A DNA stretch of 51,727 nucleotides from contig JACVJC010000017.1 of NCBI GenBank assembly GCA_015711795.1, positions 1 through 51,727 of the forward strand. The letters run 5' to 3'. Origin of the DNA: Candidatus Geothermocultor quzhuomuensis. GTDB taxonomy: Bacteria; Actinomycetota; Aquicultoria; Geothermocultorales; Geothermocultoraceae. Below the pieces are notes generated by a model, which had not been told where the DNA came from, made no database searches, and worked only from the letters and a program-made list of their open reading frames with translations. The position numbers and the translations under genes are program-made. Below are positions 1 through 51,727 of this stretch, in pieces. Numbering within the stretch: position 1 is the first letter of the stretch; the number at the start of each line of letters is the position of its first letter.

Positions 1-32
1 AGCAAACGGGGTCAGCAGCAAACGGGGTCAGG
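1..32. repeat. Tandem 16-bp direct repeat at the left edge
   Basis: Two adjacent copies of a 16-base unit beginning AGCAAACGGGGTCAG fill the first 32 bases. The second copy runs into a GGTCTTGAATCTTGACA stretch of a kind often seen next to IS200-like or REP-associated transposase genes; that link is from memory and unverified. Just downstream, about 62-78, is a small AACGTT-TCG-AACGTT palindrome. With only two copies at a window edge it is not a CRISPR. No gene is visible in 1-239. Confidence 0.4.
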
Positions 33-239
33 TCTTGAATCTTGACATGATTTAAGTTGATAACGTTTCGAACGTTAACATATTTCCTCATTCCAACTCT
101 TCTAACTTTATTAACTACTAAAACTCTTACTCTTAATTGTGAACTCGTGAATTGAAAATTGCCACGTTAGGATTGCAAAGACTTCGTTCATTGCCATTTA
201 GGTTTGTTATAATCCCATTAGGATGAGAAGGGAAAAGAC

Positions 240-383
240 TTGAAACCTATTAGATTATCCGAGCATGCCAGAGATCAGCTGTCTTTTAGAGGAGTTACAG
301 AAGAAGTTATTGAGACAATCAAAACATCTTCTTGGCAATCTGCTGAACTGGGACGGCTTGAATGCAGAAAGAACTTCCCATTT
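240..383 (+). pseudogene. 5' fragment of a small DUF4258-like gene, cut by an insertion sequence
   Basis: A TTG start at 240, preceded by a purine-rich GAGAAGGGA stretch, opens a reading frame whose first 48 residues (MKPIRLSEHARDQLSFRG and onward to about KNFPF) look like the N-terminus of DUF4258-type proteins, small RelE-like proteins often found in toxin-like contexts. After about base 383 the frame runs into sequence that is antisense transposase, so the last 40 residues of the 88-codon open frame are not native. The rest of the gene is not found beyond the insertion. A TATAAT lies near 210, with no convincing -35. I am fairly sure of the truncation and less sure of the family. Confidence 0.5.
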
Positions 384-389
384 GTTGTC

Positions 390-1469
390 TCACGTAAAAA
401 TGTATTCGAAGGAGTTATTCGTTGCCTTATCGTATGTCTTTTTCACCTTGGTTCCTATTCTTTCCTTTTGGTAAGCTTCATGACCGGAGAAAAGAAGTTG
501 GTGTAAAGCCTCAAGTGACTGCAGAGCTCGTTTAGCACTTTAAGCTCCTCATCGGTATCGTACCTTAGATAGCCAACAGTCCTTCTTACCACCGAATAGT
601 TCTTTTGCTCCACAAAACAGTTGTCATTTTTCCTGTATGGTCTGCTTCTGGTGAAGGTAATTTCTTTTTCTTGAAAGAATCTAAAGAGGTGATCATTGAT
701 AAATTTGCCTCCATTATCGGAGTCTATTCCTAATATAGGAAAAGGAGACTTCTCTTTAATCTCTTGAAGAGCTTCAAATACCCACCTTTGGGCCTTGTTT
801 TTAACTGCTTTTGTCTCTGTCAAGCTAGTACAGATGTCTGTAACATCAAGAGTTTGAATGAAATCTCCTTTTGTAAGTCCTCCATCATGGGAAACCAAAT
901 CAACTTCAACAAATCCTCATTTTTCTCATCCCAATCTGAGAAGGTTCTTACCGGTATTTGGTTTTTAAGAAGTGTTCCTGGATTTGTGGTTTTCCTTCCC
1001 TTGAAGCCTGAAACTTTTTCTTCTCTTTAGCAAGGAGTCTATCGATAGTGGCCGGACTTATCTTAAAGGAGCTTTTTCCTTGGCTCTTCATCAATGTTTA
1101 GTTCCCCAAATCTTTCCAAAACTGGAATGATTTCGGGAAGGAAAGGATGAAGTCTTTTACCACAGATTAAGTCGCAGATGATCCAAATCTTCTTTAAGGC
1201 CAATAAGACCTTTTGGTCATACTTCCTCTTAACTTTCCTCTTACTTCTTTCTCTTTTTTACCCAGGATTATCACGGTATCTTTTCCTTCAAGTCTTACCC
1301 CTATCTTTCTTCCCCAGTTTCTTAAAAGATAAGCAGCATATGAGCGATTGTAACCGGTCAATTTGATAAACTCATCGAGGATTAGTCTTTTCTCACCTTT
1401 GGTTGCTCTTTGATATCTAGTTGCTACTTCTCTTGTCACTGCTTTTCTTTCCTTCATGGTTAGGGCCAT
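390..1469 (-). pseudogene. Decayed DDE transposase (integrase-core insertion sequence)
   Basis: The N-terminal part (ATG at 1469, with GGAGG upstream) encodes about 90 residues with a helix-turn-helix-like region (LTGYNRSYAAYLLRN). The middle (about 1193-900) is broken by stops and frame changes but still reads as transposase in pieces such as SPATIDRLLAKEKKK. The C-terminal part (898-455) carries an integrase catalytic core: a first Asp near DVTDICTSLTETK, a second in GIDSDNGGKFIN, and a Glu in DNCFVEQKN. A further frame change near 455 leads into KKTYDKATNNSFEY, ending at a stop at 390-392. At least three lesions make it inactive. It interrupts the gene starting at 240. Confidence 0.85.
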
Positions 1470-1510
1470 AATGGTTACCTCCTCTCCTTTGGGAGACTAC
1501 CCTATCTTAG

Positions 1511-1597
1511 AGGCAACCTGAAAGCTCGCACCTTTTCAAGTAGATTTTTATTTGAGGCAACAATACAATTTGGAGTAGATTTTAGATTGAGGCAATT
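1511..1597. repeat. Repeated GAGGCAA elements at the right end of the insertion sequence
   Basis: Upstream of the transposase start there are three GAGGCAA units, near 1511, 1552 and 1588. The last two sit in longer direct repeats of the form AGTAGATTTT-(A/T)-GATTGAGGCAA, starting near 1537 and 1573. Spaced direct repeats at an IS end are commonly transposase-binding sites; that role is inferred. They sit just upstream of the candidate promoter of the acs operon. Confidence 0.4.
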
Positions 1598-1604
1598 CGA
1601 GTAC

Positions 1605-1631
1605 TTGACAAAGTAAGGGGGAAAGTATAAC
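1605..1631 (+). promoter_or_regulatory. Candidate sigma-70-type promoter of the acs operon
   Basis: A perfect TTGACA at 1605-1610 is followed after 15 bases by TATAAC (1626-1631); at 17-base spacing the alternative -10 would be TAACAT. The site is about 100 bases upstream of acsD and directly beside the IS remnant, so the operon's promoter may lie in or next to IS-derived DNA. An 8-bp inverted repeat, AAGCTATA/TATAGCTT (1682-1715), lies between it and the acsD ribosome-binding site and could form a leader hairpin. Confidence 0.45.
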
Positions 1632-1731
1632 ATCTAATTTCTTATAATTCCTTTCTGAAGTAAATAAAAAGCTATCTGAAAAAGCTATAGGGATATCATA
1701 TCTTAATTATAGCTTGAGGCGAGGGTGCAAT

Positions 1732-2661
1732 ATGGAAAATCTTCTCAACAGTTATACTGGGAAAATTAGAGAGGTTACAATAGGGGGAGATGGGTTAATT
1801 GTAGGTGGCCAAAATACCCTTCCCTTTTACCTTTTTGAAGGTGAAATGCCTCATAAGCCTTTAGTGGCAATGGAGGTTCTTGACATTGAACCTACTGATT
1901 GGCCGCCAGCTTTAACTGAGCCATTGAGCGGTGTTCTCAATGACCCTCTCAAGTGGGCGAAAAAATGTGAGGATTTGGGAGCTGATTTAATTTGTCTTTA
2001 TCTTTTAGGAACCAGCCCTGATGGGGCAAACAAAAGCCCAGAAGAAGCTGGGGAGTTAACTAAGAAAATGTTGGAAAATATCAAGGTTCCTTTAGTCATT
2101 TATGGAAGTGGTGACAAGGAAAAAGACCCCAAAGTTTTTACTAAGGTTACAGAAGCCGCATTGGGGAAAAATATTCTTTTTGGCCCCGCTCAGGAAGAAA
2201 ATTATAAGCTGGTGGCTGGTGCTGCTTTAGCAACTCAACAAAATGTAATTGCTTTTTCTCCTCTCGATATTAATCTTGCCAAGCAGCAAAATATTCTCAT
2301 CACCCAAATGGGTGTTAAACCAGAAAACATTGTTATGGACCCAACCACTGGTGCATTAGGCTATGGCTTAGAATATTGCTTTTCTATTCTTGAACGCTTA
2401 AAATTAGCTGCTCTCCAGCAAAATGATACTATGACTCAAATGCCAATAATTTGCACAGTTGGAAAGGAAGTATGGAAGGTAAAGGAGGCTAAGGTAAGTG
2501 AAGCTGAGGAACCATCCTGGGGAAATGCTGAGAAAAGGGGAATTAATTGGGAAGTTGTTACCGCTTTTACTCTTCTTTTAGCCGGTGCTGATATTGTTGT
2601 TGTGCGTCACCCTAAGAGTTTGGAGGTTCTTCATGCCCTAATAAAAGAGCTCTTGAGTTAG
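1732..2661 (+). CDS. acsD: Corrinoid/iron-sulfur protein small subunit
   Basis: Small (delta-type) subunit of the corrinoid/iron-sulfur protein, which with AcsC carries the methyl group on cobalt from methyl-THF to acetyl-CoA synthase. The 309-residue protein is normal length for the family and is a TIM-barrel type. Typical stretches are PLVAMEVLDIEPTDWP near residue 45, DPTTGALGYGLEYCFSIL near 205 and IICTVGKEVWKVKEAK near 245, then a GADIVVVRHP C-terminus. I chose ATG 1732 because a GAGGGTG ribosome-binding site lies 5 bases ahead; an in-frame TTG at 1714 would add six residues. First gene of the long plus-strand cluster; cooS follows after 10 bases. Confidence 0.93.
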   Translation: MENLLNSYTGKIREVTIGGDGLIVGGQNTLPFYLFEGEMPHKPLVAMEVLDIEPTDWPPALTEPLSGVLNDPLKWAKKCEDLGADLICLYLLGTSPDGANKSPEEAGELTKKMLENIKVPLVIYGSGDKEKDPKVFTKVTEAALGKNILFGPAQEENYKLVAGAALATQQNVIAFSPLDINLAKQQNILITQMGVKPENIVMDPTTGALGYGLEYCFSILERLKLAALQQNDTMTQMPIICTVGKEVWKVKEAKVSEAEEPSWGNAEKRGINWEVVTAFTLLLAGADIVVVRHPKSLEVLHALIKELLS

Positions 2662-2671
2662 GAGGGGAAGT

Positions 2672-4615
2672 ATGAAGTCGCCTGAAGAGCGTTCATTTGA
2701 TAAAGTAGCCCAAAAAGTTTTAAAGAAGGCCGAACAAGACAAAGTTGAAACAGTCTGGGACCGCCGGGAAGCAATGAGGTCTTGTAGCTTTGGAGAGGCA
2801 GGAACTTGCTGCCGTATTTGTACAATGGGACCTTGTCGTATTAATCCCAAAGACCCTGAAGGTGGAAAGGGAATTTGTGGAGCAACGGCTGAGGTCATTG
2901 CCATGAGGAACTTAGCTCGAATGGTAGCGGCTGGTACAGCAGCCCACTCTGACCATGGGCGAGACATTGCTAAAGCCTTAAGACTTATTTCTTTGGGCCA
3001 ACTGCCTGGCTATGGCATTCTTGACCAGTGGAAGTTAACAGAACTTGCTTTAGAATTGGAAATTGAATTAAACAACAAACCTACTGAAAAGATTGCCGAG
3101 GAAGTTTCATCTTGGGCTCTTTCAGAGTTTGGCAACCAGGAAGGCGAGCTTACCTTTTTAAAGAGAGCGCCCAAGCCTCGGCAGGAAATCTGGCACAAGT
3201 TGGGGATTGCTCCTCGGGGAATAGACCGAGAAGTTGTTGAAACTCTTCATCGCACGACAATGGGTGTTGACCAAGATTTTGAAAGCATCTGGCTTCAAGC
3301 TTTAAGGACATCTTTAGCTGATGGCTGGGGCGGTTCCATGATTGCTACTGAGCTTTCTGATGTCATTTTAAGAACTCCACAACCGCTAAGGTCTCAAGTT
3401 AATTTAGGTGTTCTTGAAGAAAAATTGGTAAATATTTTAATTCACGGGCATGAACCTCTTCTTTCTGATGCTATTGCTCGGGTGGCGAGGGAAGAAGAGA
3501 TAGTTAAATATGCTCGGGAAAAAGGAGCTTCTGGGGTTAATGTAGCTGGAATTTGCTGTACGGGAAATGAGGTTTTAATGAGGCAGGGAGTTCCTATTGC
3601 TGGAAACCATCTTCACCAGGAGTTAGCTATCATCACTGGAGCTGTTGAAGCGATGGTCGTTGATGTCCAGTGCGTCATGATGTCCCTAGCTGAAGTGGCT
3701 AAATGTTACCATACCTTAATTATCACCACTTCACCTAAAGCAAAAATACCGGGGGCTACCCATATCGAGTTTGATGAGCACCGGGTGATGGAAGTAGCTC
3801 GAGAAATTGTCAAGAAAGCTATCGATAATTTCCCTAATCGAGATACAAAGAAGGTCAATATTCCAGAGGGGAAAATGGACTTAGTGGCTGGTTTTTCCCA
3901 TGAAACGATTAAATATATGTTGGGGGGATTTTATCGAGCTTCTTACCGTCCATTAAATGACGCAATTATCTGGGGGAGGATTAAAGGAGTAGTTGGGATT
4001 GTTGGGTGCAATAACTGCCGCATCCCGCAAGATAAAAGCATTGTATCGATGACAGAAGAGCTGATTGCCAATGATATTTTGGTTGTCCACACTGGCTGTT
4101 CTGCCATTGCTTCAGCTAAGGCGGGCTTGCTTATTCCTGAAGCTGCTGAAAAGGCAGGAAAGGGATTAAGGGAAATTTGTGAAGCAGTTGGGATTCCTCC
4201 TGTTCTCCACATGGGCTCTTGTGTTGATAATAGTCGAATTTTAGTGGCTGGTTGCGAGATGGTTCGAGAAGGTGGCATCGGTAAGGATATTAGCGAACTT
4301 CCCATAGCTGGTGTTGCCGCCGAATGGATGAGCGAAAAAGCTGAGGCTATTGGTCATTATTTTGTTGCCTCTGGCGTCAATGTCTTTTTAGGAATCCCTC
4401 ATCCGATTTCAGGAAGCCCAAAGGCGAGCAAACTGGTATATGAAGAAGCAGAAAAAATGTTAGGAGCCAAATTTTATTATGAGGAAGATTCAGCTATTTT
4501 GACCAGTAAAATTATTGACTTAATTAATAATAAGCGAGAATTTTTACAAATTACCAAGAAGCCTGAGCGTGTTCTTTACGACATGGCAATGCGTCGAGAA
4601 TTACCAACAGAGTAG
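2672..4615 (+). CDS. acsA: Carbon monoxide dehydrogenase catalytic subunit (CODH alpha)
   Basis: Ni-Fe carbon monoxide dehydrogenase (AcsA/CooS type) that reduces CO2 to CO for acetyl-CoA synthase, or oxidises CO. 647 residues, full length. The N-terminal cysteines C38, C46, C47, C50, C55 and C69 (CSFGEAGTCCRICTMGPC) match the B- and D-cluster ligands. C-cluster regions follow in order: HGHEPLLSDAI near residue 260, GICCTGNEV, the CVMMSLAEV stretch, GCNNCRIPQD, VVHTGCSAIASAKAG and HMGSCVDNSRI. An AGGAGG ribosome-binding site precedes ATG 2672. It lies between acsD and acsB, so it is the CODH of the bifunctional CODH/ACS complex rather than a stand-alone CooS. Confidence 0.96.
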   Translation: MKSPEERSFDKVAQKVLKKAEQDKVETVWDRREAMRSCSFGEAGTCCRICTMGPCRINPKDPEGGKGICGATAEVIAMRNLARMVAAGTAAHSDHGRDIAKALRLISLGQLPGYGILDQWKLTELALELEIELNNKPTEKIAEEVSSWALSEFGNQEGELTFLKRAPKPRQEIWHKLGIAPRGIDREVVETLHRTTMGVDQDFESIWLQALRTSLADGWGGSMIATELSDVILRTPQPLRSQVNLGVLEEKLVNILIHGHEPLLSDAIARVAREEEIVKYAREKGASGVNVAGICCTGNEVLMRQGVPIAGNHLHQELAIITGAVEAMVVDVQCVMMSLAEVAKCYHTLIITTSPKAKIPGATHIEFDEHRVMEVAREIVKKAIDNFPNRDTKKVNIPEGKMDLVAGFSHETIKYMLGGFYRASYRPLNDAIIWGRIKGVVGIVGCNNCRIPQDKSIVSMTEELIANDILVVHTGCSAIASAKAGLLIPEAAEKAGKGLREICEAVGIPPVLHMGSCVDNSRILVAGCEMVREGGIGKDISELPIAGVAAEWMSEKAEAIGHYFVASGVNVFLGIPHPISGSPKASKLVYEEAEKMLGAKFYYEEDSAILTSKIIDLINNKREFLQITKKPERVLYDMAMRRELPTE

Positions 4616-4666
4616 TAGAGCTGAAAAAGTTAAGTTGAGGCAAAGTTAGGTTGATATGGAGGTAAT

Positions 4667-6847
4667 ATGTCCAAGTTTATTTTAGGTGAAGCAATTAAAG
4701 GGGCTCATAAAATAGTAAAAAAGGCTGAAGAAAGATTAAATCAGGCAATAGCTGAAAAGGGCGAAAACTGTCCAGTTTCTTTTCCTGACACGGCTTATTT
4801 TATTCCCATTATTTACAGCATTTTGGGACATAAAGTTGAAAAATTAGGCGACTTCAAACCCGTTTTAGAGAAATCAAAATCACTTCTCCCACAGGAACCA
4901 ACCGAGAAGCTTTGGTTGCCTTACTTGGGACCAGGTCTTGATGCCGGAATGGCAACCTTGTTTGCTGAAGAGATAATTGAAGCAACCAAGTATTTAATTG
5001 GTCCTATTCCTGTTGATGGCATTTGGCTTGGAGCGCCTAATGATGTTATTTTGAGAGAAAGAGGAGTCGAATTTACTGATGGTCGGGCACCAGGTTTTGC
5101 TGTTGTTGTTGGGGCTGCTCCTAATAATGAAATTGCTGTTAAAATTGCTCAGGAGCTTCAATCAGCTAGCCTTTACACCTTCTTTTGTGGACATACCAAT
5201 GGCGTTTCCGTTGCTGAGCAGTTAGCAGAAGAAGGAATTGATTTAGGTTGGGAAACTCGCCTTGTTCCTTTTGGCAAAGATATTTACTCAGCTATTTACG
5301 CAATTGGCTTTGCAGTCCGAGCAGCTATGGCTTTTGGGGGCATTCCAGCTGGAGATTTTCGCCGAATCTTGATGTATGTTAAAAATCGAATTTTCGCCTT
5401 TCTGCTAGCTTTAGGTCACATTGATGAAGAAAAGTATGCAACGGCTGCTGGAGCTATTAGCTTTGGTGCTCCTACTTTAACTGATACTGATATTCCAGAA
5501 ATCCTCCCGACTGGAATTTGCCTTTATGAACACGTTGTTTCTAATGTTCCCTACGAGGAAATGGTTGACAAAGCTTTAGAAGTACGGGGCTTGAAAATTG
5601 AAGTAACTAAGATTGAGCTTCCAGTGGCTTATGGTCCAGCTTTTGAAGGAGAGAGAGTTCGCAAAGAGAACCTTTATTTAGAGGCAGGAGGAGCAAAGTC
5701 AACATCTTTTGAGCTTCTCACTATGGCTCCTTCTGAAGAAGTTGAGGACGATAAGATTGAGGTTATCGGTCCGGAGATTGAATCTTTTCCTGAGGGCTCG
5801 AAGATTCCCTTAGCTATCGTTGCTAAAGTGGCTGGCGCCAAGATGAAAAGAGAGTTTGAGCCTGTTTTAGAAAGACAAATCCATCGCTTTATCAACGAAG
5901 CTCAGGGGGTTATGCACATAGGACAACGTGATATTAACTGGATAAGAATCAGTAAAGAAGCTCAAAAAAAAGGGCTAAAGTTAAGGCATTTAGGCGATAT
6001 TATTAGGGGAAAACTATTAGCCGATTATGGAAGAATTGTCGATAAAGTTCAAGTAACGATTTATACTGAAGAAGGTAAAGTTAAAGAACTTTTAGAGGGT
6101 GCTCGAAAGATATTTCATGAAAGAGATGAAAGATTACAAGCTCTTTCTGACGAATCAGTTGACATTTATTATAGCTGCACTTTGTGTCAATCATTTGCCC
6201 CAACTCATGTCTGTGTTATCACACCGGAAAGAATTGGCTTGTGTGGCGCTTACACTTGGCTTGATGGAGGAGCAGCTTACGAGATTGACCCGACTGGCGG
6301 AAACCAGCCCATTGAAAAGGGAGCTCTTATTGATGCTGAAAAAGGGATATGGGAGGGTGTAAACGAGTTTATCAAGAAAAAATCAGGTGGAAAAATTGAG
6401 AATGTCTCTTTATATTCGATGATTCATGACCCAATGACTTGTTGTGGTTGTTTCGAATGCATTTTAGCTATTTTGCCTATGACTAACGGGATTATGGTTG
6501 TTCAAAGAGGTTATCAAGGGATGACTCCAACTGGAATGACCTTCTCGACTCTGGCTGGAATGGTTGGCGGAGGTCAGCAAACCCCAGGTTTTATGGGAGT
6601 AGGAAAGACCTATCTAGCGAGTAAAAAATTTATCTCATATGATGGCGGACTTTTGAGACTAGTTTGGATGCCTAAAGAATTGAAAGAAGAGCTGAGACCA
6701 ATGCTTCAAAAAAGAGCCGAGGAGCTAGGTGTACCCGATTTGGTTGACAAGATTGCAGATGAAACGGTAACTACAACTGAGGAGGAAGTTCTTGCTTTTA
6801 TGGAAAAGGTTGGTCATCCATCGTTAACGATGGCAGCCCTACTGTAA
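4667..6847 (+). CDS. acsB: Acetyl-CoA synthase (CODH/ACS beta subunit)
   Basis: Acetyl-CoA synthase, which assembles acetyl-CoA from CO, a methyl group delivered by AcsCD, and CoA at the nickel-containing A-cluster. 726 residues, the usual bacterial length including the N-terminal CODH-contacting domain. The A-cluster cysteines are all present: C504, C507, C516 and C526 in CTLCQSFAPTHVCVITPERI plus the following LCGA, and the nickel-bridging CGC motif near residues 593-595 (MTCCGCFECI). ATG 4667 follows a GGAGG site. The 51-base gap after cooS contains a copy of the GTTAAGTTGAGG-type spacer repeat seen elsewhere in the window. Confidence 0.96.
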   Translation: MSKFILGEAIKGAHKIVKKAEERLNQAIAEKGENCPVSFPDTAYFIPIIYSILGHKVEKLGDFKPVLEKSKSLLPQEPTEKLWLPYLGPGLDAGMATLFAEEIIEATKYLIGPIPVDGIWLGAPNDVILRERGVEFTDGRAPGFAVVVGAAPNNEIAVKIAQELQSASLYTFFCGHTNGVSVAEQLAEEGIDLGWETRLVPFGKDIYSAIYAIGFAVRAAMAFGGIPAGDFRRILMYVKNRIFAFLLALGHIDEEKYATAAGAISFGAPTLTDTDIPEILPTGICLYEHVVSNVPYEEMVDKALEVRGLKIEVTKIELPVAYGPAFEGERVRKENLYLEAGGAKSTSFELLTMAPSEEVEDDKIEVIGPEIESFPEGSKIPLAIVAKVAGAKMKREFEPVLERQIHRFINEAQGVMHIGQRDINWIRISKEAQKKGLKLRHLGDIIRGKLLADYGRIVDKVQVTIYTEEGKVKELLEGARKIFHERDERLQALSDESVDIYYSCTLCQSFAPTHVCVITPERIGLCGAYTWLDGGAAYEIDPTGGNQPIEKGALIDAEKGIWEGVNEFIKKKSGGKIENVSLYSMIHDPMTCCGCFECILAILPMTNGIMVVQRGYQGMTPTGMTFSTLAGMVGGGQQTPGFMGVGKTYLASKKFISYDGGLLRLVWMPKELKEELRPMLQKRAEELGVPDLVDKIADETVTTTEEEVLAFMEKVGHPSLTMAALL

Positions 6848-6912
6848 TTAGGCTGAAGATAGAACTAGTAAGCAGAGAGCAGGATTAAGCATTAAGGATT
6901 AAGAGAAAAGAT

Positions 6913-6993
6913 AGGTTAAGGTTGAGGTAAAGGTTAAGCAACAAAAATTTTAAACAATTTGAAAATTCTTAACCTCAATCTAAACCTCAACCT
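6913..6993. repeat. Imperfect inverted repeat of GGTTAAGG/GAGGTT units
   Basis: The acsB-acsC gap holds two 26-base arms (6913-6938 and 6968-6993) that pair with 5 mismatches across a 29-base AT-rich spacer. Each arm is built of AGGTTAAGG or GAGGTT-like hexamers. In RNA it would form a long imperfect hairpin inside the operon transcript, which could act in processing or differential stability. Related arms occur at 28927-28950, 29101-29187 and 45040-45083. Confidence 0.6.
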
Positions 6994-6999
6994 GAGCAG

Positions 7000-7025
7000 G
7001 TCACGAGTGACAAGTCACAAGTGAC
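7000..7025. repeat. Tandem palindrome GTCAC-RA-GTGAC, two copies
   Basis: GTCACGAGTGAC (7000-7011) and GTCACAAGTGAC (7014-7025) are two 12-base palindromes 14 bases apart, ending 33 bases upstream of the acsC start. They could be tandem dyad operators or part of a dispersed spacer element: similar CACTTGT or CACGAGTCAC words occur near 38274 and 45750. Confidence 0.45.
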
Positions 7026-7058
7026 TAACTTTGAACTTGGCTGAAAGGAGCTTAAAAA

Positions 7059-8402
7059 GTGGCTTTAACAGGACTAGATATTTTTAAGAAATTACCTAAG
7101 ACAAATTGTGGTGAGTGTGGTGTTCCCACTTGCTTGGCTTTTGCAATGAAGCTAGCGAGCAAACAAGCAGAGCTTGATGCCTGTCCTTATGTTTCTGATG
7201 AAGTTAAAGAGGAACTTTCCGAAGCAGCTGCTCCGCCTATTAGAACGGTTGAGGTTGGTTTTGGAGAGAATGCTTTTAAGGTTGGTGGAGAAGTGGTTAT
7301 GTACCGCCATGAAAAGACTTTCTTTAACCCTTGTGGTTTTGCTCTTTTAATTGAGGATTCAGCTTCAGGTGAAGAAATTGAGAAAAAGCTTTCTCAGGTT
7401 AAAAGTTCTCAGTTTGAACGGATTGGGCAAATCCTGAAGGCAGATTTAATAGCGGTAAAATATTCCTCAGGTGATGAAAATCGTTATTTAAGCCTTGTTA
7501 ATAAAGCAAAAGATTTAAATTTCCCCTTAATTTTAATCTGTTCCGATGAAGGAGTTTTAAAAAAATCTCTTGAGGCAACTAAAGGAACTCGCCCCCTTAT
7601 TTATGCAGCTCAAGAAAGAAACGTCGATTCAATGGCTTCTTTAGCATTAGAATACCAAGTGCCCTTGGCGGTTAAGGCTGATTCTCTTGATAACCTATCT
7701 TCTTTGACCGAAGCCTTAAAAAGTAAAGGTGTAAAAGATATTGTTCTTGACCCTGGATCACGTTCTTTAAAAAAAACATTCGAGAATCTTATCTTCATCA
7801 GGCGAGCTGCAATTGAAAAGAAGGTTCGTTCGCTAGGTTTTCCCGCAATTACCTTTCCAAATGAAGAAGTAAGTGATGACTATTTTGAAGTAGCTTATGC
7901 CGCAGGCTATGTTGTTAAATACGGTGGAATTGTTGTCTTAAATGACCTTTCCCCAGAAAAAGTGCTGCCCTTATTCGTTTTGCGTCAAAATATTTATACT
8001 GATCCTCAACGGCCAATGCAAGTTGAAGAAAAAATTTATGAGTTTGCTAGCCCTGATGAAAACTCTCCTTTTTTAGTTACAACCAATTTTTCCTTAACTT
8101 ATTTTATTGTTTCAGGTGAGATTGAATCGAGTAAAATTCCTACCTGGTTAGGGGTAGTCAATACTGAAGGGCTCTCAGTTTTAACGGCTTGGTCGGCGGG
8201 AAAATTTACCTCAGAGAAAATTGCTTCTTTTGTTAAGGGAAAGAGCATTGCTGAAAGGATTAATCACAAGAAGATAGTTATTCCAGGCTATGTTGCTATT
8301 TTAAAAGGGGAATTGGAAGACGAATTACCAGGTTTTGAGATAATCGTTGGTCCGCGGGAAGCAGGAGATATCCCAGCTTTTCTTAGAGAGTGGAAAACCT
8401 AA
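7059..8402 (+). CDS. acsC: Corrinoid/iron-sulfur protein large subunit
   Basis: Large (gamma-type) subunit of the corrinoid/iron-sulfur protein and partner of AcsD. It binds the [4Fe-4S] cluster that reactivates cobalt, and the cobamide in its C-terminal domain. 447 residues. The N-terminal cluster ligands are C17, C20, C25 and C42 (NCGECGVPTC then DACPY), followed by a TIM-barrel middle and a Rossmann-like C-terminal half. It starts with GTG at 7059, preceded by AAAGGAG. It is separated from acsB by 211 bases of repeat-rich spacer, unlike the tight spacing of the first three genes, so its expression may be set separately. Confidence 0.95.
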   Translation: MALTGLDIFKKLPKTNCGECGVPTCLAFAMKLASKQAELDACPYVSDEVKEELSEAAAPPIRTVEVGFGENAFKVGGEVVMYRHEKTFFNPCGFALLIEDSASGEEIEKKLSQVKSSQFERIGQILKADLIAVKYSSGDENRYLSLVNKAKDLNFPLILICSDEGVLKKSLEATKGTRPLIYAAQERNVDSMASLALEYQVPLAVKADSLDNLSSLTEALKSKGVKDIVLDPGSRSLKKTFENLIFIRRAAIEKKVRSLGFPAITFPNEEVSDDYFEVAYAAGYVVKYGGIVVLNDLSPEKVLPLFVLRQNIYTDPQRPMQVEEKIYEFASPDENSPFLVTTNFSLTYFIVSGEIESSKIPTWLGVVNTEGLSVLTAWSAGKFTSEKIASFVKGKSIAERINHKKIVIPGYVAILKGELEDELPGFEIIVGPREAGDIPAFLREWKT

Positions 8403-8455
8403 CTTGACGGAAAAACTAACTGCGGAAATTAGTTTCTCCTGGGAAACTCTTTTTA

Positions 8456-8478
8456 AACCCTAAAGTTAATTTAGGGTT
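8456..8478 (+). promoter_or_regulatory. Perfect 9-bp hairpin just upstream of the hdrA ribosome-binding site
   Basis: AACCCTAAA (8456-8464), a 5-base loop and TTTAGGGTT (8470-8478) form a perfect stem ending 4 bases before the GGGAGG site of hdrA. There is no following T-run, so it is not a classical terminator. It may mark an mRNA processing or stability boundary between the acs and metFV-hdr segments. Confidence 0.45.
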
Positions 8479-8497
8479 GGATGGGAGGAAATTGAGC

Positions 8498-11400
8498 TTG
8501 AACAATTCTTCTCAAGCCATTGGGGCAGTAATGGTTGTTGGTGGTGGAATTGCTGGAATTCAAGCCTCACTTGATTTAGCTGAATCAGGCTTTAAGGTTT
8601 ATTTAATTGAATCATCTCCAGCTGTGGGGGGACGAATGGCTCAATTAGATAAGACTTTTCCTACTAATGATTGTGCTATGTGCATTTTATCCCCTAAGTT
8701 GGTTGAGTGCAGTCGCCACTTAAATATTAATCTTATGACCCTCGCTGATGTTCTTAAAGTTGAAGGGGAGCCAGGAAATTTCGAAGTCACTCTTCGTCTT
8801 CGTCCCCGATATGTCGATTTGGAAAAGTGTACGGGATGTGGCGCATGTTTTAAGTATTGTCCCGTTAAAGTGCCTGATGAGTTTAATTTAGGCTTGAGTG
8901 AACGAAAGGCTATTTATCTTATGTATCCTCAAGCTGTTCCAGCAGCTTGCCTTATTGATATGGAGAAATGTCGCTTGTGTAAAGCTTGCGCCAAGAGGTG
9001 TCAAGCTGGAGCTATAAACTTGGATGACAAAGAAAGAATTAATAAGATAAAGGTTGGAGCGATTATCTTAGCTATTGGAACTGATTTATACGATGCTAGG
9101 TTGAAGGAAGAGTTAGGGTTTGGTCGTTACCAAAATGTTATTACTGCCCTTCAGTTTGAGCGAATCTTAAGCCCCTCAGGACCTTATCTCGGTCATATCA
9201 AGCGCCCCTCCAATGGCGAAGAACCAAAGAAAATTGCTTTTCTCCAATGCATTGGCTCCCGAGACTTAGAAAATCCTTTTTGCTCATCGGTTTGTTGTAT
9301 GTACGCAACTAAGCAAGCTATTTTAGCTAAGGAGCATCTCCCTCAAGCTCATTGTGAGATTTTCTTAATGGATATGCGGGCTTTTAGCAAAGGATTTGAT
9401 AGTTACTTTCATCAAGCTCAAGAAAGATATGGAGTAAAATATACTCGTTGCCGAGTTTCCGCTATCAAGGAAAACCCTACATCCAAAAATCTTTTAATTA
9501 AATATCAAACTGATGACGGTGAAATAAGAAAGGAAGAATATAATTTAGTTATTTTGTCTATTGGTGCCCAGACATCTAATAAGACTCATGAACTAGCTAA
9601 AGCTTTAGGTATCGATTTAAACGAGTATGGTTTTTGCCAAACCAAAGAATTTACTCCACTTGAAACGAGCCGACCGGGAGTATATCTTTGTGGACCTTTT
9701 GGTGAGCCCAAGGATATACCAGAGACAGTTACTCAAGCTAGTGGTGGGGCTGCTAAAGCAATGGAACTTTTAGTCACAGCTCGCAATACATTAGTTGAAG
9801 AAAAAACTTATCCTGAGGAAAAACAAGTTGAAGGTGAGGAGCCGCGAATTGGTGTTTTTATTTGTCATTGTGGGACAAATATCGCAGGTGTTATTGATGT
9901 AAAAGAAGTTTTGGAATTTGTAAAGAATCTACCAGGCGTTATTCATGCTGAGACGATGCTTTACACTTGCTCAGGCGATTCTCAAAAGATAATTAAAGAA
10001 AAAATTGAAGAAAGCGAGCTTAACCGGGTTGTGGTTGCTGCTTGCACCCCGCGAACTCATGAACCTCTTTTTCAAGAAACTTTGAGAGAAGCAGGGCTTA
10101 ACCCTTATCTTTTTGAAATGGCTAATATCCGAGACCAGGGTTCATGGGTTCATTCAAAAGAACCAGAGCAAGCTACGGAGAAAGCTAAGGATTTAATTCG
10201 AATGTCAATAGCTAGAGTAAGAGCGCTCGAACCTCTCTATGGAATTTCTCTTGGTTTGAGCCGAAATGCTCTCATTATTGGTGGAGGCTTAGCAGGCTTG
10301 ACGGCTGCTCTTTCCCTTTCTGAACAGGGATTTGGTGTTTATTTAGTTGAGCGAGAAAGTCAATTAGGTGGTAATTTAAGGAAAATTTTCTCTACTTTGG
10401 AAGGCAATAGTCCAGAGAAGTATTTAAAGGAATTGATTGATAAAGTGACGGCTAGTCCTCGGATAACTCTAATGCTAAATGCTCGATTGGTAAAGACAGG
10501 TGGCTTTATTGGAAACTATCAGAGTGTGGTTCGAGTTGGTGGAGAAGAGAAAGAAATAGAACATGGAGTAACTATTATGGCTACTGGAGGAAGAGAATAT
10601 CGAGGCGAAGATTATCTCTTAGGCAAGGATTTAAGAGTTTTAACTCAGCAGGACTTAGAGAAAGTTTTAGCGAGTAATCCAGAGAAGATAAAAAATGCCC
10701 AAACGGTTGTGATGATTCAGTGCGTTGGTCCATTTAAACCTTATCAGGAAAAGCCATTTTACTGTAGCCGAATTTGCTGTACGGTAGCGATTAAGAATGC
10801 TTTAAGGATTAAGGAGCTTAATCCACAAGTTCAAGTTGTCATTTTATACAAAGATATTCGGACCTATGGATTTAAAGAAAAATACTATAATCAATCAAGA
10901 GAAAAAGGGATTCTCTTTGTTCGGTTCAGTGATGAAAAATTACCTAAGTTAGGGGTTACAGCTGACAACAATCTTCAAATTGAGGTTGAAGACTTTTCAT
11001 TAAGAAAAAGCCTGATTTTTCAACCTGATTTATTGGTCTTAAGCACTGCTATTTTACCAGCAGAAGGAAGTGATGAATTGGCTTCAATATTAAAAATACC
11101 CTTAACTGAAGAGGGTTTCTTCCTGGAAGCCCATGTCAAATTGAGACCAGTCGATTTTTCAGCTGAGGGTTTGTTTTTATGTGGTATGGCTCATTATCCC
11201 AAATTGTTTGAGGAAACAGTGAGCCAGGCATTGGCGACTGCTGGCCGAGCAGCTACTATTCTTTCAAAGAAGGAACTTAAAGTGGGAGGAGTTGTGGCAA
11301 CTGTTTTTCCAAAAAAATGTGCGGCTTGTCTTACTTGTCTTCGGGCTTGTCCTTATGGTGCCCCTTTTATTAATCAAGAAGGCTTGGCTCAAATTGAGGT

Positions 11401-11527
11401 AGCTAAGTGTCAAGGTTGTGGTAGCTGTGCCGCTGAGTGTCCCGCTAAGGCAATTCAGCTTCTTCATTACAAAGATGAGCAAATAATCTTAAAAGAGGAA
11501 GCCCTTTTGGAGAAATTTGGATCATGA
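8498..11527 (+). CDS. hdrA: Large HdrA-like flavoprotein with duplicated FAD domain
   Basis: HdrA-type iron-sulfur flavoprotein, the candidate electron-bifurcating core of a MetFV-HdrABC-MvhD complex. About 1009 residues, much longer than methanogen HdrA (roughly 650-670). Order: a GGGIAGIQASLDLAESG FAD fold near residue 15; a cysteine cluster in NDCAMCILSPKLVECSRH; ferredoxin motifs CTGCGACFKYCP and CRLCKACAKRC; an ICHCGTNIAGVIDV region near 440; a second FAD fold, GGGLAGLTAALSLSEQG, near 590; and C-terminal CAACLTCLRACP and CQGCGSCAAECP clusters. I prefer TTG 8498, 9 bases after GGGAGG; TTG 8477 or 8492 are possible. It is followed by mvhD, whose ATG overlaps its end by 4 bases. Cys, not Sec, is used at every visible ligand position. 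Confidence 0.88.
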   Translation: MNNSSQAIGAVMVVGGGIAGIQASLDLAESGFKVYLIESSPAVGGRMAQLDKTFPTNDCAMCILSPKLVECSRHLNINLMTLADVLKVEGEPGNFEVTLRLRPRYVDLEKCTGCGACFKYCPVKVPDEFNLGLSERKAIYLMYPQAVPAACLIDMEKCRLCKACAKRCQAGAINLDDKERINKIKVGAIILAIGTDLYDARLKEELGFGRYQNVITALQFERILSPSGPYLGHIKRPSNGEEPKKIAFLQCIGSRDLENPFCSSVCCMYATKQAILAKEHLPQAHCEIFLMDMRAFSKGFDSYFHQAQERYGVKYTRCRVSAIKENPTSKNLLIKYQTDDGEIRKEEYNLVILSIGAQTSNKTHELAKALGIDLNEYGFCQTKEFTPLETSRPGVYLCGPFGEPKDIPETVTQASGGAAKAMELLVTARNTLVEEKTYPEEKQVEGEEPRIGVFICHCGTNIAGVIDVKEVLEFVKNLPGVIHAETMLYTCSGDSQKIIKEKIEESELNRVVVAACTPRTHEPLFQETLREAGLNPYLFEMANIRDQGSWVHSKEPEQATEKAKDLIRMSIARVRALEPLYGISLGLSRNALIIGGGLAGLTAALSLSEQGFGVYLVERESQLGGNLRKIFSTLEGNSPEKYLKELIDKVTASPRITLMLNARLVKTGGFIGNYQSVVRVGGEEKEIEHGVTIMATGGREYRGEDYLLGKDLRVLTQQDLEKVLASNPEKIKNAQTVVMIQCVGPFKPYQEKPFYCSRICCTVAIKNALRIKELNPQVQVVILYKDIRTYGFKEKYYNQSREKGILFVRFSDEKLPKLGVTADNNLQIEVEDFSLRKSLIFQPDLLVLSTAILPAEGSDELASILKIPLTEEGFFLEAHVKLRPVDFSAEGLFLCGMAHYPKLFEETVSQALATAGRAATILSKKELKVGGVVATVFPKKCAACLTCLRACPYGAPFINQEGLAQIEVAKCQGCGSCAAECPAKAIQLLHYKDEQIILKEEALLEKFGS

Positions 11528-11988
11528 ACGCTCAAAGAGAATTTTTTGAACCTGAAATAGTTGCTTTTTGCTGTCACTATTGTGCTTATGCTGCAGCTGA
11601 TATGGCTGGCTCAATGCGCCTTTCTTATCCAACGAATGTTAAAATAATTAAAATTCCTTGCAGTGGAAAGACAGATGTTTTGTATCTTCTTAAGGCATTT
11701 GAAGCAGGTGCTGATGGAGTATTTGTTGCAGGCTGACTGGAAGGTCAGTGCCATTACCTGGATGGTAATGTAAAAGCTAAAAAAAGAGTTGAATATACCA
11801 AAAAACTTTTGGATGAAATTGGTATTGGAGGAGAGAGATTGGAGTTTTACAATCTTTCCTCGGCTATGGGGCAGAGATTTGCTGAAATTGCAAGCGAGAT
11901 GACAGAAAAGGTTCGAGAACTTGGTCCTAATCCTGTTAAGAAGGGCAAGGCGAAGGAAAAGATTTTAATAGGAGGTAAAGAAGAGTGA
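11524..11988 (+). CDS. mvhD: MvhD-type [2Fe-2S] subunit, selenoprotein (in-frame UGA = Sec71)
   Basis: MvhD (F420-non-reducing hydrogenase delta) family, which passes electrons between HdrA and an electron donor. Reading through the in-frame TGA at 11734-11736 gives 154 residues, the normal family length; stopping there would leave 70. The residue before it is Gly, and what follows (LEGQCHYLDGN) is the conserved family motif, in which the UGA position is normally Cys (VAGC-x2-GxCHxxxGN). The open frame continues 83 codons to TGA 11986. Upstream cysteines lie in FCCHYCAY. A SECIS-like hairpin follows the UGA. It overlaps hdrA by 4 bases, and metV begins inside its stop region with GTG. Confidence 0.9.
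11737..11770 (+). promoter_or_regulatory. Candidate bacterial SECIS element of mvhD
   Basis: Downstream of the UGA, bases 11752-11758 (CATTACC) and 11764-11770 (GGTAATG) form a perfect 7-bp stem with the 5-base loop TGGAT, whose GG lies about 23 bases after the UGA. This is within the spacing usual for bacterial SECIS loops. A competing stem CTGAC/GTCAG spans the UGA itself. Bacterial SECIS sits inside the coding region, as here. Confidence 0.65.
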
Positions 11989-12659
11989 TTTTTGGTGAAC
12001 AGAAACCCCTTGAAGAAGTTGAGGAAATGATAAAAGATTGCAAGAAAATTCTAATAGCCGGCTGCAATACCTGTGTTGCCATTTGCTTTGCTGGCGGAGA
12101 AAAGGAAGTGGGAATTTTAGCTTCCGCCTTAAGGATGAGGGCAAAAATGGCTAATCGAGAGCAGGAAGTTATTGAACAAACTGTCCAGCGCCAATGTGAA
12201 TGGGAATTTGTCGATGAACTCAAGGAAAATGTTGAAAAAGTTGAGGTGGTTGTTTCCCTAGCTTGTGGAGCAGGGGTTCAAGCAGTGGCTGAAAGATTCC
12301 CCCGTGCTTTTATCTTTCCTGGCCTTAATACAACTGGCATTGCAATTACTGAAGAAGCTGGAGTTTGGGCTGAACGATGTCTAGCTTGTGGCAACTGCAT
12401 CTTAGATAAAACTGGGGGTATTTGCCCAATAACTAGGTGTTCAAAGGGATTACTAAATGGACCTTGTGGTGGTTCTCAAAATGGGAAGTGCGAAATTTCT
12501 CCTGATGTTCCTTGTGCTTGGCAGCTTATTTATGACCGCTTAAAAGTTTTAGGTAAACTTGATTTACTTGATGGGATAAAACCACCTAAAGATTGGTCAA
12601 CTAGCCAAAGTGGAGGCCCTAGAAAAGTTGTCAGGGAAGACCTAAAAAGCAGTAGTTAG
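11985..12659 (+). CDS. metV: MetV, zinc/iron-sulfur partner of methylene-THF reductase
   Basis: MetV-type protein (methylene-tetrahydrofolate reductase C-terminal family), the partner that links MetF to electron carriers in acetogens. 224 residues. An N-terminal half with cysteines in AGCNTCVAICFAGG is followed by a typical C-terminal cysteine-rich domain: ERCLACGNCI, GGICPITRCSKGLLNGPCGG and GKCEISPDVPCAW. It starts with GTG 11985, overlapping the TGA of mvhD by 4 bases, so it is translationally coupled to read-through of the Sec gene. metF follows after 114 bases of repeat-like spacer. Confidence 0.88.
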   Translation: MIFGEQKPLEEVEEMIKDCKKILIAGCNTCVAICFAGGEKEVGILASALRMRAKMANREQEVIEQTVQRQCEWEFVDELKENVEKVEVVVSLACGAGVQAVAERFPRAFIFPGLNTTGIAITEEAGVWAERCLACGNCILDKTGGICPITRCSKGLLNGPCGGSQNGKCEISPDVPCAWQLIYDRLKVLGKLDLLDGIKPPKDWSTSQSGGPRKVVREDLKSSS

Positions 12660-12773
12660 ATGTTAAGTTAGTGAAGAATTTTAAGTAGGAATTTCGTTTT
12701 AGCTAACTACTAACCTTTAACTTTTAACAACTTAATCGAGGTTTTACGGAAACAGATAGGAACAGGTAAACAG

Positions 12774-13694
12774 ATGAAATCAGGAAGTAATTTAGAGAAA
12801 GTTTTAACTTCGGGACAGTTTGCAGTGACAGCTGAGCTTGGTCCACCTAAGGGAGCTGATACTGAAGTTGTCCGTCGCAAGGTAGAAATTTTAAAGGGTA
12901 AAGTTGATGCGGCAAACATTACGGATTGTCAGACAGCAGTAGTAAGACTTTCAAGTATCGCTGCTGGTGTAATTATGGCTCAAATGGGACTAGAACCTGT
13001 AGTTCAAATGACCACACGCGACCGCAATCGGATTGCTATTCAAAGCGACCTTTTAGGTGCTTCTGCTCTTGGCATTAAAAACTTACTATGTTTAACAGGT
13101 GACCACCCAAAATTTGGCAATCATCCTCAAGCTAAGGGGGTTTTTGATCTAGATTCAATTCAACTAATTCAGATGGTTAAGAATATGAGGGATGAGAAGA
13201 AATTCTTGAACGGGGAGGAAATGGAGGTCGAACCACGATTCTTTATTGGAGCAGCTGAAAATCCTTTCGCTGACCCTTTTGAATTTCGAGCTACTCGCTT
13301 GGCTAAAAAAGTAATGGCTGGAGTTGATTTTATCCAGACTCAGATTGTTTATAACACTCATAAGTTTGCTCATTGGATGGAGGAAATTAGAAAATTAAGA
13401 CTCCATGAGAAAGTTTTTATTTTAGCTGGAGTAGCTCCAATGAAATCAGTTGGAATGGCTAAATATATGAAAAATAAGGTTCCTGGAATGGATGTCCCTG
13501 ATGAGGTTGTTAACCGAATGGAGAAAGCTAAAGAGCCTAGGCAAGAGGGAATTCAAATCTGTGTTGATATTATCAATGAAGTGAGGAAAATTGAGGGCAT
13601 TGCTGGTATTCATATTATGGCAGTTGAATGGGAAGAAGCGGTCCCTGAAATAGTGGAAAGAGCAGGTTTGCTACCTAGACCACAAGGGCAGTAG
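12774..13694 (+). CDS. metF: 5,10-methylenetetrahydrofolate reductase
   Basis: MetF flavoprotein that reduces methylene-THF to methyl-THF, the last step of the methyl branch before AcsE. 306 residues, a TIM-barrel. Typical stretches are VTAELGPPKGAD near residue 20, ANITDCQTAVVRLSS near 47, LCLTGDHPKFGNHP near 106, GADFIQTQ-like VDFIQTQIVYN near 187, and a GIHIMAVEWEE C-terminus. ATG 12774 is preceded by a modest AGGAACAGG site. It sits between metV and the fused hdrCB gene, the arrangement expected for a MetFV-Hdr-MvhD complex. Confidence 0.92.
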   Translation: MKSGSNLEKVLTSGQFAVTAELGPPKGADTEVVRRKVEILKGKVDAANITDCQTAVVRLSSIAAGVIMAQMGLEPVVQMTTRDRNRIAIQSDLLGASALGIKNLLCLTGDHPKFGNHPQAKGVFDLDSIQLIQMVKNMRDEKKFLNGEEMEVEPRFFIGAAENPFADPFEFRATRLAKKVMAGVDFIQTQIVYNTHKFAHWMEEIRKLRLHEKVFILAGVAPMKSVGMAKYMKNKVPGMDVPDEVVNRMEKAKEPRQEGIQICVDIINEVRKIEGIAGIHIMAVEWEEAVPEIVERAGLLPRPQGQ

Positions 13695-13740
13695 CTAGAT
13701 GTTAGTGGCTGGTAGTTAGCACTAGTAACTGTGGAGTGAA

Positions 13741-15144
13741 GTGAAATTGGCGGTAAGTTTTCAGTTAGGAGATGAGATAAGAGAAAGGACAGGGGAGAAT
13801 GTTTTTCTCTGTTATCAGTGCGGGAAATGTACGGCAGGCTGTCCAGTTTCTGAAGAGATGGATTTGAGACCCAATCAAATTATTCGAGCTTTACAACTTG
13901 GCTTGGAGGAAGAAGTTTTAAAGACAAAGACCATTTGGCTTTGTGCCTCTTGTGAAGTTTGTGCCACTCGCTGTCCTCAAGGAATTGATATTACTCATTT
14001 GATGGATTTCTTGCGAGAAGAAGCTCTCAAAAAAAGAATAAAAGCTGGAATTCCTCAAGCTCCCATTTTTAATCAAGTAGCTTTGAAAGGAATAAGAAAA
14101 TATGGGCGTCTTTATGAGCTTGGTTCAATTATTGGTTTTAATTTGCGTACTGGCCAACCATTTAAAGACGCTGGTCTTGGTGTCAAAATGGTCTTTAAAG
14201 GCAAAATCAAACTTTTGCCTGAAAGAGCCAGGTACCCACGGGATTTGAGCAAAATAATCCAGGAACCTGAGAGCAATACCAAAAGGGTTGCTTATTATTC
14301 AGGTTGTTCCCTCCACTCAGTTGGAGAGGAATTTAACCTTTCAACCAAGCTGGTTTGCCAAAAACTTGGTCTCGAGTTGATTGAGCCTCAGAATTGGGTT
14401 TGCTGTGGTTCAACACCGGCTCATGCTACCTCTCAGCTTGAGGCAACTATTTTGCCCTTGAAGAATTTGGCTTTGATCGAGAAAACGGGTTTGAAAGATT
14501 TAACTCTCTCCTGTGCTCTTTGTTTCTTGCGCTTCCGTAGAGCTATCTATGATATTCAAAAAGATTTTCGGCTCAGAGAACAAGTTGAAAAGGAGATTAA
14601 TTATATCTATTTAAATAAGCTCAAGGTTAGTCACCTTATCGAGACTTTAATGGAACGAGTTGGCTTAGAAAATATTGCTCAAAAAGTAGTAAAACCTTTA
14701 AAGGCTTTAAAAGTTGTATGCTATTATGGCTGTTTTTTGACCCGACCACCAAAAGTAACGGAAGCAGAGCATCCTGAGTATCCAGTCAGTATGGATAAGC
14801 TAATTGACATAATTGGAGCTGAGCCTTTGGATTGGTCATTTAAGACTGAATGTTGCGGAGCTGCCTTGTCAGTTACTCAGCCCAAAGTTGCTTTGAGATT
14901 AATTACTGATATTCTCGCTAATGCTCAAGGAGTCGGGGCAGAAGCAATTGTTGTTGCTTGTCCAATGTGCCACGCTAATTTAGATACTCGCCAACTTCAA
15001 CTTAAGGGAATTAAAAAGCCCATTCCTGTTTTTTACTTTACCCAGCTTGTTGGTTTAGCATTGGGTTTAAACTTTAAAGAACTTGCCATTAATAGACATT
15101 TAGTAAGTTCCCTGCCTTTATTAAAAGAGCATAACTTGATTTAA
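13741..15144 (+). CDS. HdrC-HdrB fusion (iron-sulfur and CCG-domain protein)
   Basis: One polypeptide joins the two normally separate heterodisulfide-reductase-like subunits. Residues 1-100 are HdrC-like with two [4Fe-4S] motifs (CYQCGKCTAGCP and CASCEVCATRCPQG). Residues from about 185 to the end are HdrB-like with two CCG domains: YYSGCSLHSVG with NWVCCGSTPAHA, and CYYGCFLTRPP with TECCGAALSV and VVACPMCHANLD. 467 residues, GTG start at 13741. In this context the CCG clusters need not act on a heterodisulfide; they could pass electrons to MetF or bind another acceptor. Confidence is high for the domains and moderate for the role. Confidence 0.88.
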   Translation: MKLAVSFQLGDEIRERTGENVFLCYQCGKCTAGCPVSEEMDLRPNQIIRALQLGLEEEVLKTKTIWLCASCEVCATRCPQGIDITHLMDFLREEALKKRIKAGIPQAPIFNQVALKGIRKYGRLYELGSIIGFNLRTGQPFKDAGLGVKMVFKGKIKLLPERARYPRDLSKIIQEPESNTKRVAYYSGCSLHSVGEEFNLSTKLVCQKLGLELIEPQNWVCCGSTPAHATSQLEATILPLKNLALIEKTGLKDLTLSCALCFLRFRRAIYDIQKDFRLREQVEKEINYIYLNKLKVSHLIETLMERVGLENIAQKVVKPLKALKVVCYYGCFLTRPPKVTEAEHPEYPVSMDKLIDIIGAEPLDWSFKTECCGAALSVTQPKVALRLITDILANAQGVGAEAIVVACPMCHANLDTRQLQLKGIKKPIPVFYFTQLVGLALGLNFKELAINRHLVSSLPLLKEHNLI

Positions 15145-15211
15145 CTTTGATTAGGAAAAAACAAATAGAAGCAAGATTTGAGAGTAATCACAAGCGATAA
15201 AGGGAGTGTAA

Positions 15212-16003
15212 ATGAAGATTGCGGTGGCAGGTAAAGGAGGAGTAGGTAAAACAACAATAGCTGGTTCTTTAGCTAGGTTGTATGCGGCTGAAAGGTACAA
15301 AGTTTTAGCTATCGACGCTGACCCTGACGCTAATTTAGCTTCAGCTATTGGAATAACTCTTGAGGAGGAGAAAGCAATTATCCCTCTTTCTAAAATGAAA
15401 GATTTGGTTAGGGAAAGAACTGGGGCAGAACCGTGGTCTTTCGGTAGTTATTTTAAGCTTAATCCAAAAGTTGATGATATCCCAGATAAGTTCTCTTTTC
15501 AAAAATTTGGGGTGCGACTTTTAGTAATGGGTTCAGTTGAACATGGTGGGGCTGGTTGTGTCTGTCCTGAGAGCGCTCTTTTAAGAGCACTGGTTCGCCA
15601 CTTGCTTTTGGAGAGAGACGAAGTCATTATTATGGATATGGAAGCAGGGCTGGAACATTTAGGGAGAGGAACAGCTGATTCGGTCGATGCTCTTCTTGTG
15701 GTAGTTGAGCCAAGTCAGAAAAGTATTCAAACCGCCAAATCAATCAGGAAATTGTCTCAGGAAATTGGTTTAAAGAATCAATTTCTTTTAGTTAATAAGG
15801 TTCGAGATGAGGAGGAAGGAGAAAATTTAAAAAAGGACTTGAAAGAGCTTTCTTTTCTTGGTTTAATTCACCAAAGCGAAAAAATTCGCCTTGCTGACTT
15901 GAAGGGAAAATCCCCTTTTGATTCGGATTCCAAATTTGTTCAGGAAATAAAGGTAATTAAGGACAATCTAGAGAAGGCGCTAAGGATTAAGACTAAAGAC
16001 TGA
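15212..16003 (+). CDS. cooC: CODH nickel-insertion ATPase
   Basis: CooC/AcsF-type P-loop ATPase that helps insert nickel into CODH (C-cluster) or ACS (A-cluster). 263 residues, cytoplasmic, expected to dimerise. A deviant Walker A (GKGGVGKTT) at residues 8-16, the AIDADPDANLASAIG switch region, a CxC motif in GCVCPESALLRA that is the metal-binding site of the family, and IIMDMEAGLEHLGRG are all present. ATG 15212 follows GGGAG. The position between the Hdr module and acsE fits maturation of the CODH/ACS encoded upstream. Confidence 0.92.
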   Translation: MKIAVAGKGGVGKTTIAGSLARLYAAERYKVLAIDADPDANLASAIGITLEEEKAIIPLSKMKDLVRERTGAEPWSFGSYFKLNPKVDDIPDKFSFQKFGVRLLVMGSVEHGGAGCVCPESALLRALVRHLLLERDEVIIMDMEAGLEHLGRGTADSVDALLVVVEPSQKSIQTAKSIRKLSQEIGLKNQFLLVNKVRDEEEGENLKKDLKELSFLGLIHQSEKIRLADLKGKSPFDSDSKFVQEIKVIKDNLEKALRIKTKD

Positions 16004-16038
16004 AACAACTAAGAAAGGAAGTTACGAGGAGGTAAATT

Positions 16039-16818
16039 ATGTTAGTAATTGGTGAGAAAATCAATATTATGTCTAAAAGCTTGGGCCCAGCTATGAAAGA
16101 AAGAAACGCCGAGCCCATAATTGAAATGGCGAAAAAGCAGGTGGAAAGGGGAGCCAATATGCTTGATATTAATATTGGCCCCGCCACAAAAGACGGTCTT
16201 GCTTTAATGGAATGGCTCGTAACGACAGTTCAGGGAGTAGTTGATGTCCCTCTTTCTTTAGACACGACCAATGTTGATGCAATGGAAGCTGGCTTGAAAG
16301 TTCATAAAGGCCAAGCAATGATTAATTCAGCTTCAGGTGAACCAGAGCGATTGGAGAAAATGATGAGCTTAGCTAGTCAATATAATGCTAAAATTATTGG
16401 ACTTACCTTAACTGAAAAAGGTATTCCCCGTGATGCTAACGAGAGGGTAACAGTAGCAGTTGATATTTTAACTAAAGCAATGGAAAAAGGAGTTCCTCCA
16501 GAAAATTTATATCTTGACCCAATAATTATGCCTGTGGGAGTAGCTCAAAAAGATTTTGTTGAAATTTTTGAGGCTTTAAGGATGTTTAAGCAGCTTAATG
16601 ACCCACCAGTGAAGACAGTTGTTGGTTTGAGTAATGCTTCCAACTCTTTGCCTCCAAAAATAAAACCACTAATCGACAGAACCCTTTTGGTTATGCTAAT
16701 GGCTTGCGGTCTTGATGCAGCTATTCTAGACCCTCTTGATAAGGATTTAATGAATGCTTTAAAAACTTCTCTTGTTTTAAAGAATGAGATTTTATATTGC
16801 CATTCTTACTTAGACTAG
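16039..16818 (+). CDS. acsE: Methyl-THF:corrinoid/iron-sulfur protein methyltransferase
   Basis: AcsE (MeTr) transfers the methyl group of methyl-THF to Co(I) of AcsCD. 259 residues, a pterin-binding TIM barrel of normal size. Signature stretches: LVIGEKINIMS at the N-terminus, GANMLDINIGPA near 40, PLSLDTTNVDAMEAG near 75, MINSASGE near 93, LYLDPIIMPVG near 160, VGLSNASNSLP near 200. ATG 16039 has an ideal GAGGAGG site. It follows cooC by 35 bases. Confidence 0.95.
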   Translation: MLVIGEKINIMSKSLGPAMKERNAEPIIEMAKKQVERGANMLDINIGPATKDGLALMEWLVTTVQGVVDVPLSLDTTNVDAMEAGLKVHKGQAMINSASGEPERLEKMMSLASQYNAKIIGLTLTEKGIPRDANERVTVAVDILTKAMEKGVPPENLYLDPIIMPVGVAQKDFVEIFEALRMFKQLNDPPVKTVVGLSNASNSLPPKIKPLIDRTLLVMLMACGLDAAILDPLDKDLMNALKTSLVLKNEILYCHSYLD

Positions 16819-16881
16819 TTCGTGAAGAGGAAAGTTAAAAGAATGCCCTATTGGGCTAGTTGAGTAAAAACGAAGGGGGAA

Positions 16882-17343
16882 ATGAAAGAGTTAGAGAAGA
16901 TAATAGCTAAGTATAGAGGGGAAAAAGGAATGCTTATTTCAGCGCTCCAGGAGGTCCAGGAGAGATTGGGCTATTTGTCTAAGGATTCTCTTGAGAAAGT
17001 TTCTGAGGGCCTAAACATTCCCATTAGCGAGGTTTTTGGGGTGGCTACCTTTTATACTCAGTTTCACTTAAAGCCTTGTGGAAAAAATGTTATTCGAGTT
17101 TGTCGGGGTACTTCCTGCTATGTCCGAGGGGCTAAGGATATTATCAAAACGGTGGAACAATTTTTAAATATAAGAGATGGCGAAACCACTGATGATTACC
17201 AATTTACTTTTCAAACGGTTGCATGCCTGGGTACTTGTTTTTTATCTCCTGTGATGATGATTAATCGGGATTACTTTGGAAGGTTGACCCCTGCTAAAAC
17301 GGAAACAGTTTTAAAGTCCTATCAACAAAGAGAAAAGTTGTAA
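16882..17343 (+). CDS. NuoE-like [2Fe-2S] subunit of the formate dehydrogenase
   Basis: 24-kDa (NuoE/HndA) family thioredoxin-fold subunit, 153 residues. It carries one [2Fe-2S] cluster with ligands in CRGTSC and ACLGTC, the C-x4-C and C-x3-C pattern of the family. The N-terminal helical part (IAKYRGEKGMLISALQEV, then GVATFYTQFHLKP) is also typical. It is followed 17 bases later by the NuoF-GltD fusion and then fdhA, so it belongs to a soluble pyridine-nucleotide-linked formate dehydrogenase rather than complex I. GGGGGAAATG gives a good start. Confidence 0.9.
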   Translation: MKELEKIIAKYRGEKGMLISALQEVQERLGYLSKDSLEKVSEGLNIPISEVFGVATFYTQFHLKPCGKNVIRVCRGTSCYVRGAKDIIKTVEQFLNIRDGETTDDYQFTFQTVACLGTCFLSPVMMINRDYFGRLTPAKTETVLKSYQQREKL

Positions 17344-17360
17344 GGAGGGGGAAGGGAAGC

Positions 17361-20300
17361 TTGAGAAAGTTAAAAGATTTGGCTCAATTAAAAGCTTTCC
17401 AAAAGAAAGCTCAAGCCAAATTTAACTCATACTGGAAAAGAGTTCGTATTTGCTTGACTGGTTGTCGAGCTTATGGCGCTGAAGATGTTAGAGATTCATT
17501 TCTCAAAGAGCTGAAAAAGAAAAAAGTTCAAAATGAAATTGAAGTTGTAGAAACTGGTTGTCATGGCTTTTGTGCCCGAGCCCCAGTTTTAGTTATCGAC
17601 CCTGGTGAAATTTTTTATCAGCGGGTGACGGTAGAGGATGTGCCTTCCATTGTTGAGAAGACTTTACTGAAAGACGAGCTTATAGACAATTTGCTTTATC
17701 ATAACCCCGAAACTGGTGAGAAGATTATTCGAGCTTCTGATATTCCTTTTTATCGAAAACAAACGAGAATTGTTTTAAGGAACTTAGGTCAAATTGACCC
17801 TAAAAATATTTCTCATTACCTAGCTCGAGATGGCTACTCTGCCTTTGTTAAGGTCTTAACTGAGCTAAGCCCAGAGCAGGTAATCGAAGAAATTAAACAA
17901 TCAGGTTTAAGAGGGAGGGGAGGAGCAGGCTTTCCTACTGGCTTAAAGTGGGAACTTACTCGTAAAGCAAAGGGAAGCAAGAAGTATATTATTTGCAATG
18001 CTGACGAAGGAGACCCGGGAGCGTTTATGGATCGAGCTGTCCTAGAAGGTGATCCTCACAGCATTGTTGAAGGATTGTTAATCGCTGGTTATGCTATAGG
18101 AGCTGATGAAGGTTATATTTATGTTCGGGCTGAATATCCCATTGCTGTTCAGCATGTCAAGATTGCAGTAAAGCAAGCTGAAGAGCATGGACTTCTTGGC
18201 CAAAATATCTTAGGTACAGGTTTTAATTTCAAAATTAATATTAAAGAAGGGGCAGGAGCTTTTGTTTGTGGAGAGGAAACAGCCCTAATTGCCTCAATTG
18301 AAGGCAAGCGAGGCATGCCCCGTCCGCGACCGCCCTTTCCGGCTCAATCAGGACTTTGGGCTAAGCCAACTTCTATTAATAACGTTGAAACTTTAGCCAA
18401 CATTGCTTGGATAATTTTAAATGGAGCTAAAAAGTTTAGTTCGATTGGGACAGAAAAAAGTAAGGGCACTAAAATCTTTTCCTTAGCTGGCAAGGTTAAC
18501 AATACTGGTTTAGTTGAAGTGCCCTTTGGTATTACCCTAAGAGAGATTATCTTTGATATTGGTGGTGGTGTCTTAAGAGAGAAGAAATTCAAGGCGGCTC
18601 AAATGGGTGGTCCTTCTGGTGGCTGTATTCCAGCTAGATATCTTGATTTACCTTTAGATTACGAATCTTTAGTTGAGATTGGCTCTATGGTTGGCTCAGG
18701 CGGATTAATAGTGATGGATGAAGCCACCTGCATGGTTGAAATTGCACGCTTTTTTATGGATTTTGTTCAGGACGAATCCTGTGGCAAATGCACCCCTTGT
18801 CGCATTGGCACAAAGAGAATGCTAGAGATACTAACAAGGGCAACTCAAGGGCGAGCTGAGGAGAAAGATTTAAGTTTGCTTTTAGAGTTAGCTTCTGGGG
18901 TAAAAGACACCTCTTTATGTGGATTAGGTAAAACTGCTCCTAATCCTGTTTTATCGACTATGCAATATTTTGAGGACGAGTATAAAGCTCATGTGATTGA
19001 TAAAAGGTGCCCTGCTTTTGCCTGCGAAGCTTTATATATTTCGCCTTGCTCAGATACCTGCCCAGCCCGAACTGAAGTTCATGGGTATGTGGCTTTAATT
19101 GCCGAAGGGATGTTTAAGGAGGCATTGGAATTAATTAAGGAGACAAACCCATTTCCCGCTATTTGTGGACGGGTTTGCCATCATCCTTGTGAGGCTCGCT
19201 GCCGACGGGGAGATATCGACCAGCCAGTAGCCTTAAGAGCTTTAAAGCGATTTGTTGCTGACCGCGAACTTGAGTGGAGAACTAGTCCTCCCTCAGCAGT
19301 TAAAAGAACCAAAAAGGAAAAAGTTGCCATTATTGGTTCTGGTCCAGCCGGACTAGCTGCTGCTCATCAACTTGTTAGGATGGGATATGGCGTGACCGTT
19401 TTTGAATCTTTACCCGTTGCTGGAGGAATGTTGGTAGCCGGTATTCCCAATTATCGTTTGCCGACAGAAATTGTCCAGTTGGAAATAGAAGACATCGAAG
19501 CTCTTGGAGTTGAAATTAAAACTAATACCACTATTGGGAAGGATATTTCCTTCGATGATTTATTTAAGCAGGGCTATAAGGCAATTTTAGTGGCTGTTGG
19601 TGCGACTACCTTTAAAAAGATGAACATCCCAGGTGAGGACTTGGATGGTGTTTATTTCGGGCTCGATTTCTTGCGGCGAGTAAATTTTGGCGAAAGGGTC
19701 GATTTAGGGAAGAGTGTAATTGTGATTGGTGGTGGTAATGTAGCGGTTGATTCAGCTCGAACAGCTCGTCGCTTGGGTTGTCAGGTTAACCTTCTTTACC
19801 GCCGTGGCAGAGAGGAAATGTTAGCGGCAAGAGAAGAGATAGAATACGCTCTTCAAGAAAAAGTGGGGATGGATTTTTTGGTTGTAGTGACAGAAATTAT
19901 CGGTCAGAATGGCAAGGTAGTTGGAGCGAAGTGTCTTCGAACTAAATTAGGACCCATGGATATCACTGGCCGGCGCCAACCAATTCCCATTGAAGGTTCT
20001 GAATTTACTTTAAAAGCGGATTCAGTCATTGTAGCAGTAGGTCAAGGGTCAGATCTTTCTTTTCTCCCTTCAAAAGTTGGCATTTCTAAGCGAGGAACAA
20101 TAGTTGTTGACCCAGAAACCTTTGCTACTAATTATCCAGGTGTTTTTGCGGCTGGTGATGTTGTGACAGGTCCAGCGACTGTTATTGAGGCAATTGCGGC
20201 TGGAAATAAAGTTGCCATTGCAATTGACAAATACTTAGGGGGAACTGGAAAAATAGTTAAAGAAAGGGTAGTTAAGCCCATTTTAGTTAAATCGGAAAAA

Positions 20301-20447
20301 TTAGTTAGTGAGAAAGAACGCCATGTTATCCCCACCATATCTGTTGAAAAGAGAATTGCTAACTTTAAAGAGGTCGAGCTTCCTTATAGTGAAGAAATGG
20401 CGATTGAAGAAGCTAAGCGTTGCTTGAAGTGTCATTTAAAGGAGTAA
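17361..20447 (+). CDS. NuoF-GltD/NfnB fusion: diaphorase of the formate dehydrogenase
   Basis: A 1028-residue two-part flavoprotein. Residues 1-about 540 are NuoF-like: an N-terminal [2Fe-2S] thioredoxin-fold piece (CLTGC, ETGCHGFC), the NADH-binding GRGGAGFPTGLKW, the FMN-binding CNADEGDPGAFMDR, an SLBB region and a [4Fe-4S] motif, CGKCTPCRIG. From about 555 it becomes GltD/NfnB-like: a cysteine-rich cluster domain (CSDTCPARTEVHGY, CGRVCHHPCEARC), an FAD fold (AIIGSGPAGLAAAHQL) near 652, an NAD(P)H fold (VIGGGNVAVDSARTARRLG) near 794, and AAGDVVTGPATVIEAI. It starts with TTG 17361 after AAGGAGGGGG. Two nucleotide sites in one chain could couple NADH and NADPH to FdhA. The gene ends 3 bases before fdhA. 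Confidence 0.9.
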   Translation: MRKLKDLAQLKAFQKKAQAKFNSYWKRVRICLTGCRAYGAEDVRDSFLKELKKKKVQNEIEVVETGCHGFCARAPVLVIDPGEIFYQRVTVEDVPSIVEKTLLKDELIDNLLYHNPETGEKIIRASDIPFYRKQTRIVLRNLGQIDPKNISHYLARDGYSAFVKVLTELSPEQVIEEIKQSGLRGRGGAGFPTGLKWELTRKAKGSKKYIICNADEGDPGAFMDRAVLEGDPHSIVEGLLIAGYAIGADEGYIYVRAEYPIAVQHVKIAVKQAEEHGLLGQNILGTGFNFKINIKEGAGAFVCGEETALIASIEGKRGMPRPRPPFPAQSGLWAKPTSINNVETLANIAWIILNGAKKFSSIGTEKSKGTKIFSLAGKVNNTGLVEVPFGITLREIIFDIGGGVLREKKFKAAQMGGPSGGCIPARYLDLPLDYESLVEIGSMVGSGGLIVMDEATCMVEIARFFMDFVQDESCGKCTPCRIGTKRMLEILTRATQGRAEEKDLSLLLELASGVKDTSLCGLGKTAPNPVLSTMQYFEDEYKAHVIDKRCPAFACEALYISPCSDTCPARTEVHGYVALIAEGMFKEALELIKETNPFPAICGRVCHHPCEARCRRGDIDQPVALRALKRFVADRELEWRTSPPSAVKRTKKEKVAIIGSGPAGLAAAHQLVRMGYGVTVFESLPVAGGMLVAGIPNYRLPTEIVQLEIEDIEALGVEIKTNTTIGKDISFDDLFKQGYKAILVAVGATTFKKMNIPGEDLDGVYFGLDFLRRVNFGERVDLGKSVIVIGGGNVAVDSARTARRLGCQVNLLYRRGREEMLAAREEIEYALQEKVGMDFLVVVTEIIGQNGKVVGAKCLRTKLGPMDITGRRQPIPIEGSEFTLKADSVIVAVGQGSDLSFLPSKVGISKRGTIVVDPETFATNYPGVFAAGDVVTGPATVIEAIAAGNKVAIAIDKYLGGTGKIVKERVVKPILVKSEKLVSEKERHVIPTISVEKRIANFKEVELPYSEEMAIEEAKRCLKCHLKE

Positions 20448-20450
20448 AGG

Positions 20451-23144
20451 GTGAAGCAAATTTCCTTAATTATTGATGGTAAAGAAGTAAGGGTAGCGAA
20501 GGGAACGACTATTTTAGAAGCAGCTAAGTCAGTTGGGATTGAAATACCACATTTTTGCTATTATCCTGAGCTGAAGCCCACAGCTGCTTGCCGAATGTGT
20601 TTAGTTGAAGTGGAGGGAGCAAAGGATTTAATTGCTTCTTGTGCTTTTCAGGTCGCTGAAGGGATGGTGGTAAGGACTCAGACAGAAAGGGTAATTAAGG
20701 CAAGAAAGTTAGTCATTGAACTTCTCCTTTCAAACCATCCTCTGGATTGCTTAACTTGCGAAAGTAATGGAGCTTGCAAACTTCAGAAATATGCATATCA
20801 ACTTAGAATTTCTTCTTCGAGTTACCAAGGAGAGCGCCATAGTTATGTTATAGATGAGAGCAACCCCTTTTTCATCCGCGATTACAATAAATGCATTCTT
20901 TGTGGTAGATGTGTCATGGCTGATAAATATGTCCAGTTTATTGGGGCAATTGACTATACCCATCGAGGATTTAACACTAAGATTTCTTCTCCTTTCGACC
21001 GACCGCTTCAAGAGACGCCTTGTATTTTTTGTGGCGAGTGCGTCGCTGTTTGTCCCGTTGGCGCCTTAATGGAAAAAAATCGGCTTTATAAGGGGAGGAT
21101 TTGGGAACTAAAAAAAGTGAATACAATCTGTCCTTACTGCGGAGTTGGTTGCTCAATTACTCTTTGGGTAAAGGATAATGAAGTCATTAGGGTTACCTCC
21201 GAAGGCGGGGTGAACAAGGGAAGTCTTTGCGTTAAAGGGCGGTTTGGTTACGATTTCATTAACCACTCTGACCGTTTGACTACTCCACTCGTTCGAAAGA
21301 AGGGTAAGCTAGTTGAAGCTTCTTGGGAAGAGGCCATTAAAACGGTGGCTGATAACTTACACAAGGTTAAGAAAAAGTTTGGAGCTAGTGCAATTGCTGG
21401 CTTGAGTTCGGCTAAGTGTACGAATGAAGAAAATTACCTTTTCCAAAAAATGATGCGGGCAGTTATTGGCACTAACAATGTTGACCATTGTGCACGGTTG
21501 TGACACTCTTCAACGGTCGCCGGTCTGGCGATGGCTTTTGGCAGTGGAGCAATGACCAATTCAATTAATGACCTTTCTCAGGCTCAGGTTTTTTTAGTTA
21601 TTGGTTCAAATACTACTGAGGCTCATCCAATAATTGGCATTCAAATAAAAAAAGCTGTTTCTGAAAATGGAGCTAAACTGATTGTCATTGACCCACGGAA
21701 GATTAAACTAGTTGATTTCGCTCACATTTGGCTAGCTCAAAAACCTGGAACCGATGTCGCTATTATCAATGGTTTACTTTATGTAATTCTTTCAGAGGGC
21801 TTAGTTGATAAAAAATTCATTCGAGAGCGAACTGAAGGTTTTGAAGAACTAAAGAAAGTTTTATCGAAGTACACACCTGAAGCGGTAGAAAAAATTAGTG
21901 GTGTTTCAGCTGAAGATTTGAGAAAAGCAGCTCGCCTTTTTGGCCAAGCAAAGAGTGCTTCAATTATTTATTCAATGGGGATTACTCAGCACACTACAGG
22001 GGTTGATAATGTTTTAGCTTTAGCTAATTTAGCAATGGCAACGGGAAACATTGGCAGGGAGGGGGTTGGGATCAATCCTTTACGGGGACAGAATAATGTC
22101 CAAGGTGCCTGCGATGTTGGCTGCTTACCTGATGTTCTGCCTGGTTACCAAAAGGTTTTGGAGGAAGCAAACAGAAAAAAGTTCGAGCAGGCTTGGAATT
22201 GCCGCTTACCTGAAGAACCTGGTTTAACTGTTGTCGAAATGACTAATGCTGCTTTAGACGGGAAAATTGTGGCAATGTATATTATGGGTGAAAATCCTAT
22301 GCTTTCTGACCCTGACCTAACCCATGTGAAAGAGGCTTTAGAATCACTAGATTTTCTAGTTGTTCAAGATATTTTCCTCACTGAGACCGCTGAGTTAGCT
22401 GATGTTGTTTTACCTGGTGTCAGCTTTGCTGAAAAAGATGGCACCTTCACTAGTACCGAGCGGCGAGTTCAACGAGTGCGTAAGGTAATTGAGCCAATTG
22501 GGGGTGCCAGGCCCGATTGGCAAATAATCTTGGAAGTTTCTAGGGCTTTAGGTTATTCAATGTCGTATGCTCATCCCTCTGAAATAATGACAGAAATTGC
22601 TTCACTCTCCCCAATTTACGGTGGTATTACTTACGAACGTTTAGAAAATGGTGGCTTACAGTGGCCCTGTCCAACTCCTGACCATCCTGGTACGCCCATT
22701 TTGCATCGGGAAAAATTCAGCCGAGGCTTAGGCAAGTTTCATCCAGTTGAATACAAACCGCCGGCTGAGGAACCGGACAAGAATTATCCTTTAATCTTAA
22801 CCACTGGAAGAATTCTCTTTCAGTATCACACAGGGACAATGACTCGCCGTTCCGAAGGGATTAATGAAATAACTCCAACCAGGATAGTCGAGGTAAATCC
22901 TAACGATGCTAAAAAATATAGGATTGAAGATGGAGAAGAAATTTTGGTTATTTCCCGGAGGGGCAAGGTAAAAGCTAGAGCTAATGTTACTACTTCCATT
23001 CGACCTGGGACTATTTTTATGCCGTTCCATTTTGCTGAATCAGCTGCCAATATCTTAACTAATTCTGCCTTGGACCCGATTGCCAAGATTCCTGAACTGA
23101 AGGTTTGTGCTGTGAGAGTAGAAATAGCAAACAAAAAACAGTAG
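20451..23144 (+). CDS. fdhA: Formate dehydrogenase catalytic subunit, selenoprotein (Sec351)
   Basis: Molybdenum/tungsten bis-pterin formate dehydrogenase that reduces CO2 to formate or the reverse, 897 residues when the in-frame TGA at 21501-21503 is read as Sec. Both halves are in frame, and the context [15 protein letters not shown] is the classic Sec site with His next to it. N-terminal part: a plant-type [2Fe-2S] domain ([17 protein letters not shown]), a His/Cys region ([13 protein letters not shown]), then ferredoxin motifs CILCGRC and [13 protein letters not shown] [4Fe-4S] motif, CPYCGVGC, begins the catalytic domain, and the C-terminal pterin-dinucleotide domain starts near [18 protein letters not shown] start at 20451. 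Cytoplasmic (no Tat signal), paired with the NuoE and NuoF-GltD subunits. Confidence 0.95.
21504..21532 (+). promoter_or_regulatory. SECIS element of fdhA
   Basis: After the UGA, bases 21517-21521 (TCGCC) pair with 21527-21531 (GGCGA) around the loop GGTCT (21522-21526), extended by a G-U pair. The loop is the same GGUCU known from the Escherichia coli fdhF SECIS and lies about 19 bases after the UGA, the expected spacing. Confidence 0.85.
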
Positions 23145-23252
23145 AATAGTAGTTTGAATATTGGGATAGTAGGCTATCCTGCCTGCCTTTGGAAGGCACA
23201 GGAGGGCAATTTCCCCTTATCTTTAAGGGAGAGGGCAGAGTGAAGGTAAAAA
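23145..23252 (+). other. fdhA-P1 peptidase spacer with small hairpins
   Basis: This spacer contains a short stem TGCCTT-TGG-AAGGCA flanked by CCTG/CAGG (about 23176-23204), then a second weak inverted repeat (CCCCTTATCTTTAAGGG) near 23214. Neither has a clear T-run. They could attenuate transcription between the formate dehydrogenase genes and the peptidase/transporter pair. Confidence 0.3.
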
Positions 23253-24218
23253 GTGAGTGAAGAAAGAAAAATTACTCCAATTAAAGGAATAACCATTGGT
23301 CATTATACTGATTTAGAGGCTTTAACCGGTTGCACTGTTATCCTTTGCCTTGAAGGAGCAGTGGCTGGTGTTGATGTTAGAGGTGGAGCACCTGGAACTA
23401 GAGAAACCGACCTCCTTAGGCCAATGAATTTGGTTAATCAAGTAAACGCGATTTTGCTAGCTGGTGGAAGCGCCTTTGGGCTTGCAGCAGCTGATGGGGT
23501 AGTGAAATTTCTTGAAGAAAAAGGTTATGGTTTTGAGACGGGAGTCGCCAAAGTGCCTATTGTTCCTGCGGCTATTGTTTTTGACTTAGCTATTGGGAGT
23601 TCTACGGTTAGACCTGGAGCTGAAGCTGGCTACAAGGCTTGCTTGAGTGCTTCCTCAGAAAGACAAGAGGAAGGTAATGTTGGGGCTGGAACTGGGGCAA
23701 CAGTTGGGAAAGCTCTTGGTTGGCAGTGGGCAATGAAGGGGGGCTTGGGCCTAGCTGGTTCAACTTTTCCAGGTGGCTTGGTTGTTAATGCTTTGGCGGT
23801 GGTTAATGCTTTTGGAGATATATTAGATGAAAATGGTGAGATTTTGGCAGGTGTTCGCTCGCCCCAAGGCGGCTTTTTAGGAACAATCAATTTTTTTAGA
23901 ACTCAAGTCTTTGACGGGAAGGTGAAGTTTGGGCGCGGAGTTGGTGAGAGCACAACTTTAGGAGTGATAATGTCCAATGCCAAGATGACCAAGGAGGAGG
24001 TGAATAAAGTTGCTCAAATGGGGCAAGATGGTCTGGCAAGGGCAATTAATCCAGTCCATACGATGTTTGATGGTGACATTGTCTTTGCTCTCTCAACTTG
24101 TGAAGTAGAAGCACATTTTGGAATTGTTGGCGTGCTTGGAGCGGAATTGATAGCTCAAGCCATTCGTGGAGCTGTACGACTTGCCAAAACAGTAGGTGAC
24201 ATTCCAGGACTAGCTTAA
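23253..24218 (+). CDS. P1/S58-family (DmpA-NylC type) aminopeptidase or amidase
   Basis: N-terminal-nucleophile hydrolase family that self-cleaves; members include DmpA beta-aminopeptidase and NylC nylon-oligomer hydrolase. 321 residues. Features: an ITIGHYTDLEALTGCTVI N-terminus, DVRGGAPGTRETDLL, ILLAGGSAFGLAAADGV, VGAGTGATVGKALG near 145, and VNALAVVNAFGDI. The likely self-cleavage site is in GESTTLGV, making Thr234 the candidate nucleophile, followed by INPVHTMFDGDIVFALST. GTG start. The real substrate is unknown. It is followed by an ECF S component, so it may act on a peptide or beta-amino compound that is also imported. No signal peptide is seen. Confidence 0.82.
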   Translation: MSEERKITPIKGITIGHYTDLEALTGCTVILCLEGAVAGVDVRGGAPGTRETDLLRPMNLVNQVNAILLAGGSAFGLAAADGVVKFLEEKGYGFETGVAKVPIVPAAIVFDLAIGSSTVRPGAEAGYKACLSASSERQEEGNVGAGTGATVGKALGWQWAMKGGLGLAGSTFPGGLVVNALAVVNAFGDILDENGEILAGVRSPQGGFLGTINFFRTQVFDGKVKFGRGVGESTTLGVIMSNAKMTKEEVNKVAQMGQDGLARAINPVHTMFDGDIVFALSTCEVEAHFGIVGVLGAELIAQAIRGAVRLAKTVGDIPGLA

Positions 24219-24232
24219 GACTAGTTTTAAAT

Positions 24233-24262
24233 CATTCTCACTTTCTCACGAAAGTGAGAATG
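24233..24262. repeat. Perfect 13-bp palindromic hairpin, dispersed-repeat copy 1
   Basis: CATTCTCACTTTC, loop TCAC, and GAAAGTGAGAATG form a perfect stem with no T-run. A close relative with the same CACTTTC/GAAAGTG core is at 45557-45586, and a GC-rich cousin beginning ATTCTTCGC is at 28976-29007. This suggests a family of dispersed palindromic elements, although copy 1 could also serve as a weak terminator between the two genes. Confidence 0.6.
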
Positions 24263-24329
24263 GCAAATTCTGGGAAACAAAAAAACTAAAGTCTGGTATC
24301 CCTTAAGGGAACTGGAACGGAGGTGTAAA

Positions 24330-25052
24330 ATGAAATTTTCAACACGAGATTTAGCAATCGCGGGATTACTCGGTTCTTTAACTGCTCTTTTGGGCTTAAC
24401 TCCGATTGGATTTATTCCCTTTCCAACACCCGCGGGGCATGCTACTACGATGCACATTCCCCCCATTGTCGCTGGGATTATTGAAGGTCCTATAATTGGT
24501 GCATTGGTGGGATTTATTTTCGGTCTTTTGAGTTGGACCCGAGCTTCAATACCTATATTTAAAGACCCCTTAATTGCATTCCTTCCTAGAATTTTTATTG
24601 GGGTGGTAGCTTACTATGTTTATCGAGCAATGGGAAATAAAAAATTTGCTTATGGTGCTTCTTTGGTGATGGGAATTGTTTCTTTAGCAGCTTTAAGAAA
24701 CGGATTTTCTCATTTAAATGAGGTGCGCATTTCTTCTTTTAAATCTTGGGGAACCTTAATTTTCCCTTCTTTTATTTTCCCCCTCTTGCTTTTAATTTTG
24801 GCTATAGTTATAGCTTGGGGTGGTTCAAGAAAAACAGAAACCAAAGGATTTGGCATTGGAGCAGCTGCTGTAGCTGGGACTTTAACTAATACTGTTTGCG
24901 TGCTTAGTTTGGCAGTGTTGAGGAAATATCTTCCGCTAGCTGCTGCTTATTTTGTAGGACTCACCCATGGTATTCCTGAGATTATTTTAGCAGTTTTAAT
25001 TGTCGTTCCCGTCGTAGTAACTTTGAATAAGGCTCTAAAGAGAGAAGAATAA
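24330..25052 (+). CDS. ECF transporter S component (vitamin-type substrate binder)
   Basis: Integral membrane substrate-binding (S) component of an energy-coupling-factor vitamin transporter. 240 residues with about six hydrophobic segments, including LAIAGLLGSLTALLG, IPPIVAGIIEGPIIGALVG, FLPRIFIGVVAYYVY, IFPLLLLILAIVIAW, AGTLTNTVCVLSLAVL and IILAVLIVVPVVVTL. The HIPPIVAGIIEGPIIGA and PLIAFLPRI stretches are typical of a broad S-component family whose members carry pantothenate, folate and others; specificity cannot be read from the sequence. No A or T component is adjacent, so it would use a shared (group II) ECF module elsewhere. ATG 24330 after GGAGG. Last gene of the plus-strand cluster. 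Confidence 0.82.
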   Translation: MKFSTRDLAIAGLLGSLTALLGLTPIGFIPFPTPAGHATTMHIPPIVAGIIEGPIIGALVGFIFGLLSWTRASIPIFKDPLIAFLPRIFIGVVAYYVYRAMGNKKFAYGASLVMGIVSLAALRNGFSHLNEVRISSFKSWGTLIFPSFIFPLLLLILAIVIAWGGSRKTETKGFGIGAAAVAGTLTNTVCVLSLAVLRKYLPLAAAYFVGLTHGIPEIILAVLIVVPVVVTLNKALKREE

Positions 25053-25171
25053 TTTTTTGGTTGGGTTGTCACGCTCACAGCCATTGGCTGTCAAGTACAC
25101 TTGGTTGAATCCATGACTTATTTTTTGTGAGTCTGTCTTTTAATCAAAATTGGTAGTGCTAAAGGTAAAGG

Positions 25172-26182
25172 TTAGCAGATGCGGGGGAGTTGTTCGCCGA
25201 CAAGCATATCAAGGATGCGAGTAGTGCCAAAGGGAGTTTTAACCAGTACCCTTCCCTTAGGCTCTTTAGTTATTTCACCAATGATTGCTGCCTCTTTGCC
25301 ATATTTATTCTTTTTCATCACATCGAGAATTTTACTTGCTACATTGGACTTAACTACCGCTACCAGTTTTCCTTCATTGGCAACATGAAATGGGTCAAAT
25401 CCAAGCATTTCACAAGCGCTGAAGACCTCATCTTTAATTGGAACTTTTTCCTCTTCAATAGAAATTCCTACTTGGGATTGGAAAGCAATCTCATTTAAGG
25501 TGGAGGAAAGACCTCCTCTTGTTGGGTCACGCAAAGCTCTGATTTCTTTACTGGCTTTAAACATCTCCTCAACTAGATGATTTAGCGGAGCAACATCACT
25601 TTTAATTTTAGTTTCAAAACTAATTCCTTCTCTTTCAGATAGAACAGCAATTCCATGATCTCCAATTGAGCCAGAAATAATAACCTTATCTCCTACTTTT
25701 GCATTGGCGCCAGAAACGTTAATTCTATCAGGAATGAATCCAACGCCAGCTGTGTTAATGAAAATCTTATCAGCCCCACCTTTTTCAACTACCTTGGTGT
25801 CCCCAGTAACAATACTGACCCTTGCTTCCATAGCTGCTTTAACCATTGAGTCTAATATTTTTTTTAAATCTTTTATTAAAAAACCTTCCTCAATAACAAA
25901 GGCAACACTGATATATTTGGGGATAGCTCCTTTCATAGCTAAATCGTTAACAGTGCCACAAATTGCTAGTTTGCCAATATCACCACCCTTAAAAAAAAGG
26001 GGAGAAACAACATAAGTATCAGTAGTGAAAGCAATCCTTTGCCCCTTATTCTCAATTGCGGCTGCATCATCAAGAGTTGCCAAAAAAGGATTGGAAAAAG
26101 ACTTCAAAAAGACCTTTTCAATTAAGTCATGCATTAACTTACCGCCACTTCCATGAGCAAGAAGTATCTTATCTTCTTTCAT
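25172..26182 (-). CDS. hypE: Hydrogenase maturation protein HypE
   Basis: HypE dehydrates the carbamoyl group on its C-terminal cysteine to thiocyanate, the source of the CN ligands of [NiFe] hydrogenase. The C-terminus reads PRIC, the required motif with terminal Cys. 336 residues from the chosen start. Other PurM-like motifs: LAHGSGGKLMHDLI, DDAAAIENKGQRIAFTTDTYVV, GGDIGKLAICGTVNDLAMKGA and DPTRGGLSSTLNEIA. I chose ATG 26182, which has AGGAG 5 bases ahead; ATG 26209 is also in frame. hypF lies about 5.7 kb away on the same strand; hypABCD are absent from this window. Confidence 0.93.
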   Translation of the reverse strand: MKEDKILLAHGSGGKLMHDLIEKVFLKSFSNPFLATLDDAAAIENKGQRIAFTTDTYVVSPLFFKGGDIGKLAICGTVNDLAMKGAIPKYISVAFVIEEGFLIKDLKKILDSMVKAAMEARVSIVTGDTKVVEKGGADKIFINTAGVGFIPDRINVSGANAKVGDKVIISGSIGDHGIAVLSEREGISFETKIKSDVAPLNHLVEEMFKASKEIRALRDPTRGGLSSTLNEIAFQSQVGISIEEEKVPIKDEVFSACEMLGFDPFHVANEGKLVAVVKSNVASKILDVMKKNKYGKEAAIIGEITKEPKGRVLVKTPFGTTRILDMLVGEQLPRIC

Positions 26183-26245
26183 TACATCTCCTACCCTCGA
26201 TATAAGCATTATACCAAATAGAGAAAGGAGTAAGCGGCTAATTCT

Positions 26246-26986
26246 TTAATGACTGAAGAGCAAACTAATTAAAAGAACACTTAGATATCCAAAGATAGTA
26301 CTGGCAATAACCCAGTAACTTCTAAACCTTTGATGAGCTTCTGGAAGCAGGTCACTCGTGGCAATGTAGATAAATGTTCCCGCTGAAATTGCAAGGGTAA
26401 GACCAAGAATTTGAGGTGAGATTTTGACAAAGAAAAGTCCAATTAAGGTTCCTATAGGGGTCAAAAATCCAACAATAGCCGTCCCTTGTAAGACAATTTT
26501 ACGATTATAACCATTACAAAGCATAACTGAAGCGGTTGAAAGGCCTTCAGGGAATTCATGGATAGCGAGAGCTAGGAGGATAATTAAGCCAGTTTCTGTG
26601 GAGGCACTAAAACCGGCTGACAAAGCAATACCATCTATGAGGCTATGGAAAGAAAGACCACTAAAAGCTAACCAGCCAGTAGGATGAATTTCACATTCTA
26701 CTTCAGGGCAAGCATGAATAATAACGGCTTTCTCAATGAGGTAAAAGAGAAGAAAACCAATTCCTACTCCAATGGGAACAAGATTACTGTTGCGAGGAAA
26801 GAGAAGCCTAAAGCTTTCCCCAATTACTTCATGAAAAGAAGCAGCTAGTAAAATGCCAGCTGACATAGCAACTAAAATTGAGAGATAAAGTTTACTAAAC
26901 TCTTTTTTTAAAAGGGGTAATATCCCTCCAAGAAGGGTTGAAAGGGCCGCGATTAAAGAGAAAGAGAGAACAAGGAAAGGGCTCAT
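26246..26986 (-). CDS. ZIP-family divalent metal transporter
   Basis: ZIP (ZupT-like) transporter for zinc, iron or other divalent ions in the cytoplasmic membrane. 246 residues and about eight hydrophobic segments. The metal-site helices are clear: HSLIDGIALSAG near residue 113, HEFPEGLSTASV near 142, and SDLLPEAHQR near 215. Its ATG overlaps the stop of the thiamine-binding gene upstream by 4 bases (26983-26986), so the two are co-translated. Which metal it carries cannot be told. Confidence 0.88.
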   Translation of the reverse strand: MSPFLVLSFSLIAALSTLLGGILPLLKKEFSKLYLSILVAMSAGILLAASFHEVIGESFRLLFPRNSNLVPIGVGIGFLLFYLIEKAVIIHACPEVECEIHPTGWLAFSGLSFHSLIDGIALSAGFSASTETGLIILLALAIHEFPEGLSTASVMLCNGYNRKIVLQGTAIVGFLTPIGTLIGLFFVKISPQILGLTLAISAGTFIYIATSDLLPEAHQRFRSYWVIASTIFGYLSVLLISLLFSH

Positions 26987-27282
26987 TTTAATATAGCTAA
27001 AACAGCCTGGCGTCTTTCTTCAAGAGTTTGAGCTTTATCTCTTCGGTCGTCTATTTTTAAGGTAGTAATAACCCTTTGAATTCCTTCTTTAAATGGTGCT
27101 TCGTGCATTTCTTGAGCAACTTTTAAAATTTCACTTAGGTTTCCTTGAATAATAGTAGAGGTTGGGGTGAGTTCAAAGCTAATTCCTTTTTCTTTGAGAA
27201 CTTGAAGCGAAGAAGCAATGAATTTGCTTATTCCTGGCTCACTTGTTCCCAAGGGAAGAATGCTAATTTCTAATGTAACCAT
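26983..27282 (-). CDS. MTH1187/DUF77-family thiamine-binding protein
   Basis: Small ferredoxin-fold protein of the MTH1187 (YkoF-like, DUF77) family, members of which bind thiamine or its precursors. 99 residues from ATG 27282; the earlier ATG at 27288 touches the GAGGAGG ribosome-binding site and is less likely. Typical stretches: VTLEISILPLGT at the start, FELTPTSTIIQGN, and a C-terminal TLKIDDRRDKAQTLEER. It is coupled to the ZIP transporter downstream. yjbQ, a gene with a reported thiamine-phosphate link, occurs separately at 41.9 kb. Confidence 0.85.
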   Translation of the reverse strand: MVTLEISILPLGTSEPGISKFIASSLQVLKEKGISFELTPTSTIIQGNLSEILKVAQEMHEAPFKEGIQRVITTLKIDDRRDKAQTLEERRQAVLAILK

Positions 27283-27347
27283 CGCCATCCTCCTCTAAAA
27301 AAATAACTTAAATAATTATTTTAGCAGAGTTAGAGAGGGAAGCAATC

Positions 27348-28244
27348 CTAATCTTCTTTTCTTCTTTGATTATTTCCTTTATTTTCCCTTGGCGCCTTTT
27401 TCTTTCCTTTTAACTCTTCTCCAAGCCCTTTCTTCTCATTTTCACTTGAAGAAGTTTTAACTTCTTTGGTCTCTTCCTTTGATTCTTGTAAAGATTCTGG
27501 CTTACCTCCTCCCTTTTCTTTAGGAAAAATATTCTTCTTTTCTTTCCTTAAATACTCAAGGGTCTCAGAAAAGTCTTCTTGTATTGATAGAGGAGATTTT
27601 TTAAGAGCTTTTTGGATTGCTTTTTCTTCTTTTTGGTAAATTGATTTTACTTGAGATAATTTTTCTTTCCCTTTGATTTTCTCCATCTTTTCAAGAGAGG
27701 ATTTCAATTCCTCCTTAGCATTTTTAATAGCTTCCTTTGCTAACTCGGGGTCTTCTCGGATGATCAAAGAAGCCTCTCTCAGCCTTTTTTTGACTAGTTG
27801 GAGGGATAGCTTTATTTTTTCTGCTGGGTCAGTTGTTATCACCATTTGGATTTTTTCAAAGACTCTTTTAACTGGATAAAAAAGACTACCTGGTAATGCT
27901 TTAGTGGCAGCAAAGGTTACTCCTCCCGTCAAGAGAAAGAAAATTAAAGCAAAAGCTAAGGCAGGGCGGAGACTTCTTTGAAAAATAAAGGTTTTTGAGA
28001 TAAATCTTCTTTCCGGAATAGCCATTTTGTTTCTGGCTAAGGAGAGAATTCTTTCTTTAGTTGCTTTTTTGAAATCAGGGTCAGGCTTAATTTTGGGGAG
28101 AGTTTGGGTAACTTGGACTATTTCTAAAAGTGGCTTCAAGTCTTTAACCAAGTGGGGATATTTATTGAGGCATGCTTCAATATTAGCCCCTTTTCTTAAC
28201 TCTTCTATGCAGTTGTCCAAAGCTATCTCAATCTTCTTTTTCAT
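27348..28244 (-). CDS. Anti-sigma-like membrane protein (DUF5667 type)
   Basis: 298 residues. N-terminus (1-60): a helical domain with LDNCIEELRKGANIEACLNK, as in anti-sigma-like proteins of Actinobacteria and Chloroflexi. One membrane segment, LRPALAFALIFFLLTGGVTF, is near 93-112. The DUF5667-like outer part begins LPGSLFYPVKRVFEKIQ, is a long lysine/glutamate helix (120-235), and ends in a very charged, low-complexity tail (GKGKKKAP-like). It overlaps the ECF sigma gene by 17 bases, the usual arrangement for a sigma and its regulator. The N-terminal part would hold the sigma factor; the outer part would sense something at or beyond the membrane. The trigger is unknown. Confidence 0.78.
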   Translation of the reverse strand: MKKKIEIALDNCIEELRKGANIEACLNKYPHLVKDLKPLLEIVQVTQTLPKIKPDPDFKKATKERILSLARNKMAIPERRFISKTFIFQRSLRPALAFALIFFLLTGGVTFAATKALPGSLFYPVKRVFEKIQMVITTDPAEKIKLSLQLVKKRLREASLIIREDPELAKEAIKNAKEELKSSLEKMEKIKGKEKLSQVKSIYQKEEKAIQKALKKSPLSIQEDFSETLEYLRKEKKNIFPKEKGGGKPESLQESKEETKEVKTSSSENEKKGLGEELKGKKKAPRENKGNNQRRKED

Positions 28245-28797
28245 CTTTTAATTTTTCCCTTAATTTTTTTAAGGCTCTAAACTGAAGTAACTTCACAGCA
28301 TTTTCAGTTTTCCCAATTATTTGAGCTATTTCCTTGTTGCTAAATCCTTCAATAAACTTGAGGATAATCACTTCTCTGTGTTCATCTTTTAAATTGTTAA
28401 TTGCTTTGAGCAAGGATTCTTTCTCATCGAGTCTTTCAACCTCTTGAGAAATTTCTGCACTTGGTAGTGTTTCTTCTACTCGCTCGATAGTTTTGCTTTT
28501 TCGATAGTGATCAACAACTATATTATGAGCTATTCTAAATAGCCAAGATGAAAAGGGAACTGTTCGGCTTTCATATCTCTTTATCGCTTCAAGAGCCTTT
28601 AAGAAAACTGTTTGAGTTAAATCTTCTGCTTCCTCCTTTTTTTTAACTCGGTAATAGATATAGTTGTAAATCTTATCGACATAAAGGTCATATATTTCAC
28701 CAAAAGCTTCTGAGTTACTTTTTGCTTTCTCAACAATACTTTTTATTTTTTTAGGCTCTCTTTTTCTTTTTAAAAAGTAAAACGAAGATAAAGCCAT
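28228..28797 (-). CDS. ECF-subfamily RNA polymerase sigma factor
   Basis: Group 4 (extracytoplasmic function) sigma factor, 189 residues. Region 2: FGEIYDLYVDKIYNYIYYRV, EAEDLTQTVFLKALEAI and SSWLFRIAHNIVVDHYR. Region 4: LKDEHREVIILKFIEGFSNK, then EIAQIIGKTENAVKLLQFRA. ATG 28797, with AGAGGA ahead, starts at MALSSFYFLKRKR; an upstream in-frame extension to 28977 is hydrophobic and unlike sigma factors, so I leave it out. A TTGACA with a poor -10 (TATCTT) lies just upstream. It is co-transcribed with the anti-sigma gene. Confidence 0.92.
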   Translation of the reverse strand: MALSSFYFLKRKREPKKIKSIVEKAKSNSEAFGEIYDLYVDKIYNYIYYRVKKKEEAEDLTQTVFLKALEAIKRYESRTVPFSSWLFRIAHNIVVDHYRKSKTIERVEETLPSAEISQEVERLDEKESLLKAINNLKDEHREVIILKFIEGFSNKEIAQIIGKTENAVKLLQFRALKKLREKLKDEKED

Positions 28798-29222
28798 CTG
28801 GTTTCCTCTCTGAAGTTCAAAGATAACAAAGATAATGATACTGTCAACCTTATTAGAAAGTGAAGTAGGGACTAAGGTGAGGGAAGAGGTTGAAGTAAAA
28901 GATTGAAGGGCAAGAGAAAGAAATAAGTTGAGGCAAAGGTTAAGGTTGAGAAAATTTAAGATGGCAAAGAGTGTCATTCTTCGCCCCGCCTGGGCGGGGC
29001 GAAGAATTTTAAAAGTATTAAAAACTCAAAAAATTTTTTTAAATCATTTTTCGTTTTAATATGCATTTTTAATTTTGAAGGAAGCAGAAAGAGATTAGAA
29101 TTAAGAACTGAGGTAGAGGTAGAAGACAAGAAAATTAAAAAATTAATCTTAACCTCAACCTTTGCCTCTACCTTTAACTGTTCTTAGAGGTGCCTGTTTC
29201 CAACAGGCTTATTGATTTAGCC
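28798..29222. other. Repeat-filled intergenic region without a gene
   Basis: 425 bases without a credible gene. In order: a candidate minus-strand promoter for the sigma gene (TTGACA at 28842-28847, TATCTT at 28820-28825, 16-base spacing); a GTTGAGGCAAAGGTTAAGG repeat (28927-28950); a perfect 15-bp GC-rich hairpin (28976-29007); a second GAGGTAGAGG/CCTCTACC inverted repeat (29101-29187); and a 7-bp hairpin GCCTGTT-TCC-AACAGGC (29192-29208) just past the end of fmdB that may end that transcript. Confidence 0.55.
28976..29007. repeat. Perfect 15-bp GC-rich palindromic hairpin
   Basis: ATTCTTCGCCCCGCC, TG and GGCGGGGCGAAGAAT pair perfectly. On the plus strand TTTT follows directly. The GC-rich core stands out strongly from its AT-rich surroundings. 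It looks like a mobile palindromic (REP/MITE-like) element related to GTCATTCT...AGAAT repeats known from other anaerobes; that comparison is from memory. Confidence 0.6.
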
Positions 29223-29408
29223 TCAGCCAAAACCAAAGGAACTACCACAGCTATCCTTTGAGAAGTAAGAAGAAAAAGAGGAAAAAACCTTTTTAATCTC
29301 CTTGCTCTCACACTTTGGGCAAGCTAAATTTTCTTTCCCTTCCTCCACGGGCTGGAAAACGCTAAATCTTATTTTGCACTTTTCACATTTATACTCGTAA
29401 AGTGGCAT
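29223..29408 (-). CDS. FmdB-family zinc-ribbon protein
   Basis: 61-residue FmdB/CxxC zinc-ribbon protein: MPLYEYKCEKCKIRFSVFQ at the start and CPKCESKEIKKVFSS, giving two CxxC pairs for zinc. The C-terminus, KDSCGSSFGFG, is typical of the family's glycine- and cysteine-rich tail. I use ATG 29408, which follows GGAGAGGAGG; the longer frame to 29447 lies inside the ferredoxin gene. The ferredoxin gene upstream overlaps it by 20 bases. Function in cells is unclear; some family members are thought to be regulators. Confidence 0.82.
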   Translation of the reverse strand: MPLYEYKCEKCKIRFSVFQPVEEGKENLACPKCESKEIKKVFSSFSSYFSKDSCGSSFGFG

Positions 29409-29676
29409 TTGATTTTCCTCCTCTCCTTTCAGGTATTTTTTCTTCAATTAAAATGATGGCATTTTGAGGGCAAACCTTTAAACAAGTGCCACAGCCATCG
29501 CAAAGATTTTTATCAATATCGAAAGCAAAACCGGAAAAACAGGTTCCTCGGTTGCACGGTGTCTGACAAGTAATTTTGAGTAAAGGAACCGTATCAATAG
29601 CACCTTTTGGACAAACCTCAAGGTCTAAACACGCTTGGCACATAGTACATTTTTCATGAATGATTTTTGCTTTCAT
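29389..29676 (-). CDS. 4Fe-4S ferredoxin-like protein
   Basis: 95-residue protein with two cluster-binding segments: CTMCQACLDLEVCPKGA at the N-terminus, and CDGCGTCLKVCPQNA near 59-75. Between them are extra cysteines (CQTPCNRGTC), so it is not a plain bacterial ferredoxin and may bind an additional cluster or metal. ATG 29676 with a GAGGGATG context. It is transcribed away from the arsR pair on the other side of a 140-base spacer that holds a palindromic operator. fmdB is translationally coupled. Confidence 0.82.
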   Translation of the reverse strand: MKAKIIHEKCTMCQACLDLEVCPKGAIDTVPLLKITCQTPCNRGTCFSGFAFDIDKNLCDGCGTCLKVCPQNAIILIEEKIPERRGGKSNATLRV

Positions 29677-29694
29677 TTCATCATCCCTCTTTAT

Positions 29695-29710
29695 ATACCC
29701 CTATAGGTAT
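29695..29710. promoter_or_regulatory. Palindromic operator candidate upstream of the ferredoxin gene
   Basis: ATACC-CCTATA-GGTAT is a dyad resembling CsoR/CstR-type operators (ATACCCC...GGGTAT), based on memory of that family. No CsoR-family gene is next to it. It sits 19 bases upstream of the ferredoxin ATG, so it would control the minus-strand transcript. It might instead be bound by the divergent ArsR protein. Confidence 0.4.
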
Positions 29711-29754
29711 TTTACTTCAATTATTTTATTTTGTCAAATCATTATAAAAAAATC

Positions 29755-29783
29755 TTGACAAAAATTAAATTAGCAGTTAATAT
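29755..29783 (+). promoter_or_regulatory. Promoter of arsR1
   Basis: TTGACA (29755-29760), 17 bases, TAATAT (29778-29783). An imperfect dyad, AGTAGTT...AACTATT (29787-29812), lies between the -10 and the start codon and could be the auto-regulatory operator of the ArsR protein. Confidence 0.6.
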
Positions 29784-29816
29784 AAAGTAGTTAAATAATT
29801 TTAAAACTATTGAACA

Positions 29817-30095
29817 ATGGATTTAAGAGTAAAAATTTTACAAGCTTTAGCAGATGAGACAAGGTTTTGGATGGTGATAAAGATAAAAAAACGGGGGGAG
29901 ATTGGTTGTTCTGAACTAAGTAAGGAATTTCACCTTTCAAAACCAGCTTTATCGCATCATTTTAGGATTCTTCGGGAGGCTGGGTTGATAAAGGTGAGAA
30001 GAGATGGGCAGTATCACTATTTCACTTTAGATAATGAGTATTTAGAGGAAACTCTCCCTGGTTTAATTGATATAATATGTTCTAATTTAGGTTAG
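29817..30095 (+). CDS. ArsR/SmtB-family repressor
   Basis: 92-residue winged helix-turn-helix protein: LQALADETRFWMVIKIKKRG, CSELSKEFHLSKPALSHHFR as the recognition region, and GLIKVRRDGQYHYFTL as the wing. The metal-sensing ELCVCD box of classic ArsR is replaced by a single Cys (IGCSELS), so it may sense redox state or another signal rather than arsenite. It is followed after 12 bases by a thioredoxin-like gene and is divergent from the ferredoxin operon. Confidence 0.9.
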   Translation: MDLRVKILQALADETRFWMVIKIKKRGEIGCSELSKEFHLSKPALSHHFRILREAGLIKVRRDGQYHYFTLDNEYLEETLPGLIDIICSNLG

Positions 30096-30107
30096 AAGGT
30101 GATAAAA

Positions 30108-30371
30108 ATGGCAAATTTAAAGATATATGTTAGAGATAACTGTTTAGAATCGGCTCAGGCTTTTGAATTGGCTTCGCGGCTTAAGATGAGGTTGCCTCAA
30201 TTAAAACTGGAGTTGATTAAGTTAACTCCCGATGAGATAAAAAATAAAAATCTTGATAAGTATCAAGGTCCTATCTTTGTTTTGAACGATTCAATTGTTC
30301 ATATGGGACTTCCCGATGAAGAAATAATGGTCAAGGCATTTTTAGCTTTTGACCGTGAACACCAGAACTAG
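30108..30371 (+). CDS. Small thioredoxin-fold protein
   Basis: 87 residues, beta-alpha-beta pattern (NLKIYVRDNCLESAQAFELA, then LKLELIKLTPDE, YQGPIFVLNDSIVHMGLPD) like a glutaredoxin or thioredoxin-like domain. Only one cysteine is present at the usual active-site position (NCLESA), so a simple dithiol mechanism is unlikely; it could work as a monothiol or bind a metal. ATG 30108 follows AGAAGGTGA; a GTG at 30099 is also possible. Co-transcribed with arsR1, whose product probably controls it. Confidence 0.65.
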   Translation: MANLKIYVRDNCLESAQAFELASRLKMRLPQLKLELIKLTPDEIKNKNLDKYQGPIFVLNDSIVHMGLPDEEIMVKAFLAFDREHQN

Positions 30372-30512
30372 TAAATAAGCTGAAGAGCCAAAGCCATTAT
30401 AGACTGAAGTCCAAATTCTAACTGTTTAACTCTATTGTGGTATACTTAACAGAGATTGTTGGCTGGTTGGCAAGCAAATTATTATTTTGTAACAGTTTTA
30501 GGGGGCAATAAT

Positions 30513-30731
30513 TTGATAAAAAATTCTCATCTTGTTGAGCGTTTGGAAAGAAGCTTTATCTCAAGCTGAAAGCTCTCATATGAGCAATTCTTAAAAATCT
30601 TTAAAGCGATGTGGAAAGAGGGATTGGCGCTCGGAGTTCTTCCTCCAAAAGATCCTTTGGAGGGAATAGAGGTTGATATAAGAATGGCAAAGGCGTTGAA
30701 TTCATGTTTGAAGAACTCCTCACCCAAATAG
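30513..30731 (+). pseudogene. Decayed partner gene of a nucleotidyltransferase pair
   Basis: From TTG 30513 (AGGGGG site upstream) the frame reads about 18 residues, meets TGA at 30567, and then continues in the same frame for 53 codons (KLSYEQFLKIFKAMWKEGL, PPKDPLEGIEVDIR) to TAG 30729. The second part has the look of a small protein found just upstream of AbiEii-like nucleotidyltransferases, which supports an interrupted gene. A shorter product from ATG 30612 cannot be excluded. The gene overlaps the following pseudogene start, as in an intact pair. Confidence 0.5.
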
Positions 30732-31260
30732 GTTCTTATCTCGACAGACACAAGTTTCTCTACATGATTGTTGATGGGCAAGCTGTATTGCTTTATGGGG
30801 AGCCTTGTGTAACCAGAGACATCGATGTTGCCCTTGGAGTAAATACTGGTTGTTTTAGTGAACTCCTTTCTTTTTTTAACGAACTCAATCTCAAGCCTAT
30901 TCCAGATGGCGTGGAATCGTTTGTTAAAAAAACGATGGTGCTGCCTGCCACCGATGAAAGTACTGGCATATGAGTTGATTTATCTTTTCCTTTACCCCTT
31001 ACGAAAAAGAAGCTATAAAACGGGCAAGACAAGTTACCATTTTGGGGCGGACTTTTTCCTTTGCCTCTCCTGAGGATTTGATAATCCACAAAAATTTTGC
31101 TGGCAGACCTAGGGGTATTGAGGACGCAAAGACTGTGTTGGTTAAAAATCCTGGGCTGGATATTGAGTATATCCAAAGCTAGTTGAAAGAATTTGATATC
31201 TCATCTGGCAAAAAAGATTACCTCAAGACCTTTGAAAGGATATTGGAGGAAATAAAATAA
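30704..31260 (+). pseudogene. Decayed AbiEii-like nucleotidyltransferase
   Basis: The first 89 residues are an intact nucleotidyltransferase N-terminus (MIVDGQAVLLYGEPCVTRDI has the GGQAxxxYG...RxTxDID-type pattern, with the GG changed to DG). TGA at 30971 comes where a related gene would have Arg (CGA to TGA), then a frame change near 31000. The rest is readable to 31260 in pieces such as IIHKNFAGRPRGIEDAKTV and DYLKTFERILEEIK, with another stop (TAG) after YIQS. At least three lesions. The pair may once have been a toxin-antitoxin-like unit. Confidence 0.75.
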
Positions 31261-31301
31261 TTTTTTACTTCAGACTATCGACTTTAAGCTCCAGTCTGCT
31301 T

Positions 31302-31532
31302 TTAGTGTCCGGTTAGGTGGTTTCTCAAATTTTCGACAAGGGCTGGCGTTTCTTCATCTAGGATTTTCAAAATATCATTTCTTAAAGCATTGTGGGCTTT
31401 TTTGCAGCTTTTAGGAACACTCCCCCTCAGGGCAGCACTGGTATTTTCAGTTATCTGGATAAGTTCAGTTGCAATCACCCCATTAATATAGATTAAATCT
31501 TTCAGTAGTTTTTCAATTTTTTCGTTTTCCAT
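31302..31532 (-). CDS. Small helical protein of unknown function
   Basis: 76 residues, predicted all-helical (KIEKLLKDLIYINGVIATEL, SCKKAHNALRNDILKILDEE). It is preceded by an excellent AAGGAGGG site 7 bases from ATG 31532, which is why I believe it is real. It has one cysteine and no membrane segment, and I recognise no family. It is isolated: a decayed gene pair on one side and a gene-free stretch on the other. Codon use looks like its neighbours. Confidence 0.55.
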   Translation of the reverse strand: MENEKIEKLLKDLIYINGVIATELIQITENTSAALRGSVPKSCKKAHNALRNDILKILDEETPALVENLRNHLTGH

Positions 31533-31899
31533 TACTTGCCCTCCTTCCTTTATTTTTAAGATTCCCTTACCTTTTCACTAATAGCTAGGTTTTTAAATTT
31601 CATTTAATTAAAGATTAAATATCAAGGCCTAACTCATCGAACAAACTTTTATCAATTTTATCAGGAGCAAGGGTTGGAATAAACTTCCCCTTTAAAACAA
31701 TATTTTAACTGAGCTATTCCAATGTTCTTGGGAATTTGAGAATAGTTTAAAGTTGGTAAATTTCGAAGTCATAATTTTTCAAGAGCTTGATATTGGTGTT
31801 TTAGATTTAAGGAAGGTTTATTGAATCTTCTAGAAAATTTTAAACCTCTTACCCTCTCAAAAAAGAGTAGACTCTCAATTTAAATTCGCCTTAAAATCT
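31533..31899. other. Gene-free stretch with a possible gene remnant
   Basis: 367 AT-rich bases between the small helical gene and hypF. On the minus strand, 31615-31704 holds a 29-codon open piece that reads like a protein C-terminus (KGKFIPTLAPDKIDKSLFDE) but has a stop immediately before it and no start, so it is probably a remnant. I see no RNA gene, no strong hairpin and no clear promoter. Confidence 0.35.
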
Positions 31900-34251
31900 T
31901 CAATTGCTAGTAATAGCGCTAGCTATTACTGCTTGGCCAAGAGAAATTCCTCCATCGTTGACCGGAACCTGACGGTTAGTTATTACCTTAAAACCCTTCT
32001 TTTCTAAAAGAGGAAAAACTTTTTTAAGGAGAAGGAAATTTTGGAAAACTCCCCCACTTAAAGCTACAGTTGAGATACCCTTTTCCTTTCGGGCTTTTTC
32101 GCTTATTTCTACAATCATTTGAGCCACTGTGTTGTGAAATTTCCCTGCTATTACTTCTTTTGATCTGCCTTTTCTTAAGTCATCGATAATCCCTTTGATA
32201 ATAGGGAAAGTATCTATAACTACCGCTTGGTTTTCTAGGATTCTTTCTTGAGTCATGAGCGACGAATGGTGAGAGATAGTACCATATTCATACCTTTCTT
32301 TAGTTTTTTCATCAGCTATCATTTCCAACTCAATTGCTGCTTGGGCATCGTAAAAAACAACATCTCTCACGCCAATTAAAGAAGAAACAGCGTCAAAAAG
32401 CCGTCCGCAGCTTGAGGTTAAAGGAGAGTTTAACTTTTTATCGATTTGCTGGGAGATGATCTCTGCTTCTTTTAAGTTAATTCGCTTTAAAAAGTCAATT
32501 TGGAGATTTTCCCACTCCTTACCAAAGATGCTATAAAGATAAGAAAAAGCCATCCGATAAGGCTTCTTTATTGCTGCAGAGCCACCAGGCAAGGGGAGGT
32601 AACGGAGGTGCCCAAAGCGTTCAAAATTTTTAAAGGTTGAGATAAGAATTTCTCCTCCCCAAATAGTGCCATCGGTGCCATAGCCGGTACCATCAAAGGA
32701 AATCCCAATTACTGGTTCACTTACATTGTTTTCCGCCATCGCACTGACAATATGAGCATGATGATGTTGAATACCAATTAATTCAACATCTTTAAGTGAT
32801 AAAGCATATTTAGTTGAAAGATATTCGGGATGGAGATCATAAGCAACAATTTTGGGGTTGACCCTGAAAAGTTTTTTATAAAGTTCGAGAGTGTTTAAGA
32901 AATGTTCCATTGTCTCTTCATTTTCCATATCGCCAATGTGCTGAGAGACAAAAGCATAGCTCTCTTTAGTTAAGCAAAAAGTATTTTTTTCTTCTGGGCC
33001 AACAGCTAAGATTTCTTTGGCATTGAAGTCGAGATGGATAGGGTAAGGGGCATAACTCCTTGCTCTCCGAATCATCATTGGCTCTTTTTTAAAAACTCGA
33101 AGAACGGGGTCATCATAGCGGGAATAAATATCCCGATTGTGCATTAAAAATAAATCGGCAATGTGACCAAGACGCCTGATGGCTTCTTCATTTTCCGCAG
33201 CGATTGGCTCTTCGCTAATATTTCCGCTGGTCATTACAAGCATCAAATTTGATTCTTTTAAAATGATGTGATGAAGCGGTGTATAAGGAATCATCACCCC
33301 TAAGTAGTTGTTGTTTGGTGCGACTTCTTCGGCAATGGGAATATTTGGTTTTTTCTTTAAAAGGACAATGGGTGCGTGGGGAGAAGAAAGGAGTTTTTCT
33401 TCCTCGAGCGAGACTTCGCAGATTGATTTAACTGCTTCAATGTCTTTAACCATAATGGCAAAAGGCTTTCCTGGACGCCTCTTACGCTCACGCATTGTTT
33501 TAACCGATTCGTTATTAGTGGCATCACAGGCTAGATGAAAACCGCCAAGCCCTTTAATGGCAACAATTTTCCCCTGCTTAAGAGCATTGATAACTGAACT
33601 AATCGGGTCTGGAGTGACTTCTGGCTGCCACTTTTCAGTTTCTTTTTCATTTTTGGGTTGATCCTTGACCCTTGCCCCCTGACTCCAAATTTCTAGTTGT
33701 GGTCCACACACAGGACAAGCATTGGGTTGGGCGTGAAAGCGTCGGTTCATCGGGTCGTGATATTCCCTTTCACAATCTGGACACATTTTAAACTTCTTCA
33801 TCGTTGTTTTGGGTCGATCGTAAGGAATATCTTCAATAATGGTAAATCTAGGTCCACAGTTGGTGCAGTTAGTAAAGGGATAACGGTAACGTCGGTCTTT
33901 GGGGTCAAATATTTCTTTAAAGCAAAGTTTACAAGTAGCAATGTCGGGTGAGACTAATATAAACTTACCTTTTTCTTCCTGGCTCTTTTTTATTTCAAAT
34001 GTTTCGAAACCAACAGGAGAGAGTTTTTCAAAAGAGAGGTGCTCAATACTGGCTCGGGGAGGAGCTTTTAATTTGATATTTTTGATAAAACTTTGGAGGT
34101 CAGCGTTTTTTCCTTCAACTTCAATTTTTACCCCTTCTGAGGAATTAAGAACCCAGCCTTTTAAATGGTGTTTGTGAGCTAACTGGTAAATAAAGGGGCG
34201 GAAGCCCACTCCTTGAACCACGCCCTTAACCAAAATTTTAAATCTTTTCAA
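31900..34251 (-). CDS. hypF: Hydrogenase maturation carbamoyltransferase HypF
   Basis: HypF makes the carbamoyl group from carbamoyl phosphate and passes it to HypE for the CN ligands of [NiFe] hydrogenase. 783 residues, full length. Domain order: acylphosphatase-like (VKGVVQGVGFRPFIYQLA) at residues 6-90; two zinc fingers (CKLCFKEIF...CTNCGPRF and CPDCEREYH...CPVCGP); a YrdC-like nucleotide-binding domain (IKGLGGFHLACDATN near 235); and a Kae1-like domain with HHHAHIVSAMAEN near 500 and GLSGGVFQN-like VALSGGVFQNFLL near 745. TTG start at 34251 with AAGGAG 6 bases ahead. It is not next to hypE. Confidence 0.95.
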   Translation of the reverse strand: MKRFKILVKGVVQGVGFRPFIYQLAHKHHLKGWVLNSSEGVKIEVEGKNADLQSFIKNIKLKAPPRASIEHLSFEKLSPVGFETFEIKKSQEEKGKFILVSPDIATCKLCFKEIFDPKDRRYRYPFTNCTNCGPRFTIIEDIPYDRPKTTMKKFKMCPDCEREYHDPMNRRFHAQPNACPVCGPQLEIWSQGARVKDQPKNEKETEKWQPEVTPDPISSVINALKQGKIVAIKGLGGFHLACDATNNESVKTMRERKRRPGKPFAIMVKDIEAVKSICEVSLEEEKLLSSPHAPIVLLKKKPNIPIAEEVAPNNNYLGVMIPYTPLHHIILKESNLMLVMTSGNISEEPIAAENEEAIRRLGHIADLFLMHNRDIYSRYDDPVLRVFKKEPMMIRRARSYAPYPIHLDFNAKEILAVGPEEKNTFCLTKESYAFVSQHIGDMENEETMEHFLNTLELYKKLFRVNPKIVAYDLHPEYLSTKYALSLKDVELIGIQHHHAHIVSAMAENNVSEPVIGISFDGTGYGTDGTIWGGEILISTFKNFERFGHLRYLPLPGGSAAIKKPYRMAFSYLYSIFGKEWENLQIDFLKRINLKEAEIISQQIDKKLNSPLTSSCGRLFDAVSSLIGVRDVVFYDAQAAIELEMIADEKTKERYEYGTISHHSSLMTQERILENQAVVIDTFPIIKGIIDDLRKGRSKEVIAGKFHNTVAQMIVEISEKARKEKGISTVALSGGVFQNFLLLKKVFPLLEKKGFKVITNRQVPVNDGGISLGQAVIASAITSN

Positions 34252-34385
34252 ATCGTTCTCCTTTTAAGAAGGTTAAACTCATTTTATAGAATTTTAAAAT
34301 GAATTCAAAGTAAGGTGAAAATAGTTTAAAATTTTAAAGTCTTTAGTAATTTGAGTTAAGATTGAAAGGATTTGAGGAAATAAAA

Positions 34386-35411
34386 ATGGGAAGCGTAAAA
34401 GATTTAATCGTTTTGAAAAAACCAGTGAAAGATAAAAGCGGGAAGGGTAGATTTTCTTTTTCGGACAGGTATTCTGTTTTTGACTGGGGCGAGATGCCAG
34501 ACCATATACCTAATAAAGGTGCTTCCCTCTGCGTCTTAAGCGCTTATTTTTTTGAAAAACTTGAGGAATTAGGGATTAAGTCACACTATTTGGGATTGGT
34601 GGAAGGTGGTCAGGCAAAGAAATTATTGGACGTAAGAGCCCCCTCGACTTTAATGGAGATAAGCTTGCTTAGAGTGATTGAACCTGAGATTAAAGGAGAT
34701 AGATATGATTACTCGGTTTACGAGGGAGAAAAAGGGAATTTCTTAATTCCTTTAGAGATAATCTATCGCAACTCTTTACCGGAAGGCTCCAGTGTTTTTA
34801 GGCGATTGGAGGAAGGGAGCTTGAAATTGGAAGACATTGGCTTGAAAGAAATGCCTTTACCGGGTAAAGTTTATGAAGAACCTATCTTAGATTTTTCAAC
34901 CAAGCTGGAGTCAAGTGACCGCTACCTTAACCCTAGTGAAGCTAAGGAGATTGCCAGATTGAGCATTGGTGAGATGGAGGAAGTGAAGCAGATAGCCTTG
35001 ACGGTAAGCAAGCTTATAACTGAGGAAGTTAACAAAGTTGGGCTTTTCAACGAAGACGGGAAGATAGAATTGGGCTTTGATGAAAATAGAAACTTTCTCG
35101 TTGTCGATGCTTTAGGCACTTTAGATGAGTGCCGATTTACTTATAGTGGCTTTCCAGTGAGCAAAGAAATTGCTAGGGTTTATTACCGTAAGACACCTTG
35201 GTTTCAAGAGTTAGAAGAAGCCAAAAAGAAAGATAAAATTAAATGGAAGGGACTGGTTAAAAATCCGCCTCCACCCTTGCCCCCAAGATTAAAAGATTTA
35301 ATTTCTGAGCTTTACTGCACTTGCGCTAACGAAATAACCCAAAGAGAATGGTTTAAGAATACCCCACCATTGAAAGAACTAATAGAACAAATCAAACAAA
35401 TTCTTTTATAA
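34386..35411 (+). CDS. purC: SAICAR synthase (phosphoribosylaminoimidazole-succinocarboxamide synthase)
   Basis: Purine biosynthesis enzyme that joins CAIR with aspartate. 341 residues, longer than the common bacterial form (about 240) and of the variant type seen in some archaea and deep bacterial lineages. Key stretches: GKGRFSFSDRYSVFDWGEMP at residues 21-40, YRNSLPEGSSVFRRL near 130, a DRYLNPSEAKEIA stretch near 180, and VVDALGTLDECRF near 245. ATG 34386 follows GGATTTGAGGA; a TTG at 34362 is in frame. It stands alone, divergent from hypF. Its stop is followed by a weak CCTGG/CCAGG hairpin near 35463-35480. Confidence 0.85.
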   Translation: MGSVKDLIVLKKPVKDKSGKGRFSFSDRYSVFDWGEMPDHIPNKGASLCVLSAYFFEKLEELGIKSHYLGLVEGGQAKKLLDVRAPSTLMEISLLRVIEPEIKGDRYDYSVYEGEKGNFLIPLEIIYRNSLPEGSSVFRRLEEGSLKLEDIGLKEMPLPGKVYEEPILDFSTKLESSDRYLNPSEAKEIARLSIGEMEEVKQIALTVSKLITEEVNKVGLFNEDGKIELGFDENRNFLVVDALGTLDECRFTYSGFPVSKEIARVYYRKTPWFQELEEAKKKDKIKWKGLVKNPPPPLPPRLKDLISELYCTCANEITQREWFKNTPPLKELIEQIKQILL

Positions 35412-35551
35412 TAGGGAACCTTCCCGTTCAAGTAACTATTTCTCAGGATTTCACACACCTACCTGGGACTAAAACCAGGGGTTAAAAAATCTTTTAAGGT
35501 CTTTTGTTAAGGCCCTATGGTATCGTAAAGACAAGTTTACCAAAAGTCTAT

Positions 35552-36289
35552 TTAAGTTAGAAGATTAGTACTAACTCTTGAAGGTAATTCTAATCCATGC
35601 CTTTCAAGTAATTCTTGGTCAGTGAAGATTTTTTTAACTGGTCCGTCAGCCACAATTTTCCCACCATCTAAAATAATAGCACGATGGCAAACTTCCCAAG
35701 CAAAATTGATATCGTGAGTGGCAAAAATCTTGGTTTGGGGGAAAGTTTTAAGGATTTCAATTAAGTGGCGTCGACTTCGCGGGTCAAGATTGCTAGTTGG
35801 CTCGTCAAAAGCGAGAATTTCAGAGTTCATTGAGAGAACAGTAGCAATTGCCACTCGTTTTTTTTCACCAAAGCTCAAATGGTGAGCTGACTTGCTGACT
35901 GCTTCAAGCATCCCAACTTCATCTAAAGCTTTTTTGACTCTTTCTCTTACTTCCTCCGTTGGTAAGCCCAAATTTAAAGGGCCAAAAGCAACATCGTCAA
36001 AAACGGTAGCTAAGAAGAGCTGGTCGTCCGGGTCTTGAAAAACTAATCCGACTTTTGAGCGAATTTCTCTTAAATTTTCTTTCGTTATTGGTAATCCTAG
36101 GATTTTTACTTCACCTTCACCATTTAAAATTCCATTTAAGTGAAGGAGTAAAGTTGTCTTGCCCGCTCCATTCGGTCCTACTAAGGCAACTGCTTCTCCT
36201 TTTGAAATTTTGAGGTTAATTTGGGAAAGAGCCTCTGTACCATCTGGGTAAACATATCTTAAATTGCGAATTTCAATTACCTTTTTCAA
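35552..36289 (-). CDS. cbiO: Cobalt/nickel ECF transporter ATPase
   Basis: ABC ATPase (A component) of the nickel/cobalt ECF transporter. 245 residues. Walker A GPNGAGKTT near residue 38, Q-loop region VGLVFQDPDDQLFLAT, signature LSFGEKKRVAIATVL, Walker B LAFDEPTSNLD, and the switch His in FATHDINFAWEV. I chose TTG 36289, 9 bases after GGAGGTG; a longer frame to 36319 starts inside cbiQ. Third gene of cbiM-cbiQ-cbiO. Either CbiO or NikO naming is possible. Confidence 0.92.
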   Translation of the reverse strand: MKKVIEIRNLRYVYPDGTEALSQINLKISKGEAVALVGPNGAGKTTLLLHLNGILNGEGEVKILGLPITKENLREIRSKVGLVFQDPDDQLFLATVFDDVAFGPLNLGLPTEEVRERVKKALDEVGMLEAVSKSAHHLSFGEKKRVAIATVLSMNSEILAFDEPTSNLDPRSRRHLIEILKTFPQTKIFATHDINFAWEVCHRAIILDGGKIVADGPVKKIFTDQELLERHGLELPSRVSTNLLT

Positions 36290-36293
36290 TTCT

Positions 36294-37277
36294 TTAGCAC
36301 CTCCAAAGCTGGATGGCAATGATTGAAGCCAAAAAGATGGTGCTGAAAGCTAAATCTGACCACTTGAGGCTGAGAGGGTCAATCGTTTTAATGGTTTCAT
36401 CAAATCCACGAGCAATCATAGCTTGGTAAATTCGCTCACTCCGCTCATAACTTCGGATAAAGAAACTGCCAATCATTTGACCAATCATCTTTAATTGGTA
36501 GCTTCTGGAATCACCGAAGTTACGGGAATCCTTGGCTCGTTTCATTCTTAAGATCTCATCTTTTATGACTGAAGCAAAACGGTAAATGAAGGAGAGAAGA
36601 GAAATAAAGACTGCCGGTATTTTTAAGTGCTCAAGACCTTTCAGCAAAAGCGAAAACTTAGTACTAGCTGACAGAAGGATGATAACTAAAATCGATAGCC
36701 AGGATTTTATAAGGATATTGAGGAAAATAACTAGTCCTTTTGGGTTAATTGATAAAAAACCTAAGTTATAAGAGCCACTAATTTTGCCCTTTGAAAGGGG
36801 AATAAACAAACCAATAATTAAAATAAAAGGGAGAATAGCTAAAGAACGCTTGATAATAAAAGTAAGGGGAAGGCGGGAAAAAAAAATCAAAGTGAAGATG
36901 AGACAAAAGTAAGCTAGAAACCTAAACCAGTAAAGGTGGGGAGTGAGAACTATTAAGATGACTAAAAAGATGAAAGTGATAAGTTTTACCCGAGGGTCAA
37001 GGGCATGAATAGGGCTTATTAAGTGCGCGTAGCGCTCGAAGGCATAAGTGTGGATATGAGAATGCGCTTCTAAATGTTCGTGCTGGTGCGCTAGGGTTGG
37101 CGGAACTGTAACATCGTGCTTATGAGGGTGAGTATGAGTTTCTTCTGGGTGAAAGTGAGGGTGAACATGAACTATTCCATTATGCTCATGTTTATGAAGG
37201 TGAATCTCCTTTTCATGTTTGTGAAGGTGAGTGTGTCCTCCTTTTTCTATTCCCTTTTTAGTTCTTTTCTTTACCAT
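36294..37277 (-). CDS. cbiQ: Cobalt/nickel ECF transporter T component with a His-rich N-terminal tail
   Basis: CbiQ/NikQ-type transmembrane (T) component, 327 residues. The core (from about 85) is typical: HALDPRVKLITFIFLVILI, several membrane helices, and coupling-helix motifs SRNFGDSRSYQ and MIARGFDE. Before it is an unusual tail of about 80 residues with roughly 22 histidines in HxH pairs (for example EIHLHKHEHNGIVHVHPHFH), as in metal-binding loops of nickel chaperones and ZIP proteins. Such a tail would bind Ni or Co at the cytoplasmic face and could buffer or deliver metal. Sits between cbiM and cbiO. Confidence 0.9.
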   Translation of the reverse strand: MVKKRTKKGIEKGGHTHLHKHEKEIHLHKHEHNGIVHVHPHFHPEETHTHPHKHDVTVPPTLAHQHEHLEAHSHIHTYAFERYAHLISPIHALDPRVKLITFIFLVILIVLTPHLYWFRFLAYFCLIFTLIFFSRLPLTFIIKRSLAILPFILIIGLFIPLSKGKISGSYNLGFLSINPKGLVIFLNILIKSWLSILVIILLSASTKFSLLLKGLEHLKIPAVFISLLSFIYRFASVIKDEILRMKRAKDSRNFGDSRSYQLKMIGQMIGSFFIRSYERSERIYQAMIARGFDETIKTIDPLSLKWSDLAFSTIFLASIIAIQLWRC

Positions 37278-37324
37278 TGAAGCTCGCCTCTCTGACTAAG
37301 AGTAACCCTCTTAACTATAAATTT

Positions 37325-38248
37325 TTAAGCCTTCTTTTTCTTAATCGCTAAGGTTAGCCCATAAATTAAAATTATGGTGACGAGTGTTCCAATTACACCA
37401 GCTAAAGCGGTTGCCATTTGCTCATTTTCTAATTTGGGGAAGGCATAGTCGGGGATAGGTGATTTTACCAAGTGCCTTCCTTCGCCCAGCTTTAAAAAAC
37501 CAAGGTTAATTGCGACTCTTTCTAAGCCATCAGGCAAGGTAGAAGCAAAGGGTGAGAGAATTCCAGCGAGGAAAAGAGAGATTAAAAGACCAGCGACTAA
37601 AATTTTGTAATCAGGTTTGGGGGCAATTTTAAATAGGTCAGGTCGAACTTTGAGGATAAGCTGGGCAACAGTGAGGGTAATTAAACCTTCACCCAAGCCA
37701 ATTAAAGTGTGCCAGCTTGCCATGGCTGGCAAAACTAAACTGACAGGGGCTATTCCTGAAGTAGCTAGTTCGAGGGTACAAGCAATAGCGCTAATCAAAA
37801 CAGAAAACCAAGAGGCAACAAAGGTTGCGATACTTAAACTAATTCGACTGGGCAGGAGATTTTTAAGGCTGGTATAAATCCAGTAAGCAGAGAAGGGAGC
37901 AAGAATAGCCATGTTTAAAATGTTGGCACCCAAAGCAGTAACCCCTCCATCAGCAAAAAGAAGACTTTGGATAATCAAGATAGTGGTCATTAAAAGAGAA
38001 GCAGCCCAGGGTCCAAGAAAAATTGCTGCTAGAGCAGCTCCAACAAAATGACCTGAAGTACCACCGGCGACTGGAAAATTAAGCATTTGAGCAGCGAAGA
38101 TAAAAGCTGCCATCACCCCCATTAAGGGAATTTGCTTTTCACCTAGTTCTTTTTGGGCTTTCTTGGCAGCATAACCAATGGTTGTTATTGAAACTAGCCC
38201 CGTTGAGACCCAAGTTTTAGCGTCTAAAAAGCCATCTGGAATATGCAT
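37325..38248 (-). CDS. cbiM: Cobalt/nickel ECF transporter CbiM-CbiN fusion
   Basis: Substrate-specific subunit of the cobalt/nickel ECF transporter. 307 residues. The protein begins MHIPDGFLDAKTW: the N-terminal Met-His is part of the metal site, so ATG 38248 (AAGGAGG ahead) must be the start. Residues 1-210 are CbiM/NikM (NFPVAGGTSGHFVGAALAAI, FADGGVTALGANILNMA). The C-terminal 90 residues contain two membrane segments with a periplasmic loop (GILSPFASTLPDGLERVA) as in CbiN/NikN, so M and N are fused. It would supply cobalt for corrinoids or nickel for CODH/ACS and hydrogenase. No cobalamin riboswitch was recognised upstream. Confidence 0.92.
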   Translation of the reverse strand: MHIPDGFLDAKTWVSTGLVSITTIGYAAKKAQKELGEKQIPLMGVMAAFIFAAQMLNFPVAGGTSGHFVGAALAAIFLGPWAASLLMTTILIIQSLLFADGGVTALGANILNMAILAPFSAYWIYTSLKNLLPSRISLSIATFVASWFSVLISAIACTLELATSGIAPVSLVLPAMASWHTLIGLGEGLITLTVAQLILKVRPDLFKIAPKPDYKILVAGLLISLFLAGILSPFASTLPDGLERVAINLGFLKLGEGRHLVKSPIPDYAFPKLENEQMATALAGVIGTLVTIILIYGLTLAIKKKKA

Positions 38249-38384
38249 TTTGAAATCCTCCTTCCTCAATGCGTCACTTGTCTAATTGGTTTGGGCTTTA
38301 TTACAAGCCACAAGTCACGAAAATATAATATCCTTCAGGATTTCATCGGGCGCTAGGACGCTCGCTAGAGAAATATTAATTAAA

Positions 38385-38642
38385 TTACAATGGGGTGATA
38401 GTTACTTCTGATTCTCCTTCACTTGAGAGCCGATTGACTTCACTCAAAGCTTTCTCTAAGGCTTCTAAGCCTTCAAAAATCTTATCTCGAGCTATGCCAA
38501 ATTGGTGTGAAAGCTTTTCCGTTTTGTCGTGGTGAAGAAGGCTTTTCCATTGCTCAACACTTTTTTCCATGAGCTTTCCTTGTTCAATTAGCTGGTAAAT
38601 AGCTAATTTAAACTGAGTGTAGTTTACTCCTTCTTGACACAT
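38385..38642 (-). CDS. Small protein of unknown function
   Basis: 85 residues from ATG 38642 (GGAAGGGGGG ahead): MCQEGVNYTQFKLAIYQLIE, mostly helical, with histidines (LLHHDKTEKLSHQFG) and an acidic C-terminus. It has one cysteine at position 2 and no membrane segment; family unknown. It lies between the metal transporter operon and a short leader-like RNA with its own strong promoter (38683-38777), suggesting regulated expression. Similar in style to the small helical protein at 31302. Confidence 0.55.
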   Translation of the reverse strand: MCQEGVNYTQFKLAIYQLIEQGKLMEKSVEQWKSLLHHDKTEKLSHQFGIARDKIFEGLEALEKALSEVNRLSSEGESEVTITPL

Positions 38643-38682
38643 CTTTATCCCCCCTTCCATTGTGAAAAATATTTTAACAAAT

Positions 38683-38730
38683 AAAAAAACCACGGCTTCA
38701 AGCCTTCGGGCTTGTTAATAACCTCCGTGG
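38683..38730 (-). terminator. Intrinsic terminator in a short leader (possible riboregulator)
   Basis: On the minus strand, CCACGG pairs with CCGTGG (38690-38730), enclosing an asymmetric internal loop (10 against 3 bases) and an inner stem CAAGCC-CGAA-GGCTTG, followed by seven T residues (38689-38683). It lies only about 15-20 bases after the predicted transcription start, and ahead of the gene at 38642, so most transcripts would be about 60 bases long unless read-through occurs. It could be a leader attenuator, a riboswitch-like switch or a small RNA. I do not recognise a known riboswitch class. Confidence 0.6.
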
Positions 38731-38749
38731 CTATTATCTACTGTAATAA

Positions 38750-38777
38750 ATTATAGCCTATCTCCAAGGTTTGTCAA
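38750..38777 (-). promoter_or_regulatory. Strong sigma-70-type promoter on the minus strand
   Basis: TTGACA (38777-38772), 16 bases, TATAAT (38755-38750) on the minus strand: both consensus hexamers are perfect. It points to the terminator hairpin at 38683-38730 and the small gene at 38642. Confidence 0.75.
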
Positions 38778-38911
38778 CTTTCCAATCAAAAATAGGTAAC
38801 AGAGAGTATTATCGGCACTGAAGAGCTGAAGGCAGGTAGAGCTGAAGAGTGATTGTCTTCTTTGGAAGGAGGTTATATAATTATGTCCATTAAAGTTTTA
38901 AGGAGGCGGTG

Positions 38912-39370
38912 ATGTCTTTTACCAAGATGTGTCATGGTTGTGGTGGTGTGATACCAGATGAATCTTCTTGCTGTCCAAATTGTGGGGCGATTGTAAGAGA
39001 AATAGAAACTACATTTGTTCGGGAAAGTTATCAAAAAGTGACACCAATTCTCCCTTCAAAAAGAGAATCATCCTTCTTGAAGCAGCCGTCTCTTGTTGTT
39101 ATCGAAGGTGCAGATAAGTCAAAGGAATTTTCCCTAACTTCTGACCAAACCCGAATCGGTCGGGATAAGGAAGGTAACGATATTGTCCTCCAAGATACCA
39201 ATGTCTCTCGTCATCATGCTGTTATTTCTTTTGAAAACCACCAGTATACTTTGGAAGATTTGCAAAGCACAAATGGGACAAAAGTTAATGGCAAGACTAT
39301 TACTAAGCACATTCTCACCGATGGTGACATTATCCAGCTTGGAGATACTTTTTTAGCCTTTTACCTCTAA
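38912..39370 (+). CDS. Zinc-ribbon and FHA-domain protein
   Basis: 152-residue protein. Residues 1-30 form a zinc ribbon (CHGCGGVIPDESSCCPNCGA). After a linker, residues 65-150 are an FHA domain, a phosphothreonine-binding module, with the core motifs TRIGRDKEGNDIVL, VSRHHAVISFE and LQSTNGTKVNGK. The FHA domain points to a serine/threonine kinase system, but no such kinase is in the window. ATG 38912 lies 5 bases after AGGAGG; GTG 38909 is in frame. Cytoplasmic. Confidence 0.88.
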   Translation: MSFTKMCHGCGGVIPDESSCCPNCGAIVREIETTFVRESYQKVTPILPSKRESSFLKQPSLVVIEGADKSKEFSLTSDQTRIGRDKEGNDIVLQDTNVSRHHAVISFENHQYTLEDLQSTNGTKVNGKTITKHILTDGDIIQLGDTFLAFYL

Positions 39371-39492
39371 AGCTGTGACTTGCATCTCGTTACTTAGGGC
39401 TTACAATAATTAGTGTTTAAATCACTAGTTTTAAGTTCCTTATCTCCATATCCTTAGGGCTAAGTCTTGTTTGCTTCTCAGGGCTTTGTAGT

Positions 39493-40248
39493 ATGGTTTC
39501 AAAGAACAGGGAATTAAAATTGGAAAACGGAAGAACCAGAAATAGTAAGAAAATTGGGGAAATGTTTTCGAGAATTTCTCCGCGCTATGACTTTTTGAAT
39601 CGAATTTTGAGTTTTGGCTTGGATAAAAGTTGGCGGAGAAAAGCTGTTCGAATAGGCATGAGAGAAAAATGCCAAAAAGTTTTAGATGTCTGTGCAGGAA
39701 CTGGAGAAATGACAATTGAAATTTCAAAAGGCAGAGGAAACTCAATCCAAGTTTATGCGCTTGACCTTTCTTTAGAGGCTCTCAAGATCGCTAAGGAAAA
39801 AGTTAGGAAAATAGGGATAGAGAGAGATGTTTTTGTCCTCCAGGCTGAAGCCGAAAAACTTCCTTTTCGAGATAGCGAGTTTGATTTAATTACCATTGCC
39901 TTTGGCCTTCGAAACGTTAAGAATATGGAAAATGCTTTAAAGGAATTTTATCGAGCAACTAAGCCTGGGGGATGTTTTGTTTGCTTGGAATTTAGCCACC
40001 CTCCCAATCCCTTTTTTAAGCGTCTTTACTTTTTCTATCTTTTAAAAATAGTCCCCTTAATTGCTCAACTTTTTGGCTCTGAAGCATCTGCTTATCAATA
40101 TCTTGGAAATACCATTAAGAATTTTCCTAATCAAAATGAGCTCCAAAAGATAATTGAATCAGCCAATTGGGATAACATTTCTTGCCAGAACCTCACTGGT
40201 GGCATCGTCGCTATTCACCAGGGAGAAAAGCCCACATCAAATAGGTAA
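39493..40248 (+). CDS. UbiE/MenG-type quinone methyltransferase
   Basis: SAM-dependent methyltransferase of the demethylmenaquinone/2-polyprenyl-6-methoxyphenol methylase (UbiE/MenG) family. 251 residues. N-terminal MFSRISPRYDFLNRILSFGL is the family signature; SAM-binding LDVCAGTGEMTIEI near 68; then LPFRDSEFDLITIAFGLRNV, CLEFSHPPNPFF, and YQYLGNTIKNFPNQ near 200. Its presence suggests a menaquinone-like quinone, unusual for a purely soluble acetogen, unless it methylates something else. ATG 39493 has no good ribosome-binding site, so the true start may be a few codons later. Confidence 0.82.
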   Translation: MVSKNRELKLENGRTRNSKKIGEMFSRISPRYDFLNRILSFGLDKSWRRKAVRIGMREKCQKVLDVCAGTGEMTIEISKGRGNSIQVYALDLSLEALKIAKEKVRKIGIERDVFVLQAEAEKLPFRDSEFDLITIAFGLRNVKNMENALKEFYRATKPGGCFVCLEFSHPPNPFFKRLYFFYLLKIVPLIAQLFGSEASAYQYLGNTIKNFPNQNELQKIIESANWDNISCQNLTGGIVAIHQGEKPTSNR

Positions 40249-40278
40249 AAAATTTTTAAAAATTTTTTTGAAAAATAT

Positions 40279-40321
40279 TTGACAAGCCACTATCTATTGA
40301 TATATTACTATATGGTAATAT
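40279..40321 (+). promoter_or_regulatory. Promoter and overlapping ArsR operator of arsR2
   Basis: TTGACA (40279-40284), 16 bases, TATATT (40301-40306). A perfect dyad, ATATTAC-TATATG-GTAATAT (40302-40321), overlaps the -10 and the start point, as expected for an ArsR/SmtB operator (imperfect AT-rich 12-2-12-type). This fits auto-repression by the gene at 40349. Confidence 0.7.
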
Positions 40322-40348
40322 TTCTATAAATATTTCGAGGTTGGAGCG

Positions 40349-40684
40349 ATGCGCAACTCAAACGTTAAAAATTTGGTCAATTTCTTCCATGCTCTTTCTA
40401 ACCCTACCAGGCAAAAAATCCTCCTTTTGCTAGAAAAACAGGACAGGTGCGTCAGTGAACTTGTCAATCATTTCAACTTATCCCAACCAACTATTTCAAA
40501 GCATCTTCTTGTTCTCAAGCATGCCGGCCTCGTTACCGATAAGCGCCAAGGTCAACTCGTTTTCTATTCACTAAATGAAGAATGGATGAGAAAGTGCTGT
40601 TCCGCTTATTTAAGCAAGTTTGAATGTTGTTGTAATATAACTAATCCGGAAAAAACAAAGGGCACGATAAAGAAAACAAAATAG
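40349..40684 (+). CDS. ArsR/SmtB-family metalloregulator with C-terminal cysteine cluster
   Basis: 111 residues. Winged helix: FHALSNPTRQKILLLLEKQD, CVSELVNHFNLSQPTISKHL, HAGLVTDKRQGQLVFYSL. A Cys in RCVSELV plus a cysteine-rich C-terminus (KCCSAYLSKFECCCN) make it likely to sense a thiophilic metal such as Cd, Pb, Hg or As(III). It has its own promoter with overlapping dyad. The only partner is a 16-codon reading frame 13 bases downstream, then a 19-bp hairpin. Confidence 0.88.
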   Translation: MRNSNVKNLVNFFHALSNPTRQKILLLLEKQDRCVSELVNHFNLSQPTISKHLLVLKHAGLVTDKRQGQLVFYSLNEEWMRKCCSAYLSKFECCCNITNPEKTKGTIKKTK

Positions 40685-40697
40685 GGAGGTGAAAAAG

Positions 40698-40748
40698 ATG
40701 AAAAAATTTATGGTTCCCCGAGTTGCTCACTGCACCGAAGGGTGCTGA
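40698..40748 (+). CDS. 16-codon cysteine-containing microORF behind arsR2
   Basis: ATG 40698 sits 8 bases after GGGAGGTG, an excellent ribosome-binding site. The peptide MKKFMVPRVAHCTEGC has His-Cys-x3-Cys and stops at TGA (40746-40748). If the UGA were read as Sec, one Arg codon and TAA would follow, giving a CUR end. Just behind is a 19-bp hairpin. It may be a metal-binding peptide co-expressed with the metal sensor, a leader peptide, or chance. No homologue is known to me. Confidence 0.35.
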   Translation: MKKFMVPRVAHCTEGC

Positions 40749-40759
40749 CGATAACGCTA

Positions 40760-40800
40760 AAGACAACACCCCTGGCTCTCTGAGCCAGGGGTGTTGTCTT
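40760..40800. terminator. 19-bp perfect hairpin between arsR2 and pilT
   Basis: Bases 40760-40778 pair perfectly with 40782-40800 around TCT (core ACACCCCTGGCTC). It lies between convergent transcripts and is well placed as a bidirectional terminator, although T-runs are weak on both sides (TTGTCTTCTAATTCC on plus). Confidence 0.7.
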
Positions 40801-40838
40801 CTAATTCCTTTGACCCAAATACACCAAAAGAGCACCCA

Positions 40839-41909
40839 TTAGAAAATTATTCCAATTTGCTTTAGGCGGAGCAAAAAGTCTTGAGGATTAGCTGCCATCA
40901 TTTGTGCATCTTCAAGTGTAATTTTTTGCTCTTGAATCAAACGAACTAGACTTTGTTCAAATGTCTGCATCCCATAGTATTCTCCTTGTTCAATAGCATC
41001 TTTAATCTTATAAGTTTCTTCAGGTTTAAGAATAAACTCTCTAATTGTAGCTGTTACAACCATAGCTTCAACAGCTGGTACTCGGCCACCACCAATTTTA
41101 GGAAGTAAGCGAAGGGAAATAACTCCTTTCAGAGAAGCAGCGAGCATTATTCTTATTTGCCTTTGTTGATGAGGTGGGAAGAAATCAATTATTCGATTAA
41201 CTGTTTCTGTAACATCAATTGTATGAAGGGTGCTCAAAACAAGATTGCCCATCTCAGCAGCGCTTAAAGCGGCTCTCACAGTTTCATGGTCTCTCATCTC
41301 GCCAATTAAGATTACATCGGGGTCTTGTCGAACAACATGCCGAAGAGCATCAGCATAAGTTTCAGTATCAATCCCTAACTCTCGCTGACTAATAATACTC
41401 ATTTCATCCTTAAATAAAATCTCTATGGGGTCTTCAATGGTAACAATATGGCATCGGCGAGTTCGATTGATATGGTCAATCATAGCTGCTAAGGTAGTGG
41501 TTTTACCGCTCCCAGCGGTACCTGTAACTAAAACTAGTCCCCTTGGTTCTTCAGCTAAATTTTTGACTACTGGGGGTAAGTTTAAACCTGCAAAGTCTGG
41601 TCTTTTTGTTGGCACATGCCTTAGGGACGCAGCTATGCTTCCTCTCTGAAGATAAAAATTAACCCTAAACCGACCTACCCCTGACAAGCTGTATGCAAAG
41701 TCAACTTCCCCCTTTTTTTCAAATCTTTCTTTAAACTTCTCACTCATTAGGGGTAAAAGCAATCTTTTAACCTCTTCTTCAGTTAAAGGGGGGAAATCGG
41801 TACTTATTAACTCGCCATGAATACGGAAGTAAGGAGGGCTTCCCACTTTTATGTGAAGGTCAGAAGCTCCTTTTTGAACCATCGTTATTAAAAGTTCTGT
41901 TAACTCCAT
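40839..41909 (-). CDS. pilT: Type IV pilus retraction ATPase PilT
   Basis: Hexameric ATPase that retracts type IV pili (twitching). 356 residues, normal. KGASDLHIKVGSPPYFRIHG at the N-terminus, Walker A GTAGSGKTTTLAA near residue 135, Asp box IEDPIEILF, Walker B DPDVILIGEMRD, His box STLHTID, and AIRNLIRE-like region replaced by MQTFEQSLVRLIQEQ near the C-terminus. No other pilus gene is in the window, so its targets lie elsewhere. Confidence 0.93.
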   Translation of the reverse strand: MELTELLITMVQKGASDLHIKVGSPPYFRIHGELISTDFPPLTEEEVKRLLLPLMSEKFKERFEKKGEVDFAYSLSGVGRFRVNFYLQRGSIAASLRHVPTKRPDFAGLNLPPVVKNLAEEPRGLVLVTGTAGSGKTTTLAAMIDHINRTRRCHIVTIEDPIEILFKDEMSIISQRELGIDTETYADALRHVVRQDPDVILIGEMRDHETVRAALSAAEMGNLVLSTLHTIDVTETVNRIIDFFPPHQQRQIRIMLAASLKGVISLRLLPKIGGGRVPAVEAMVVTATIREFILKPEETYKIKDAIEQGEYYGMQTFEQSLVRLIQEQKITLEDAQMMAANPQDFLLRLKQIGIIF

Positions 41910-41937
41910 TTTTGTCTCCTTAAGAATGGTGAATTTT

Positions 41938-42348
41938 TTATTCTCCTACTATCTTAACATAAATTTGTCTAGTTCGGGGGCCATCAAGCTCAACTAAGAA
42001 TATGGTTTGCCAGGTTCCTAAGGAAAGCTTTCCTTCTATGAGGGGGAAAGAGATTGAACAGCCAAAAATTGAATTAACAAGATGAGAAGCTGCATTATCA
42101 TCAATTTGGTTATGAGCATAGTTCTTATTCCAAGGGATTAAAGTTTTGAGGGTATCTAAAAAGTCCTTAATTAGCCTTGGCTCATTTTCATTAACAATTA
42201 AACCTGCTGTAGCATGGGGAACATAAACTAAAACAATCCCTTCCCTTACCCCACTTTTAGCAATAATTTCCTTGACAGTGGGGGTAATATTGACCAGCTC
42301 AACCTGCTTTGAAGTTTTAGCTGTAAATCCTTGACTAAAAACACCCAT
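41938..42348 (-). CDS. yjbQ: YjbQ/UPF0047 family protein
   Basis: 136-residue YjbQ-family protein; members have been reported with weak thiamine-phosphate synthase activity. Characteristic stretches: GIVLVYVPHATAGLIVNENE with conserved His, HNQIDDNAASHLVNSIFGCS, and LGTWQTIFLVELDGPRTRQI. ATG 42348 after a TTAAGG site. It follows pilT's upstream side with a 28-base gap on the same strand and could share its transcript. Confidence 0.9.
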   Translation of the reverse strand: MGVFSQGFTAKTSKQVELVNITPTVKEIIAKSGVREGIVLVYVPHATAGLIVNENEPRLIKDFLDTLKTLIPWNKNYAHNQIDDNAASHLVNSIFGCSISFPLIEGKLSLGTWQTIFLVELDGPRTRQIYVKIVGE

Positions 42349-42527
42349 CCTTAACTTTCTGAGACAACCTTTTAATTTTTTATAGATAAAATAAGTATTT
42401 AAAGTCTGTGACCCATAATAATTCGTTAAAGTAAATCTTAAGTTTTAATTCTCAAATTTCTTAACTATTAAGTGAATAGTGCTCGTAGTAAAATTTTCGT
42501 AAGCAAATTGACACTCAATACTAGTCA

Positions 42528-42770
42528 CTAACACCAATCTCTAAACCCTTTTTTGTTTTGGTCATTTAGATTTTGGCTATTAGTGCTTGCCTCCCTGCCA
42601 TTGGCTGCACCTTGAGAAACCTTCTTAAGGAGATTGGCAATTAAGTCTAAGTTTGCTCTCTCAGCCTTGATTAACTGGTAATTAATTACGAATTTGGCTT
42701 GGTAAGAAGGTGAGTTTAGGATTTGGTGCTTATAATTTATGTATTCACTAAGGCCTAACTGCTCCAACAT
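42528..42770 (-). CDS. Doubtful small reading frame
   Basis: 80-codon frame that starts 23 bases inside the 3' end of the NlpC/P60 gene; its first residues (MLEQLGLSEYINYKH) come from that overlap and from spacer-like sequence. No ribosome-binding site or family is recognised. The low-complexity C-terminus (NGREASTNSQNLNDQNKK) fits spacer DNA better than protein. I list it only because nothing else explains 42349-42747. Confidence 0.15.
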   Translation of the reverse strand: MLEQLGLSEYINYKHQILNSPSYQAKFVINYQLIKAERANLDLIANLLKKVSQGAANGREASTNSQNLNDQNKKGFRDWC

Positions 42771-43806
42771 ATCCTTTATGAGAAGAAAGAGGCTGAATTT
42801 TTACAACATCACCAGACTGAGGAGCATGAATAAAATTTCCATCTCCAACATATATTCCGACATGAGAGATTCCTCGACCTCGGGAAAAGAAAACAAGGTC
42901 TCCTGGAAGTAGTTCATCGCGACTTACATGTTCTCCCATACTGTATTGAGCACTTGAGGAATGGGGAAGGTAAATCCCAACTTGAGCATAGGAATAAGCC
43001 ACAAGTCCTGAGCAGTCAAAAGAGTTGGGACCATCAGAACCCCATCGGTAAGGTTTTCCTAACTGAGAAAGAGCAATCCCAACCACATCTTCTCGAGGAG
43101 CTCCTCGTGAAATCCGTTTAAACTTCTTCTGATAATTCCGATATGCAAGATAGCGGCGGAAATATTTCCTTTGTAATCTAGCTTGTTGAGATAACTCTTC
43201 TCGCTGGAGTTGGGCAAGTTCACTCTTTATTGAAGCTAAAAGTTGGGTCTTTTTCAATAATTTTCTCTTTATTTCTATTTCTTTTCTCTTCAATTCCTTA
43301 ACTAGTCTTTCTTGATTGACTTTTTTAGCTAAAAGGGTTTCCCTTTTTTTCTCAATATCCCGTTTCGCTTTCCGGATATCTGTAATCACCTTGCCATCCT
43401 CAAAAATAATCAAGGAGAAATAATCTAATTTTTTGAGAAAATCATCAAAAGTCGTTGAATGTAATAAAACTTCGAGAAAGCCAACTGAGCCTACTATATA
43501 TAAATTTTTAAGTCTTTTCCTGAAAACCTCTTCTCTTTCTTTTAGTTGCTTCTCTTTCTCTTTGACCTCAGAATTGAGTGAATTTATCTCACTTTTAGTT
43601 AAGGAAAGATAAAATCTTGCTTGGTTGTAAGCTTCTACAGCGTCATCAAGCTGACCATCGATTTCTTCAATTTCAGCTTTAATCCTGGAAAGAGCCGCTT
43701 TTTTCTCTTTTAACTTGGGCCTTGCGAGAGTAAGAACAGAAGAAAAGAGGAAAAGAGATAGGAGAAAGAGTAACAAGACAATCTTTTTTGTTGTTTGCTT
43801 GATAAT
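42748..43806 (-). CDS. Secreted NlpC/P60 peptidoglycan hydrolase with coiled-coil domain (ATT start)
   Basis: Cell-wall endopeptidase, 352 residues. From the rare start ATT 43806, six bases after GGAG, the N-terminus is MIKQTTKKIVLLLFLLSLFL, a good signal peptide; the first ATG/GTG/TTG-type start (TTG 43776) would remove the positive residues. Residues about 30-225 are a long PcsB-like coiled coil (EIEEIDGQLDDAVEAYNQ). Residues from about 240 are NlpC/P60 with catalytic Cys in SFDCSGLVAYSY, His in SHVGIYVGD, and a third site, FIHAPQ. It may depend on a coiled-coil activator such as FtsX-like partners. Confidence 0.88.
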   Translation of the reverse strand: MIKQTTKKIVLLLFLLSLFLFSSVLTLARPKLKEKKAALSRIKAEIEEIDGQLDDAVEAYNQARFYLSLTKSEINSLNSEVKEKEKQLKEREEVFRKRLKNLYIVGSVGFLEVLLHSTTFDDFLKKLDYFSLIIFEDGKVITDIRKAKRDIEKKRETLLAKKVNQERLVKELKRKEIEIKRKLLKKTQLLASIKSELAQLQREELSQQARLQRKYFRRYLAYRNYQKKFKRISRGAPREDVVGIALSQLGKPYRWGSDGPNSFDCSGLVAYSYAQVGIYLPHSSSAQYSMGEHVSRDELLPGDLVFFSRGRGISHVGIYVGDGNFIHAPQSGDVVKIQPLSSHKGYVGAVRP

Positions 43807-43854
43807 GAAACACTCCTTTCGAAAGAGTCATTTTAACAAAATTTTTATTTTATA

Positions 43855-44922
43855 TCAAATTTCTTCGCTTGAGAAAGAAGCAAGCAGGTAGCTTTTTAAG
43901 CCATTTTGGATTGCTACTGCAATTTTTTGGCGAAAGGCTTCTTCTTTAAGGCAAGCTGCTTCATAGGAATTAGTAATGAAAACTGGTTCAACTAAAACAG
44001 AAGGCATCTTAGTTTTTCTTAGTAATTTTAAGGCTCGCCCTTTAATTCCTCTATCTTTACTTCCTAATACCTTTACCATTTCTCTTTGAATTAACTCAGC
44101 AAGTTTTTTACCTTCATGCGAAAATGACTTCTTCCCAGCGTAGTAGAGGGTTTCTGTTCCGTGAGCGTCTTCTCTTTTCGACCCATTCATGTGGATACTG
44201 ACCAGTATGTCAGCACCCACTTGATTGGCAATTCCTGCTCTTTTATCAATATCGATAAATTCTCCCTTTTTTCGAGTATAAATTACATTTGCTCCTAAAG
44301 CTTTAAGTAAGCTACCAAGCCTTTCACCTACCTCTTCACAAATTTCACTTTCTTTTAACCCTGAGGAGCTAGTTGCTCCTGAGTCTTTTCCTCCATGGCC
44401 AAAATCAACTGCAATAGTAAAGTGAGAAAGTAAATCAGACTCAATAGAGCGGGAAGGAAAGACAAGGGAAGAGTTTACTCTGGAACTCAAATCCCTAAGA
44501 GCTTTAATTGTTGCTAATCCAATTATCCCGTCCGGAGTAAGGCCAACTGACTTTTGAAACTCTCGAGCAGCCTTATCAGTTTCCGGACCAAAAATACCAT
44601 CGTTAGGGCCCGGATTAAAACCTAAATTTCGTAGCTGACTTTGAAGTTCCTCAACATCTTTCCCAACGAGGAAGGGATAATGAAGATAAAGTAAGCGGTC
44701 TCCTAATTCATAACTCTCTTCAACCAAAACTTTCCAAGTTGTATCATTGACTACCCCGTTTGAAGGAAGCTGATGCTTATTTTGAAACTCTTTAATTCTT
44801 TTCTCAGTTAATTCTCCATAGACACCATCTGCTCCAGTAGGACCTAAGCTGTAGCCAAGTTTGAGTAGTCTCATTTGGATATCAGCAACTTCTCTTCCCC
44901 TATCTCCCTTTTTGATTTTCAA
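43855..44922 (-). CDS. N-acetylmuramoyl-L-alanine amidase with two peptidoglycan-binding repeats
   Basis: Amidase_3-type zinc amidase, 355 residues. Two PG_binding_1 repeats near 4-65 (KKGDRGREVADIQMRLLKLG) and 80-145 (VGKDVEELQSQLRNLGFNPG). The catalytic domain begins TIAVDFGHGGKDSGA (zinc His), with a conserved Glu in ESEICEEVGERL, VSIHMNGS (zinc His) and VLVEPVFITNS (catalytic Glu). TTG 44922 is the better start, after GGAAGGAG; a GTG at 44937 is in frame. No signal peptide is seen, which is odd for a wall hydrolase. Next to the NlpC/P60 gene, 48 bases away. Confidence 0.9.
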   Translation of the reverse strand: MKIKKGDRGREVADIQMRLLKLGYSLGPTGADGVYGELTEKRIKEFQNKHQLPSNGVVNDTTWKVLVEESYELGDRLLYLHYPFLVGKDVEELQSQLRNLGFNPGPNDGIFGPETDKAAREFQKSVGLTPDGIIGLATIKALRDLSSRVNSSLVFPSRSIESDLLSHFTIAVDFGHGGKDSGATSSSGLKESEICEEVGERLGSLLKALGANVIYTRKKGEFIDIDKRAGIANQVGADILVSIHMNGSKREDAHGTETLYYAGKKSFSHEGKKLAELIQREMVKVLGSKDRGIKGRALKLLRKTKMPSVLVEPVFITNSYEAACLKEEAFRQKIAVAIQNGLKSYLLASFSSEEI

Positions 44923-44937
44923 ATTTACTCCTTCCAC

Positions 44938-45299
44938 TCATAGAGGATTTTATAAGAAACTTTATAGCCCTAGAAGTAATTTCTTAAAATTGGTTTTAAA
45001 CCTTAGTATCGAAATCCTAAATCCAAAAAGTTAAAATTTAGGTTAAGGTTGAGAATTATTAATCTTAACCTCAGCCTCAACCTGAGCCTTTAAGTTTTCG
45101 GGTTTAGTACTTAGTGCTTTGAGACTAGGATTTCTGCCATAGATGATTTGTGTCTAACACTAAATATTATATGACACTCAAGTAACATTGTGCGAAACTC
45201 AATCAAATACCTTTTGAGGGTAGTTCGAAAAACTAATTAAAAATTTGGCTCATTCTTTCCATGAAAAAGAATTAATCCCTTAGACTACTTAAGATTATC
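44938..45299. other. Gene-free spacer with the GGTTAAGG repeat
   Basis: 362 bases between the amidase and tRNA-Gly. It holds one hairpin-like pair, AGGTTAAGGTTGAG (45040-45053) and CTTAACCTCAGCCTCAACCT (45064-45083), of the same family as those at 6913 and 29101. Otherwise I see nothing but AT-rich sequence. Confidence 0.5.
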
Positions 45300-45375
45300 T
45301 GGAGCGGATGACGGGACTCGAACCCGCGCTCTTCGGCTTGGGAAGCCGACGTTTTACCAACTAAACTACATCCGC
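45300..45375 (-). tRNA. tRNA-Gly (anticodon CCC)
   Basis: Cloverleaf on the minus strand: acceptor stem GCGGATG/CATCCGC, D-arm with AGTTGGTAAAAC, anticodon stem TCGGC/GCCGA around loop TTCCCAA (anticodon CCC), and T-arm GCGGGTTCGAGTCCCGT. The discriminator is T and a CCA end is encoded (45302-45300). It reads GGG codons. It stands alone. Confidence 0.95.
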
Positions 45376-45766
45376 TCAACTATTATTATAAAAAAAATTC
45401 ATTTGTTTCAAAAGACAAACAAAATGTCTCCCTGCTTTATTTTTTGCTAGTTCACAATCATACAATGAATTAAGAAACTGGGGAACATTAAGGAGAAACA
45501 AAATAAATTAATTATGGGAGGTTGTTTTTTCTACATTCACAACAACCCTTTGCCTTTCATTGTCACTTTCTCGGGAAAGTGACAATGTTGGTTTGAACTT
45601 GGGTTTTTCGAGATAATTTTTCATGCTCCCGATGAGATTGCAATGACATAGATACTCTCACCTTAATCCTTGGAGGAAGGAAAGAAGACTACCATAACCT
45701 ATTCTTGTCGTTAGATTTAGGATATGCTTCTGCAGTTTTTACGACTCACGGGACACGAGTCACGCT
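45376..45766. other. Gene-free spacer with a palindromic hairpin
   Basis: 391 bases between tRNA-Gly and the OB-fold protein. The only strong element is the perfect hairpin at 45557-45586, then a GACTCACGGGACACGAGTCAC near-palindrome near 45742-45762. No coding frame with a start signal was seen. Confidence 0.5.
45557..45586. repeat. Perfect 13-bp palindromic hairpin, dispersed-repeat copy 2
   Basis: CATTGTCACTTTC, loop TCGG, and GAAAGTGACAATG. It differs from the copy at 24233-24262 by one compensated base pair in the stem (C-G to G-C) and by the loop, which argues for selection on the structure. Confidence 0.65.
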
Positions 45767-46351
45767 CTAAAGAGGTTGTTCTCTCTTTTGTTGCCTTTTT
45801 TGAGTTAAAAATTTATTGATTAAAAAGAGACCAGCGGATATAACTCCTAAAAATAAAGCAACTGCAGCTCTCTCTTTTTTAAAGGGGTGAGAAATTGGTT
45901 GACCTTGTTTTACTAATCGGATTTGATGAGCATGGATATCCATATCACCTCCATGCTCAGGACAAGCCCGATTAAAAATACCTTTCACCCAAATAATATC
46001 ACCCGAATTTTTATAGTCGCCTTTGTACTTAATGAATCCTACCTGATTTGCCCAGCACCAAACACTCTGACCAGTGTTGTATCCTTTTAGCTTGGAACCA
46101 TTTTCAACATTTTTTGAACTATAAGAATCGTCATTTATGTTAATCCAAGCGTATTCTCCCCTCCTCATAACATCACCAATGACTTCACCTTGAAATTCAA
46201 CTTCTTTGCCATCGTAAAAATGGCACTTTTCTATTAGCTCAGCACTCGAGATTGCTTTAGCAAAAGCTGGCTGAGCAAAGAAAGCCAGTAACACTACAAT
46301 CTCTAAAATAAACAAAAAGATTTTTCTATTGGAACCTCCTTTCTTCATCAT
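45767..46351 (-). CDS. Exported OB-fold-like membrane protein, function unknown
   Basis: 194 residues. N-terminal signal or anchor (KIFLFILEIVVLLAFFAQPA, ending AFAK); a beta-rich middle of about 110 residues that looks like an OB fold (EVEFQGEVIGDVMRRGEYAW, GDIIWVKGIFNRACPEHGG); and a second membrane segment near 168-185 followed by a basic tail. The middle resembles nucleic-acid-binding-type OB folds found in extracytoplasmic proteins. It overlaps trkH by 4 bases (46348-46351), so it is co-translated with the potassium system and may be an accessory part of it. ATG 46351 follows AGGAGG. Confidence 0.65.
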   Translation of the reverse strand: MMKKGGSNRKIFLFILEIVVLLAFFAQPAFAKAISSAELIEKCHFYDGKEVEFQGEVIGDVMRRGEYAWININDDSYSSKNVENGSKLKGYNTGQSVWCWANQVGFIKYKGDYKNSGDIIWVKGIFNRACPEHGGDMDIHAHQIRLVKQGQPISHPFKKERAAVALFLGVISAGLFLINKFLTQKRQQKREQPL

Positions 46352-47850
46352 CGCCCCCTAATGGCTGCAATAATAAATCCAACAAAAGCAAAGATAGACA
46401 TAAATTCAAGCCTTCCAGCCCACATTTGAAAGATATAAACCACTTTCATCAAAACTGGCATTGCTGGAGATGTAACACCACAGGAAAGCCCAGTATTGCT
46501 ACCTGCTGAGACTGAATCAAACAAAGCCTCGACAACTGAATAACCATAGTAAGTACCAATAACTGTCCCCAACAAATAAATACATACATATGAGAGGACA
46601 ATCAATAGAGCAGACCTAACATGACTTTCTTCCAAAACAACATCCTTGATATGGTGAATTTTTTGAACAATAACACTGGCTTCAGGGGAAATAAGTTTTT
46701 TGATTTCTTGGATAAAAGCCTTAAAGATGATACCCATTCTTAAACCTTTAAAACCGCCGCCAGTAGAGCAAGCACTAGCACCGATAGCCATAGCAATTGT
46801 TACCCCAAGCATCGCCAAAGAACCCCACTGTTTTACAAATTCGCGACTGTAGATAGTAGCAAACCCCGTCGTTGTGTGACCTGAAGCAACGATGTAAAAG
46901 CCTTTTCTAAAGATAGCCATAGCATCAGGATAAACACCTAACTTCATCAATCCGACAGTTGCCAAGCTAAATGTGACCATCAAGGTAATAAAAAATGAAA
47001 CAACTTCGATATTGCGATATATTTCCCGCCTGTTTCCTGTCCAAACAGCCCAGTGGAGGGCAAAGTTAAAAGAGCCGATGATAAAGATAATTACCGTGAT
47101 TATTTCATAAACTAGACTGTGATAGTAACCAATATTATAGGATTGTGGGGCGAATCCGCCCGTGCTCCAGGCACCCATAAAGACCCAGATGCCATGGAGT
47201 AAACTTCGCACTACCGGCATACCTAAAAAGATTCCTGTTATCCAGAGAGCAATTGACCCAACAGCTAGATAAGAGAGACTAACTAACCAAATAGCTCTTG
47301 CTGTTTGAATCACATTAGGCATTAGTTTCTCTTCTTTTCCCTCGCCAACATACATTTTTACAGCTCCAGCTGTACCTTTAATCATAAAAGTTAGAGCAAT
47401 AACGATAATTCCTTGTCCTCCTGCATAGGTAAGAAGATGCCTCCACATATTGACAGCATTGGAAATATGGTCAAGGTCTTGAAGAAGATAAAGACCGGTT
47501 GTTGTATAGCCGCTCATTAAATCAAAGCAAGCATCGATGTACATCCCAAAATGGCCACTTAAAAAATGGGGAATTGCCCCTAAAACCATAGCTATAAGCC
47601 AAGAAAAAGAAGCAATAAACATCCCATGAAGCCAACTTAAATCTCCTTCTGTCTGGCAGGAAATATGCATTATTAATCCAAAGATGAAGCAAGAAAAGAT
47701 TCCAATCAAGAAATCAACGGCTGCATTCCATTCTTGGAAAATGAGAGCTACTAGGAGCGGGATAAGCATTAAAAGCCCTACGCCAATGAGAACTTTTCCA
47801 ACATAAAGACCGATTAACTTAAAATCGTTGAGGCGTGGACGGACTAACAC
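46348..47850 (-). CDS. trkH: Trk-type potassium uptake channel subunit TrkH
   Basis: Membrane-spanning potassium translocating subunit with four pore loops. About 500 residues. Selectivity-filter-like segments: SGYTTTGLYLL, GAWSTGGFAPQ, ASGHTTTGFATI and GSNTGLSCGVTS. Starts with GTG 47850 inside the TAG stop of the small membrane peptide upstream (TAGTG overlap); a TTG at 47859 is also in frame. It works with the two TrkA subunits encoded upstream on the same strand. Confidence 0.93.
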   Translation of the reverse strand: MLVRPRLNDFKLIGLYVGKVLIGVGLLMLIPLLVALIFQEWNAAVDFLIGIFSCFIFGLIMHISCQTEGDLSWLHGMFIASFSWLIAMVLGAIPHFLSGHFGMYIDACFDLMSGYTTTGLYLLQDLDHISNAVNMWRHLLTYAGGQGIIVIALTFMIKGTAGAVKMYVGEGKEEKLMPNVIQTARAIWLVSLSYLAVGSIALWITGIFLGMPVVRSLLHGIWVFMGAWSTGGFAPQSYNIGYYHSLVYEIITVIIFIIGSFNFALHWAVWTGNRREIYRNIEVVSFFITLMVTFSLATVGLMKLGVYPDAMAIFRKGFYIVASGHTTTGFATIYSREFVKQWGSLAMLGVTIAMAIGASACSTGGGFKGLRMGIIFKAFIQEIKKLISPEASVIVQKIHHIKDVVLEESHVRSALLIVLSYVCIYLLGTVIGTYYGYSVVEALFDSVSAGSNTGLSCGVTSPAMPVLMKVVYIFQMWAGRLEFMSIFAFVGFIIAAIRGR

Positions 47851-47978
47851 TAATACCAACTCACTAGAAGAAATCCAATAAATAAAGCTACTAGCATTAT
47901 TACACAGATAGCGAGAATCTCGATAGCTATACCAATGATATAATCAATAACTTTTACAGAGCGAGTTTTATTAGCCAA
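47850..47978 (-). CDS. 42-residue single-span membrane peptide of the Trk operon
   Basis: Too short for usual gene callers. TTG 47978, preceded by AAAGGAAAGG, encodes a basic N-terminus (MANKTRSVK), then an uninterrupted hydrophobic stretch (IIGIAIEILAICVIMLVALF) to the tyrosine end. Its TAG stop overlaps the GTG of trkH (TAGTG), implying translational coupling. It lies between trkA and trkH, so it may be a small subunit that stabilises TrkH, much as KdpF does in the Kdp pump; that analogy is inference. Confidence 0.6.
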   Translation of the reverse strand: MANKTRSVKVIDYIIGIAIEILAICVIMLVALFIGFLLVSWY

Positions 47979-47994
47979 GTGCCTTTCCTTTAAT

Positions 47995-48651
47995 TTAAAT
48001 AAGAACTTTTTTTAATTCTTCTTCTTTTTCAACGGCTGTTAATGCAACAATTGTATCTCCTGGTTGAAGCGTTGTTGTTCCTTTAGGAATAAGCACATCA
48101 TCACCCCTAATTATTGAAACTAGGACACATTCTTCAGGCAAACTAAGAGTGGCTAACTGTTTATTACAAACTTTACAGTGATCAGTAGGTAATTCTACCT
48201 CTACCAAAGCGAGTCTGCCCTTTTTTAAAGGTAGAAGAGTTATAACATCGCCAATGGTAGCTTCTTCTTCAATCATGTGAACAATAACTGTTGTAGTGCT
48301 TACAGCATCTACCCCGAGTTCATGAAAAATTCTTTCATTCTTTGGATTGTTCACTCGCGCAACTGTTCTGGGAACTTTGAAAGCCACTTTAGCTAAGCGA
48401 CAAGCTACGAGATTATCATCATCGTCACCAGTCACTGAAGCAAAAACATCAGCGTGGTCAGTTCCAGCATCTTTTTGAAATTGGATGTCACAACCATCGC
48501 CAGAAATAATTAGACACTCAGGAATCTCACTTGCTAACTTTTTACACAGCTCTTCTCTCCTTTCAATTACAGCAACATCATGACCTCGTTTAGATAAGGT
48601 CTTAGCTAAAAATGACCCTACTTTTCCTCCTCCATTAATTACAATATACAT
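47995..48651 (-). CDS. trkA: TrkA-type potassium channel regulatory subunit (second copy)
   Basis: NAD(H)-binding RCK protein that gates TrkH. 218 residues: one Rossmann RCK_N domain (MYIVINGGGKVGSFLAKTL, GDGCDIQFQKDAG, ASVTGDDDDNLVACRLAK) and an RCK_C domain from about residue 135 (LALVEVELPTDH). It is a half-size TrkA; the other half-size copy is directly upstream, so the two probably assemble as a hetero-ring like CeoB/CeoC. Confidence 0.9.
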   Translation of the reverse strand: MYIVINGGGKVGSFLAKTLSKRGHDVAVIERREELCKKLASEIPECLIISGDGCDIQFQKDAGTDHADVFASVTGDDDDNLVACRLAKVAFKVPRTVARVNNPKNERIFHELGVDAVSTTTVIVHMIEEEATIGDVITLLPLKKGRLALVEVELPTDHCKVCNKQLATLSLPEECVLVSIIRGDDVLIPKGTTTLQPGDTIVALTAVEKEEELKKVLI

Positions 48652-48659
48652 TTTAACTC

Positions 48660-49298
48660 CTATTTCTTGATATAATTTTTTATTTTTGGGAGCGACTTTC
48701 TTTTTATTGCTAATACTAATCTGTCTCCAGCAAGAAGAATGGTATCGGGTGAAGGAATGATATCAGAGTCATCACGTTTAATCATTGCTACTCTAACCTC
48801 TTCAGGAATTTCAATATCCTTTACCTTTTTGCCAGTGAGAGCATCAGCTATTGAAAAACCAGTCAACTCAGCATCGCGAGAAGTGAAGTAGGAAATTCTC
48901 CCTTCAACAATCTTATCGAGAATTCTTGTAGCTACCCAACTTGTTCCGCAAACATAATCTATCCCAAACTGCTGATAGCTTGCTTCTTTTTCTGGGTTAT
49001 AAAGTCGGGCAACAACCTTAGGAATTTTAAAAATTCTCTTGGCAATTTCAGCGATCATCAAGTTAGTATTGTCTAAGTCAGTCACAGCAGCTAAGGCATC
49101 AGCTTTTTCAGCTCCAGCTTCTCTTAAAACATCTTCATCGAATCCTACCCCTTCAATAGTAATCCCATTGAAGGTTCCACCTAATCTTCTAAAGGCTCGA
49201 CTGTTATTATCAATTACCACTACATCACAGCCTTGAGTAGAAAGCAAGCTAGCTAATTGAGCTCCAACTCTACCGCAACCAATAACTATTACGTACAT
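48660..49298 (-). CDS. trkA: TrkA-type potassium channel regulatory subunit (first copy)
   Basis: 212-residue half-size TrkA. RCK_N: MYVIVIGCGRVGAQLASLL, VVVIDNNSRAFRRLG, GVGFDEDVLREAGAEKADAL, AVTDLDNTNLMIAEIAK. RCK_C from about residue 135 (LTGFSIADALTGKKV). First gene of the minus-strand order trkA-trkA-small peptide-trkH-OB protein. AGAGGAG lies 8 bases before ATG 49298. Only 8 bases separate it from the next copy. Confidence 0.92.
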   Translation of the reverse strand: MYVIVIGCGRVGAQLASLLSTQGCDVVVIDNNSRAFRRLGGTFNGITIEGVGFDEDVLREAGAEKADALAAVTDLDNTNLMIAEIAKRIFKIPKVVARLYNPEKEASYQQFGIDYVCGTSWVATRILDKIVEGRISYFTSRDAELTGFSIADALTGKKVKDIEIPEEVRVAMIKRDDSDIIPSPDTILLAGDRLVLAIKRKSLPKIKNYIKK

Positions 49299-49539
49299 CT
49301 ATTTTTCTCCTCTAACTTAGAATAATCCTTAAGATTTATGGCTCAATTTTCTTGAAATAATCAATTTCTTTATCCTAATCCCGTCATTTAAAACTGTCAA
49401 TACTAGAGCCTTTTAGCTTTTTTAGCTTTTTTCTTTACGGGGCTTAGATAATCTTATAGCCAGATCTTAAGTTGTGAAAATTAACTTTTCCTCTAAAATG
49501 AAAGCATTATGATATAATTGATAAGAGAGGCTAAGGGAA

Positions 49540-49893
49540 ATGAAACAGGTTTTAATTATCTTTTTCCTCATTATAGCGTTGGTTTCTGCTTTTATAGTGG
49601 TGATGAAATCAACTAAAAGTGATGTTAAAAACTTCGAAATTCTTAAGAAGGAAATTGCCCCTTCACTTAGCAACAAAGCAATTATTAAAGGGATTGTTCA
49701 AAATAATGGTAAAGATGCCAAGATGGTGCTTATTAAAGCAGTTTTAAAAGATGAAAAGGGGACAATCCTTGATGAGCCTTATATCTCATTAAGAAATGTG
49801 GCTCAGGGAGAGAAAACTCCTTTTTCAATCGAAAGTTACGCCGATTTCTATAAAGTTACTTCTTTCGAAGTTTTTGTTGAATCATCGTTTTAA
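49540..49893 (+). CDS. Membrane-anchored FxLYD-like protein
   Basis: 117 residues. N-terminal membrane anchor or signal (IIFFLIIALVSAFIVVMKST), then a beta-sandwich-like domain with VQNNGKDAKMVLIKAVLKDE and VAQGEKTPFSIESY, the pattern of FxLYD/DUF3426-like domains. ATG 49540 has only a weak AAGGGAA site; a TATAAT is at about 49511. Stands alone between trkA and the response regulator. Function unknown; it would face outside the membrane. Confidence 0.7.
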   Translation: MKQVLIIFFLIIALVSAFIVVMKSTKSDVKNFEILKKEIAPSLSNKAIIKGIVQNNGKDAKMVLIKAVLKDEKGTILDEPYISLRNVAQGEKTPFSIESYADFYKVTSFEVFVESSF

Positions 49894-49930
49894 AGTTAAA
49901 ATCAAAAAGAAAATTCTTTTAAATAAATTA

Positions 49931-50680
49931 TTAGCGAAGAGAGAGCAACTCCTTAAGCTGTTTAACGCTCCGACGGCTGACAGGTACTTGGCTTTTTTGC
50001 TCATCATCAAGTGCTAGCAACCAGCCCTTAGATGACAAAGGAATTATTTCCTTAATTTTGCTTAAGTTAACAAGGAAACTCCGGTGGCAGCGAAAAAACT
50101 GACTGTGAGGCAACTTATCTTCTAGCTCAATTAAAGAAAGTTTAGTCGGAAGGATTTGATTAAAAGTATGGAGATAGGTTTTCCCTTCTCTATTTTCACA
50201 AAAGAAAATATCATCTTTTGAGATTAAAATTTTCTTCAAACCAGCTTCAACAGGGATTCTTATCAACAGTTCTTCTTGTGAAGTGTTGTGAGGTATAGCT
50301 TGAGATAAACGACCGGCTCGCCTTAAAACAGCTTTTATTCTAGCGATGAGAATATCAGGGCTAAAAGGCTTGGTGACATAATCATCAGCCCCATGACGAA
50401 AAGCAGTTAACTTAGAAAGGTCTTCCCTTTTAGCAGTCAACATTACAATTGGAATTGATGCTGTTTCTTTGTTTTCTCTTAATTGCAAAAGGACTTCCCA
50501 ACCATCAATCTTAGGGAGCATGATATCTAAGACAACTAAATTTGGTAAGTGAGCTTTGACCTTACTTAGCGCTTCTAAGCCGTCTCTCGCAGTTAAGACA
50601 TCAAAGCCTTCTAAATTTAAATGGGACTTAACCATTTTTAAGATATCTTCATCATCTTCAACGAGTAAAATTAAAGCCAT
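49931..50680 (-). CDS. LytTR-type response regulator
   Basis: 249-residue response regulator. Receiver domain at 1-120: LVEDDED acid pocket, phosphoacceptor Asp in NLVVLDIMLPKIDGW, a Thr in VMLTAKRED, and Lys in VTKPFSPD. DNA-binding LytTR domain at 150-249 (FCENREGKTYLHTF, SLIELEDKLPHSQFFRCHRS, FLVNLSKIKEI). Divergent from a membrane PAS protein at 50834, which is the likely partner kinase. Target genes are unknown. Confidence 0.92.
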   Translation of the reverse strand: MALILLVEDDEDILKMVKSHLNLEGFDVLTARDGLEALSKVKAHLPNLVVLDIMLPKIDGWEVLLQLRENKETASIPIVMLTAKREDLSKLTAFRHGADDYVTKPFSPDILIARIKAVLRRAGRLSQAIPHNTSQEELLIRIPVEAGLKKILISKDDIFFCENREGKTYLHTFNQILPTKLSLIELEDKLPHSQFFRCHRSFLVNLSKIKEIIPLSSKGWLLALDDEQKSQVPVSRRSVKQLKELLSLR

Positions 50681-50819
50681 AAAACGCCCCTTATTGCCCT
50701 ATTATAACATTTGAAAAAAGGTATTAGCGAGTTGCAATAAAGAGTAGGGGTTGAGGGGTGGTGCATTTATGGTTAAAGAACACACTAATAAATTGTGATA
50801 AAATTAGGAGGAAGAAAAA

Positions 50820-50831
50820 TGAACGAGTAAA
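50820..50831 (+). promoter_or_regulatory. Three-codon mini-ORF carrying the ribosome-binding site
   Basis: AGGAGG at about 50806-50811 is followed by ATG AAC GAG TAA (50820-50831). The stop is 2 bases ahead of the ATG of the kinase gene (50834), which has no good site of its own. The frame differs from the kinase, and the in-frame codon before that start is TAA. This suggests translation by termination-reinitiation. Confidence 0.4.
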
Positions 50832-50833
50832 AA

Positions 50834-51727
50834 ATGGTTCTCAAAGATCCAGAAGACCTTGCAAGAAAAATTACTTTAGCAGTCAATGTTCGTTGGTTTT
50901 TTGCTACATTTGCTCTAATTATCGTAACTATTATCGCTTTTAATAGAAATATTTACCTTTTATCCTCTCTATATTCTATAATTTTTTTAGAATATTTTCT
51001 CAACTTAATTTACACCTACCTTCTCATTAAAAAACGCTATCTTTCTTTTACCCTTTCCTTTCAATTAGTCGCTGATGCTTTCCTTCTTGGCTTGGGCGAA
51101 TTTCTCCTTGGCGAAATCATATTAGCACCTTTAACTTTTATAATTTTAATCTTTGCAGCAAGCTTCCTCATTTCTAGCAGGGCTAGCCTCGCCCTCGCTA
51201 CTCTTAGTAGCTTTATAAGTATTAGCCTTATTACTGCTAGATACTTGAAACTAACTCCTTTTCAGCTCCCCTTCGTCACAGGAACTTCTATTTATAAAAG
51301 TGACGTATTAGTTTTTACCTCTATTCTAATTAGGATATTTTGCTTCTACGCTTCTGCTTTAATTGCTGACTTTTTTATAAATATTATTTCTGAAAAAGGT
51401 GAAAAACTATCCCTTGAGAAAGCAAAATTGGAAATGGCTATTCAGAGTTTTGGGGATGGGGTAATGATAATCGACAAAGATGGCCGTGTCATTAAAGCAA
51501 ATCCAGGGATAGAAAAAATATTTGGTTTTACTCAAGAACAAGTTTTAGGTAAAGCTTTCTTTGCCGATGCTCGCCTTTTTAAAGAAACTTTAGAATTTTC
51601 TCATGGTAATCCCCGAGAGTGGCTGGAAGAAACTTTAAAAAGAGGAATAAGTGTAAATGGTGAAATTAAAACCATTCTTCCTTTGGAAGAAAGAATAATT
51701 CGTCTCAGCTTAACGCCTATTAAAGGT
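50834..51727 (+). CDS. Membrane PAS-domain sensor protein, probably a histidine kinase (cut by window end)
   Basis: An open frame of 298 codons that runs off the end. About six hydrophobic segments in the first 185 residues (VRWFFATFALIIVTIIAFNR, SLYSIIFLEYFLNLIYTYLL, FLLGEIILAPLTFIILIFAA and others) form a MASE-like membrane sensor. After a short helix (EKAKLEMAIQSFGDGVMIID) a PAS domain begins (KDGRVIKANPGIEKIFGF). The kinase part would lie beyond the window. It is divergent from a LytTR regulator, which fits a two-component pair. The C-terminal output is assumed, not seen. Confidence 0.8.
   Translation, partial: MVLKDPEDLARKITLAVNVRWFFATFALIIVTIIAFNRNIYLLSSLYSIIFLEYFLNLIYTYLLIKKRYLSFTLSFQLVADAFLLGLGEFLLGEIILAPLTFIILIFAASFLISSRASLALATLSSFISISLITARYLKLTPFQLPFVTGTSIYKSDVLVFTSILIRIFCFYASALIADFFINIISEKGEKLSLEKAKLEMAIQSFGDGVMIIDKDGRVIKANPGIEKIFGFTQEQVLGKAFFADARLFKETLEFSHGNPREWLEETLKRGISVNGEIKTILPLEERIIRLSLTPIKG

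Follow-up and report, generated by a model that had tools for sequence, protein, structure and literature searches.

A small single-span membrane peptide encoded directly before trkH is a probable accessory subunit in one clade of Trk potassium transporters

The window, by which we mean the whole stretch of 51,727 nucleotides analyzed from Candidatus Geothermocultor quzhuomuensis (contig JACVJC010000017.1), carries a compact trk locus on its minus strand (Table 1). The gene order is trkA1, trkA2, a 42-codon ORF, trkH and a 194-aa gene; the gaps are 16 bases at most, and the genes overlap at the last two joints. TrkH of the window matches PF02386 in Pfam with 116 bits (cut-off 27), and Pfam also finds the TrkA_N and TrkA_C domains in both genes upstream of the peptide. 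An alternative start for trkH, a TTG, is present at 47859. Upstream of trkA1 there is a divergent gene (49540-49893, plus strand) with a weak match to DUF2393 (E 0.0037, below the cut-off). An operon riboswitch was sought with Rfam at gathering thresholds, and the whole window yielded only a tRNA gene (45303-45375, minus strand).

Table 1. Features of the trk locus in the window.
Feature	Coordinates	Strand	Remarks
42-aa single-span membrane peptide ORF	47850..47978	-	TTG 47978-47976, stop TAG 47852-47850; conserved G16, E20
Shine-Dalgarno-like AAGGAAAGG, just 5' of the peptide TTG	47982..47990	-	read directly
TAGTG, peptide stop overlapping the trkH GTG start (47850-47848)	47848..47852	-	five bases common to both genes; read directly
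trkH, 500 aa	46348..47850	-	PF02386
trkA2, 218 aa	47995..48651	-	TrkA_N + TrkA_C
trkA1, 212 aa	48660..49298	-	TrkA_N + TrkA_C
194-aa OB-fold protein gene	45767..46351	-	ATGA overlap with the trkH end; signal-like N-terminus, C-terminal membrane helix

The 42 codons of the small ORF translate as MANKTRSVKVIDYIIGIAIEILAICVIMLVALFIGFLLVSWY. A head with the basic residues K4, R6 and K9 and the acidic D12 precedes a single hydrophobic span (best 19-residue Kyte-Doolittle mean 3.31), and a search of the window genome with the family profile gives a single copy (E ≤ 0.01). The first-pass annotation had described an ORF of this length between trkA and trkH with a ribosome-binding site, a basic head, a single span and a TAGTG overlap, all of which can be read in the sequence. 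It mentioned neither the TTG start nor the conserved OB-fold gene downstream of trkH.

That annotation also proposed looking for the ORF at the same place in relatives, its absence there counting against the proposal, and the ORF is there. We scanned trkH loci drawn from the window's class, its phylum and other phyla for hydrophobic ORFs that end between -60 and +40 of the trkH start, with the start set by alignment to the window TrkH. Such an ORF precedes trkH at 97 of the 103 loci with TrkH at least 45% identical (at L013, counted among the 97, the peptide stands before a trkH fragment), compared to 66 of 10,300 first-order shuffles of the upstream DNA. ORFs with the motif G-x3-E precede trkH at 93 of the same 103 loci, compared to 5 of 10,300 shuffles. 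Judged by this comparison of sequences, the small ORF is a real gene, found far above chance.

Presence of the ORF varies with the identity of TrkH to that of the window. Over 206 loci, the G-x3-E ORF was found at 26/28 loci with TrkH identity of at least 60%, 65/68 at 50-60%, 23/32 at 45-50%, 11/37 at 40-45%, 0/24 at 34-40% and 0/17 below 34%. The corresponding counts for any hydrophobic ORF are 28/28 (including L013 and L014, which score owing to a trkH fragment in front), 65/68, 27/32, 26/37, 22/24 and 1/17, the sole positive in the lowest band (L076) being the end of a TrkH gene that lies upstream. At L013 and L014 (L081 and L082; two genomes from a single genus), the order is peptide, trkH fragment, full-length trkH.

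Peptide ORFs are confined to a single part of the TrkH family. In a quick-search tree built from 192 TrkH proteins, with labels corrected by hand for L013, L014, L179, the second copies of L024 and L133, L117, L137, L108 and L076, all 158 rows that bear the ORF (121 with the Glu form, 37 without the Glu) fall within one clade of 178 rows (SH-aLRT 100, branch 1.36). No peptide ORF was found by the scan before any of the 14 sampled TrkH proteins outside this clade, and where those rows have an adjacent trkA, it usually ends against or inside the trkH start. For example, genome G308 has two extra TrkH genes outside the clade (L147, L153) without such an ORF. Clade members with the peptide come from Actinomycetota, Omnitrophota, Ratteibacteria and Bacillota. 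Twenty of the 178 rows lack the ORF by the scan, among them G719, G737, L028/L029/L113 and L026/G038; one row labelled as lacking it (L107/G138) has a single-span ORF without the Glu about 80 nt before trkH. The Glu-less rows (37/158) belong mostly to one branch of Actinomycetota and to the Coriobacteriia, and the TrkH columns that distinguish members with the Glu from those without it (e.g., S191, N262, K397) follow phylogeny. Loci of Coriobacteriia and other Actinomycetota (e.g., L060, L067, L068, L116, L130) have a Glu-less single-span ORF in the same place, which may be homologous to the peptide or may have replaced it.

Several arrangements separate trkH from trkA. There is no trkA within 600 nt in 26 of the 160 trkH genes that bear a small ORF and have at least 900 nt of upstream sequence (of these, 11 carry the motif; the ORF at the second TrkH of L133 is false, and L138 is a doubtful case). 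The peptide is thus kept where trkA is not adjacent, and therefore follows trkH rather than trkA. Genome G001 has two trkH genes in succession, each with its own peptide. Genomes G155, G185 and G204 have two peptides each, and G004 has a tandem second trkH without a peptide of its own. Taken together, the confinement to one clade, the presence independent of trkA and the separate peptide of each copy in G001 point to TrkH, not TrkA, as the partner.

At two loci (L150 and L242), the peptide and trkH follow a response-regulator-like gene, named by eye, instead of trkA. This arrangement suggests a regulated second copy of Trk.

Based on these results, we think that the peptide is probably a small accessory subunit of one TrkH clade, with binding to TrkH deduced from gene linkage. 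The first-pass annotation had suggested that Trk systems could have a new small subunit comparable in concept to KdpF. Linkage bears this out for one clade, and it does not extend to Trk systems in general.

The protein encoded directly after trkH is conserved along with the peptide. A homologue of it occupies that position at 100 of the 120 loci with at least 400 bases of downstream sequence, window included: 100/108 in the TrkH clade and 0/12 outside. Members have a signal-like N-terminus, an extracytoplasmic domain and a C-terminal span, and the domain has the conserved stretches GE, W and GD, with EHGGD-DIHA in most members. The predicted structure is a five-stranded OB barrel plus a helix (pLDDT 92.3). 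Its best fold match is 3kfu_B, a transamidosome chain (Z 12.0 over 90 residues, rmsd 2.4), with which aspartyl-tRNA synthetase and MCM chains tie. No Pfam family matches more than one of 10 members, and no PDB sequence matches at E ≤ 5. In NCBIfam, the lipoprotein model PRK11443.1 matches two members (best E 0.0022) and gives the window protein 18 bits against a cut-off of 124. This anchored OB-fold protein is likely to be part of the same Trk system.

The close pairing of these two genes raises an alternative in which the peptide works with the OB protein rather than with TrkH, either in an envelope unit for presenting or sensing something at TrkH, or with TrkH as a mere neighbor. The conserved position of the OB gene favors this alternative, as does the presence of both partners at 94 of the 108 clade loci with enough downstream sequence. 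Genome G038 has no peptide before trkH, and its OB protein (L268, 3058-3717, minus strand) has an extra N-terminal span. That span has the best single-domain score to the peptide profile among the matches listed (E 0.0018; the next is 0.068). By whole-sequence score, however, the same protein is only fifth (E 0.63), and its match to the L266 peptide (29.5 bits) is hardly better than chance matches of other OB proteins (27.8 bits); the G038 protein could possibly, if weakly, be taken as a fusion of both partners. The pairing is also broken at some loci. The peptide is present without an OB protein right after trkH at 5 loci, at least two of which are the first of tandem trkH copies and one of which is a trkH fragment. 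Conversely, the OB protein is present without a peptide right before trkH at 6 loci, in two of which the peptide precedes an interposed trkH fragment. We consider a partnership with the OB protein unlikely.

The peptide itself is short. Among 100 members anchored by the motif, the median length is 44 aa (range 34-75), the net charge before the Gly averages +2.8 and is not positive in 2, and 91 have A, G or S at the 15th residue after the Gly. Gly16 and Glu20 (G-x3-E) are invariant in an alignment of 50 members, which was partly selected for the motif, such that this invariance describes the Glu-bearing branch. The helix face that carries the Glu is more conserved; without the G and the E, the difference is not significant (p=0.13). 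A Shine-Dalgarno-like site precedes the start in 54 of 118 members, compared to 25 of 118 shuffled sequences. The third codon position varies most (5215, 3809 and 7721 mismatches at positions 1, 2 and 3). For 322 pairs chosen by TrkH identity (70-98%), pN/pS is 0.46 for the peptide ORF and 0.22 for TrkH, rough values because synonymous sites are near saturation (pS 0.70); an earlier value of 0.37, from pairs picked by peptide identity, is biased low. The amino acid sequence of the peptide is under purifying selection.

A short ORF that ends on the start of the next gene could also serve to couple translation, with ribosomes re-initiating at trkH and the peptide having little function of its own. 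The junctions are of a suitable kind: the peptide stop overlaps the trkH start by +4 (ATGA type) in 55 of the 100 anchored members and by +1 in 8, and the window has TAGTG. However, the overlap is dispensable. In the other anchored members, peptide stops range down to -47 relative to the trkH start, and in genome G748 the peptide ends about 130 nt before trkH. In addition, the ORF was not found in front of any trkH sampled from outside the clade, and selection has preserved the amino acid sequence with its two conserved residues. This conservation at the level of the protein is more than a mere coupler would explain, and we find coupling as the whole function quite improbable.

The distribution of the family across genomes bears on whether the peptide has any tie to trk genes at all. 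We ran a profile of the 50 members over 788 genomes from three phyla: 193 from the phylum to which G309 belongs (L050, recorded as Omnitrophota), 296 from the window's phylum and 299 from that of G307 (L054, recorded as Christensenella). At E ≤ 1e-3, the three samples give 47, 43 and 15 matches, respectively, for a total of 105 places. Coordinates compared by eye with the TrkH matches place 104 of the 105 directly before trkH. The position in G167, where trkH runs off the contig, was checked individually, and the lone exception is a match inside an 835-codon frame in G312. Outside trkH settings, the family gives only weak matches in the 788 genomes. Carriers include Candidatus Subteraquimicrobium carltonvillense (Actinomycetota), bins of Candidatus Omnitrophota and Ratteibacteria, and bins of Christensenella, Clostridiales and Aneurinibacillus.

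Within the Omnitrophota sample, 60 genomes have TrkH at E ≤ 1e-60, and 50 of them have a profile match adjacent to trkH at E ≤ 0.01. An ORF scan of the remaining ten found a divergent peptide in five (G663, G687, G702, G720, G761), a partial one in G774 and none in G719 and G737; G783 and G789 could not be judged. In the Bacillota sample (the phylum of G307), the peptide occurs in 14 of 14 genomes with TrkH at E ≤ 1e-147 and in 0 of 4 with a TrkH that is 31-34% identical. Plasmid records contain no close relative: all 22 records have less than 60% identity, and 20 of the 22 are listed at 26.3-31.0%.

Many small membrane proteins have independent roles, and the peptide could be one of them that merely shares an operon with the trk genes. 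With nearly every profile match directly before trkH, and with a linkage that persists without an adjacent trkA and through the trkH duplication in G001, we regard such independence as very improbable. Although the ORF in the window starts with TTG, the shuffle control, the codon-position bias and the conserved residues leave hardly any chance that it is spurious and has survived by accident in a conserved spacer.

Searches of databases returned no known family for the peptide. In Pfam, no family matches more than one of 50 members, the best being DUF4731 with one member (E 0.0015). NCBIfam has no family-wide match for the window peptide and 8 relatives, and the PDB has none by sequence, the best being rhodopsin (E 0.28). 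There is no description of the peptide among the matches listed from the open-licence literature. One candidate, a match of the window peptide to MPS-4, a "potassium channel accessory" model, was rejected: at E 0.35, it is below the cut-off and at chance level. KCNE and MPS proteins place one helix beside a K+ channel. These single-span channel accessory proteins are similar in idea only, and we claim no homology.

The closest parallel is KdpF. In the operon, the gene order is kdpF-kdpA. Like the peptide, with its 42 aa and one span in the window, KdpF is very small and single-span, and it is part of a K+ transporter, KdpFABC, that belongs to the same superfamily through KdpA. The two differ in several ways. 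The presumed partner of the peptide is TrkH, with no P-type ATPase, and the peptide has a basic head, a conserved Gly and an intramembrane Glu. Its gene neighbors are trkA, trkH and the OB protein gene, rather than kdpA or kdpB. No KdpF model is among the Pfam matches for the window peptide (E ≤ 1), 10 relatives or the 50 members (E ≤ 0.1), or among the NCBIfam matches for the window peptide and 8 relatives. A passage in PMC9651954, citing Gassel 1999, calls KdpF a lipid-like stabilizer of its complex. The best reading is that the peptide would be a small-helix accessory subunit of a kind new to Trk systems, one that is KdpF-like in how it works, if we read it correctly, and is not a member of the KdpF family.

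Known structures provide a second comparison, with the canonical TrkH-TrkA system of Vibrio parahaemolyticus (3pjz, 4j9u, 6v4j-l) and with KtrB-KtrA. The window TrkH is a TrkH by PF02386, and a structure model of the orthologue at L200 matches 3pjz, 4j9u and 6v4k with Z of about 40. The AlphaFold model of a read-through fusion of the peptide and TrkH of L200, made from an alignment of 58 rows (28 of them paired), has pLDDT 88.2 and pTM 0.86, which are fold scores only, with a good TrkH fold and a helical peptide. Among the matches listed, alignments to TrkH, KtrB, HKT and KdpA structures begin at model residue 53 or later, indicating that the extra helix is without a counterpart in those chains. 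Mean-field DCA between the peptide and TrkH (154 pairs, Neff 120) showed no covariation beyond that of shuffled pairings: the top inter-protein score was 1.02, and 2 of 8 shuffled pairings scored higher.

The best-supported reading is a small subunit, similar to KdpF, in a variant form of the Trk complex, since the ORF keeps its place, size, topology and two residues across several phyla and goes with one TrkH clade. From these patterns we infer how the peptide might be translated, how it might lie in the membrane and bind TrkH, what its Glu might do and how it might affect assembly or gating. The peptide would be translated just before trkH, with stop and start overlapping, and so would be present as TrkH is inserted. 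It would cross the membrane once, with its N-terminus in the cytoplasm, as expected from the basic head and the positive-inside rule, and its C-terminus outside. We suspect that it packs on TrkH through the helix face with the conserved Gly and Glu. The Glu would then be buried a few residues deep, close to the cytoplasmic end of the span and on the side where TrkA acts on TrkH; a passage in PMC6987127 states that TrkA gates TrkH. By stabilizing or tuning the TrkH-TrkA complex, the peptide could do what KdpF does for KdpFABC.

We can also imagine, tentatively and with rather low confidence, a transporter of five parts, in which two RCK subunits gate from inside, a one-helix subunit with a membrane Glu sits beside TrkH and the OB protein covers the outside. 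If so, the Glu could either gate the channel or link K+ movement to protonation, and a ligand outside the cell could be sensed by the OB protein, such that Trk would be controlled from both sides.

Trk is usually regarded as having two parts, TrkH and TrkA, and the structures and gating studies rest on proteobacterial members. If our reading is true, K+ uptake would include unstudied parts, a conserved extra helix and an outside domain, throughout a clade of TrkH from Actinomycetota, Omnitrophota and Bacillota. The peptide would also be an example of a protein of fewer than 50 residues that is easily missed by annotation of a single genome and made firm by comparison across genomes.
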